From the IMG/VR virus record IMGVR_UViG_3300025759_011171, positions 1 to 33,749 of that record: DNA of 33,749 nucleotides; one strand, given 5' to 3'. The notes under the pieces were generated by a model. The model did not search any database. It was not told where the DNA came from and was given only the letters and a program-made list of their open reading frames with translations. Origin of the DNA: a virus. The position numbers were made by a program, and so were the translations under genes. Every line of letters begins with the position of its first letter. The stretch's first letter is position 1. This document shows positions 1 to 33,749 of the stretch, piece by piece.

Positions 1-2
1 AT

Positions 3-182
3 AGCAACCGCGATGGTTGGGAATGGATGAAAGGCAGTGATGAACGCATTGTAGCAGTAGATGAAAACGATGAAGTGTTTTACTTTCACTTTGAAGTAGA
101 ATATGAACCTGTCTTTTATGTATCAGAAGCAAAACGCTATCGTGAACAACATTCGTCCGAAGAATCCTCTACACTGGATTAA
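3..182 (+). CDS. Small phage protein, 3' part only (5' end outside window)
   Basis: An open frame runs in from the left edge and stops with TAA at 180-182, giving 59 residues that end in a Ser/Glu-rich tail (EQHSSEESSTLD). The visible part is acidic and rich in aromatic residues (FYFHFEVEYEP). I recognise no family. It overlaps the next frame by up to 80 nt, which is long for this window, so either this end or the next start could be wrong. Confidence 0.5.
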   Translation, partial: SNRDGWEWMKGSDERIVAVDENDEVFYFHFEVEYEPVFYVSEAKRYREQHSSEESSTLD

Positions 183-573
183 GTATGTCTACTTAGAGTG
201 GCAGTGGGATCGAGTTCTCAAACGCAGCATACATACAACATGGGAAGCCTATTTCCGTGCTAACGATCCCGACTTCAACTACCAAGGGCGTACTTTGCGT
301 GACCAGTTTCACGGATATGAATATATTGCCCAAGTTGATTACGCTAAACTGCCCACACGCTTTAACCCACTGTTTGGGCCTATACAATACTGTGATGAAA
401 TGCTTGAGTGGTGTGAAAAAAACTGTAGACGCAAATATCGCAACCACTGGGAGCGTGTGATACAGGATCATGCGGGTCAATACTTGCCCAACGGTATAGG
501 CGGTACTGATGAACTGTTCTTTGCTTTCAAAGACGAACGAGATTATATAATGTTTACACTGAGGTGGAGTTAG
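103..573 (+). CDS. Hypothetical phage protein, 156 aa
   Basis: Soluble, Trp/Tyr/Arg-rich protein with no signal peptide or membrane segment. The C-terminus (FFAFKDERDYIMFTLRWS) has the form aromatic-charged-D-x-x-Y-hydrophobic-L-x-W, and the protein at 30132-30440 ends similarly (DAAYFLLKWNG). The two may therefore be distant relatives of one small phage family. No function is assigned. The ATG at 103 has only a weak upstream purine stretch and lies inside the preceding frame; ATG 118 is an alternative. The stop is followed after one base by the next gene, so this is probably the first of three co-transcribed small genes. Confidence 0.6.
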   Translation: MNLSFMYQKQNAIVNNIRPKNPLHWIKYVYLEWQWDRVLKRSIHTTWEAYFRANDPDFNYQGRTLRDQFHGYEYIAQVDYAKLPTRFNPLFGPIQYCDEMLEWCEKNCRRKYRNHWERVIQDHAGQYLPNGIGGTDELFFAFKDERDYIMFTLRWS

Positions 574-574
574 C

Positions 575-766
575 GTGAGAATCATTTACACTGTTGAATT
601 AAACCACAATGGCTTTTTTGCAAAGTTTAGATGGCGAGACGACTTAAATGCGTGGCGGCACACTGAACGCGAAAGCAGCGAAGGATTTTTTGATATGTTT
701 CCAGACATTCCTCGTGTGATAACTGAACAGCAAATGACATTGATAGCACTAAAGTATTCACAATGA
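575..766 (+). CDS. Hypothetical phage protein, 63 aa, GTG start
   Basis: Starts with GTG at 575, one base after the previous stop, behind a purine-rich GAGGTGGAG at 561-569 that fits a ribosome binding site. The product begins VRIIYTVELNHNG and contains a run of aromatic and acidic residues (EGFFDMFPDIP). It has no membrane segment or known motif. Its stop overlaps the next start in an ATGA arrangement (763-766), which supports both genes and implies translational coupling. Confidence 0.6.
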   Translation: MRIIYTVELNHNGFFAKFRWRDDLNAWRHTERESSEGFFDMFPDIPRVITEQQMTLIALKYSQ

Positions 767-993
767 CCTACAGAGTTGAGATAAACGATTGCTTATCGCA
801 GTTTCATCGTGCTCACGAGGCACTGATTGAGACTTCAAATATTTGCGGTCACTTCTGCGACGACACTGGCGATTGTTATATCGATGTGTTTAGCTGCAAG
901 CCCTATGATAACGCTGAGGTTGTTCGCACAGTTGAGGAATTCTTTGTACCAACTGGTGTACGTATCAATTATTTGACTAGAGATGCAAACTAG
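763..993 (+). CDS. Hypothetical phage protein, 76 aa
   Basis: Coupled by a 4-nt ATGA overlap to the previous gene. It has four Cys residues in its centre (NICGHFCDDTGDCYIDVFSC), a spacing that could suit metal binding but matches no zinc finger I know. No signal peptide. It is the last gene before the promoter and first acceptor copy of the tmRNA locus. Function unknown. Confidence 0.6.
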   Translation: MTYRVEINDCLSQFHRAHEALIETSNICGHFCDDTGDCYIDVFSCKPYDNAEVVRTVEEFFVPTGVRINYLTRDAN

Positions 994-994
994 G

Positions 995-1023
995 TTGACT
1001 TTTCCTAGCATTTGTAGTTAAAT
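995..1023 (+). promoter_or_regulatory. Sigma-70-type promoter, first (duplicate) tmRNA promoter
   Basis: TTGACT (995-1000), 17-nt spacer, TTAAAT (1018-1023). The spacer ends in TTTGTAG, matching the CTGTAG at the same place in the second promoter at 1791-1819, so the two promoters look like copies. It would transcribe the first acceptor-like segment. Confidence 0.55.
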
Positions 1024-1029
1024 AGTACT

Positions 1030-1091
1030 GTAACGTTGAAGCCCAGCAAAAGGCGAACAAGACCCGGGTGCGAATCCCGGCGCCTCCACCA
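1030..1091 (+). ncRNA. Degenerate duplicate of the tmRNA acceptor piece
   Basis: The segment begins near GTAACGTTGAAGC and ends with a T-arm-like hairpin (CCGGG, loop TGCGAAT, CCCGG) followed by GCGCCTCC-A-CCA. It matches the acceptor piece at 1826-1888 in its first 13 bases and in about the last 45, through the downstream TAAACACAT. The middle differs (CAGCAAAAGG here). No 5' coding piece follows; a 48-codon ORF and an HNH gene come next. Its acceptor strand could still pair with the coding piece using one extra G-U pair. It is either a relic left by insertion or a second usable acceptor. It is not a tRNA, because no matching 5' acceptor strand lies about 76 nt upstream. Confidence 0.65.
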
Positions 1092-1109
1092 TAAACACAT
1101 GAGGATATA

Positions 1110-1256
1110 ATGAATTGGGATTGGCATTGGATTAGTTGGTTTAAAGGAACTCCTTTTCAATGGGGCGAATTTAAATTAAATAGTGGAAATCCTTATAAAA
1201 GTTATAGATTTGGGCCATTACTTATTCGTGTGTTTCTGAAAGAGTTGTCAAAATAA
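1110..1256 (+). CDS. Small Trp-rich protein, 48 aa, inside the ssrA insertion
   Basis: ATG at 1110 follows GAGG at 1101-1104 (5 nt spacing), a credible ribosome binding site. The product begins MNWDWHWISWFKGTPFQW, with six Trp in the first 18 residues, and ends basic. Its last 9 nt overlap the convergent HNH gene. I recognise no family. It lies entirely between the two copies of the tmRNA acceptor region, so it appears to belong to the same inserted unit as the endonuclease. It is too short for certainty; the good RBS and clean frame favour a real gene. Confidence 0.45.
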   Translation: MNWDWHWISWFKGTPFQWGEFKLNSGNPYKSYRFGPLLIRVFLKELSK

Positions 1257-1757
1257 GATAGAATAGCCTTTGTGGCTTTTCTTGCGTCCTACACATTGAT
1301 TGTGAAAACTATTATAGTTAAGCCCTTTAGACTCACACCAAGTCTTTAGGGGTTTTACTTTTTCTTGCGTTCCATCTGGATGAACAACTGTAAACTCTTT
1401 ACCCGCAGGATTGTTTATACCTCTTTGATCACGAGTTTTATGAACCTCTTTCATACGTTCGCTTTGCGTTTTAGAAAACCGTTTTGCTGCCTCGGGGTTT
1501 TTAACACGCCAACCTCCGTTAGCATTACTTTTACTACTGCCCTTCTTACCTGCTTCGCTCAACAGCATAGCAACGTGTTCTTCTTTAGTAGCAAGTTTAG
1601 CAAGTCCCTGCCACGCAACATAGTCTTGCCATTGTCCGTGTTCTTCATATAACTTGCGATGTGCTTCTGCGTGTTCTTCAGGCGTTAGTTCTACAAGGTT
1701 GCTCGGATCATCTGTGCCACCCATATGTCTCGGTATAATGTGATGCTTATGTTTCAT
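1248..1757 (-). CDS. HNH homing endonuclease inserted in the tmRNA locus
   Basis: 169 aa from the ATG at 1757-1755. The N-terminal third has the HNH core: HHIIPRHMGGTDDPSNLV then LTPEEHAEAH, matching the phage HNH pattern (paired His, GG-x-D-x-x-x-N, then H-x-x-x-H). The C-terminal region (HPDGTQEKVKPLKTWCESKG, then a Lys-rich GRKKSHKGYS stretch) resembles the NUMOD-type DNA-binding modules of phage homing endonucleases. The frame stays open upstream to 1895, but that part reads through the tmRNA acceptor piece on the opposite strand, so the start at MKHKHH is preferred. It is the only minus-strand gene in the first 27 kb, as expected for a mobile intruder. It probably cuts an ssrA allele that lacks the insertion. 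Confidence 0.85.
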   Translation of the reverse strand: MKHKHHIIPRHMGGTDDPSNLVELTPEEHAEAHRKLYEEHGQWQDYVAWQGLAKLATKEEHVAMLLSEAGKKGSSKSNANGGWRVKNPEAAKRFSKTQSERMKEVHKTRDQRGINNPAGKEFTVVHPDGTQEKVKPLKTWCESKGLNYNSFHNQCVGRKKSHKGYSILF

Positions 1758-1790
1758 ATAAGTATTTATGTCGATACCTAAATAAAAGAC

Positions 1791-1819
1791 TTGACAAGGA
1801 TCGACATCTGTAGTATAAA
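1791..1819 (+). promoter_or_regulatory. Strong sigma-70-type promoter of the tmRNA gene
   Basis: TTGACA (1791-1796), exactly 17 nt, TATAAA (1814-1819). This is among the closest matches to consensus in the window, as expected for a stable RNA gene. Transcription would start around 1826, just upstream of the acceptor piece. It overlaps the upstream side of the divergent HNH gene. Confidence 0.7.
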
Positions 1820-1825
1820 TATACT

Positions 1826-2098
1826 TGTAATGTTGAAGCGATTTGACGACTGAGCTGGACCCGGGTGCGATTCCCGGCACCTCCACCATAAACACATTGC
1901 ACAGTTAGTGTGCTTATGATGGGGGTGATCAGGATCGACAGGCAGGATAGAAGAGTGGAGTTACCGGTAGGCGAGACCGTAAATCAGCAAAAAACAATAA
2001 ATGCTAACGATAATGTAGCATCTGAGGATTTTGCTCTAGCAGCATAATCTCATGGGGTGGGCAACCTACCTAGCAACAGAAATGGTTGCAACTTTCCG
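1826..2098 (+). ncRNA. ssrA: Circularly permuted (two-piece) tmRNA
   Basis: Gene order is acceptor piece (about 1826-1888), intervening segment (1889-1920, with a GCACA/TGTGC hairpin), coding piece (from 1921). The acceptor piece ends in a T-arm-like hairpin (CCGGG, TGCGATT, CCCGG), then CACCTCC-A-CCA. The coding piece opens GGGGGTGATCAGGATCGACA. GGGGGTG pairs fully with CACCTCC, and the third pair is G-U, the known alanine identity signal. The tag frame at 2003-2047 encodes ANDNVASEDFALAA. Permuted tmRNAs are typical of alphaproteobacteria: the precursor is cut into two RNAs that re-pair, rescue stalled ribosomes and tag the product for ClpXP/ClpAP. The T-loop has G where T is usual at its second position, in both copies. 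The 3' end is estimated from hairpins at 2061-2089. Confidence 0.88.
2003..2047 (+). other. tmRNA proteolysis-tag reading frame
   Basis: GCT AAC GAT AAT GTA GCA TCT GAG GAT TTT GCT CTA GCA GCA TAA encodes ANDNVASEDFALAA then stop. The ANDN start and ALAA end match bacterial ssrA tags; the terminal ALAA is the ClpX-recognition part and ANDN resembles the SspB-binding part of known tags. In the mature RNA this lies downstream of the first pseudoknot. Confidence 0.85.
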
Positions 2099-2105
2099 GA
2101 AAAAT

Positions 2106-2600
2106 ATGAAAATTCTAAAAATATTTTTATCTATATTAGACAATGCATCTGATTATATCTTTAAATTTTGCGCTTTAATTTGTTTGCCTATTCTTGTGTT
2201 ATTAATAACACTAGATGTAGCACTCAGGTATGTTTTTCATTCTCCGCTCATTTGGGCTATTGATGCTAATGAACTTATGCTTTGTATTGTAATGTTTGGT
2301 AGTCTGTTATATGTTACAAAAGAAGCAGGCCACATTAGAGTAAATCTCCTATATCGTAAACTCAATAAAAAATTGATAAGAATTGTTAATAGTTTGATAG
2401 CAGTAAGTGGGTTGAGTTTTAGTATTGTGTTAATTGTACAAATTATAAAGGAACTTCCGTTTATTATTGATATAGGCAGGGCAACTGAATTTTTAGAGAT
2501 ACCCTATTGGGTGATGAGTGGAGTAGCTCTAATAGCCGCTGTCGTTCTTAGCTTTTATTTTCTTAAGTATTTCACTATGAGGGATAGGGATAGTGATTAG
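2106..2600 (+). CDS. dctQ: TRAP transporter small membrane subunit (DctQ family)
   Basis: About 164 aa, four predicted membrane segments (roughly residues 15-37, 48-70, 90-112, 130-152). The family signature lies between the first two: ALRYVFHSPLIWAIDANEL, close to the DctQ pattern LRYVFnrPlpWaeEl. In TRAP systems this subunit joins the large permease to form the membrane complex that moves small organic acids or similar solutes with Na+. The start at 2106 gives a normal DctQ N-terminus; upstream in-frame codons read through the tmRNA. There is no strong ribosome binding site, and the gene starts only a few bases past the tmRNA 3' region, so it may be transcribed by read-through from the tmRNA promoter. 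It overlaps dctM by 8 nt. It looks host-derived and AT-rich. Confidence 0.85.
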   Translation: MKILKIFLSILDNASDYIFKFCALICLPILVLLITLDVALRYVFHSPLIWAIDANELMLCIVMFGSLLYVTKEAGHIRVNLLYRKLNKKLIRIVNSLIAVSGLSFSIVLIVQIIKELPFIIDIGRATEFLEIPYWVMSGVALIAAVVLSFYFLKYFTMRDRDSD

Positions 2601-3897
2601 TTTGCTAGCAGTTGGTCTTCTAGTTCTTATGTTAATTTTTATTGGGCTAGGGGTACCAATTGCATGGAGCATGACAATAATTGGCTTCACTGGTTATTGG
2701 ATTTTACAAGGATCTGGTCCTGCACTTACACAAGTTTATCTGCATGCCATGGACAAAAGTTCAGATATATTCTTTGTAAGTCTACCCCTGTTTGTGTTAA
2801 TGGGACAGTTAGTTTATCATAGTAGACTTGCTGAAGATATGTATGATTGTATATACAAATGGTTCGGTAGATTACCTGGCGGTTTGGCTATTACAAGCAC
2901 TATTGGAGCAACTGGTTTTGGTAGTGTTACTGGTTCTAGTGTGGCAAGTATCAGTACATTTACTCCTATGAGTATGCCTGAAATGAAGCGTTATGGCTAT
3001 GATACTGGGTTAGCTACAGCAAGCATTGCTAGTTCTGGTACTCTAGCTATGTTGATTCCTCCTAGTATTATTATGGTAGCCTATGGTATTTGGACTGAGA
3101 CAAGTATAGGTAGTCTGTTTGTTGCTGGTATTATTCCAGGGTTACTTTTAAGTTTCATGTTTTGTGTATACATTTACATGCAGTGTAAACTATACCCACA
3201 CAAAGGACCTGTAGGTCAAAAGTTTAGTATAAAAGAAAAATTTATTAGTCTATATAAACTGTTACCAATACTTTCAATATTTGCAATCGTTATAGGAGGC
3301 ATATATGGAGGTGTTTTTACTTCAACTGAAGCTTCTGGAGTGGGCGTTTTTTGTATAACAGTGTTAAGTGTTGCAATGAGACGACTAAGCCTAGAAAGTT
3401 TTAAAAACGCTTTATATGATTCATGTAAAACCACTGGTATGATATTTGCTATTATTGTGGGTGGATATGTTACAGCAGGATTCTTAAATATTACAGGAAT
3501 TAGTGAACAATTAATTAGTTTCTTTGGAACTGAATCTGTAAACAAATATGTTTTTATTTTACTTTTGGTATTAATGTATCTGTTTTTAGGTGCAATACTT
3601 GATACATGGGCTATGGTAATACTCACTCTTCCATTTGTGTATCCTATTATTCTCAATCTAGGCTTTAGCCCTATTTGGTTTGGTGTGTTCATAGTTATTA
3701 TGATGGAGATTGCAACTATAACTCCGCCAGTTGGTATTATTGCTCTTATGATGCATGACCTAGTGCCAGATGTGCCTCTAAGTAAAATATTTTTAAATTG
3801 TGTCCCTTTTGTTTTAATTGGGTTATTACTAGTTACATTGATTACCATCTTTCCAGAAATAGTTATGTATCTACCCGAATTGCAACAAAAACGATAA
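2593..3897 (+). CDS. dctM: TRAP transporter large permease (DctM family)
   Basis: 434 aa from a GTG at 2593, the usual length for DctM. It has about a dozen hydrophobic helices and family motifs: GVPIAWSM near the start, SSDIFFVSLPLFVLMGQL, the hairpin region TGFGSVTGSSVASISTF, and MLIPPSIIMVAYG. The C-terminal half repeats the pattern with MMEIATITPPVGI. It is the Na+-coupled conducting subunit in the inner membrane. The periplasmic binding protein DctP, needed to deliver substrate, is absent from the window; the next gene encodes a small lipoprotein instead. The phage copy would therefore have to borrow a host or distant DctP, or work in another way. Substrate cannot be told from sequence. 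Full length and apparently intact. Confidence 0.92.
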   Translation: MISLLAVGLLVLMLIFIGLGVPIAWSMTIIGFTGYWILQGSGPALTQVYLHAMDKSSDIFFVSLPLFVLMGQLVYHSRLAEDMYDCIYKWFGRLPGGLAITSTIGATGFGSVTGSSVASISTFTPMSMPEMKRYGYDTGLATASIASSGTLAMLIPPSIIMVAYGIWTETSIGSLFVAGIIPGLLLSFMFCVYIYMQCKLYPHKGPVGQKFSIKEKFISLYKLLPILSIFAIVIGGIYGGVFTSTEASGVGVFCITVLSVAMRRLSLESFKNALYDSCKTTGMIFAIIVGGYVTAGFLNITGISEQLISFFGTESVNKYVFILLLVLMYLFLGAILDTWAMVILTLPFVYPIILNLGFSPIWFGVFIVIMMEIATITPPVGIIALMMHDLVPDVPLSKIFLNCVPFVLIGLLLVTLITIFPEIVMYLPELQQKR

Positions 3898-3923
3898 GTA
3901 CACAATATTAAGGTAGACTAAGA

Positions 3924-4187
3924 ATGTCCAAGGCTCTATTATTATTACTACTACTTGCTCTGTCAGGCTGTACTGGAATGGAAGTGCTAATTACAATGGG
4001 CAATTGGGTGGCAGACGGTATAGTTGAAGCAGAAACAGGAAAAGGTATTGCTGACAACGTTGTCAGTGATATCGCAGGCAAAGATTGCGAACTAAAAAAG
4101 GTCTTCAAAGAAGGCGAACAGGTTTGTAAAGAAATAACACAAGAGGAAAATCAAGAAGATGGCAAAAGGCAAGAAGAGCAGCGGTAA
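3924..4187 (+). CDS. Small lipoprotein, 87 aa
   Basis: Signal peptide with a lipobox: SKALLLLLLLALSGC, lipidated Cys at about residue 16. The mature part contains NWVADGIVEAETGKGIADNV and ends in a Glu/Gln/Lys-rich hydrophilic tail. No enzymatic motif is visible. It follows dctM by 26 nt, so it could be a transporter accessory, but its size rules out a DctP binding protein. The 3' end overlaps the next gene by 29 nt. Confidence 0.65.
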   Translation: MSKALLLLLLLALSGCTGMEVLITMGNWVADGIVEAETGKGIADNVVSDIAGKDCELKKVFKEGEQVCKEITQEENQEDGKRQEEQR

Positions 4188-4443
4188 GCACTATACTTCA
4201 AAAGGCGAGCATAACAATGTGTCACGTTGGTTAAAGAAGGCATGCCGTAGAGACTATTTAGAAAATTGTAAAATTGAGCGTACGAATAATCAAATGAAGG
4301 CTTTCCTACAAGGCAAGCGTGTAATGCTTACTATTGAAAACCCTAATAAGAATGAAACTAATAAAAAGTTTATTCGTGTTCCTGCCCGTGAGGTTTGGAA
4401 GTCAAACAGTTCAAGTAGTTTTAATATGAAAGCAAGCCACTAG
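4159..4443 (+). CDS. Small basic phage protein, 94 aa
   Basis: Very basic: begins MAKGKKSSGKHYTSKGEH and contains ACRRDYL and QGKRVMLTIENPN followed by NKKFIRVPAREVW. From memory, proteins with this MAKGKKSSGKHYTSKG start recur in marine myophages, without known function. The charge suggests RNA or DNA contact. It overlaps the previous gene by 29 nt and the next by 1 nt, and may form a unit with the bL33-like gene. Confidence 0.65.
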   Translation: MAKGKKSSGKHYTSKGEHNNVSRWLKKACRRDYLENCKIERTNNQMKAFLQGKRVMLTIENPNKNETNKKFIRVPAREVWKSNSSSSFNMKASH

Positions 4444-4646
4444 TGGCAGGTAAAAAGAGATCAATCGATAAGGTATGGATGATTCCAGAAGGTGAATCAA
4501 GAGATTCTGTTAGCTTTCATTTTGTCCATGCGAAAACGGCTAGTCTAATTCGTGACAGCCGCAAGTTAAGGATGAGAAAATATCATCCTGGAAAAAGAAC
4601 ACACGTATGGTTTGTTGAATCACGCATGCCTCCTCACAGTAAGTAA
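4443..4646 (+). CDS. Possible phage bL33-like ribosomal protein, 67 aa
   Basis: GTG start at 4443 overlapping the previous stop by one base. The C-terminal half (KLRMRKYHPGKRTHVWFVESRM) lines up by eye with the bL33 core of E. coli ([22 protein letters not shown]), matching in K-L-x-hydrophobic-K/R-K-aromatic, P, R-x-H-V and E. The upstream part (DSVSFHFVHAKT) sits where bL33 has GHFYTTTKNK. Phage-encoded ribosomal proteins, mainly bS21 but also others, are established, and this window has bS21 at 16256. It lacks zinc-binding Cys, as in Cys-free bL33 proteins. The assignment depends on a short match; a small basic phage protein of another kind is possible. Confidence 0.4.
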   Translation: MAGKKRSIDKVWMIPEGESRDSVSFHFVHAKTASLIRDSRKLRMRKYHPGKRTHVWFVESRMPPHSK

Positions 4647-4667
4647 TATTTCTATAAGGAAAAAATT

Positions 4668-5780
4668 ATGTCAGAACTTCCAGTTCTAGAATTATCCGGT
4701 TCACATCGTGATCGTGGACTAGCTCACGGTGAACACTTTCGTGAAAATGTTAAAGATACAATTAACGTTTATCGTCGTAGATTCAGATCACATGATCTAA
4801 ATGATACTACTATTGATAACCATGCAGGTCAATGGAGCAATTTTATTAAGAAAGTTTCTCCAGACTTTTATGTTGAAATGGCTGCGGTAGCAGAGGGTGC
4901 TGGTGTCACAGTAGAAGATATAGCTCTTATTAATGCTAGATATGAAATGACCTGGGGCTTATCAGGTAAGGATATTGATACATTTGATCAGCATGGTGAA
5001 CTACTTAATAACGGATGTACAACTTTTGCAGTTGATGGAACCCTAAGTGAAGATGGTAATCTTTATTTAGGACAAACATATGACTGGATGTCAGCAATTT
5101 ATCCAAACTGTGTTGTACTTCGTGTTAAGCCAGATGGTAAACCTAGTTATATTTGTCATACGGAAGCAGGCGTTATAGGTGGAAAGATTGCTGTTAATGA
5201 ATTTGGTATAGGTTTTGTTATTAACGGTCTTGTAAGTAAGTATGATGGTGTAAATCCAACTATGGAAATTCCCTGGCATGTACGTGCTAGAGGTATTATT
5301 GAAGCGACAACATTTGATTACGCTCTTCTTCCAGTTGTAAAAACAAGACGTATGGGAAGCAGTAACTTCGTAATTGGACAACATTATGATAGTATTGGTG
5401 GTAACGTTGTAAATCTAGAATGTACTCCTGATTATGTGAATTATCTGTACCCAGTAAATGGTATTGTAACACACAGCAATCATTTTAGTGCAGATCATAG
5501 TGTAAGTAGGTTTGAAAAACTAAGTCCTAGTACGCTTTATAGAAATGTTAGAATGGAGCAACTTCTCAAACACAATCCAAAAACTCTAGAGGGATATAAA
5601 AATAGTCTTAAAGATCATTTTGGTTTTCCAAATAGTATTTGTAGACATAATGATGATCGCATGCCAGAAGAAAAACGTGTTATGACTATTTGTGCCGCAG
5701 TTGTTGATCTTGCCAATCGCTCACTTTGGTTAAGCAATGGTGAACCATGTGTTAATGAGTTTATAGAATACAAACTCTAA
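4668..5780 (+). CDS. C45 peptidase / penicillin acyltransferase-like Ntn hydrolase
   Basis: 370 aa, in the size range of the isopenicillin N acyltransferase-like (AAT, MEROPS C45) family. N-terminal motif LELSGSHRDRGLAHGEHFR resembles the family start. The region NNGCTTF (Gly116-Cys117) fits the autoproteolytic site at which a G-C bond is cut to free the Cys nucleophile. It is followed by GQTYDWM and the conserved block AGVIGGKIAVNEFGIGFVING, then IVTHSNHF. Family members cleave amide bonds of acylated amines or peptides; the substrate here is unknown. No signal peptide, so cytoplasmic. RBS AAGGA precedes ATG 4668. It follows the TRAP genes in the same direction; together they could import and hydrolyse a host-accessible amide, which is inference. 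Unusual in a phage. Confidence 0.8.
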   Translation: MSELPVLELSGSHRDRGLAHGEHFRENVKDTINVYRRRFRSHDLNDTTIDNHAGQWSNFIKKVSPDFYVEMAAVAEGAGVTVEDIALINARYEMTWGLSGKDIDTFDQHGELLNNGCTTFAVDGTLSEDGNLYLGQTYDWMSAIYPNCVVLRVKPDGKPSYICHTEAGVIGGKIAVNEFGIGFVINGLVSKYDGVNPTMEIPWHVRARGIIEATTFDYALLPVVKTRRMGSSNFVIGQHYDSIGGNVVNLECTPDYVNYLYPVNGIVTHSNHFSADHSVSRFEKLSPSTLYRNVRMEQLLKHNPKTLEGYKNSLKDHFGFPNSICRHNDDRMPEEKRVMTICAAVVDLANRSLWLSNGEPCVNEFIEYKL

Positions 5781-5781
5781 A

Positions 5782-5788
5782 ATAAATA
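5782..5788 (+). promoter_or_regulatory. T4-type late promoter box ATAAATA
   Basis: ATAAATA followed by GTAGAT, 24 nt upstream of the small basic gene at 5812. Sequence and position match the late promoters of T4-like phages (TATAAATA read by a gp55-type sigma factor). Confidence 0.55.
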
Positions 5789-5811
5789 GTAGATCTTAAA
5801 GGAGATCGACT

Positions 5812-5973
5812 ATGGCATCAAGAAAAGTAACCGGTGGCAACACTAAACTTACACTCAACAGACAAGGTACAAAAAAGCGTACAAGCATTGGTATGAGTAG
5901 TATGACTCGCCCTAAGAACAAGCATAAAAAATCTACATTTAAAAAATATCGTGGACAAGGTAGAGCAAGGTAG
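5812..5973 (+). CDS. Small very basic phage protein, 53 aa
   Basis: ATG 5812 follows AAAGGAGA (RBS). The product is Arg/Lys-rich, with Gly/Thr/Ser stretches: begins MASRKVTGGNTKL, ends KKYRGQGRAR. From memory, short proteins ending in KRYRGQG-type tails recur in marine T4-like phages, often among late genes. No fold can be assigned. Composition and the late promoter upstream suggest a DNA-packing or virion role, which is inference. Confidence 0.6.
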   Translation: MASRKVTGGNTKLTLNRQGTKKRTSIGMSSMTRPKNKHKKSTFKKYRGQGRAR

Positions 5974-5976
5974 TCG

Positions 5977-5983
5977 ATAAATA
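5977..5983 (+). promoter_or_regulatory. T4-type late promoter box ATAAATA
   Basis: ATAAATACC at 5977, just after the previous stop and 25 nt before the nuclease start at 6009. It is followed by a strong Shine-Dalgarno (AAGGAGG, about 5997-6003), so this late transcript has a short normal leader. Confidence 0.55.
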
Positions 5984-6008
5984 CCTCTGAGGAAAAGGAG
6001 GATCGACT

Positions 6009-6437
6009 ATGTATGAGTACCGCGTCGATGTTCTACATATCATTGATGGCGATACTGTAGATGTAGATATTGATTTAGGCTTTGGTGTATGGCTTAAAGA
6101 CGAACGTGTCCGTATTATGGGCATTGACACACCAGAATCCCGCACAAAAGATAAGGTAGAAAAGAAGTTTGGACTTGCTGCCAAGGCTAGACTGAAATCC
6201 TTGTTGGGTAAACAAGCGATTCTAAAAACACAAGTTAATAAAAGCGGTGAGGATATGAAAGGTAAGTTTGGACGTATCCTAGGAGACTTTGTTGCAGAAG
6301 ATGGTCGTATGGTCACAGAAGTTATGGTTGCTGAAGGACATTGTGTACCTTACTTTGGCGGAAGCAAAGAAGATGTTCAAGCTCAACACATGAAGAACAG
6401 AGAACGCCTAGTTGCTGAAGGCGTTGTCAAACTATAA
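6009..6437 (+). CDS. Staphylococcal-nuclease-like (SNase/TNase) endonuclease
   Basis: 142 aa, a single SNase domain. Visible active-site elements: DGDTVDVDIDL (Asp13/Asp15, metal binding), RVRIMGIDTPESR (Arg35, Asp40, Thr41, Glu43) and FGRILGDF (Arg89). These match the catalytic Asp, Arg, Asp, Glu and Arg of staphylococcal nuclease with nearly the same spacing. It cuts DNA or RNA using Ca2+. No signal peptide, so cytoplasmic. RBS AAGGAGG precedes ATG 6009. In T4-like marine phages such nucleases may degrade host DNA or act in repair; with a late promoter, a role in packaging or clean-up is possible. Confidence 0.9.
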   Translation: MYEYRVDVLHIIDGDTVDVDIDLGFGVWLKDERVRIMGIDTPESRTKDKVEKKFGLAAKARLKSLLGKQAILKTQVNKSGEDMKGKFGRILGDFVAEDGRMVTEVMVAEGHCVPYFGGSKEDVQAQHMKNRERLVAEGVVKL

Positions 6438-6441
6438 ACGG

Positions 6442-6469
6442 TTGACTAACCACTAGTTCATGCTATAAT
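6442..6469 (+). promoter_or_regulatory. Sigma-70-type promoter with extended -10
   Basis: TTGACT (6442-6447), 16 nt, TGC-TATAAT (-10 at 6464-6469). The TG before the -10 box is shared with several promoters in this window. Start expected near 6476, 25 nt before the endolysin ATG at 6501. Confidence 0.7.
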
Positions 6470-6500
6470 TAACTATTACTAACTTATAATGAGGTGTGCT

Positions 6501-7223
6501 ATGAAAGCAATTACCGGCGTGTTGATTATTGGTTTTATTACCGGTGTAGTAAGTTATTACTACCTTGGAGAGCCACGTACAGAAGTTAAAGTAGTAGAAG
6601 TAGAAAAAGTAGTAGAGCGTATTGTTCCCTTAGAACGGGAAGTTGTTAAGACAGTTGAAGTTCCTAAATTGGTAGAAAAAACCGTTACAGTTGTAAAGGA
6701 AGTTCCTACTACTAAAACTCGTATTGTTTACCTGCCACAGATTCCTGAAAATATCAAGGTAGACATAAAGGAACAGTACTGCTTGGCTCTCAATATGTAT
6801 AGAGAGGCAGGCAATCAGAGTGTTGCAGGAATGATTGCTGTGGGCCGCGTTGTTATGAACCGTGTGAGCGATCGTAGATTTCCAGGCAGTCCGTGTGAGG
6901 TAATTTACGAAGGTCCACAAACTGAGAGTTGGAAAACTAAGGGCAAAGATGTTCCTGAGAGCGAGCGCAAGTATTATCCTGTAAGAAACAAGTGTCAGTT
7001 TAGTTGGTATTGTGATGGTAAAGAGGACGACGTTATCAACACGGAAAGTGTGAAATGGAAGATAGCAAACGATATTGCTTATCAGATTCTAGTATTTGAT
7101 CGCTGGGGTGGAATTGTTGAAGGTGCTACACACTATCATGCTGATTACGTAAGCCCAGCCTGGAATAAAACTATGCGGCTTGTAGCTACCATCGATAACC
7201 ATAAATTCTATAGATGGGATTAG
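6501..7223 (+). CDS. Membrane-anchored SleB/CwlJ-type cell-wall hydrolase (endolysin)
   Basis: 240 aa from ATG 6501, chosen because GAGG lies 7 nt upstream. Residues 1-22 form an uncleaved membrane anchor (KAITGVLIIGFITGVV). Residues about 30-75 are a charged stalk of alternating Val and charged residues (VEVEKVVERIV, VVKTVEVPKLVEKTV). The catalytic SleB/CwlJ-like (Hydrolase_2) domain starts near residue 90: ALNMYREAGNQSVAGMIAV, then VVMNRV, CQFSWYCDGK, and ATHYHADYVSP near the end. These match the family (Glu in YxEA, QFSWxxDG, ATHYH). It cleaves peptidoglycan. The N-terminal anchor suggests a signal-arrest type endolysin. It has its own promoter at 6442. Confidence 0.88.
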   Translation: MKAITGVLIIGFITGVVSYYYLGEPRTEVKVVEVEKVVERIVPLEREVVKTVEVPKLVEKTVTVVKEVPTTKTRIVYLPQIPENIKVDIKEQYCLALNMYREAGNQSVAGMIAVGRVVMNRVSDRRFPGSPCEVIYEGPQTESWKTKGKDVPESERKYYPVRNKCQFSWYCDGKEDDVINTESVKWKIANDIAYQILVFDRWGGIVEGATHYHADYVSPAWNKTMRLVATIDNHKFYRWD

Positions 7224-7985
7224 ATGTTTAATACAGCAGGATTAGATAAAGCTAAAGCAGACTTTGCCAGAGATCGTTATTGCGTGATAGATAACATTCT
7301 AGAAGAAAAGTATATCACTGAAATCAATGATGCTGTTAAGAAAATCAACTACGGACGCTGGGGCTGCATACATACTAGCCACCAAAAAATATCACCTGAA
7401 AAACTTGCTACTCTAGATGAAGTGGCTCTAAGAGATGAATATAAACAGGGTGGTAAGGAAACCTTTGGCTATTGGCATATGGCTAAATGGATTCTTAAAG
7501 AACAGGATTGTGTGTTTATAGAACATCCACTAACTACAGAGTTTACGCGGGTGTGTGTAGAAGATTACCAGTTAGGCAAGCCAGATCCTAGTTTTATAGA
7601 TCTAGCAGAATATGTTAGTGGCTTTACTAATATGTACACAAAAGACCCCACCTACAGTGCCTACGACCATACGAGTTGGCTAAAAGCACACCATGATCCC
7701 AGACGATGGATGGCATATATATTCTACTTAAATGATACATGGGAAACGCACTGGGGCGGACAACTATGTATAATGAACGACGACGAGCGCACTATTAAAA
7801 CAAGTGTAGAACCCTTTGGTAATCGCTTGCTATTAATGGATGTTAGTGCTACAATTAAAGATAGGATTAATAAACACTTTATTAGTCCTGTGAGTTACGC
7901 TGCGGATCATCCTCGTTATACATTAACAGGCTGGTTTTATCAAAAGGATACCAGCGGACCCAGTCCACTTGGAGAAAACACATGA
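7224..7985 (+). CDS. 2-oxoglutarate/Fe(II)-dependent oxygenase
   Basis: 253 aa, prolyl-4-hydroxylase-like 2OG-Fe(II) oxygenase. The iron triad is visible: His156-x-Asp158 in LKAHHDPRRW and a distal His218 in INKHFISPVS; Arg231 in HPRYTLTGWFY is the 2OG-binding Arg. FYLNDTWETHWGGQL between them is the typical jelly-roll strand and turn (YLN..W...GG.L). The enzyme hydroxylates an unknown substrate; in marine phages such genes are common and may modify proteins or nucleotides. It starts directly after the endolysin stop and overlaps the next gene by 4 nt (ATGA), so it is probably in the endolysin operon. Confidence 0.88.
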   Translation: MFNTAGLDKAKADFARDRYCVIDNILEEKYITEINDAVKKINYGRWGCIHTSHQKISPEKLATLDEVALRDEYKQGGKETFGYWHMAKWILKEQDCVFIEHPLTTEFTRVCVEDYQLGKPDPSFIDLAEYVSGFTNMYTKDPTYSAYDHTSWLKAHHDPRRWMAYIFYLNDTWETHWGGQLCIMNDDERTIKTSVEPFGNRLLLMDVSATIKDRINKHFISPVSYAADHPRYTLTGWFYQKDTSGPSPLGENT

Positions 7986-8266
7986 ATGACAACGATGATG
8001 AAAAGATTGTACACCTTAACGTAGTAAGCAAAGAAGATGAACTGTCACCGGATGAACGTAACCGTGCTAGTGTAGTAGAAGTATTAGAAGAAATGCTAGA
8101 ACGTGCACGAGCGGGAGATATTACTGAACTAGTTGCTACTAGCGTTGATGCAGACGGCGATGCTTGTATTCATGTAAGTAGTGCAGATTGGCTAGGAGCA
8201 GTTGGGTTGTATGAAGTAGGTAAGCATATTTTTGTTACACAATATAACGAAAGAATGGTTGACTAA
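7982..8266 (+). CDS. Hypothetical phage protein, 94 aa
   Basis: Acidic N-terminus (MNDNDDEKIVHL), a predicted helix ASVVEVLEEMLERARAGDI, and a C-terminal block LGAVGLYEVGKHIFV. From memory, proteins with VVEVLEE...AGDI and a GAVGLYE block recur in marine phages with no known role. Coupled by a 4-nt overlap to the oxygenase gene. No membrane segment. Confidence 0.65.
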   Translation: MNDNDDEKIVHLNVVSKEDELSPDERNRASVVEVLEEMLERARAGDITELVATSVDADGDACIHVSSADWLGAVGLYEVGKHIFVTQYNERMVD

Positions 8267-8286
8267 CTTGTAATCCGTGCTATTAT
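8259..8286 (+). promoter_or_regulatory. Extended -10 promoter, predicted leaderless
   Basis: TTGACT (8259-8264), 16 nt, TGC-TATTAT (-10 at 8281-8286). Only TAGCAT separates the -10 box from the ATG at 8293, so transcription should begin at or next to the start codon. No Shine-Dalgarno is present. The -35 box overlaps the end of the previous gene. Confidence 0.7.
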
Positions 8287-8292
8287 TAGCAT

Positions 8293-8529
8293 ATGAAATA
8301 CAAGAAACGCTACTTTAAACCCGTTGATATGAACACTGAAAACCATTTCATGGTTGGTGTTATTTGGCCAATTACAGGTAGTAAGGGTAATACATACGAT
8401 ATTGAATTACATCCACAGGGTTTTGATTGTAGTTGCCCTGGTTTTGGGTTTCATGGTAGTTGTAAACATGTAAAAATGGTTGCTAAAAAGTTTACTTGTG
8501 ACCGTGTTCCGCTATACAAAGCTGCTTAA
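8293..8529 (+). CDS. SWIM-type zinc-finger protein, 78 aa
   Basis: Contains FDCSCPGFGFHGSCKHV: C-x-C-x(8)-C-x-H, the SWIM zinc-finger signature. Upstream PITGSKGNTYDIELHPQGF is a beta-hairpin preceding the finger, as in other SWIM proteins. SWIM domains bind DNA or protein partners. No other domain is present. Single-finger SWIM proteins recur in marine phages. Predicted leaderless mRNA from the promoter at 8259. Confidence 0.8.
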   Translation: MKYKKRYFKPVDMNTENHFMVGVIWPITGSKGNTYDIELHPQGFDCSCPGFGFHGSCKHVKMVAKKFTCDRVPLYKAA

Positions 8530-8534
8530 TAACT

Positions 8535-8813
8535 ATGTTTGATGACAAGTGTATGGATGCTATAGAGAACCCAAATATGATGATTCCTTGGTATCTTATG
8601 GCAGCATATTCATACTACGAACAGGACGATCCCATATTGAGTGATGGATTGTTTGATGGTCTAGCTAAACGTATGCTAGAGTGTTGGGATGATATAGATC
8701 ACTGGCACAAAGATCTGATCACAACTGAAGACCTAGAAGCAGGAACCCTGCTCGCTAGGGATTTTCCAGAACGTGTAAAAGGTGCTGTAAAGCATCTACG
8801 TTCAAATAAATAG
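8535..8813 (+). CDS. Stand-alone LigA N-terminal (Ia-like) domain protein, 92 aa
   Basis: The core PWYLMAAYSYYEQDDPILSDGLFDGLAKRMLECW resembles the first domain of NAD-dependent DNA ligase (Y-x-Y-Y-x-x-D-x-P-x-x-S-D-x-x-Y/F-D-x-L). In LigA this Ia domain binds the nicotinamide part of NAD. No nucleotidyltransferase domain follows, so this is not a ligase; it may bind NAD or simply reuse the fold. The start at 8535 lies 5 nt after the SWIM stop, with no strong RBS. Confidence 0.6.
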   Translation: MFDDKCMDAIENPNMMIPWYLMAAYSYYEQDDPILSDGLFDGLAKRMLECWDDIDHWHKDLITTEDLEAGTLLARDFPERVKGAVKHLRSNK

Positions 8814-8830
8814 GCTGTAAGGAGAACGTT

Positions 8831-9241
8831 ATGAACATTAAGCGTATTATTGTTGTTAGTTTATTTGCCCTTAGTTTGTCGGCATGTGTTGCTCATAATA
8901 ATCAGGAAAAAGGTGCTATTATCGGCGGCGCCGCTGGAGGGTTGCTTGGCACTACAATAGGCGGAGGCAGTGGAATGGCAGCCGCTACTATAGTTGGTGC
9001 AGTTGTAGGCACGATGGCTGGAGCAGCGGTAGGCGAAAGCATTGACCGCCAAGAAGCAAATCAAAATAAACAGGTGCTTGCTCCATATGATCCATCATAT
9101 CGGGACATGACAGGGCCTTGCTCACAATATCGTAATAATGAGGGTGCTTATAGTGCATGCCATAGGGGTGTTGCACAGGCAAATCAAGAGCGTCAACGTG
9201 CTCTAGAAGAACAAGCATATAAGTCTGGTAGAGGTTACTAG
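8831..9241 (+). CDS. Glycine-zipper lipoprotein
   Basis: 136 aa, signal peptide with lipobox LSLSAC (lipidated Cys19). Residues about 30-75 are a glycine zipper (GAIIGGAAGGLLGTTIGGG, then AAATIVGAVVGTMAGAAVG), the pattern of Gly-zipper/SlyB/17-kDa-antigen outer-membrane lipoproteins. The C-terminal part contains two Cys (GPCSQYRNN, YSACHRG) and an alanine/glutamine-rich helix. RBS AAGGAG precedes ATG. It may alter the outer membrane during infection, for example in superinfection exclusion or lysis; that is inference. Confidence 0.8.
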   Translation: MNIKRIIVVSLFALSLSACVAHNNQEKGAIIGGAAGGLLGTTIGGGSGMAAATIVGAVVGTMAGAAVGESIDRQEANQNKQVLAPYDPSYRDMTGPCSQYRNNEGAYSACHRGVAQANQERQRALEEQAYKSGRGY

Positions 9242-9247
9242 AAACGG

Positions 9248-9275
9248 TTGACGCTAGCCCTATATGTGCTAATAT
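9248..9275 (+). promoter_or_regulatory. Extended -10 promoter, part of a duplicated regulatory module
   Basis: TTGACG (9248-9253), 16 nt, TGC-TAATAT (-10 at 9270-9275). The whole block through the RBS matches the block at 31275-31330 almost base for base (shared ATATGTGCTAATAT and TAGGAAATGAGGA). Confidence 0.7.
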
Positions 9276-9300
9276 GTATATGTAGGAAATGAGGACGGAC

Positions 9301-9702
9301 ATGTACACAGAACGCGAAGAGCTTGTTACTTACATTTACGAAGGTCACAAAGATGCCTACGGCGTTAAGGGCCGTCACTACAACTTCGATGCTATGAGCA
9401 TTGACGAGCTCCGTGCTGAAGCTGATCGCATCAACAATGCTGTTGTTGAAGCTATTGCCGAGGAAAAGAGCCAAGAAGCTCTTGCTGAAGCCCGGTTTGA
9501 AAGCCGTATTGTTGAGAGCATTCAGCTGGGTGCTGAAAGCCGTGAGGATGCCATTCGTTGGATCCTCCAGGCGGAAGGGCTGGACAAGGAATATGACGCT
9601 GGCTATATTTGCTATAGCCTGGGTCTGACCTACAGCCGTGAGGCAGAGTTTAAACCGTTTGTTAGCTGGGACCATGATCCCCGCAACGAGTTGCACTGGT
9701 AA
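9301..9702 (+). CDS. Conserved phage protein, 133 aa
   Basis: Start chosen at ATG 9301, 6 nt after GAGGACGG; ATG 9289 lies inside the RBS. The product begins MYTEREELVTYIYEGHKDAYGVKGRHYNF, followed by a helix with SIDELRAEADRI and an Ala/Glu-rich helical middle. This GVKGRHY start is one I remember from many tailed-phage proteins of unknown function. Codons are more GC-rich than in neighbours (CTCC, GCCG, CCGG). It carries the duplicated promoter/leader module, so it is probably early. It overlaps the next start by 1 nt. Confidence 0.75.
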   Translation: MYTEREELVTYIYEGHKDAYGVKGRHYNFDAMSIDELRAEADRINNAVVEAIAEEKSQEALAEARFESRIVESIQLGAESREDAIRWILQAEGLDKEYDAGYICYSLGLTYSREAEFKPFVSWDHDPRNELHW

Positions 9703-10040
9703 TGATTGAAGTTGAAGTGTTTGATAGCGGTAACACTGTAGATGCTGTAGGTACAAGCCTGCAGGGTTATGTTATGGCAACCTATGCAGAACTTGAAGAA
9801 GTGTTTGGCGAGAACCTTGGCCCTAGTGACAAGGTTTTTAACGAGTTTCGTTGTGAAATCCTTGTGTGGAATGACGTTGTGGAAACAGAAGATGTTTATA
9901 CCGTCACACTTTACGATTGGAAAGAGGATAGTCCACTGACTGCTCGTACTGGAACCTATCGTTGGCACGTTGGCGGATTGTGTGCTGATGCACCCTACCT
10001 CGTAGAGGACGTTTTGGAAGATTATCGTAGGAAACGCTAA
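9702..10040 (+). CDS. Conserved phage protein, 112 aa
   Basis: Contains SLQGYVMATYAELEEVFGENL near residue 20, then a beta-rich domain with YTVTLYDWKEDSP and YRWHVGG. From memory, this GY-x-x-ATY-x-EL-x-x-x-FG pattern with a later YRWHIGG recurs in diverse tailed phages; no function known to me. Translationally coupled to the upstream gene (TAATG overlap at 9700-9704). Confidence 0.7.
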   Translation: MIEVEVFDSGNTVDAVGTSLQGYVMATYAELEEVFGENLGPSDKVFNEFRCEILVWNDVVETEDVYTVTLYDWKEDSPLTARTGTYRWHVGGLCADAPYLVEDVLEDYRRKR

Positions 10041-10075
10041 AGATCTACACAAACTACTAGAGGAGAGTTTTTACA

Positions 10076-10264
10076 ATGCCTAAAAAGATGACCGTTGAGG
10101 ACGAGCTCCTCACTATTCCAACCTTTCTTAATCGTACTATCAATCCTGAGAAGGTCGCTGTTGGTTACACTAATGTAGACGGCAAGCTCTACAAGGTTGA
10201 TAGTGAAGGTAACCTTTTTGATGCCCATACTAACAAGCTCAAGCGGGGCAAGAAGAATGGATGA
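10076..10264 (+). CDS. Small phage protein, 62 aa
   Basis: RBS GAGGAGAG lies upstream of ATG 10076. The product (MPKKMTVEDELLTIPTFLNR, then VGYTNVDGKLYKVDSEGNLFD) has a beta-hairpin region and a Lys/Arg-rich tail. No family recognised. It overlaps the deaminase gene start by 8 nt, so the two are probably co-translated. Confidence 0.65.
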   Translation: MPKKMTVEDELLTIPTFLNRTINPEKVAVGYTNVDGKLYKVDSEGNLFDAHTNKLKRGKKNG

Positions 10265-10703
10265 CGTACCGCCGCCGTCGCCCTTGGGGCGTCGCGATTA
10301 TAGAATAATGGACTTCCTGCGCAGGCAGGCTATTGACAATGAGGGTGCTAGTAGAGCAAAGATGGCCGCGGCTGTCGTGCTCAAGGGTAAAATTATAAGC
10401 ACTGGTCGTAATCAATATAAAACACATCCTATTGCTACAGAATATGGCAAGAACAGTGATGCTATATTCCTGCATGCAGAAACTCATGCTATTGTGAACA
10501 GCCTTAACCATTTGGACAAGGATGATCTGTGTAAGGCTACCCTGTACATCTATAGAGTTAAGCGCCCCGATAGCAGCAACAGTAGTTATATTAACGGGAT
10601 TGCAAAGCCCTGCAAGGGCTGTATGCGGGCTATTGCTGAGTTTGACTTTAAGCGTGTAGTCTACACCACAGATAACCCTGAGGAGTTCGCTGTCCTAGAA
10701 TAA
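10257..10703 (+). CDS. Cytidine/deoxycytidylate deaminase-like zinc enzyme
   Basis: 148 aa. Zinc-binding and catalytic motifs of the CDA superfamily are present: FLHAETHAI (His, catalytic Glu) and KPCKGCMRAI (PCxxC). Upstream KMAAAVVLKGKIISTGRNQYKTHP fits the first core strands. Short for dCMP deaminase and without an obvious nucleotide-specific insert, so it could act on dCMP, cytidine, RNA or another amine. Start chosen at 10257, overlapping the previous gene by 8 nt; the longer upstream frame would overlap it by 68 nt. The stop is immediately inside a late promoter box that serves the next gene. Confidence 0.8.
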   Translation: MDDVPPPSPLGRRDYRIMDFLRRQAIDNEGASRAKMAAAVVLKGKIISTGRNQYKTHPIATEYGKNSDAIFLHAETHAIVNSLNHLDKDDLCKATLYIYRVKRPDSSNSSYINGIAKPCKGCMRAIAEFDFKRVVYTTDNPEEFAVLE

Positions 10704-10706
10704 ATA
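10700..10706 (+). promoter_or_regulatory. Late promoter box ATAAATA, predicted leaderless
   Basis: ATAAATA then CTAT then ATG at 10711. The box overlaps the deaminase stop codon. If it acts like a T4 late promoter, transcription starts at about the A of the ATG. Confidence 0.6.
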
Positions 10707-10710
10707 CTAT

Positions 10711-11331
10711 ATGCAGTTTAAAGATTTAATAACAGAAACCTATATTAACGCAATTGGCTTTGATGATCGTGCACAAGCAATCAAAGAAAAGTACAAGGAT
10801 GCAGTATGGCAGTTGCTTCAAAAAAGTTATGCTGGTATAGGTGGTATAAAAGGTAATGGATTTGGTAGCCCAGATGAGATGGTTGCCAAGATACCTTTTT
10901 GGAAAATAGCAACACGATCAGGTAAGCCTGTTGCTGTTATTCTTTATAAAGACAAACAGGGTCGTAAAAGTGTAGCAAGCGGAAGTGACGGCAGCGAGGA
11001 CGCAAAGTTCTTTATTAACGATATCTTTAAAAATGAAATCTATCGCAGTTACGGTGAGAAATCCAAGGCAGCACTTGGTAAGGTTATGAAGACATATCCC
11101 TGGGATGTCCTTAAAAACTATACCCGAACACCTGCTGAGGCTGAAAAGATACTCCGCAAGTATAAACTTACACCAATTAAGAGTGTACCGCAAGCAGAGT
11201 GGCCAGAGGATGCACAGATGACACTCACACGTTATCCTGAACTACTAGACTATGGATATCTACGTGATTTAAATGGTAAGCCCACATTTAAAGTGCTAAT
11301 AGGCACACCCGGACAAAACATAATCGGTTGA
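10711..11331 (+). CDS. Late phage protein, possible head-packaged protein, 206 aa
   Basis: Begins MQFKDLITETY, which resembles the short capsid-targeting leader of T4 internal proteins (M-x-x-aromatic-x-E/D-h-h-x-E), where gp21 protease cuts after I/L-x-E; here the cut would be after ITE at residue 9. Later features: GGIKGNGFGSPDEMVAKIPFW, AVILYKDKQGRKS and YLRDLNGKPTFKVLIGTPG. There is no membrane segment. I recall similar proteins in marine myophages without function. The late promoter box 4 nt from the ATG supports late, virion-linked expression. The targeting leader is inference. Confidence 0.65.
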   Translation: MQFKDLITETYINAIGFDDRAQAIKEKYKDAVWQLLQKSYAGIGGIKGNGFGSPDEMVAKIPFWKIATRSGKPVAVILYKDKQGRKSVASGSDGSEDAKFFINDIFKNEIYRSYGEKSKAALGKVMKTYPWDVLKNYTRTPAEAEKILRKYKLTPIKSVPQAEWPEDAQMTLTRYPELLDYGYLRDLNGKPTFKVLIGTPGQNIIG

Positions 11332-11355
11332 CGTATTGCCTATACGTGTTATTAT
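11328..11355 (+). promoter_or_regulatory. Sigma-70-type promoter before the esterase-like gene
   Basis: TTGACG (11328-11333), 16 nt, TGT-TATTAT (-10 at 11350-11355). The -35 box overlaps the previous stop. Start near 11362; ATG at 11380 has no clear Shine-Dalgarno. Confidence 0.65.
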
Positions 11356-11379
11356 ATTAAGTAAACAGTTTGGTAGATT

Positions 11380-11952
11380 ATGAATATACTATACCTTCAT
11401 GGGTTTGGTAGCGAATACGATCCAGCCAGCCCTAAAATAAAAATGCTTGAAAAGTTTGGCTCAGTAAGTGGCGTAAACATAGATTATACCCGTGGGTTTA
11501 CCTATGTATACGAGTTAGTATGCGGCATCTGCTTGAGTGAGGACATTGATCTACTAGTAGGCACTAGTATGGGCGGCTATACAGCGTCACACGTAGGTGC
11601 TAGATTGGGCATGCCGTTTGTAGCACTTAATCCAGCAGTTACCCCTAATGTAGCACTACACAAGTACACAGGTACTGATATAACAGACTACACTGGCAGG
11701 AAATACACGTTGACCAGCGACGTGGTAGATGCATATCCTGATATAAACACAGAAGGTTGTGGTTGCGTAATTGTAGAGCTAGGAGATGAAGTAATACCTG
11801 CTCTTCAAACTCAATGGAGATTAGACAGTGTATATGAAGTTCATGTACTGCCTAGGGGGTCACATAAATTTACAGATCTTAAATCTGCCAGCAAAATTAT
11901 ACAAGAATTTTCAGTGAACAGCATGGCTACATACGGAGCACTACATGAATAG
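11380..11952 (+). CDS. Alpha/beta-hydrolase, UPF0227/YqiA-type esterase
   Basis: 190 aa. Motifs in order: ILYLHGFGSEYDPASPK (oxyanion HG), LLVGTSMGGYTASHVG (nucleophile elbow G-T-S-M-G-G, Ser at about 67), ALNPAVTP, VIVELGDEVIP (Asp) and RGSHKFTDL (His). Order and short size match the UPF0227/YqiA family, whose E. coli member hydrolyses short acyl esters. Cytoplasmic, no signal peptide. The phage role is unknown; it could act on a host metabolite or on an acylated envelope component. It has its own early-type promoter, and a late promoter starts right after its stop. Confidence 0.85.
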   Translation: MNILYLHGFGSEYDPASPKIKMLEKFGSVSGVNIDYTRGFTYVYELVCGICLSEDIDLLVGTSMGGYTASHVGARLGMPFVALNPAVTPNVALHKYTGTDITDYTGRKYTLTSDVVDAYPDINTEGCGCVIVELGDEVIPALQTQWRLDSVYEVHVLPRGSHKFTDLKSASKIIQEFSVNSMATYGALHE

Positions 11953-11959
11953 ATAAATA
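11953..11959 (+). promoter_or_regulatory. Late promoter box ATAAATA, predicted leaderless
   Basis: ATAAATA, CAGT, then ATG at 11964. Same geometry as the box at 10700. It would drive the structural block that follows. Confidence 0.6.
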
Positions 11960-11963
11960 CAGT

Positions 11964-12257
11964 ATGGACACTAGTGAACTTATTAAACGCCTATTGGGTG
12001 TAATTGATGAATACCAACAGGTAAATGAGCCTGTTGACGATAATCATTTCCGTCAGATTGAAGATTTAACTGACGATGATCGCAGTGCATGCGAGCCTGC
12101 AAATGCTCCCAATGAGCAATACGCAGGTATTGAAAGCGTGACAACTCACGCAGGCGGTGGGGTAAATGGACCTAAACACGCCGCAGATTTGCGTACAGAT
12201 TCGCCAAGTCTTTACCATTATCTAACACAGGTGGAGCATGACCGTGGCCAACATTAA
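11964..12257 (+). CDS. Small acidic late phage protein, 97 aa
   Basis: Helical start (MDTSELIKRLLGVIDEYQQV), acidic middle (NHFRQIEDLTDDDRS) and a Gly/His-rich tail (THAGGGVNGPKHAAD). No family recognised. The late promoter and its place as first gene before two structural-type genes suggest a virion or assembly role. It overlaps the next gene by 20 nt. Confidence 0.6.
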   Translation: MDTSELIKRLLGVIDEYQQVNEPVDDNHFRQIEDLTDDDRSACEPANAPNEQYAGIESVTTHAGGGVNGPKHAADLRTDSPSLYHYLTQVEHDRGQH

Positions 12258-12699
12258 TATCAAGTACAAGGGTTTAACAGGACTGTTAAATGACCTTACA
12301 ATCGACGACGGACAAACAATGGCACAACTTCGTACTGCTATTATTAGTGACGAAGGATTAGATAGTGCATATTATGGTCGTGTTAGTATTCACAAAAATG
12401 GACTTGTGAAAGACAGCACAGATTTTAGTGCTACTACACTTGTAAATGCAGGTATCGAAGCAGGTGATATTATTACAGTAAGTGCAGATCGCAATCAAGC
12501 TACACGACAGAAGAGTCAGGAAATGACACTGGATATTGCACAGTTGAAAAAGCAAGCAGGTGGTGATACTACAAAGCCTTACTATAGAAGTTTAAACACA
12601 TATGATGTTACAATCCTGCCAACTCGTTATGTAGGCGATACAGTGACAGACAATACAGGCGATGGGGATGTCCTAACACAAGGTCGCCCTTGGACATAA
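12238..12699 (+). CDS. Virion-type structural protein, 153 aa
   Basis: The N-terminal ~80 residues resemble a beta-grasp fold: IKYKGLTGLLNDLTIDDGQT, RTAIISDEGL, and ATTLVNAGIEAGDIITVSAD. Then a basic linker (ATRQKSQEMTLDIAQLKKQ) and a tail region (KPYYRSLNTYDVTILPTRY, ending LTQGRPWT). From memory, this linker plus YYR-x-x-NTYDI block is typical of structural proteins in marine T4-like phages near baseplate/tail genes. RBS GGAG lies 4 nt upstream. The exact virion part is unknown. Confidence 0.6.
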   Translation: MTVANINIKYKGLTGLLNDLTIDDGQTMAQLRTAIISDEGLDSAYYGRVSIHKNGLVKDSTDFSATTLVNAGIEAGDIITVSADRNQATRQKSQEMTLDIAQLKKQAGGDTTKPYYRSLNTYDVTILPTRYVGDTVTDNTGDGDVLTQGRPWT

Positions 12700-12702
12700 A
12701 CC

Positions 12703-14103
12703 ATGGTTGATCGTTCAGACACTTCTAGAGACAACACCACAGCATACGACCATCCGCAGGAAACTAACCTACTCAATGTGCATAAAGCTATGGAATATAA
12801 TCCATCAGGGCAACCTGTCCTGCGTATTAAAAATTCTACTGGTCCAGGTGATGACGGCAACCTAACCTCAAAGGGTAGGCAAAAAGTTAGTCCCTATGAA
12901 ACTGTGTTCTTCAACACATTCCAATATGGTGTCGAAACAGATGTATGGGAGACTGATGTAACAGGCACTGGCAGTGCCACTCATGCACCAGCCACTAGCC
13001 AAGTACAGTTGAGCATCGCTGGAGACAGTGGCGACAAGGTCATTAGGCAAACTCTTCTCTCACAACGATACGTTCCAGGAAGGACCAGCACGGTGAGTTT
13101 CGCTGTCACGCTTGGAACTCCTGTGGAAGGCATTCGCAAAAGATTTGGAATGTTTGATCAGAATGGAGATGGCTTTTGGTTTGAAGACAGTGGTGTATGG
13201 GCAGATGGCCAACCAATCTATAACTGCACAGTATCAAACGGCGGTACTGACATTGTAACTCCAAGAAGTCAGTGGAGTGATGACAAACTTGACGGCACTA
13301 CAGTAAGTGGCATAACAGCAGACCCAACCAAGATACAATTGGTCAGCTTTGAATATGAATGGTATGGTGCAGGTGAAGTTAAGTTTGGTTGGGTGATTGA
13401 TGGTGCGACCCGCGTAATACACACCCATAAGAATGCCAACAGATATGAACGACCTTGGGCACAGACTCCCTTCCTTCCCATCAGGATGGAAATAGAAGCA
13501 CTGACCACGGTGGCGGGTGGTCCATACACCATGCTCCAAGGATCCAACAGCGTGATTTCAGAAGGCACGGTGGGCAAACTTGGTATCGCACAAAACATCA
13601 GTGCTCCTTTCTATGGCACACGAATGGCAAATGCTTTGTCTTCGGCAGTGACCAAAGACAACTGGTATCCCATTTTGAGCATTAGACTAAAATCCTCAGC
13701 ACTGAATGGAATCGTTTTACCACAGATGTTCCAGGTCGCCACCATCGACAACACCAATATATTTTACAAACTGGTGCGTAATGCTACAATACCAGCGGCA
13801 GTCACGGCAGGTGCGGATGGTCCGCAACCCTGGCTGGACCATCCAGACACAAACGGATTCACTCAGTATCAAACCTATATCAACCCAACCAACATCACGG
13901 TGGCCAATCACGGCAGAATCCTTGACAGTGGATTTGTTATCTCAGGTGGTGGCGGCACGGGTATCGAGTTAGAAGAGAGCACGGCATACCAAATTGGTAG
14001 AAGCAGTTTAGGAACAGTCAGCGATGTATTCACCATCCTGTGTGCATCAAACGGCACAGGTAAAGACGCACTGGCATCTATGACTTGGATTGAACAGCGT
14101 TAA
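12703..14103 (+). CDS. Tail fibre/adhesin-like virion structural protein, 466 aa
   Basis: Beta-rich, Gly/Thr/Ser-rich, no Cys-rich or enzymatic motif. Features: HKAMEYNPSGQPVLRI near the N-terminus; VRFGM-like strands (KRFGMFDQNGDGFWFEDSG); VEFEYEW-type strand (LVSFEYEWYGAGEVKFGW); LPIRMEIEAL; and a C-terminal GRILDSGFVISGGGG-x-GIELEE. This is the composition of marine phage tail fibres or baseplate adhesins, possibly with a lectin-like jelly roll in the middle. The sequence appears more GC-rich than its neighbours by eye. There is no RBS; only 3 nt separate it from the previous stop. It is the leading receptor-binding candidate in this window, by inference. Confidence 0.65.
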   Translation: MVDRSDTSRDNTTAYDHPQETNLLNVHKAMEYNPSGQPVLRIKNSTGPGDDGNLTSKGRQKVSPYETVFFNTFQYGVETDVWETDVTGTGSATHAPATSQVQLSIAGDSGDKVIRQTLLSQRYVPGRTSTVSFAVTLGTPVEGIRKRFGMFDQNGDGFWFEDSGVWADGQPIYNCTVSNGGTDIVTPRSQWSDDKLDGTTVSGITADPTKIQLVSFEYEWYGAGEVKFGWVIDGATRVIHTHKNANRYERPWAQTPFLPIRMEIEALTTVAGGPYTMLQGSNSVISEGTVGKLGIAQNISAPFYGTRMANALSSAVTKDNWYPILSIRLKSSALNGIVLPQMFQVATIDNTNIFYKLVRNATIPAAVTAGADGPQPWLDHPDTNGFTQYQTYINPTNITVANHGRILDSGFVISGGGGTGIELEESTAYQIGRSSLGTVSDVFTILCASNGTGKDALASMTWIEQR

Positions 14104-14106
14104 ATA

Positions 14107-14135
14107 TAGACGTTGGAGTAAAAAGGTAGTATAAT
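14107..14135 (+). promoter_or_regulatory. Promoter, predicted leaderless, before coiled-coil membrane protein
   Basis: TAGACG (14107-14112), 17 nt, TATAAT (14130-14135), then AATCGG and ATG at 14142. Same -10 to ATG distance as at 8293, 28985 and 30471. Confidence 0.6.
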
Positions 14136-14141
14136 AATCGG

Positions 14142-15899
14142 ATGTTTTTAGGTATTCTTACATTATTAGTTGCTCTGTGTATCTCAGGCATTGCAGCTTA
14201 CTATAGTATCATTGGCTTGACTGCGATTTTCGCAGCAGCCTTCTTGCCTATTGTTCTAATGGGCAGTGTGCTAGAAGTTGGTAAGATCTTAACAACTGTC
14301 TGGCTACATCAGAACTGGCATCGTGCGCCTAAGATTATACGTGCCTACTTAACCGGGGCGGTTGTAGTGCTTATGTTTATTACAAGCATGGGCGTGTTTG
14401 GTTTCCTAAGTAAGAGTCATATTGAACAGTCCAGTGTAGGTGCAGAACAGATTGCACTAGCAGAGAACATAGACGATAAGATTACTCGTAGCCAAGCAAA
14501 GATAGAGCGTTGGACAAATGAAATACAGCGTCTGAATACAGGCGGCGACAGCACTAGAATTGACAGTTTGATCGCCAGAGAACAACAGCGTATCAAGGAC
14601 GCTAATGCTAGACTACAGCCACAGATAGATGCTGAAAACGCAAAGATACCTGGACTTAGAACACAAGCACAAACAGAGATTGGGCAGCAGGAAAAACGCC
14701 TAGTGGATGCACAAAAACGTGCAGAGGCTAGTATTAAAGTAGCACAGGACGAACTTACAAGACTAGACAATGACGTAGAAGCATACACCAAGCAGGGTAC
14801 TACAGGTTCAAGTGGATTGTTTAGCAGTTCAACAGACAACGTTGCTAAGGGTGCTGAACTAAGAGCTAGACAAAAGCCTGAGCGTGATAAACTACAGGCT
14901 GACATTGACCAAGCAAAGTCCAACGAACTAGCTATTGCTAGTAGAGTACAAGCAGAAATTAAAGCAATCAACAGTCGTCTAGCAAACAGTATTAAAGAAG
15001 TTGAAGCACGTATTGCTACTATTCGTAAGAGCGTTGATCCAACAGTAAAGAGTGCTAACGAAAATATTGCACGTTATACACTAGAAGCAGGCAATGCCAA
15101 CAAGGGTGTAGATACACGTATTGAAGATCTAGAAAAACAAATAGAAAATGAACAGCCTGTTATTGATCAGCTACGAGAAGAAAAGTTTGTATTTGAGAAA
15201 AAGTACAGACAGTTTGAAGCAGAAGTAGGCCCAGTAAAATACATCGCAGAACTTATCTATGGTGCAGCAGATACGACATTATTAGAAGAAGCGGTGCGTT
15301 GGGTGATAATTATAATAGTAGCAGTTTTTGATCCACTTGCTGTGTGCCTCGTGCTAGCAGGCACAATGAACATAACATGGTGGAGACAAGAACGTGGTTT
15401 CAAAAAAAAAGGAATAGACGAAATAAGGACTAATGCTGCCTTACAGCAAAAGATTGAGGACTTGGAAATGCAGATAAAAGATCATAATAATATACTTGGT
15501 GAGTTAGAAAAACTTATTGACGATAATCTAGCTAACGTAAATCCATTAGAGTATGCTAGACTAAAAGATGAATATGATGGTGTAATTAAACAGCGTGATA
15601 TTCTTGAATTACAGCTAAGTGATATCAAGTCTGAAGCAGAGACTCTAGTAGATAAAGTGGTTACTACAGAAGCAGAACGTGATGATTACAAGAAGAAGTT
15701 AGATAATATTAGCCAAGGTGCTCAGGGTCTAGAAACAAGAATAGTAGAGTTGTTGGAGAGAATCAAAGAATTAGAAAGTGAAGTTGAAAGACGTGATGCT
15801 GTAGTTCTAAAGATGGCTGAGAAATACCAACTAGTTGAAAAGGATACATTTGCAACAGAAGTTGTAGAAGATGCGCAGTCAAATCCTAAAGCAGTATGA
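14142..15899 (+). CDS. Large membrane and coiled-coil phage protein, 585 aa
   Basis: Three membrane segments at the N-terminus (about residues 1-20, 25-48, 68-92; LTGAVVVLMFITSMGVFGFL) and a fourth at about 385-410 (RWVIIIIVAVFDPLAVCLVL). Between and after them are long coiled coils rich in Gln, Glu, Lys and Arg, including SLIAREQQRIKDANARLQPQ and QKIEDLEMQIKDHNN. From memory, proteins with this exact layout and ITSMGVFGFLSKSHIEQ block are common in marine T4-like phages and sometimes annotated as structural. It could span the host envelope during infection or assembly. The last 4 nt overlap the next gene (ATGA). Confidence 0.75.
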   Translation: MFLGILTLLVALCISGIAAYYSIIGLTAIFAAAFLPIVLMGSVLEVGKILTTVWLHQNWHRAPKIIRAYLTGAVVVLMFITSMGVFGFLSKSHIEQSSVGAEQIALAENIDDKITRSQAKIERWTNEIQRLNTGGDSTRIDSLIAREQQRIKDANARLQPQIDAENAKIPGLRTQAQTEIGQQEKRLVDAQKRAEASIKVAQDELTRLDNDVEAYTKQGTTGSSGLFSSSTDNVAKGAELRARQKPERDKLQADIDQAKSNELAIASRVQAEIKAINSRLANSIKEVEARIATIRKSVDPTVKSANENIARYTLEAGNANKGVDTRIEDLEKQIENEQPVIDQLREEKFVFEKKYRQFEAEVGPVKYIAELIYGAADTTLLEEAVRWVIIIIVAVFDPLAVCLVLAGTMNITWWRQERGFKKKGIDEIRTNAALQQKIEDLEMQIKDHNNILGELEKLIDDNLANVNPLEYARLKDEYDGVIKQRDILELQLSDIKSEAETLVDKVVTTEAERDDYKKKLDNISQGAQGLETRIVELLERIKELESEVERRDAVVLKMAEKYQLVEKDTFATEVVEDAQSNPKAV

Positions 15900-16255
15900 C
15901 AAAGACTTTTCTTTTAACTGAGCCTGACTATCTATATGGTACTGACCTATCTATACTAACCTTAATAGGTGATGAATATTTACCGCAGGTTTGTAATCTT
16001 TTAGCAAATTACGAAAAAACTATTACAGTATATAATGCCAATAAAGACTCTGAACTAACTTGGTTAATGAATTGTTATAATGACTGTGATATATGCTTAC
16101 TTAATTGTCAACTAAGTGGCTTCCTTACAGGACTTTTTATTGACAAGCCAAAAACTTACTACTATAATAATATTCTAAGCTATAAAATGTTTAATATGAA
16201 TAGCGGTGATGATCCAGTAACTATATTACTAAACTGGATAACCAATGAGGAATAA
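15896..16255 (+). CDS. Conserved small phage protein, 119 aa
   Basis: Begins MTKTFLLTEPDYLYGTDLSI and contains a Rossmann-like central part (ICLLNCQLSGFLTGLFIDKP) and a Tyr/Asn-rich segment KTYYYNN. No catalytic motif. From memory, such proteins sit beside the large coiled-coil membrane gene in related phages. Coupled to it by ATGA, and directly followed by bS21. Confidence 0.6.
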   Translation: MTKTFLLTEPDYLYGTDLSILTLIGDEYLPQVCNLLANYEKTITVYNANKDSELTWLMNCYNDCDICLLNCQLSGFLTGLFIDKPKTYYYNNILSYKMFNMNSGDDPVTILLNWITNEE

Positions 16256-16501
16256 ATGACAAACAAACATACTAATGTAGATCATGGCTTGAGAAAGTCA
16301 GGACTCAGAGTACAAGTACGTAATAACAATGTTACACAGGCTTATCGTAAATTAAAGCGAAAAATTCAAGAAGACGGAGTTCTTCAAACCTACAAAGATA
16401 AACAATATTATGAAAAGCCTTGTCTTAAACGTAAACGTGAGAGAGCATCTGCTAGGAAACGCTGGTTGAAGCGTCTTCAAGAAATCAACAAAGCCTTATA
16501 A
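16256..16501 (+). CDS. rpsU: Ribosomal protein bS21, phage-encoded
   Basis: 81 aa. The core AYRKLKRKIQEDGVLQTYKDKQYYEKPCLKRKRERASARKR follows the bS21 pattern (R-x-x-K-R-x-x-x-x-x-G-V/L, then YEKP-x-x-x-RKR-x-x-x-x-A-x-K-R). The N-terminal ~25 residues extend beyond the usual start. bS21 sits at the mRNA exit/decoding platform of the 30S subunit and helps initiation; phage copies are well established in marine viruses and thought to replace the host protein. It starts on the base after the previous stop. A way to favour phage mRNAs, including leaderless ones, is conceivable but unproven. Confidence 0.9.
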   Translation: MTNKHTNVDHGLRKSGLRVQVRNNNVTQAYRKLKRKIQEDGVLQTYKDKQYYEKPCLKRKRERASARKRWLKRLQEINKAL

Positions 16502-16506
16502 AACAG

Positions 16507-16535
16507 TTGACAGACACTAATACTTCATGTATAAA
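16507..16535 (+). promoter_or_regulatory. Sigma-70-type promoter of the hsp20-clpS unit
   Basis: TTGACA (16507-16512), 17 nt, TATAAA (16530-16535). The -10 box also reads TATAAATA (16530-16537), so the site could serve both host sigma factor and the late system. Start near 16542; 60-nt leader to ATG 16602. Confidence 0.65.
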
Positions 16536-16601
16536 TATAGATGTAAGTTGCCATTATGGGACTTACACAAGTATATCTTGCTTAACATAAGGAGAAATGC
16601 A

Positions 16602-17039
16602 ATGAATACACGACTAACCACACTCGACATCCCTTCACTACATCGTAACTTTATTGGTATCGATCGCCTACTTGATCGTATGTCATATAATATGAATAAT
16701 GCTAGTGACGGGTATCCCCCATACAACGTAATTAAAGAAGACGAAAATACTTTTGTTATTGAAATTGCAGTAGCAGGTATTCCCAAGGACGGTATTAAGA
16801 TTAATACTCACGAAAGCACCCTTACCGTCGAAGCAACCATTGAAAAGTTAGCTGACGAGAAGGAAAAGGAATATCTACACAAGGGTATTGCTGGCAGACG
16901 TTTTGCCCGCACATTCAATCTAGCAGAGCATGTTTATGTTGATTCTGCTGACGTTGAAAATGGTATTCTTAGCATTAAGCTGGTGCGTGAAGTTCCTGAA
17001 GAACTAAAACCACGTATTATTCCAGTCAATTTTAAATAG
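16602..17039 (+). CDS. Hsp20/IbpA-type small heat-shock protein
   Basis: 145 aa from ATG 16602, which has AAGGAG 7 nt upstream. Alpha-crystallin domain: YNVIKEDENTFVIEIAVAGIP, INTHESTLTVEAT, RRFARTFNLAEHVYVDSADVENGILSIKL, i.e. the conserved A-x-x-x-NGIL/V motif. The C-terminal RIIPVNF provides the I-x-I/V-like tail used in oligomer formation. The family holds unfolding proteins for refolding. Phage Hsp20 is a hallmark of T4-like cyano- and pelagiphages, thought to aid scaffold or capsid folding. It shares a transcript with the ClpS-like gene. Confidence 0.92.
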   Translation: MNTRLTTLDIPSLHRNFIGIDRLLDRMSYNMNNASDGYPPYNVIKEDENTFVIEIAVAGIPKDGIKINTHESTLTVEATIEKLADEKEKEYLHKGIAGRRFARTFNLAEHVYVDSADVENGILSIKLVREVPEELKPRIIPVNFK

Positions 17040-17040
17040 T

Positions 17041-17090
17041 AAATAAGAAGGGGCATGGACCGTCTGGTACTGTAAGTCCCCAACTTATTT
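17041..17090 (+). promoter_or_regulatory. Structured RNA leader before the clpS-like gene
   Basis: AAATAAG (17041-17047) pairs with CTTATTT (17084-17090), then an A-A internal loop, then GGGG (17050-17053) with CCCC (17078-17081), then ACC (17059-17061) with GGT (17066-17068). The stem ends directly before the ribosome binding site GGGAGAG of the ATG at 17102. It has no U-tract, so it is not a standard terminator. It could control translation or processing of the hsp20-clpS transcript. Confidence 0.5.
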
Positions 17091-17101
17091 GGGAGAGAAC
17101 T

Positions 17102-17404
17102 ATGAGTAAAGAACAAGTCAGAACACGACCAACAGTACGCACTGATTTAACTCCTCCTAAAGATTACAAAGTCATTTACGTAAATGATGACGTAACTACA
17201 TTTGAATTTGTGACTCAGAGTCTTATGAGCGTGTTTGAGTATAGGCAAGAGCCAGCAGAAGATAAGACTAAAGAAATTAACAGTAATGGCAGTGGTATTG
17301 TTGCAATACTGCCTTTTGAAATAGCTGAACAAAAAGGCGTAGAAGTTCTAGTAAGTGCTAGGAATAAAGGCTTCCCTCTTGAAGTTAGACTAGAACAAGA
17401 ATAA
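17102..17404 (+). CDS. clpS: ClpS-like adaptor of the Clp protease
   Basis: 100 aa. KVIYVNDDVTTFEFVTQSL matches the ClpS start (LVNDDYTPMEFV); Asn28, Asp29 and Asp30 are the N-degron amino-group contacts. IVAILPFEIAEQKGVEVL and ARNKGFPLEVRLE match the rest of the fold. The His that contacts the N-terminal amine (His66 in E. coli, in VHYQG) is replaced: the aligned stretch reads EINSNG with Asn60. ClpS docks on ClpA through its N-terminal tail, delivers N-degron substrates and blocks ClpAP from ssrA-tagged proteins. Pocket change may narrow or change cargo, while ClpA docking could remain. RBS GGGAGAG. It shares a transcript with Hsp20. Confidence 0.85.
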   Translation: MSKEQVRTRPTVRTDLTPPKDYKVIYVNDDVTTFEFVTQSLMSVFEYRQEPAEDKTKEINSNGSGIVAILPFEIAEQKGVEVLVSARNKGFPLEVRLEQE

Positions 17405-17405
17405 T

Positions 17406-17434
17406 TTGACTTATCTATAATATTACAATATAAT
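17406..17434 (+). promoter_or_regulatory. Promoter, predicted leaderless, of guaC
   Basis: TTGACT (17406-17411), 17 nt, TATAAT (17429-17434), then 7 nt to ATG 17442. No Shine-Dalgarno is present. The -35 box overlaps the region just after the clpS stop. Confidence 0.68.
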
Positions 17435-17441
17435 TTAAAAC

Positions 17442-18539
17442 ATGAGAATAGAAAACGATTTGAAGTTAGATTATTCTAACGTATTGCTACGACCCAAGCG
17501 TAGTACGCTGGCTAGTCGCAAAGAAGTTGATCTTCGTAGATCATATAAGTTTAGAAACTATACGCCAAACTTTCCAGACAATATTGAGGACTATCATTAC
17601 ACTGGTATTCCTATTATAGCTGCTAACATGGATGGCGTTGGTACCTGGGACATGAATGATGTCCTATCCAGACAGGGCATGCTTACTGCTATAGTAAAAC
17701 ACTATCCAATTGCTACGCAAGCGAAAAATTTTAATCATCCTGGTAGTGACTTTGCTGTTTACAGCATGGGCGTTACAGAGGACGACCTAGCTAAATTTAG
17801 AGCAGTAAATGCTGGAGCAACAATTAAATGGGTGTGTATTGATGTTGCCAATGGATATAGTGAACGTTTTATTGATTTTGTAGCAAGATTCAGAGACGAG
17901 TTTCCAGACAAGGTTATCATGGCAGGTAACGTTGTCACAGGAGACATTACAGAGGAGTTAATACTACGTGGAGCAGATATTATTAAGGTAGGGATCGGTC
18001 CTGGCAGTGTATGTACTACTAGGATCCAAACTGGGGTTGGCTATCCTCAGTTGTCTGCTGTTATTGAATGTGCAGACGCCGCTCATGGGCTGGGCGGGCA
18101 TATCATTGCTGATGGTGGATGCACTTGTCCTGGTGATGTTAGTAAGGCATTTGCTGGTGGAGCAGATTTTGTGATGCTAGGGGGTATGCTAGCAGGACAC
18201 AATGAAGGCGGCGGTGAAGTAATTACAAAATACTATCGCAATGGTGAGATTAATGAAGACGGTAATTGGGTATTAGACGAACGCAAGTTTATTGAGTTCT
18301 ATGGCATGAGCTCAGAGGCAGCAAATGACAAACACTTTGGTGGCCTCAAAGAATATCGCAGTAGTGAAGGTAGAGAAGTGATGGTGCCTTATAAAGGTGA
18401 AGTAGCAGATACTATTCAGGACTTGCTTGGTGGTATTCGTAGTACCTGCACTTATGTTGGGGCAAAACGTCTCAAGGATATTTCAAAGTGTACAACATTT
18501 ATTCGTTGTACAGACACACACAATAGGACATATGAATGA
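17442..18539 (+). CDS. guaC: GMP reductase
   Basis: 365 aa, slightly longer than bacterial GuaC (about 347). N-terminus [18 protein letters not shown], typical of Gua[15 protein letters not shown]; the phosphate/catalytic loop [17 protein letters not shown] with catalytic Cys191; [21 protein letters not shown]; and the GuaC-specific flap [13 protein letters not shown] followed by [12 protein letters not shown] and [12 protein letters not shown]. No CBS domains, which excludes IMP dehydrogenase. It reduces GMP to IMP with NADPH, releasing ammonia, and so could push guanine nucleotides from host RNA toward adenine nucleotides for an AT-rich phage genome. It has its own promoter. The last 4 nt overlap a 24-codon ORF. 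Confidence 0.93.
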
Positions 18540-18610
18540 GCAATCAACATAATCCAGATCGTAGGCTCTGGATGTACGGTGGTTTACGTAGAGGCTTTAT
18601 AAGTAAATGA
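18536..18610 (+). CDS. 24-codon micro-ORF between guaC and the next gene
   Basis: [24 protein letters not shown]. It overlaps the guaC stop by ATGA (18536-18539) and the following start by ATGA (18607-18610), so ribosomes could pass through all three genes without release. It may be a real micropeptide or just a bridge for translational coupling. No family known. Confidence 0.45.
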
Positions 18611-19296
18611 CTGGTTTTTTCCATTTTGATGAAGATGATCATTTACAAGATCGCTATATATCAAGTGATATAGACCCTGTAGCACTTAGTTGTTGGGCAC
18701 ATGAAAGGAAAATAATTCTTATCGAATCCCTTTATACTAATGCTAATGAACGACCAATAATTTCAAACAATCAAAGAAAACTTGCTACAGAAATAAGAGA
18801 ATACTATGGAAATAAATTCCTACTAATGCAATTAAAAGGTGAAACTCTTACTAAGTTCAGGCATGAACTGTTAGGATTTCTAGCACAAGAAGATAAAAAC
18901 AGGATTAGTCATAACATTATTGGTATGATTGCCACTCTGCCTAGACTTTATAACGAAGATAAATTGTTAGATAAATTACGTAAAGAGTACAACAACACAC
19001 CTTGGCTGGCTAGTGAACCACACGGCAAGGAAATATCCACTACACTAACATTTATTGATAGTCACATTAAAAAAGCATTTAGGCACCATGGTCAATCACG
19101 TATAGAATGGTTGTGTTATTGGTGCCACGATGAAAATGATCGCTTGTATATGCTGGAAATGGATTTAAATTGTCCCTTCCGCAACTTTTGGCAAAAGACT
19201 ATTGAACATCCGTTCCCAGTCAAGGGTTCACCCATTAAGCATGAGGCTAAGGACGGGCTACATTACTACACATTGACTGACTGGGAAATCTTATAA
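18607..19296 (+). CDS. Hypothetical phage protein, 229 aa
   Basis: Begins [20 protein letters not shown]. It contains a basic helical middle (ETLTKFRHELLGFLAQEDK), IEWLCYWCHDENDRLYMLEMDLN, with two Cys and a His that might bind metal, and NCPFRNFWQK. No signal peptide or membrane span. I recognise no family. It is coupled by ATGA to the micro-ORF, hence probably in the guaC operon; its last bases overlap a late promoter that serves the following gene. Confidence 0.6.
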   Translation: MTGFFHFDEDDHLQDRYISSDIDPVALSCWAHERKIILIESLYTNANERPIISNNQRKLATEIREYYGNKFLLMQLKGETLTKFRHELLGFLAQEDKNRISHNIIGMIATLPRLYNEDKLLDKLRKEYNNTPWLASEPHGKEISTTLTFIDSHIKKAFRHHGQSRIEWLCYWCHDENDRLYMLEMDLNCPFRNFWQKTIEHPFPVKGSPIKHEAKDGLHYYTLTDWEIL

Positions 19297-19299
19297 ATA
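19292..19299 (+). promoter_or_regulatory. Late promoter box TATAAATA, near-leaderless
   Basis: Perfect TATAAATA followed by CTTTACT and ATG at 19307. It overlaps the stop of the previous gene. Best late-box match with such short spacing in this window. Confidence 0.65.
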
Positions 19300-19306
19300 C
19301 TTTACT

Positions 19307-20707
19307 ATGTTATTAAAAGATTTGCTTGAAAGTGTAGGATTCCCCAATCGCAAGTCCGGCGATGAATTTTACAATCCCAAAGATGAAACTGATACTTCTA
19401 CATTCGTAGAGCTTATTCTGTGGCCTGACAGCTCAACACGGTTTGAAAATCCTGAGCAGAGAGATCAAGCTCTTAAGAGTTTCATGGATAAGGTCCAGGG
19501 TAAAATTTATATAACAAACAAGCCCAACGCAGGCATGCTAGGTCTTTATATAGTTCATATGAACACAGCCGGCGCTGATGAATATTATGTGCGGTATGTA
19601 AAGAACGTTGCTAATCCAGCAGGCATTATGACAGACATTCCTGCTAATGCGAAAGCAGCCGGTCATGGCGGTTATAAGTTTGGCAGTAAAGTAGCTCGCA
19701 AAGAAGCATATCCTATCAAGCCAAGTAATGTTTTTACAAGTGAAGGACCATATAATCCAGCACAGATTCCTGTAGCTATAAACAAGGCACAGGGTATTCC
19801 AGCTGAACTAAAAACACAGATGGTTAATTATCTAACAGCTCTTAGCAAAGGTGATAAAGAATTTGTAATTGTTGGGGGTAATGACTATCGTGAAGTTCAT
19901 GAAAACTACACTGGAGAGTTTGCTGCTCCGATAGCACTTATTAAGGGTCTTATTAGTAATCAGGATGTTAGACAAAAAGCAGAAGCAGCTCTACTTGGCG
20001 GTGAGAAGTTTGATAATTGTAAGATTATTTTCCCACTTAGTGCTACAGAGAAACTTGTAGATAGTAAACTAGTTGCACCCAATGGTCGTGTTGTAGGTAT
20101 TAGTTCAAAAGCAAAACGCAGCGGCGGCGCCGCTGCAAGTCTTACTGGCTTGGCTGACACTATTAAGCAGAAGCGCGAAGACAGTGACTTCCAACCAATT
20201 CTCAAAGAATTTGCTGATGTTGTAGACATGATTGAAACTGTAAACAACATGAGCGCAGAAGCAGGATTTATTCAGCTATGCTTAGATCAAAAGATCATTG
20301 ATGACCAAGATGCAAGTGTAATCGCTAACGGTATTAAACAAGCAAAAGCAGGACAAAAGAGCACACTGGATGATTTGACACCCAGACTACAAAACCTAGT
20401 TGGACAGTATGGCGCTGACACTGATAATCCACGCTATAATATCATTTACCATGCTACTGCTGCTCTTAGCAGACAGCTGGGTATTAAATTAGCAGACATG
20501 GATATCACCGGTGCTGTTAAAGCAATCCTAAACTTTAGTACAATGTGTCAGATCTATGCTGGCACAAGCAAAGCCGGAAGTGATATTAAAATGGATACCT
20601 TCAAGATGGTCTGGCCACCACAGTATGAAGGAACAGTTGTTATTGATACAGCAAAGAACTTCACAAGTACTGAAATACGTGGCAAGTTAGGCTTTAAGTT
20701 CAAATAA
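19307..20707 (+). CDS. Large late phage protein, possible head-packaged protein, 466 aa
   Basis: Begins MLLKDLLESVG, again like a capsid-targeting leader with a gp21-type L-x-E site (LLE at residues 6-8); compare MQFKDLITET at 10711. The rest is soluble and alpha/beta: GYKFGSKVARKEAYPIKP, EFVIVGGNDYREVHENYTGEF, IIFPLSATEKLVDSKLVAPNG, and RVVGISSKAKRSGGAAASL. The last segment is like a Gly-Ser-rich substrate loop, but no known enzyme family is recognised. It ends with EIRGKLGFKFK. It has a strong late promoter. It could be an injected enzyme or internal head protein; this is inference from leader and promoter only. Confidence 0.65.
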   Translation: MLLKDLLESVGFPNRKSGDEFYNPKDETDTSTFVELILWPDSSTRFENPEQRDQALKSFMDKVQGKIYITNKPNAGMLGLYIVHMNTAGADEYYVRYVKNVANPAGIMTDIPANAKAAGHGGYKFGSKVARKEAYPIKPSNVFTSEGPYNPAQIPVAINKAQGIPAELKTQMVNYLTALSKGDKEFVIVGGNDYREVHENYTGEFAAPIALIKGLISNQDVRQKAEAALLGGEKFDNCKIIFPLSATEKLVDSKLVAPNGRVVGISSKAKRSGGAAASLTGLADTIKQKREDSDFQPILKEFADVVDMIETVNNMSAEAGFIQLCLDQKIIDDQDASVIANGIKQAKAGQKSTLDDLTPRLQNLVGQYGADTDNPRYNIIYHATAALSRQLGIKLADMDITGAVKAILNFSTMCQIYAGTSKAGSDIKMDTFKMVWPPQYEGTVVIDTAKNFTSTEIRGKLGFKFK

Positions 20708-20708
20708 G

Positions 20709-20715
20709 ATAAATA
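20709..20715 (+). promoter_or_regulatory. Late promoter box ATAAATA
   Basis: GATAAATAGT just after the stop at 20707. Unlike other late boxes here, the next clear start (20830) is about 115 nt away, behind a chain of hairpins. Confidence 0.5.
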
Positions 20716-20717
20716 GT

Positions 20718-20802
20718 GTTGTACTATTACAGTACAGTATGGCATGACGCATGCCTCAAAAGCGCGACGCCGGAAAAGACCGGGGTATTGCTTTCCTCAA
20801 GC
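20718..20802 (+). ncRNA. Multi-hairpin leader or small RNA
   Basis: Four consecutive hairpins: TGTACT/AGTACA (20720-20736), GGCATG/CATGCC (20741-20755), CCGG/CCGG (20770-20783), and GCTT/AAGC (20790-20802). The frame in this region is open but has no RBS, and the compact hairpins argue for RNA function. It lies between a late promoter and the small protein at 20830 and could be a regulatory 5' leader or a separate small RNA. It does not match a riboswitch I can name. Confidence 0.4.
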
Positions 20803-20829
20803 ACACACATATACACATGGAGAAAAGAA

Positions 20830-21000
20830 ATGTCATTTTTAACAAGCACCTTTATGGTGGAAACAGGCCTATGGGACGCCGTTAAGACCCGTACTCAGAA
20901 ATTTGGTAAGAGCTTTTGGCAAGGTTGTGTTCGTTACGGCGAAGCTCGTGCTCGTGCAGCAATGAAGATGCATAATCTAGGCATGTATTATGACAACTAA
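20830..21000 (+). CDS. Small basic phage protein, 56 aa, DUF1127-like in layout
   Basis: Start chosen at ATG 20830, behind GGAGAAAAG; the frame is open upstream to 20716 but that part is a hairpin-rich leader. The product (MSFLTSTFMVETGLWDAVKT, later GCVRYGEARARAAMKMHNLG) is an amphipathic basic helix ending in a short R-A-x-x-x-M-x-x-L-G pattern. This layout is reminiscent of the small DUF1127 proteins of alphaproteobacteria, but the match is weak. It overlaps the next small ORF by 11 nt. Confidence 0.55.
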   Translation: MSFLTSTFMVETGLWDAVKTRTQKFGKSFWQGCVRYGEARARAAMKMHNLGMYYDN

Positions 21001-21133
21001 GATTAGGCAACTTTTCAAAACAATTTATAATTCTTTTTCAAAAAGCAATTACTCTAGAAAACATAGCCGTCCATTGACTGAGAAAGAAATTAAATCCCTA
21101 GTAGAGCATTTATCTTTAAGAGTAATGGACTAA
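20990..21133 (+). CDS. Small basic protein, 47 aa
   Basis: MTTKIRQLFKTIYNSFSKSN, then SRKHSRPLTEKEIKSLVEHL. Its start overlaps the end of the previous gene by 11 nt, and a clear terminator follows 38 nt after its stop, which supports it as the last gene of the unit. Family unknown. Confidence 0.45.
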   Translation: MTTKIRQLFKTIYNSFSKSNYSRKHSRPLTEKEIKSLVEHLSLRVMD

Positions 21134-21171
21134 TGTTTTAAACAATTTAATAATATAATAAAAAAAGACTT

Positions 21172-21201
21172 AAAACCGCTGTTATTTGACAGCGGTTTTT
21201 T
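21172..21201 (+). terminator. Rho-independent terminator
   Basis: AAAACCGCTG (21172-21181), 8-nt loop, CAGCGGTTTT (21190-21199) with a run of T. A strong textbook terminator separating the upstream unit from the curli cluster. Confidence 0.85.
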
Positions 21202-21202
21202 C

Positions 21203-21210
21203 TATAAATA
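21203..21210 (+). promoter_or_regulatory. Late promoter box TATAAATA of the curli cluster
   Basis: Perfect TATAAATA directly after the terminator and 17 nt before the csgF start at 21228. The next leader bases contain GGAG. This ties the curli genes to late phage transcription. Confidence 0.65.
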
Positions 21211-21227
21211 CAGTCGGGAGTTTGGAG

Positions 21228-21677
21228 ATGAAAAAAGCCAGTCTGGCAGCAATTTGTTGTCTGCTATTTTTGCACTCAGCCGTTTTAGCTAGTGAGCTTA
21301 GACATGAATGGAGAAGTCCTGCTTTTAGTGGTCAGGGGTTTAGTAGTCATGTGTTAACTATTGAAAATCTCACACAGCAACGTAAAGCAGATATCAAAGC
21401 CAAAGAAGAATCTAAGGCCAGAGAACTAGCGCGTGAAGCTGAAAATACGAACATTAACAAATTCCTAAAGAACTTTGAGAGTCGTGTTTACGCTGAATTA
21501 AGTAAACAGCTAAGTGAGCAGTTGTTTGGTGAATCGGCATCAAGCGAAGGCACTATTGAAATTCTAGGTAACACTATTGACTACACAAGTGATGGCACTA
21601 ATCTAACAATGACTGTTACTGATGGTAGTGGTACAACGACTACACTTACTGTACCTCTAACAGGGTTTGGATTTTAA
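21228..21677 (+). CDS. csgF: Curli assembly factor CsgF
   Basis: 149 aa from ATG 21228 (GGAG 4 nt upstream; an upstream in-frame ATG at 21186 lies in the terminator). Signal peptide KKASLAAICCLLFLHSAVLA, cleaved before SELRH. Mature start ELRHEWRSPAFSGQGFSSHVL corresponds to the CsgF N-terminus (FRNPNFGG...L), the part that inserts in the CsgG pore. A charged helix (RKADIKAKEESKARELAREA) is longer than in E. coli. The C-terminal GTIEILGNTIDYTSDGTNL, then MTVTDGSGTTTTLTV matches the CsgF C-domain ([28 protein letters not shown]). CsgF couples the pore to the nucleator. It overlaps csgG by 1 nt. Confidence 0.88.
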   Translation: MKKASLAAICCLLFLHSAVLASELRHEWRSPAFSGQGFSSHVLTIENLTQQRKADIKAKEESKARELAREAENTNINKFLKNFESRVYAELSKQLSEQLFGESASSEGTIEILGNTIDYTSDGTNLTMTVTDGSGTTTTLTVPLTGFGF

Positions 21678-22522
21678 TGTTCAAACTAGCTGCAACAATA
21701 GTAATGGCACTAAGTCTGACAGGTTGTGTTGCTGGCAACGAAATTGCTAAAACAATGCCACCTACACCCACAGTTACGCCATTTCAAAAAGGACTTAGAG
21801 ATTTTCCAAATATTTCTAACAACAAACCTGTTACGGTTGCAGTCTATAACTTTTTAGATAGAACAGGACAGCGTAAACCTGCAGATAATATTGCAAATAT
21901 AAGCACAGCAGTAACACAAGGCGCAGAAATATACTTAATCAAAGCATTGGATGATCTGGCAGATGGCAATTTCTTTGATGTAGTTGAACGTGGAGGCATG
22001 GAAAGTCTTGTAAAAGAAAGACAAATCATTAGGCAGGCTAGAGAAAAATTTGAACCTGATAAAGGACTTGCTCCGCTAAAGTTTGCAGGTGTTATTATTG
22101 AAGGTGGCATTGTAGGTTACGATACAAACAAGTATACAGGTGGCGCCGGCGCCAGAATAATGGGTATTGGGCCTATGACAGAATGGCGTGTTGATGTTGT
22201 TACTATAGGCCTAAGAGCAGTTAGCGTACTCACAGGTGAAGTTATTCTAGCAGTAAGTGCAGAGAAAACAATACTCAGCACAAATACTGCTATTAATGTT
22301 TTTAAGTTTTATGATTTAGGTACAAAGGTATTAGAAATAGAAGCAGGCACAAGCACAAACGAACCAGTAAACTATGCTGTTAGGCAGGCTATAGAGTTCG
22401 CAGTTGTGCAGATGGTTAAAGAAGGCAAGCGTAAGGGATACTGGAACTATGATAGTACAAAGGTTCCAGAAAAATTTATTAAACAGGAGCGTAAATTCAA
22501 TTTAGAAGACGTCAAAGAATAA
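21677..22522 (+). CDS. csgG: Curli secretion pore CsgG
   Basis: 281 aa, near the E. coli length (277). Lipoprotein signal: ATIVMALSLTGC, lipidated Cys at about 17. Core: VTVAVYNFLDRTGQRKPADN, ISTAVTQGAEIYLIKAL, DGNFFDVVERGGMESLVKER; then FAGVIIEGGIVGYDTN with ARIMGIGP, VTIGLRAVSVLTGEVILAVSAEKTI. These follow CsgG closely (V-x-Y-x-F-D-x-T-G, ERxxLxxLxxER, G-x-I-x-x-Y-D-x-N). It forms the nonameric outer-membrane channel for curlin export. Intact. CsgE, CsgC and CsgD are absent from the window. Confidence 0.95.
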   Translation: MFKLAATIVMALSLTGCVAGNEIAKTMPPTPTVTPFQKGLRDFPNISNNKPVTVAVYNFLDRTGQRKPADNIANISTAVTQGAEIYLIKALDDLADGNFFDVVERGGMESLVKERQIIRQAREKFEPDKGLAPLKFAGVIIEGGIVGYDTNKYTGGAGARIMGIGPMTEWRVDVVTIGLRAVSVLTGEVILAVSAEKTILSTNTAINVFKFYDLGTKVLEIEAGTSTNEPVNYAVRQAIEFAVVQMVKEGKRKGYWNYDSTKVPEKFIKQERKFNLEDVKE

Positions 22523-22546
22523 AAAAAGAACTTTAGGAGAAATACT

Positions 22547-23245
22547 ATGAGGAGCATAGTAAGAGGAGCGGTACTATTTTTAGCAATGTCTAGTCCAGCA
22601 TTTGCCGACAACTTGATCTATATAGATCAAACAGGCAGTAGCGCAACAATTAATATTAATCAGGACGGTACTGGAAACCGTGTTGGTGCACAAGCAAGTG
22701 ACAGCGTCAGTGATGGCGCTACAACCACTATGGATATCGATCAAGTTGGTACAAGCAACGTCTTGGATTATGACATCTATGGCGACAACGCCAACATTAC
22801 TTCTAACATAACCGGTAACTCATCAGACGTTGATATACAGGTAGGCACTACAGGCGGTAGCAACGGCGGTTCAGATGATGTTAACATTACTATTAACGCA
22901 AGTGGCGGTAACTCAAATACAGTTAACACCAACGTTGGTACATCAGCAACTGGTGTTGATGATGTTGACATTGATGTTGATATCACCGGTGGAAGTAATA
23001 GCGTAACTATTACAGAAAACTCAACAGCAGCTAGTGTGACAGATAAGATCACAGACGTTGATATTACTGGTAGCACTAACACTGTTACAGCAACAAAGAG
23101 TGGTGCTAGTCAACATGACACCACACTTAATATTACAGGCTCAAGTAATACAATGAGTGTTACACAGTCTGGAGCAGAAGCGAGTACTGTAGATGTTACA
23201 ACCAACGGGTCTAGTTCTAGCGTTACTATTACTGTTACAGATTAA
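22547..23245 (+). CDS. Curlin-like repeat protein 1 (CsgA/CsgB-like)
   Basis: 232 aa, signal peptide MRSIVRGAVLFLAMSSPAFA then DNLIYIDQTGSSATININQDG. The mature part has repeated strand-turn units with alternating polar residues (NINQDGTGNR, DIDQVGTSNV, DVDITGSTNTV, LNITGSSNTMSVTQSG), as in curlin repeats N-x-I/V-x-I-x-Q-x-G-x-x-N. Repeats are irregular and richer in Asp/Thr than CsgA. It should be exported by CsgG and form amyloid-like fibres. RBS TAGGAG. The last 53 nt are overprinted by the signal peptide of the FecR gene. Confidence 0.85.
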   Translation: MRSIVRGAVLFLAMSSPAFADNLIYIDQTGSSATININQDGTGNRVGAQASDSVSDGATTTMDIDQVGTSNVLDYDIYGDNANITSNITGNSSDVDIQVGTTGGSNGGSDDVNITINASGGNSNTVNTNVGTSATGVDDVDIDVDITGGSNSVTITENSTAASVTDKITDVDITGSTNTVTATKSGASQHDTTLNITGSSNTMSVTQSGAEASTVDVTTNGSSSSVTITVTD

Positions 23246-24281
23246 TTTTGTAACAGTAGCGCATGCCGCAGTAGGCAAAGTTGAACAGCAGATGGGAACT
23301 GCTGAAGTGCTTCGTAGTGGCGATAAGAAGTCAAGCGAAGTAGGTTTTGGTATTGAAATGCGTGATGACGTTAGAACCGGAAACGGTATTGTAGGAATAG
23401 GATTTGAAGATAAAACTAAAGTTCGTGTTGACAAACATTCAAAATTGGTCATAGATGAATTTGTCTATGATCCAAAAAAGCCTAACGCAAGCAAACTAGG
23501 ACTTAAAATTGCGTTGGGTACTGTCCGATATGCCAGTGGACTTATTGCAAAACAGAACCAACAGTCTGTTAGCATCCGCACTCCCACCGCGTCTATTGGT
23601 GTTAGAGGAACGGCATTCAGTATGACCGTGGACGAGATTGGTCGTTCTCTGGTCATACTGTTGCCAAACCCGGACGGTACAGTAGGTGAAATAGCAGTTA
23701 CAAGTGATGTGGGCACTGTTATTATGAACAAGGCCTTTCAAGCAACACTTGTAACTGCCACCGAAAAATCCCCAGCAAAGCCAGTGATATTGGATTTATC
23801 TGAAGCACAGATTAATAACCTGTTGATTATTCAGCGACCAAAAAAGATTGAAAAAGAATATGAAACAGACGAAGAAAGTAACAATGTACTAGATTTTAAT
23901 GAACTAGACGTTGACTTACTAGCAGTAAATGAATTGGAAGAAGAACAATTAGCATTTACAAGACTGGATTTCAACTTGTTAGATATGGATTTATTAGCAA
24001 ACATTCTAGATATTTTAAACAGAAGATTGTACGAACAGACAGATCGTTTTCCAACCAACCCCATTGTAGCAGGTGTTTATGAAGAAGGCAATACACAAAT
24101 ATTTGGCGGTGAACAGGAAGACTGGGAAATATACAGACAGGTTGATGGACGTGTGGTAAGCATCAAAACACCTAGCACACAGGATACACGTATTACATTG
24201 CGTCAGGCTGGCACGCCTGATCTTATGCTACACACTACGGAGGGCGCGAATGATTCGCAAATTATTATTAATCAAAACTAG
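23193..24281 (+). CDS. FecR-domain periplasmic or surface protein
   Basis: 362 aa. Signal peptide MLQPTGLVLALLLLLQ (residues 1 to about 25), then AVGKVEQQMGTAEVLRSG. FecR domain at about 30-140: VGFGIEMRDDVRTGNGIVG, FEDKTKVRVDKHSKLVIDEF, SVSIRTPTASIGVRGTAF, all typical of FecR. Next comes an Asp/Glu/Leu-rich linker (about 215-285: NELDVDLLAVNELEEEQLAF), and a beta-rich end finishing QIIINQN, which resembles a curlin strand. No membrane anchor, unlike iron-signalling FecR. FecR genes in viral curli clusters have been reported, to my memory. It may nucleate, anchor or chaperone the curlins. Its signal peptide lies within the 3' end of curlin 1, and its own 3' end is overlapped by curlin 2. Confidence 0.85.
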   Translation: MLQPTGLVLALLLLLQINFVTVAHAAVGKVEQQMGTAEVLRSGDKKSSEVGFGIEMRDDVRTGNGIVGIGFEDKTKVRVDKHSKLVIDEFVYDPKKPNASKLGLKIALGTVRYASGLIAKQNQQSVSIRTPTASIGVRGTAFSMTVDEIGRSLVILLPNPDGTVGEIAVTSDVGTVIMNKAFQATLVTATEKSPAKPVILDLSEAQINNLLIIQRPKKIEKEYETDEESNNVLDFNELDVDLLAVNELEEEQLAFTRLDFNLLDMDLLANILDILNRRLYEQTDRFPTNPIVAGVYEEGNTQIFGGEQEDWEIYRQVDGRVVSIKTPSTQDTRITLRQAGTPDLMLHTTEGANDSQIIINQN

Positions 24282-25044
24282 TTTCGTCCTTATGATGAGT
24301 GTAGCATATGCTGATAACCTCATCACTATTGAACAGGTTACCAGCGGTAACTCAAACAGCATTGCTGTCTCTGTAGAGGGTAGTAACAACGAGGTAAACT
24401 TTAGTTTTGGTGGTGCGAGTAATACAGTAGACATTGACCAAAAAGGTGACAATAGTTATGTTGGATACACTTCTCTATGGGGTAGTGGTGCATCATGGGG
24501 TGGTGACTTGGATGGCGACAACAACAATCTAAATGTTACACAGACATGTAATCAATCTCCATGTGGCGGTGATAAGTTTGAGTTTCATATAGTAGGCAAT
24601 TCTAATGATGTTGATTTCTATCAAGGACACAGAGTTGATGCTGACGGAACACTACATAGTATAGATGATTATGAATATGGTGGACATTTTACACGATTAG
24701 ATATTCATGGTTCTAACAATAAGTTTTTGGGAAGTCAACGATCAAATAACTCAGGACACGAACATTCAAACATTACAAATATCTATGGTAGTAATAATGA
24801 TGTTTATACAAGACAGGAAAGTAACCAAGATAAAACACTAAACTTAACCATCAACAATTCTAATAATGATGTTGATATGATACAGAAGGGAAGTGCAACT
24901 CACAGTGCTACAGTTACGATAGGTGGTTCGTATGCAACAACACTATACATGTTGCAACAAGGTAGCACTGCACAATCATATAGTTTGACGCAAGACTGTC
25001 AAACCACAGGCGGTTGTAGTGTAAGTGTTACACAGGGTAACTAA
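24250..25044 (+). CDS. Curlin-like repeat protein 2
   Basis: 264 aa, signal peptide MIRKLLLIKTSFVLMMSVAYA then DNLITIEQVTSGNSNSIAVSV. The mature N-terminus DNLI-x-I-D/E-Q is shared with curlin 1, so the two are paralogues. Repeats: EGSNNEVNFSFGG, VDIDQKGDNSYVG, FHIVGNSNDVDFYQG, TNIYGSNNDVYTRQES. Two Cys pairs (TQTCNQSPCGG, QDCQTTGGCSV) may form disulfides, unusual in curlins. It overlaps the FecR gene by 32 nt. A hairpin terminator follows. Confidence 0.82.
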   Translation: MIRKLLLIKTSFVLMMSVAYADNLITIEQVTSGNSNSIAVSVEGSNNEVNFSFGGASNTVDIDQKGDNSYVGYTSLWGSGASWGGDLDGDNNNLNVTQTCNQSPCGGDKFEFHIVGNSNDVDFYQGHRVDADGTLHSIDDYEYGGHFTRLDIHGSNNKFLGSQRSNNSGHEHSNITNIYGSNNDVYTRQESNQDKTLNLTINNSNNDVDMIQKGSATHSATVTIGGSYATTLYMLQQGSTAQSYSLTQDCQTTGGCSVSVTQGN

Positions 25045-25073
25045 TAAAAGCGTAAACATCAAGTTCTAATGTG

Positions 25074-25095
25074 AAGGGGGCTATATGCCCCCTTT
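25074..25095 (+). terminator. GC-rich hairpin terminator after the curli cluster
   Basis: AAGGGGGC (25074-25081), loop TATAT, GCCCCCTT (25087-25094) then T. Strong stem, short T-run. It separates the curli genes from the cyclase. Confidence 0.65.
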
Positions 25096-25098
25096 GCA

Positions 25099-25105
25099 CT
25101 AAATA
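25099..25105 (+). promoter_or_regulatory. Late-like promoter box CTAAATA before the cyclase
   Basis: CTAAATAC, one base off ATAAATA, 8 nt before ATG 25114. The same variant CTAAATAC precedes the minus-strand gene starting at 28534. Near-leaderless if used. Confidence 0.45.
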
Positions 25106-25113
25106 CGTGTGCG

Positions 25114-27171
25114 ATGGGAAAACTTTTAACGAGCACATTGGTTGCTCTGGTCACTCTATTATTACTAGTCACCCTCCGTGTTTGGGATCCTGCGCCCGTA
25201 GAAACACTCAGGTTAAAAGGCTTTGACTATCTTCAAAGCACAGAACAACAGCAGCAGAGCAAAGAAATTGTACTACTAGACATTGGGGAAGCCAGTCTAG
25301 ATGCTTATGGTCAGTGGCCCTGGCCTAGAGATTATTTTGCAAACATAATAATGAAGTTGCGACAGAATGGCGCACAACTTATTACGTTTGTAGTATTTTT
25401 CCCAGAAGAAGATCGCATGGGTAAAGATCAAGTGTTTGCAGATATACTAGCACAAGATCCATACACTATGCTAGCGCAAACAGCAACGGATCGTGCACTT
25501 AAAACGCACGGCAAACACATTGCCGCGAACTGGATAGGTGATAATCCTACACCCTGGCTATACAGTTGGCCCGGGCTAGTAAAGAACATTGACCTACTAG
25601 AAAATGCAGCAAAAGGTGTGGGTATGGTTGCTGTAGCACCTGAAGTGGATAACCTTGTTAGACGTCTACCTTTGGTGGTAAGGATTGCAGATCAGATATA
25701 TCCTAACCTTGCTATTGAGTTTATTCGTGTAGCAACTGGTGATCCTGGTTATCAAATCAAAACAGGTGCTGGTGGTGTTCAGGCAGTGCGTGTACCTGGA
25801 TACAATATTATTAAAACTGATCCACACACAAGAATGTGGATAGATTATAATAAAACATTTGATAGAATTGAAGTGTCGGAGGAAGACTGGAGCAAGGTGA
25901 ACGGCAAGCATGTATTCATAGGAACTACGGCGGCTGGTCTTGCCAACTTCATTAGTACGCCTCGAGGCCTTGTATATCCTCACGAAATACAAGCGAGTCT
26001 GGTTCAAACAATCCTAGATGGAACATTTATACAACGACAAGACTTTATGAACACCTTAGAAGCAATAGCGTTTGCTATCTTTGGTATAATACTTCTAGTA
26101 GTTGTGCCTCGTACAAGTGTCCTTCTTACTGTTCCCTTATTATTAGTTTATTTGGGTTCAGTAGGAGGGTACACTTGGTGGGAATGGACAGATAGTAAAA
26201 ACCTTGTGGATTCTACATTCCCAATGGCAGCGGGCTTTTTACTATTTGCCCATTTAATATACAATAACTTTGCAAGAGAGTTCCGTCAGAAGATGGAGAT
26301 CAAAAAGCAGTTTTCAGGTTATTGTTCGCCCACAGTAGTTAAAATACTACAGGAAAATCCAGACCTAATCAAGAAGGGCATAAAGAAGGACGTTAGTGTT
26401 ATGTTCAGTGACTTACGTGGCTTTACTCCTATTGGTGAACATTATGGTGAAGATGTAAAAGGCTTGGGCGATTATATGAACGGCTATATGGATAGCATTA
26501 CCAATCCTATACTTGAGAAGAATGGTATGGTTATTAAGTATGTTGGTGATGCGTCAATGCATATACATGGTGCTCCTATTGATGATCCTAATCACGCACA
26601 CACTATTGTTGAAGTTGGTCTTAAAATGATTGACGCTGTAGAGAAATATAGCGCAGACATGGTAGCACAAGGACTACCCAAAGCAGAGATGGGCTTTGGT
26701 GTAAACACTGGCGAAGGCTTTATTGGTGAAATGGGATCAACAGCAAGACACAGTTATGATATACTTGGTGATATGGTTAGTACAGCCGCACGTTTGGAAG
26801 CACGTTGTAAAGCATACGGCGTTCTATGTATTATTGGCGCAGAGACTTACAACAGGACAAAAGATGACTTCTTCTACTTGTTCTTGGATAACCTACAGCC
26901 CAAAGGTAAATCAACTCCAGACTTTATCTATACTGCACTTAATGGTTACACAGACGTTTGGAAGAATCATAAATCACAGCATGACTCTATGCATGCACTT
27001 TATAAAGCACAGAAGTTTGACGAAGCGATTGAAGTCTGCAAACATATGTATGGCAACTTTGATGGTAAGATGGACAAGTATTACGACATATGGATAGAGC
27101 GTTGCGAATTAATGAAGACGCAAGACTTACCTACTCAGTGGAATGGCGCATTTATAGCACTCGAAAAGTAA
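25114..27171 (+). CDS. CHASE2-domain class III adenylate cyclase
   Basis: 685 aa. TM1 at residues 4-22; CHASE2 sensor at about 30-310 (IVLLDIGEASLDAYGQWPWPR, GVGMVAVAPEVDNLVRRLPL, KHVFIGTTAAGL); three membrane segments at about 312-395; cyclase domain from about 425. Catalytic sites: MFSDLRGFT (metal Asp433), IKYVGDASM (Lys475 for adenine, metal Asp479), YDILGDMVSTAARLE (Asp549 for adenine, Arg560 transition state). The Lys/Asp pair predicts ATP as substrate, making cAMP. The usual transition-state Asn (VNxAARLE) is Ser556, which may lower activity. The sensor faces the periplasm. It stands next to the curli genes; such cyclases were reported beside viral curli clusters, to my memory. Confidence 0.9.
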   Translation: MGKLLTSTLVALVTLLLLVTLRVWDPAPVETLRLKGFDYLQSTEQQQQSKEIVLLDIGEASLDAYGQWPWPRDYFANIIMKLRQNGAQLITFVVFFPEEDRMGKDQVFADILAQDPYTMLAQTATDRALKTHGKHIAANWIGDNPTPWLYSWPGLVKNIDLLENAAKGVGMVAVAPEVDNLVRRLPLVVRIADQIYPNLAIEFIRVATGDPGYQIKTGAGGVQAVRVPGYNIIKTDPHTRMWIDYNKTFDRIEVSEEDWSKVNGKHVFIGTTAAGLANFISTPRGLVYPHEIQASLVQTILDGTFIQRQDFMNTLEAIAFAIFGIILLVVVPRTSVLLTVPLLLVYLGSVGGYTWWEWTDSKNLVDSTFPMAAGFLLFAHLIYNNFAREFRQKMEIKKQFSGYCSPTVVKILQENPDLIKKGIKKDVSVMFSDLRGFTPIGEHYGEDVKGLGDYMNGYMDSITNPILEKNGMVIKYVGDASMHIHGAPIDDPNHAHTIVEVGLKMIDAVEKYSADMVAQGLPKAEMGFGVNTGEGFIGEMGSTARHSYDILGDMVSTAARLEARCKAYGVLCIIGAETYNRTKDDFFYLFLDNLQPKGKSTPDFIYTALNGYTDVWKNHKSQHDSMHALYKAQKFDEAIEVCKHMYGNFDGKMDKYYDIWIERCELMKTQDLPTQWNGAFIALEK

Positions 27172-27182
27172 AACCCTTCGTT

Positions 27183-27656
27183 CTACGGGGAATTAATCCT
27201 AATAACTTTCTTCAACCAAACTTGATCAGGATAAGGAACAACATGAGTGTACCTACTACCTTTTATACCCTTACTCCATTCTCTAGGTTCAGGGTATCGA
27301 TTGTCTAACATTTTATCGTTAACTCTAATAACAGTATGATATACAGGTTTGTTGTCTAACTGCCAATGATGCTTTGGCAACATAACAATATATAAAACGG
27401 GATTATAACCTTCTTCTTTCAACAGGTTGTAGACTGTGACGCTAAAGTCGTCACAGTCTCCCCAAAAAGGTCTATTCTTGCGTATTCTGTGGCTCCAATC
27501 AACCCAAGTGTCCTTGCCATACTGCTTATCGTCTGACACGTAATGAAAACGTTTATACGTATCAAAAAATATAGTTTCTATGTCTTTGGCGTATACTTGA
27601 GTTGATATTAGCACTCCTAGTAATAGAGTGCTAAACCAAATAGGAAGCCTAGCCAT
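27183..27656 (-). CDS. LapG-like transglutaminase-type cysteine protease (BTLCP)
   Basis: 157 aa with signal peptide MARLPIWFSTLLLGVLISTQVYA. Catalytic triad readable: Cys68 in FWGDCDDFSVTVYNLL, His107 in PVYHTVIRV, Asp118 in MLDNRY. Order and spacing resemble LapG (Cys-His-Asp, with I/V-LDN), a periplasmic protease that trims LapA-type adhesins. It is shorter than LapG. In a phage it could cut a surface adhesin or a lysis component. It is the last gene of the minus-strand cassette, overlapping the upstream gene by 40 nt and ending 11 nt from the convergent cyclase gene. Confidence 0.78.
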   Translation of the reverse strand: MARLPIWFSTLLLGVLISTQVYAKDIETIFFDTYKRFHYVSDDKQYGKDTWVDWSHRIRKNRPFWGDCDDFSVTVYNLLKEEGYNPVLYIVMLPKHHWQLDNKPVYHTVIRVNDKMLDNRYPEPREWSKGIKGSRYTHVVPYPDQVWLKKVIRINSP

Positions 27657-27775
27657 AGACCTAGTACTACTCCAACAGCTACCGAAATATGTAGATCAAC
27701 CGTTTTCCACTGATAGGGAAACTGTTTTTTAATGTTATTCCATTGTCTTTTTTCTGTTTCGCTTAGATACCTCAT
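27617..27775 (-). CDS. Small membrane protein, 52 aa
   Basis: Start at 27775, chosen because AGGAGG lies 7 nt upstream; the frame is open further but overlaps the upstream gene heavily. N-terminal basic stretch (MRYLSETEKRQWNNIKKQF) then one transmembrane segment (SVAVGVVLGLWLGFLFGLAL). Topology like a small holin-associated or spanin-type protein, but without lipobox. It overlaps the holin-like gene by 41 nt. Function inferred only from context. Confidence 0.55.
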   Translation of the reverse strand: MRYLSETEKRQWNNIKKQFPYQWKTVDLHISVAVGVVLGLWLGFLFGLALYY

Positions 27776-28040
27776 CTGAATCCTCCTCTTGATTCGTTTT
27801 ATGGATCTTTTGGTTTTTTTGATATTCAAGTATCATATTAAGTTTTTGGTTTAAACGTATCAGATCATTATCAAGCATACGGATACGATCTATTAGAGCA
27901 ATAAGAGTCTCATTAGCATCACCTATAACTGGTTTTACTGTTTTAGTACTCCATTGCCATACATAGTAAACAAAGTAACCTAAGCCTACTGCTGCAACGA
28001 TAGGAAAACCAAAGTCCTTTATTAACTTTACTATGTCCAT
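27735..28040 (-). CDS. Holin-like membrane protein A, 101 aa
   Basis: MDIVKLIKDFGFPIVAAVGLGYFVYYVWQW: one N-terminal transmembrane helix preceded by a short amphipathic start, then a charged coiled coil (IALIDRIRMLDNDLIRLNQKL) and a basic tail (KRNRKK). Similar to BhlA/UviB-type phage holin-like proteins and clearly related to the protein at 28256-28534. It overlaps the upstream gene by 10 nt. Confidence 0.6.
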   Translation of the reverse strand: MDIVKLIKDFGFPIVAAVGLGYFVYYVWQWSTKTVKPVIGDANETLIALIDRIRMLDNDLIRLNQKLNMILEYQKNQKIHKTNQEEDSDEVSKRNRKKTME

Positions 28041-28255
28041 TTGGTTTGTTCCATTAACTTTTTGAGACTGTCTGCTTTTCTTAGGATACCATTATCATCA
28101 ACTACAAAAACATCTCCCGGACTGTACAAAACTGAGTCTTTTCCTCCGGATTTTTCTCCATCACGAGTCCAACCCATAACTTCACCTGGCCAATCCCCTA
28201 TCACACGAAAGCTTCCGTCAGGAAAACTTTCCAATGTATACTCCATCCAAATCAT
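28031..28255 (-). CDS. Small soluble protein, 74 aa
   Basis: MIWMEYTLESFPDGSFRVIG, then WPGEVMGWTRDG and YSPGDVFVVDDNGILRKADS. A beta-rich small domain; no known family. RBS AAGGAGAG upstream; the ATG directly follows the previous stop (28256). Located between the two holin-like paralogues. Confidence 0.6.
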   Translation of the reverse strand: MIWMEYTLESFPDGSFRVIGDWPGEVMGWTRDGEKSGGKDSVLYSPGDVFVVDDNGILRKADSLKKLMEQTKWT

Positions 28256-28534
28256 TTAATCTCTCCTTGCGTCGGTTTTACCATCCGCTCTTGCTATACG
28301 ATCCATATCGGGACGCACACCAAAAGCATTGCTCATTAGTGTGTCGATACGAATTACATCGTGGTTCATGGTTTGAACACGATTGTCCAGCCCAGTAATG
28401 ATACCTTTCATACCATTAACGCTGCCTTCCACGCTGCCAAGAATAAATTTTACGCTAAGAAAAACAAAGTAGCCAGCTGCTACCGCTGCCGCAATGGGGA
28501 AACCCACCTCGGCAATCAATTTAAAGATTTCCAT
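28256..28534 (-). CDS. Holin-like membrane protein B, 92 aa
   Basis: Start at 28534, behind GAGGAG. MEIFKLIAEVGFPIAAAVAAGYFVFL: one membrane helix with the same F-x-L-I-x-x-x-GFPI-x-AAV-x-x-GYFV motif as protein A, then a coiled coil (GIITGLDNRVQTMNHDVIRI). The pair are paralogues from duplication with a gene inserted between them. Phage holins and antiholins often come as such related pairs. A late-like box CTAAATAC lies 43 nt upstream. Confidence 0.6.
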   Translation of the reverse strand: MEIFKLIAEVGFPIAAAVAAGYFVFLSVKFILGSVEGSVNGMKGIITGLDNRVQTMNHDVIRIDTLMSNAFGVRPDMDRIARADGKTDARRD

Positions 28535-28576
28535 TCTCAACTCCTCGAACACTCTAACGAGTGATTTGCTCCAAGT

Positions 28577-28584
28577 GTATTTAG
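28577..28584 (-). promoter_or_regulatory. Late-like promoter box CTAAATAC, minus strand
   Basis: On the minus strand CTAAATAC, 42 nt before the start of holin-like protein B. Identical to the box before the cyclase (25099). Confidence 0.4.
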
Positions 28585-28938
28585 TTAGAGAAGGAGTATA
28601 ATTAGGTAGTAAGTAAGATAGTGTAACGTCTGATCTAGTGTAAGCATCCACCAATAGGTTTGATGTGTACTCTTTATTTCAAAACGCATCATAGTTTTGC
28701 TTTTTGCATAGTCAATATGCCAGTGTGCGACCCAATCTAATGCACCTGCTATGACAGCAGTGATTGGTCCCACAAAGAACAGTGCAACCAAAAACGTAGC
28801 AATACCATGTGCACCATAATGATGTTGAGCACGTTTACTACGATAATTGTACTTGTGAAGATTGCCCTGTAGGCGTTGAATGCCTATATCTACTACAGCA
28901 TGTTTCCATAGTAGCACAAGAAGAAAAGTTAATTCCAT
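28585..28938 (-). CDS. DUF3307-like integral membrane protein, 117 aa
   Basis: Four hydrophobic segments (MELTFLLVLLWKHAVVD, IATFLVALFFVGPITAVI, then WWMLTLDQTLHYLTYYLI). His/Asp pattern: KHAVVDIGIQ, HGIATFL, DWVAHWHIDYAKSK, LDQTLHYL, which fits the small DUF3307 family common in phages (conserved H, D-x-x-x-H-x-x-x-D-x-x-K, and DQ-x-x-H). Function unknown; the conserved His/Asp suggest metal binding within the membrane. It has a late box 5 nt upstream of its ATG. Confidence 0.65.
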   Translation of the reverse strand: MELTFLLVLLWKHAVVDIGIQRLQGNLHKYNYRSKRAQHHYGAHGIATFLVALFFVGPITAVIAGALDWVAHWHIDYAKSKTMMRFEIKSTHQTYWWMLTLDQTLHYLTYYLIILLL

Positions 28939-28943
28939 GCAGA

Positions 28944-28950
28944 TATTTAT
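28944..28950 (-). promoter_or_regulatory. Late promoter box ATAAATA, minus strand, predicted leaderless
   Basis: Minus strand ATAAATA, TCTGC, ATG (28938). Same geometry as the plus-strand late boxes at 10700 and 11953. It adjoins a divergent plus-strand promoter. Confidence 0.6.
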
Positions 28951-28978
28951 TGCTAAGTATCATGGGAGATATTATAAT
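28950..28978 (+). promoter_or_regulatory. Divergent sigma-70-type promoter, predicted leaderless
   Basis: TTGCTA (28950-28955), 17 nt, TATAAT (28973-28978), 6 nt to ATG 28985. Back-to-back with the minus-strand late promoter, so it marks the border between late and early transcription. Confidence 0.55.
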
Positions 28979-28984
28979 ACTACT

Positions 28985-29341
28985 ATGAATATTATACTAG
29001 GCGATGACAACTACAATCAAGTAAAGGACAAGTACATTGTCCTTCCATTGGACACATTCCGTATCAATGGCGATACTGTGCCCAGTTATTGTGTACTAGA
29101 TGCCGGAGACATTCCATTAAGTGAAATGGAGCAACTGCCTTTATGGCAGGAGAACCATACTAAGATGGTGGAAAACTGGCATAGGGGTAACTTTAACTTT
29201 TGTGAACAGATGATTGAACATCTGATGCAACGCTGGGGAGGCCATCTAAACAGTTATTATACCACAGTATATGGGCGTATCCAGGATATAAAGGGTAATG
29301 ATTTACCAGAAGACTGGGACGGAATAATAGTTAAAGAATAG
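28985..29341 (+). CDS. Hypothetical phage protein, 118 aa
   Basis: MNIILGDDNYNQVKDKYIVL, DTFRINGDTVPSYCVLDAGD, LPLWQENHTKMVENW, and HLMQRWGGHLNSYYTTVYG. From memory, this type (LDTFRI, YCVL) recurs in marine phages with unknown function. The start at 28985 is favoured by the promoter 6 nt upstream. An in-frame ATG at 28937 would give 16 more residues but lies upstream of the predicted transcription start. Confidence 0.65.
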   Translation: MNIILGDDNYNQVKDKYIVLPLDTFRINGDTVPSYCVLDAGDIPLSEMEQLPLWQENHTKMVENWHRGNFNFCEQMIEHLMQRWGGHLNSYYTTVYGRIQDIKGNDLPEDWDGIIVKE

Positions 29342-29342
29342 G

Positions 29343-29370
29343 TTGACAGATCCCCTGTATAGTATAGACT
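29343..29370 (+). promoter_or_regulatory. Weak sigma-70-type promoter
   Basis: TTGACA (29343-29348), 16 nt, TAGACT (29365-29370). The -35 is perfect, the -10 poor. Leader then has AGGAGG before the TTG start at 29402. Confidence 0.45.
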
Positions 29371-29401
29371 AATAGAGTTAAGCAGCAGGAGGAAAGACAA
29401 C

Positions 29402-29905
29402 TTGACTACTAGATATTTAGGTGGAGAGTCCAGCTGGAAAGAGTTCAAGACTGTACTCGAAGAAGATCTTAAGAAAGAGCTTGAAGATCATCTTAGGTGT
29501 GCAGTAGAAAATTGGTGGGATGGGTATTCCGCACATTCACTCAAAATAAAGGGCATGCCCAAGAAGTATCTGTATTTTGACACAGAATGGCAAACGCCCG
29601 ATCAAATGTGTTTTGCAGTTCCGCTAGCCTACGACGATCTGTTCCAAGAAAAGTCAGGCTATGCACAATATAAGGTTGACGAAAATCAACAGGGCGTATA
29701 TACTATTCATACTAACGAAAGAGAAGTAGTAGGAAAATACGTACTGTACTATCCACACAATCCAGTACTACAAAATATTTTTAATAGGTATCTTGAACTG
29801 GACGGACAAGAAACACAATTTTGGATGAATACTATTGATAAAATTACCAATAGTCGCAGGCCTAAATTAGTAGTAAACAACAGAGGTAATTATGTATCAG
29901 GGTAA
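29402..29905 (+). CDS. Hypothetical phage protein, 167 aa, TTG start
   Basis: TTG at 29402 follows AGGAGG by 9 nt; no nearby ATG fits. Contains a charged helix (WKEFKTVLEEDLKKELEDHL), CAVENWWDGYSAH and a later PHNPVLQNIFNRYLELDG segment. No membrane span. Family not recognised. It overlaps the next gene by 14 nt. Confidence 0.6.
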   Translation: MTTRYLGGESSWKEFKTVLEEDLKKELEDHLRCAVENWWDGYSAHSLKIKGMPKKYLYFDTEWQTPDQMCFAVPLAYDDLFQEKSGYAQYKVDENQQGVYTIHTNEREVVGKYVLYYPHNPVLQNIFNRYLELDGQETQFWMNTIDKITNSRRPKLVVNNRGNYVSG

Positions 29906-30089
29906 CGGCCACATTTGGCAAGAAAAGTTTAACCGAATTAGCGATCTTATGGATCGCTATTATAGAGATACCAATGATCAGGGTGCTCGTAAGAGTACAG
30001 AGTATCGTGGTGCCCTACGCAACACCGCAAGGATCGCTTACAGAATCGCAAAGCGCACAGTCAAAGATCTTAAAAACAACTCTAATTAA
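29892..30089 (+). CDS. Small basic helical protein, 65 aa
   Basis: MYQGNGHIWQEKFNRISDLM, then YRGALRNTARIAYRIAKRTV. Likely two helices with a basic face; no family. RBS AGAGGTAATT precedes ATG 29892 within the previous gene. Confidence 0.55.
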   Translation: MYQGNGHIWQEKFNRISDLMDRYYRDTNDQGARKSTEYRGALRNTARIAYRIAKRTVKDLKNNSN

Positions 30090-30131
30090 TATCTAACACC
30101 GTGGCGTAAGATAGCACTGGGCTATCGGATA

Positions 30132-30440
30132 GTGGGCGATGGCGGGTGCCACACTAATCAACGTTTTTGCGAGGCTTACTTGATTGTTGTTGCAAAATAT
30201 CCTGGCAAGTTTAAATTGGAACAACAGTACCTACCTTTTGCTGGTACTCCGGGATATACATCAAGTCATAAGAGTTATCACCAGGCAATGAATCATTATA
30301 CAGATGTTTTAGCATGGTGCCATAGCCATCTTCAGGGCCCCTGGGATTGCAATCATAATGACATACTACACGAAGGTGTACGAGTAAGAATAGGTACAGA
30401 ATCAGATGCTGCTTATTTCTTGCTTAAATGGAATGGTTGA
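30132..30440 (+). CDS. Hypothetical phage protein, 102 aa, GTG start
   Basis: GTG at 30132. MGDGGCHTNQRFCEAYLIVV, then AWCHSHLQGPWDCNHNDILH with several Cys/His, ending RIGTESDAAYFLLKWNG. The end resembles that of the protein at 103-573. The Cys/His could bind metal, but no known finger is seen. Its stop lies inside the -35 box of the next promoter. Confidence 0.6.
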   Translation: MGDGGCHTNQRFCEAYLIVVAKYPGKFKLEQQYLPFAGTPGYTSSHKSYHQAMNHYTDVLAWCHSHLQGPWDCNHNDILHEGVRVRIGTESDAAYFLLKWNG

Positions 30441-30464
30441 CAAAACTCTAGAGTATGTTATTAT
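30437..30464 (+). promoter_or_regulatory. Extended -10 promoter, predicted leaderless
   Basis: TTGACA (30437-30442), 16 nt, TGT-TATTAT (-10 at 30459-30464), 6 nt to ATG 30471. No Shine-Dalgarno. It would transcribe both the ORF and the tRNA inside it. Confidence 0.68.
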
Positions 30465-30470
30465 TACACT

Positions 30471-30887
30471 ATGACAATGCATCTTATGGGGCCACAGTTT
30501 ACGACAACTAACACTCGTAAACGTAAACCTAAGAACAAAACTAAATCTCAGATTCAAGCAGAGCTGGATCACGAAAAGTTTCTAAAGCGCATGGGTGTAC
30601 ACCCAGAACAGCGCGAACAGAGGGGCCGTAGTTTAACGGTAAAACACCCGCCTTATACGCGGTTAGATGTCTCCAGATTAGAGAGCGATCCCGGTTCGAA
30701 TCCGGGCGGGCCTACCATTCCCTCCGGTGATAACGGCGTTGGTTATCACCCAAGCATGGGTAAGCGTAAGGAAAACGTTTACACAGGCACAGAGATTATG
30801 GGTATTGCTACTATGCACAAGAGCAATGCAGTGCCGATTCGTAACAAGAAGAGTGCTGAAGAAGTTGCAAAGATGAGGCGAGGATAA
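30471..30887 (+). CDS. Small basic phage protein interrupted in frame by a tRNA gene
   Basis: 138 aa reading frame. N-terminal part MTMHLMGPQFTTTNTRKRKP with KSQIQAELDHEKFLKRMGVHP, and C-terminal part KRKENVYTGTEIMGIATMHK, SNAVPIRNKKSAEEVAKMRR. I recall both blocks as one protein of about 100 aa in marine T4-like phages. Residues about 51-83 are the translation of the tRNA at 30622-30717 plus flank. The tRNA has 96 nt, divisible by three, with no stop in this frame, so the protein can be read through. Cutting out the tRNA would destroy the mRNA. Basic character suggests nucleic-acid contact; function unknown. Confidence 0.6.
   Translation: MTMHLMGPQFTTTNTRKRKPKNKTKSQIQAELDHEKFLKRMGVHPEQREQRGRSLTVKHPPYTRLDVSRLESDPGSNPGGPTIPSGDNGVGYHPSMGKRKENVYTGTEIMGIATMHKSNAVPIRNKKSAEEVAKMRRG
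30622..30717 (+). tRNA. tRNA with anticodon TAT (Ile, AUA) and long variable arm
   Basis: Cloverleaf: 5' acceptor GGGGCCG, D-arm GTTT-AACGGTA-AAAC, anticodon arm with loop CTTATAC (T33, TAT, A37), T-arm CCCGG-TTCGAAT-CCGGG, acceptor 3' strand CGGGCCT-A-CCA with encoded CCA. Acceptor has one G-G mismatch (4:69) and a G-U first pair; anticodon stem has four good pairs (CCGC/GCGG). The variable region is about 26 nt with its own hairpin TCTC-CAGATTA-GAGA, as in class II tRNAs (Leu, Ser, Tyr), which do not use a TAT anticodon. Isotype thus uncertain; Ile(UAU) by anticodon. The gene lies in frame inside an ORF. Confidence 0.75.
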
Positions 30888-30888
30888 A

Positions 30889-31107
30889 ATGGGCTGGCGT
30901 TATCAGGCTAAAAAGACAACATACGACGGAGAAGTAGTCTACGAGTTAGTAGAGGCTTATCCAGACCTTATGGAAGAGGGTGATACTATTATTCCACATA
31001 CTGTAAATGCTGTGACAATCAGCGCAGATTCAAAAGAAGACCTTGCCAAATGGTTACGGAAGGCTGCTGATGATGTGGAAAAGTATGAGGTGATAGAAGA
31101 TGTATAA
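30889..31107 (+). CDS. Conserved small phage protein, 72 aa
   Basis: MGWRYQAKKTTYDGEVVYEL, then HTVNAVTISADSKEDLAKWL and EKYEVIEDV at the end. This MGWRY... type is familiar from marine phages; function unknown. Its C-terminus KYEVIE is nearly the same as that of the 51-aa protein at 32337-32492. It starts 1 nt after the previous stop. Confidence 0.65.
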   Translation: MGWRYQAKKTTYDGEVVYELVEAYPDLMEEGDTIIPHTVNAVTISADSKEDLAKWLRKAADDVEKYEVIEDV

Positions 31108-31138
31108 TCCTGATAACTGGGTTGTCAGCCAGTTTTGA
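31100..31138 (+). pseudogene. Possible remnant start of a small phage gene (MYNPDNWVV)
   Basis: ATG 31100 reads MYNPDNWVVSQF then TGA. The first nine residues match, from memory, the start of a small protein common in marine myophages (MYxPDxWVV...). Here it stops after 12 codons, directly before the hairpin array at 31146, so it may be a truncated relic. Evidence is thin. Confidence 0.25.
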
Positions 31139-31145
31139 AAAAAAA

Positions 31146-31227
31146 ATATCGCAGAAAACTGCGGGTTTTAAACTTTTTTTACCCGCAGAAAACTGCGATT
31201 TTTAAAAATCGCAGAAAACTGCGATTC
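31146..31227 (+). repeat. Three-fold CGCAGAAAACTGCG hairpin array
   Basis: The 14-mer CGCAGAAAACTGCG (stem CGCAG, loop AAAA) occurs at 31150-31163, 31184-31197 and 31210-31223. Neighbouring arms also pair: CTGCGGGT with ACCCGCAG between copies 1 and 2, and CTGCGATTTTT with AAAAATCGCAG between copies 2 and 3, a perfect 22-nt palindrome. T-runs lie beside the stems. It could be a bidirectional terminator, a switch between two fold patterns, or a protein-binding site. Confidence 0.7.
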
Positions 31228-31280
31228 TTAACCTATTGAAATCCAACAAGAAAAAATATGACTTTTTTAGTCAAAAACGG

Positions 31281-31308
31281 TAGACATACAGCCCATATGT
31301 GCTAATAT
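31281..31308 (+). promoter_or_regulatory. Extended -10 promoter, copy of the 9248 module
   Basis: TAGACA (31281-31286), 16 nt, TGC-TAATAT (-10 at 31303-31308). The flanks through TAGGAAATGAGGA match the module at 9240-9296. Confidence 0.65.
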
Positions 31309-31336
31309 ACATATATAGGAAATGAGGAGCAACAAA

Positions 31337-31750
31337 ATGATTAAACACGAACCTCTTTTTGATACTGACAAGGTTTGCGAACACTATACCAAAAAGGATG
31401 GTGTTCCTGTTACCTATGTGTGTACAAGTGCTCTGGGCGATGAGGCACAGGCAATGGATATCTTTTTCAGAGAGACTCCACACCCTGAGTTCGGTAATCG
31501 GTATTTTGGTCTTTACCTTAACGCCATGAGCGGTAATATTATGATTACGAATGCGGATCGGATCGAATCTGTGGAGTTTGGGCTTATCGAAGACGATGCT
31601 GGTGATCTACAGTATAGTGCCCATCGTCATGATTATAAACAATTTAACAACGGAAACATGATTGATGGTGGTCGTGCTTATATCAGATGTGCGGCGAATG
31701 AAGTTAAACACTACGTTGTTCGTAATGGCGAAATGGTTGAGGTTGAATAA
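31337..31750 (+). CDS. Hypothetical phage protein, 137 aa
   Basis: Start at 31337, with GAGGAG 8 nt upstream (ATG 31322 lies in the RBS). MIKHEPLFDTDKVCEHYTKK, IFFRETPHPEFGNRYFGLYL, then AYIRCAANEVKHYVVRNGEM with a VEVE end. Beta-rich; no family known. The C-terminal NGEMVEVE is similar to the end of the next protein (NGKRYKLVEVE), suggesting exchange of 3' ends among these genes. Confidence 0.65.
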   Translation: MIKHEPLFDTDKVCEHYTKKDGVPVTYVCTSALGDEAQAMDIFFRETPHPEFGNRYFGLYLNAMSGNIMITNADRIESVEFGLIEDDAGDLQYSAHRHDYKQFNNGNMIDGGRAYIRCAANEVKHYVVRNGEMVEVE

Positions 31751-32337
31751 TGAACATGACTACTTTCGATTTTGGTAACGGACCCGTCCCTGCCCATAAG
31801 CATCCTAATGGCGGCGGTTGGGTTGCTGATACAGCCACAGTAGCAGATACAGCTTATGTAGGATCTGATGCTAAGGTCTTTGCCAATGCTCAGGTCTTTG
31901 AGAATGCTAAGGTCTATGGCAGTGCTTGGGTCTATGACAATGCTCTGGTCTTTGATAATGCTCGGGTCTATGGTAATGCTCAGGTCTCTGGTAATGCTCG
32001 GGTCTCGGGCAATGCTCATGTCTCTGACCATGCTTGGGTCTATGGCAATGCTCATGTCTCTGACCATGCTTGGGTCTATGGCGATGCTGAGGTCTATGGC
32101 AATGCTCAGGTCGTTTACAATGCTCAGGTCTTTGAGAATGCTCAGGTCTTTGAGAATGCTAAGGTCTATGGCGATGCTCTGGTCTTTGACTATGCTCAGG
32201 TCTTTGCCAATGCTCAGGTCTATGGCAATGCTAGGGTCTCTGGCAATGCTCATGTCTCTGACAATGCTGAGGTAGCAGAGGAAGATGTGTTCATTGAAAT
32301 GAACGGTAAGCGATACAAGCTGGTTGAGGTTGAATAA
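31750..32337 (+). CDS. Left-handed beta-helix (hexapeptide repeat) protein
   Basis: 195 aa, start overlapping the previous stop by 1 nt. N-terminus TTFDFGNGPVPAHKHPNGGG, then about 22 hexapeptide repeats of the form N-A-x-V-x-G/D/E (GNAQVSGNARVSGNAHV). The pattern is that of left-handed parallel beta-helix folds, with Val and Ala in the core. No acyltransferase active-site loop is seen, so it is probably a structural or binding protein. Encoded by 18-bp tandem repeats, so length may vary between strains. Ends with NGKRYKLVEVE. Confidence 0.75.
   Translation: MNMTTFDFGNGPVPAHKHPNGGGWVADTATVADTAYVGSDAKVFANAQVFENAKVYGSAWVYDNALVFDNARVYGNAQVSGNARVSGNAHVSDHAWVYGNAHVSDHAWVYGDAEVYGNAQVVYNAQVFENAQVFENAKVYGDALVFDYAQVFANAQVYGNARVSGNAHVSDNAEVAEEDVFIEMNGKRYKLVEVE
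31867..32273 (+). repeat. 18-bp tandem repeat array
   Basis: Unit close to AATGCTCAGGTCTTTGAG, with variable bases at fixed positions, repeated about 22 times. Each unit encodes one hexapeptide of the beta-helix. The repeats also leave the antisense and another plus-strand frame open; these are by-products. Confidence 0.85.
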
Positions 32338-32492
32338 TGAACACACAGGATTTCATCAACAACGCAGAATATCTAATCCGTCAATGTCTCAATCAAAAAA
32401 ACATTGACCCAACTATGGAAGCGTGGTTGCGTGACGCATGTCTTGATCTTGCAAAGGCAAGGGAAAAGTATGAGGTGATAGAAAATGACTGA
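32337..32492 (+). CDS. Small helical phage protein, 51 aa
   Basis: ATG 32337 overlaps the previous stop (TAATG). MNTQDFINNAEYLIRQCLNQ, then EAWLRDACLDLAKAREKYEV, ending KYEVIEND. Mostly helical; no family. It shares its C-terminus with the 72-aa protein at 30889. It overlaps the next gene by 8 nt. Confidence 0.55.
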   Translation: MNTQDFINNAEYLIRQCLNQKNIDPTMEAWLRDACLDLAKAREKYEVIEND

Positions 32493-32718
32493 AGATTACT
32501 ATGAAGAAGTGCTACTCCTTCGTAAGAAGGTTGAGAAGTACGAGACTATTCTAAAACATGCAATGTCTGAAAAGTCTGGTGCATTCTTCATCTGTGGTGA
32601 AGCGGGTGAGAAGGACAGCATGGGTTTGCCTGAGAAGATTATGGTCTGTCCTACATATGGACTGGATGGATTTGCATCGTATAAGAAGGATAGAGACTAT
32701 GACGCACCAGGCTGGTAA
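32485..32718 (+). CDS. Conserved small phage protein, 77 aa
   Basis: MTEDYYEEVLLLRKKVEKYE (helix), then SEKSGAFFICGEAGEKDSMG, LPEKIMVCPTYGLDG. The block SGAFFICGE...GLPE-x-I-x-VCP-x-YG is familiar from tailed phages, with unknown function. The Cys pair might bind metal or another ligand. Confidence 0.65.
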   Translation: MTEDYYEEVLLLRKKVEKYETILKHAMSEKSGAFFICGEAGEKDSMGLPEKIMVCPTYGLDGFASYKKDRDYDAPGW

Positions 32719-32725
32719 AAATCTA

Positions 32726-32754
32726 TTTACAAATTATCGAACTTAATATACAAT
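32726..32754 (+). promoter_or_regulatory. Sigma-70-type promoter
   Basis: TTTACA (32726-32731), 17 nt, TACAAT (32749-32754). About 40-nt leader with GAGGAGA before ATG 32801. Confidence 0.55.
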
Positions 32755-32800
32755 AGTATATGTAAGTTGAACTTAACCAATCTTCATGAGGAGATATAAT

Positions 32801-33151
32801 ATGAAGACGTTTACGAAAATGGCAGCACAGGGTGATTTCATCATCATCCGTATCGATGACATTCCTGCCAATGTCGAAAAACTCGAGGCTGAGAATGGGC
32901 AGTACGTTATTGCTCACTCTGAGACTGGTCACAATCATGTGATGGTTATGGATCGTGTCGAGGCGTTCAAGCCGAAGCATACTCCGGACCGTGATCTATA
33001 TGAGTTGTTCCTCAACGTAAAGGAGCCAACTGATATCGTTCACCTCCGTTCGTTTGATACCCATGAGACTCTGCGAGTTCCTGCTGGTAAGTATCAAATC
33101 CGTCGTCAGCGTGAGTACACTCCAGAAGGATTTCGTCGGGCTGCTGACTGA
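32801..33151 (+). CDS. Conserved phage protein, 116 aa
   Basis: Start at 32801 behind GAGGAGAT. KMAAQGDFIIIRIDDIPANV, YVIAHSETGHNHVMVMDRVE, RVPAGKYQIRRQREYTPEGF. The small beta-domain with AHSETGHNHV and a YxIRRQREYTPEG end is one I remember from many phages with no function known. The His residues could bind metal. Confidence 0.7.
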   Translation: MKTFTKMAAQGDFIIIRIDDIPANVEKLEAENGQYVIAHSETGHNHVMVMDRVEAFKPKHTPDRDLYELFLNVKEPTDIVHLRSFDTHETLRVPAGKYQIRRQREYTPEGFRRAAD

Positions 33152-33152
33152 T

Positions 33153-33218
33153 ATGAAATCAATTAAGTATCAAGTCAGGGCTCAAGTCAGGAATACATTG
33201 CAAAATGAAATCAATTAA
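33153..33218 (+). CDS. Shortest copy of the QV-tetrapeptide repeat gene, 21 aa
   Basis: [20 protein letters not shown] ending N. It has the same start (MKS-I/F-K) and end (RNTLQNEI) as the next ORF but only two tetrapeptides. Its last 14 nt overlap the next start. Either a real micro-gene or a collapsed copy. Confidence 0.4.
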   Translation: MKSIKYQVRAQVRNTLQNEIN

Positions 33219-33630
33219 GGATCAAGTCAGGGATCAAGTCGAGGATCAAGTCAGGGATCAAGTCGAGGATCAAGTCAGGGCTCAAGTCAGTGCTCAAGTC
33301 AGGGATCAAGTCTGGGCTCAAGTCTGGTATCAAGTCGAGGATCAAGTCAGGGATCAAGTCTGGGCTCAAGTCGAGGATCAAGTCAGGGCTCAAGTCAGGG
33401 CTCAAGTCAGGTCTCAAGTCGAGGATCAAGTCGAGGATCAAGTCAGGAATACATTGCAAAATGAAATCATTTAAGGATCAAGTCAGGGATCAAGTCTGGG
33501 ATCAAGTCTGGTATCAAGTCAGGGCTCAAGTCAGTGCTCAAGTCAGGGATCAAGTCAGGGATCAAGTCTGGGCTCAAGTCATGGATCAAGTCTGTCGTCC
33601 AGTCAGGGCTCAAGTCTGGGCGCAAGATGG
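33166..33630 (+). repeat. 12-bp tandem repeat array (GATCAAGTCAGG type)
   Basis: Units GATCAAGTCAGG, GCTCAAGTCAGG, GATCAAGTCGAG and GATCAAGTCTGG alternate across three ORFs, with two copies of a junction segment AGGAATACATTGCAAAATG. The repeats leave several other frames open by chance. Confidence 0.85.
33205..33474 (+). CDS. QV-tetrapeptide repeat protein, 89 aa
   Basis: MKSIK, then 19 tetrapeptides of the form D/A-Q-V-R/E/W, ending RNTLQNEII. Every fourth residue is Val preceded by Gln, so it may make a long amphipathic helix or a coiled structure. Encoded by 12-bp tandem repeats. The 14-nt overlap with the next ORF is identical in form to that with the previous ORF. Function unknown. Confidence 0.55.
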
Positions 33631-33643
33631 AAAAGTTGATTGA
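33461..33643 (+). CDS. QV-tetrapeptide repeat protein, third copy, 60 aa
   Basis: [20 protein letters not shown] and about eight further tetrapeptides, then a different end ([12 protein letters not shown]). It lacks the RNTLQNEI end, so it is the last member of the series. Overlaps the previous copy by 14 nt. Confidence 0.5.
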
Positions 33644-33663
33644 AATTGTAAAGGATATATATT

Positions 33664-33749
33664 ATGATTAAAAATTTAACAGCAGAACAAGAAGCGTTGC
33701 TGCCTGTCTACCGCGACAAGTGGCTTGATATTGGGTTGTCAACTGAACC
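33664..33749 (+). CDS. DUF6745-like phage protein, 5' part only
   Basis: ATG 33664 behind AAGGAT. MIKNLTAEQEALLPVYRDKW followed by LDIGLSTEP; runs off the right edge. The start (LTxEQEALxPxYRxKWxxIGLSTEP) is one I know from widespread phage and bacterial proteins annotated DUF6745. Function unknown. Confidence 0.65.
   Translation, partial: MIKNLTAEQEALLPVYRDKWLDIGLSTE

Follow-up and report, generated by a model that had tools for sequence, protein, structure and literature searches.

The promoter and acceptor duplication described here is best explained by a homing element that specialises in the permuted gene (ssrA) for tmRNA, a ribosome-rescue RNA, in aquatic phages and carries a replacement 5' part that would prevent disruption of the gene it enters. 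We found it in the window, the whole 33,749-bp stretch that was analysed, which is an IMG/VR virus record from an aquatic virus of bacteria. From sequence comparison, we give this reading a probability of roughly three in four. The HNH protein would cut element-free ssrA near the junction of the acceptor 5' strand and the D-arm, and repair of the break off a donor would install the HNH gene along with an entire new front, comprising a promoter and T-arm, the acceptor 3' strand including CCA, an intervening segment and a 5' acceptor strand to match. This front would be joined to the recipient's own coding piece, yielding a complete hybrid two-piece tmRNA gene that is presumably expressed and functional, while the old promoter and acceptor would stay upstream as a relic. 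In relatives the same would happen at other points of the gene, mostly the T-loop, or the HNH gene would sit harmlessly inside the intervening segment and be removed by processing.

The occupied locus and its empty relatives

An earlier note, made from the letters of the window, had described a promoter and acceptor duplicated around an HNH gene on the minus strand, with a 48-codon Trp-rich ORF also between the copies, and this layout was confirmed. The direct repeat (1061-1100 and 1858-1897) is 95% identical over 40 nt, and each copy is preceded by a TTGAC -35 box (TTGACT at 995-1000, TTGACA at 1791-1796) with a -10-like box. Over 85 nt, the two fronts are 80% identical to each other. ARAGORN and Rfam identify a single complete permuted tmRNA at about 1796-2138, which employs acceptor 2; its two-piece form is indicated by the RF04321 score (120.8 bits against a gathering threshold of 47), paired acceptor strands and the tag frame ANDNVASEDFALAA. 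The locus contains the following features.

763-993, plus strand: upstream S-adenosylmethionine decarboxylase-like gene (Pfam AdoMet_dc, E 2.6e-8), common to empty-site relatives; L125 is 97.8% identical over 822-1239
995-1025, plus strand: relic promoter 1 (TTGACT ... TTAAAT); TTGACA in the empty relatives
1061-1091, plus strand: relic acceptor 1, T-arm and acceptor 3' strand CGCCTCC plus ACCA, from the repeat and the comparison with empty relatives
1110-1256, plus strand: Trp-rich ORF of 48 aa within the former intervening segment; present in the empty relatives and outside the element
1228-1239, plus strand: left junction at the 3' end of the former intervening segment (GTGTGTTTCTGA), whose final bases are common to the empty relatives
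1240-1247, plus strand: AAGAGTTG, at the position of the acceptor 5' strand GGGGGGCG of the empty relatives; pairing with acceptor 1 lost; element-derived
1240-1953, plus strand: entire inserted or converted block, 714 nt for 38 nt of the empty allele, by comparison with L125
1248-1757, minus strand: HNH homing endonuclease gene, 169 aa, by Pfam and PHROG; under purifying selection
1768-1779, minus strand: HNH leader arm AGGTATCGACAT, followed on the HNH strand by ATAAATA; with a second arm it forms an inverted repeat enclosing the tmRNA -35
1791-1821, plus strand: replacement promoter 2 (TTGACA, second arm AAGGATCGACAT, TATAAATA), by sequence comparison
1858-1888, plus strand: replacement T-arm and acceptor 2 (CACCTCC plus ACCA), by ARAGORN and Rfam
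1889-1920, plus strand: replacement intervening segment, predicted to be processed out (Rfam)
1921-1927, plus strand: replacement acceptor 5' strand GGGGGTG, pairing with CACCTCC; G3-U70 retained
1928-1953, plus strand: D-arm and next bases, donor version, by comparison with other phages
1954-2090, plus strand: original tmRNA coding piece with the tag ANDNVASEDFALAA, 137 nt identical to the empty L125

Empty-site relatives, which the earlier note had wanted aligned, were gathered by a pattern scan of IMG/VR; they share the acceptor and the Trp-rich ORF with the window and lack both an HNH gene and a second acceptor. Ten relatives were in the empty state, with one promoter, one acceptor (two would have spoken against a rebuilt front), the Trp-rich ORF in the intervening segment and then the coding piece. 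Four of them (L125, L126, L127 and L129) are 97.6-97.8% identical to window 822-1239, with the tmRNA coding piece following at once; another four (L016, L111, L123 and L130) match from window 1015 before the coding piece, and two more distant ones (L005 and L006) share the layout. Occupied and empty alleles are both found among close relatives, as expected of a homing endonuclease.

Base-by-base comparison with the closest empty relative, L125, defines the block. The match stops at 1239, its final 211 nt being perfect, and restarts at 1954, from which 137 nt (to 2090) are again perfect. In between, 38 nt of L125 (GGGGGGCGAACTAGGTATCGATTGGCGTTGTATAGCGA, covering acceptor 5' strand and D-arm) are exchanged for 714 nt holding the antisense HNH gene and a complete foreign tmRNA front, which runs from promoter and T-arm through acceptor and intervening segment to the matching 5' strand. 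The insertion point in the window, as read from this alignment, is the boundary between acceptor 5' strand and D-arm; the earlier note had placed it inside the intervening segment, a position we rejected because the left joint falls at the acceptor 5' strand. That joint may itself mark homology in the 3' end of the intervening segment, not the break point. Decay does not account for AAGAGTTG, because the adjoining 211 nt on the left are unaltered, so these bases were brought by the element. The relic promoter region carries two substitutions, one of which turned TTGACA into TTGACT. The tmRNA gene is complete after the insertion, and acceptor 1 is a relic.

The replacement front is foreign. Front 1 shares 97.6% identity with L125 but just 80% with front 2, to which L128 and L059 are nearer. 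Additionally, window 1898-1953 matches other phages (L128, L072, L042 and L015) better than it matches the empty relatives. Each set pairs within itself: in the empty relatives CGCCTCC fits GGGGGCG, and in the new copy CACCTCC fits GGGGGTG. The element therefore carries the whole front as a unit: its promoter and T-arm, the two matching acceptor strands (3' and 5') and the intervening segment between them. The suggestion that an element had rebuilt the promoter and acceptor half is supported by the single-acceptor relatives and by independent cases (below), and falls short in extent, since the element additionally supplied an intervening segment and the 5' strand that pairs with its acceptor. 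The window holds both a foreign replacement part and a retained native relic, as endonuclease ORFs that replace gene ends do.

The Trp-rich ORF had been counted as part of the insertion, a role incompatible with its presence in 10 of 10 empty relatives; it is ancestral. Its end codons (KELSK) are supplied by the element and read RGAN in the empty relatives, and its dN/dS is 0.05/0.36 against L005 and 0.05/0.29 against L006. The repeat copies do not diverge exactly at the start of the intervening segment, as had been thought: they part about 10 nt into it, and ATAAACACAT after CCA is kept in many unrelated phage tmRNAs. A protein gene often occupies the intervening segment of phage permuted tmRNAs, beginning just past CCA and stopping near the acceptor 5' strand (L494, L476, L447, L436, L020, L455 and others); that of L494 encodes an IscU/NifU-like protein (PF01592, E 5e-40). 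Intervening segments exceed 120 nt in 46 of 195 cases, most of them with an ORF.

TRAP transporter genes (DctQ, PF04290, and a DctM-like ORF) follow right after the tmRNA at window 2100-3900. Empty relatives have about 150 nt between the tmRNA and the gene corresponding to window 4005, so this block seems to be another insertion, at the opposite end of ssrA. Elsewhere, the window contains a tRNA annotated as Ile (TAT) whose variable region has about 23 additional bases (30622-30717), Asn-rich repeat proteins that are curli-like in appearance (22547-25044) and highly repetitive proteins with NA.V and DQVRDQV repeats (31750-32337 and 33205-33474). Two-piece tmRNA is known in phages, for example phage Melnitz, and Melnitz phages carry curli genes and two-piece tmRNA together (PMC9004378).

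One HNH clade at several points of the tmRNA gene

The window HNH protein matches Pfam HNH (PF01844, 24.0 bits against a cut-off of 21.4) and PHROG 655 'homing endonuclease' (E 1.7e-18). A profile match (E 0.0038) links it to the I-HmuI type (PDB 1u3e), with which it shares an HNH plus a C-terminal DNA-binding region; unlike I-HmuI, it is not intron-encoded. The HNH motif residues are invariant and the gene is under purifying selection (dN/dS 0.13/0.83 and 0.18/0.87, about 0.16-0.21).

In a tree of 96 HNH proteins, gathered in repeated scans, every tmRNA-linked protein falls in one clade of 44. Linkage was found for 38 of these 44 (36 labelled in the tree plus L225 and L328, identified by eye), as against an acceptor within 1 kb of the HNH gene in 0 of the 52 proteins outside the clade; an HNH gene placed elsewhere in relatives, which would have weakened the earlier proposal, is not the pattern of this clade. 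Clade members are related, and the 38 linked members are not 38 independent events. Several separate insertions are nonetheless required, because the HNH gene occurs in either orientation, relics end at three different points and the flanks differ. All loci showing the configuration are metagenomic: among cultured phages, HNH relatives at the three cyanophage loci examined had no acceptor nearby and we found no isolate with the configuration. A genome scan for a bacterial source returned six loci with partial matches only, the best being 75% over 53 aa in a MAG.

A relic with a replacement front recurs at two loci like the window, at one where the relic ends in the acceptor and at thirteen where it ends in the T-loop. 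In the first two (L132 and L133, 75% and 72% identical), a relic front through GGGGCTG is followed by T(C/T)AAAATAA, the HNH gene, a second promoter and a second acceptor; in L135, the relic stops in the acceptor 3' strand. The T-loop cases, located by profile searches with 98 acceptor fronts, have the HNH gene antisense in L137, L140, L141, L142, L144, L145, L147 and L216 (in most, GGACGCGGGTTCGA(C/T) then TAAGCCTG) and sense in L167, L324, L326 and L331 (e.g. GGACGGCGGTTCGAC then AGGCATAAATA); L328, recognised by eye, is a further case. Across several lineages, and whichever way the HNH gene is oriented, T-loop relics are cut at one position; they lack the acceptor strand and CCA. Uninterrupted T-loop targets are present in 97 stretches, the putative target of an L141- or L145-type HNH protein being GTGTTCTGGACGCGGGTTCGACTCCCGC. 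L413, L424, L462 and L444 are colinear empty counterparts of L140, L145, L147 and L324, respectively, and the L145 relic is identical to L424 over 67 nt. In L134, L136, L138 and L139 no relic was visible, and at four T-loop loci (L141, L145, L147 and L216) the complete front lies 0.6-2.5 kb away from the HNH gene. Target recognition is not simple, because T-loop and D-arm insertion points differ inside one clade.

Two further observations were made at these loci. A short hairpin is inserted after CTGTA in the replacement front of L140, L223 and L325, and could possibly protect that front against the endonuclease. L331 has an antisense-type HNH tail beside its T-loop relic and a second, sense HNH gene at one tmRNA, which suggests successive invasions.

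Nearly all antisense-type loci carry an inverted repeat around TTGACA, formed by the HNH leader and the tmRNA promoter (window 1768-1808). Its arms vary together by lineage: one group has AGGATCGAC, the other GGTTTCGAC, and these are the commonest phage tmRNA D-arm cores. The leader arm of the window alone reads AGGTATCGA, which occurs as a D-arm core in only 8 of 202 loci, all of them empty relatives of the window lineage. In five loci with a readable D-arm (L134, L135, L136, L138 and L139), leader arm and D-arm do not match. That the HNH leader mimics the target, as an operator resembling the homing site would in an I-TevI-like autorepressing endonuclease, is a lead from these comparisons, not proof.

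In other members, the HNH gene lies in sense orientation within the intervening segment (L150, L153, L158, L170-174, L175-177, L179/180/182 and L192), and the Rfam permuted model spans the HNH gene in L150 and L170. Five intervening-segment loci have a leader with TATAAATA in the loop of a predicted hairpin that extends to the ribosome-binding site (z -3.0 to -5.2); transcripts begun at the TATAAATA box are predicted not to form it. A late promoter inside a ribosome-site hairpin follows the same logic as in I-TevI (PMC2988022).

Beyond the window, we lean towards a broader view in which one endonuclease clade has settled in the permuted tmRNA of aquatic phages and lives there intron-free by two routes. 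One would be a replacement promoter-plus-front half, with the HNH gene antisense or sense, at the T-loop or at the junction of acceptor and D-arm. The other would be residence in the intervening segment, with tRNA-type processing replacing splicing and the late promoter in the ribosome-site hairpin silencing the HNH gene in the tmRNA precursor.

Alternative explanations

Free recombination among T4-like phages, with the conserved blocks of tmRNA fronts as possible crossover sites, might have swapped the front and left the HNH gene a passenger, not a driver. We consider this unlikely, as recombination of that kind does not sit well with tmRNA linkage in a single HNH clade (38/44, against 0/52 within 1 kb outside it), with relics ending at one T-loop position in several lineages and both HNH orientations, or with purifying selection on the HNH gene. 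A tandem duplication of the acceptor within one genome, with the HNH gene inserted between the copies later, would explain why the fronts are close together and in direct orientation. The front identities given above rule it out as far as we can judge, front 1 resembling the empty allele and front 2 being nearer to L128 and L059, and a duplication does not predict that relics in relatives are cut at one T-loop base; its probability is very small.

The inverted repeat around TTGACA, with arms varying together by lineage in nearly all antisense-type loci, could instead be the operator of an HNH protein domesticated as a regulator of tmRNA transcription. Such a role is hard to reconcile with the invariant HNH motif residues, with empty phages that retain tmRNA without the HNH gene and with relics that imply mobility; autoregulation is also compatible with homing, since I-TevI does both (PMC2988022). 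We regard domestication as quite improbable. Hardly credible at all is the idea that the two acceptors are both produced and serve as alternative halves of the two-piece tmRNA: the T-arm of acceptor 1 is intact and this acceptor could pair with GGGGGTG via one extra wobble, yet the -35 of the window relic is altered and the relics of the T-loop relatives have neither acceptor strand nor CCA.

Relation to known elements and significance

Integrative elements in tRNA and tmRNA genes restore the gene they enter through a carried replacement part; they are integrase-based and usually replace the 3' end. The window element also restores its gene, but no integrase is found in its 714-nt block, where the HNH gene is the sole long reading frame with a family match. 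The homing endonuclease genes on record in tmRNA genes are LAGLIDADG genes in T-loop group I introns, and the intron form of tmRNA is treated as distinct from the permuted form (PMC11915505). The window element shares with these introns the tmRNA target, and most of its relatives also use the T-loop; unlike the self-splicing introns, it has neither intron nor splicing, and no group I intron matched at Rfam gathering thresholds in the window and 12 related loci. As a free-standing endonuclease gene in a phage genome, it resembles the seg and mob genes of T4, which are described as intergenic and some of which carry promoters for the displaced downstream gene (PMC2988022). For the T4 free-standing homing endonucleases, we found no description of a relic with a regenerated RNA-gene half.

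The nearest precedent is the fungal mitochondrial endonuclease ORFs with replacement 3' ends. These arrive with a substitute for the gene end they displace, and the native end persists as a relic, in Allomyces atp6 and in Glomus atp6, atp9, cox2 and nad3 (PMC3630166). As in those genes, the endonuclease ORF of the window supplies a foreign version of the part it displaces, the gene remains whole and the native relic is nearer to relatives than the new part is. The fungal ORFs are of LAGLIDADG or GIY-YIG type and replace the 3' end of protein genes, whereas the window has an HNH gene, a phage structured RNA gene and a 5' part with promoter; we see a similar working and do not class the element as a member. 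The earlier note knew of no homing element with this target logic, which our literature search bears out for tmRNA and for phages (the combination of HNH gene, relic and regenerated tmRNA front was not found described in open-licence papers), but not beyond them, as the fungal ORFs act similarly.

Gene-end-replacing homing, known in fungal mitochondria, would thereby reach phages and a structured RNA gene, and would take in a 5' end together with its promoter. The finding suggests that the permuted gene form favours mobile genes, in that processing discards the intervening segment in any case and the front half forms a unit of its own. It would also offer a mechanism for mosaic phage tmRNAs, and such replacements would mislead phylogenies based on phage ssrA.
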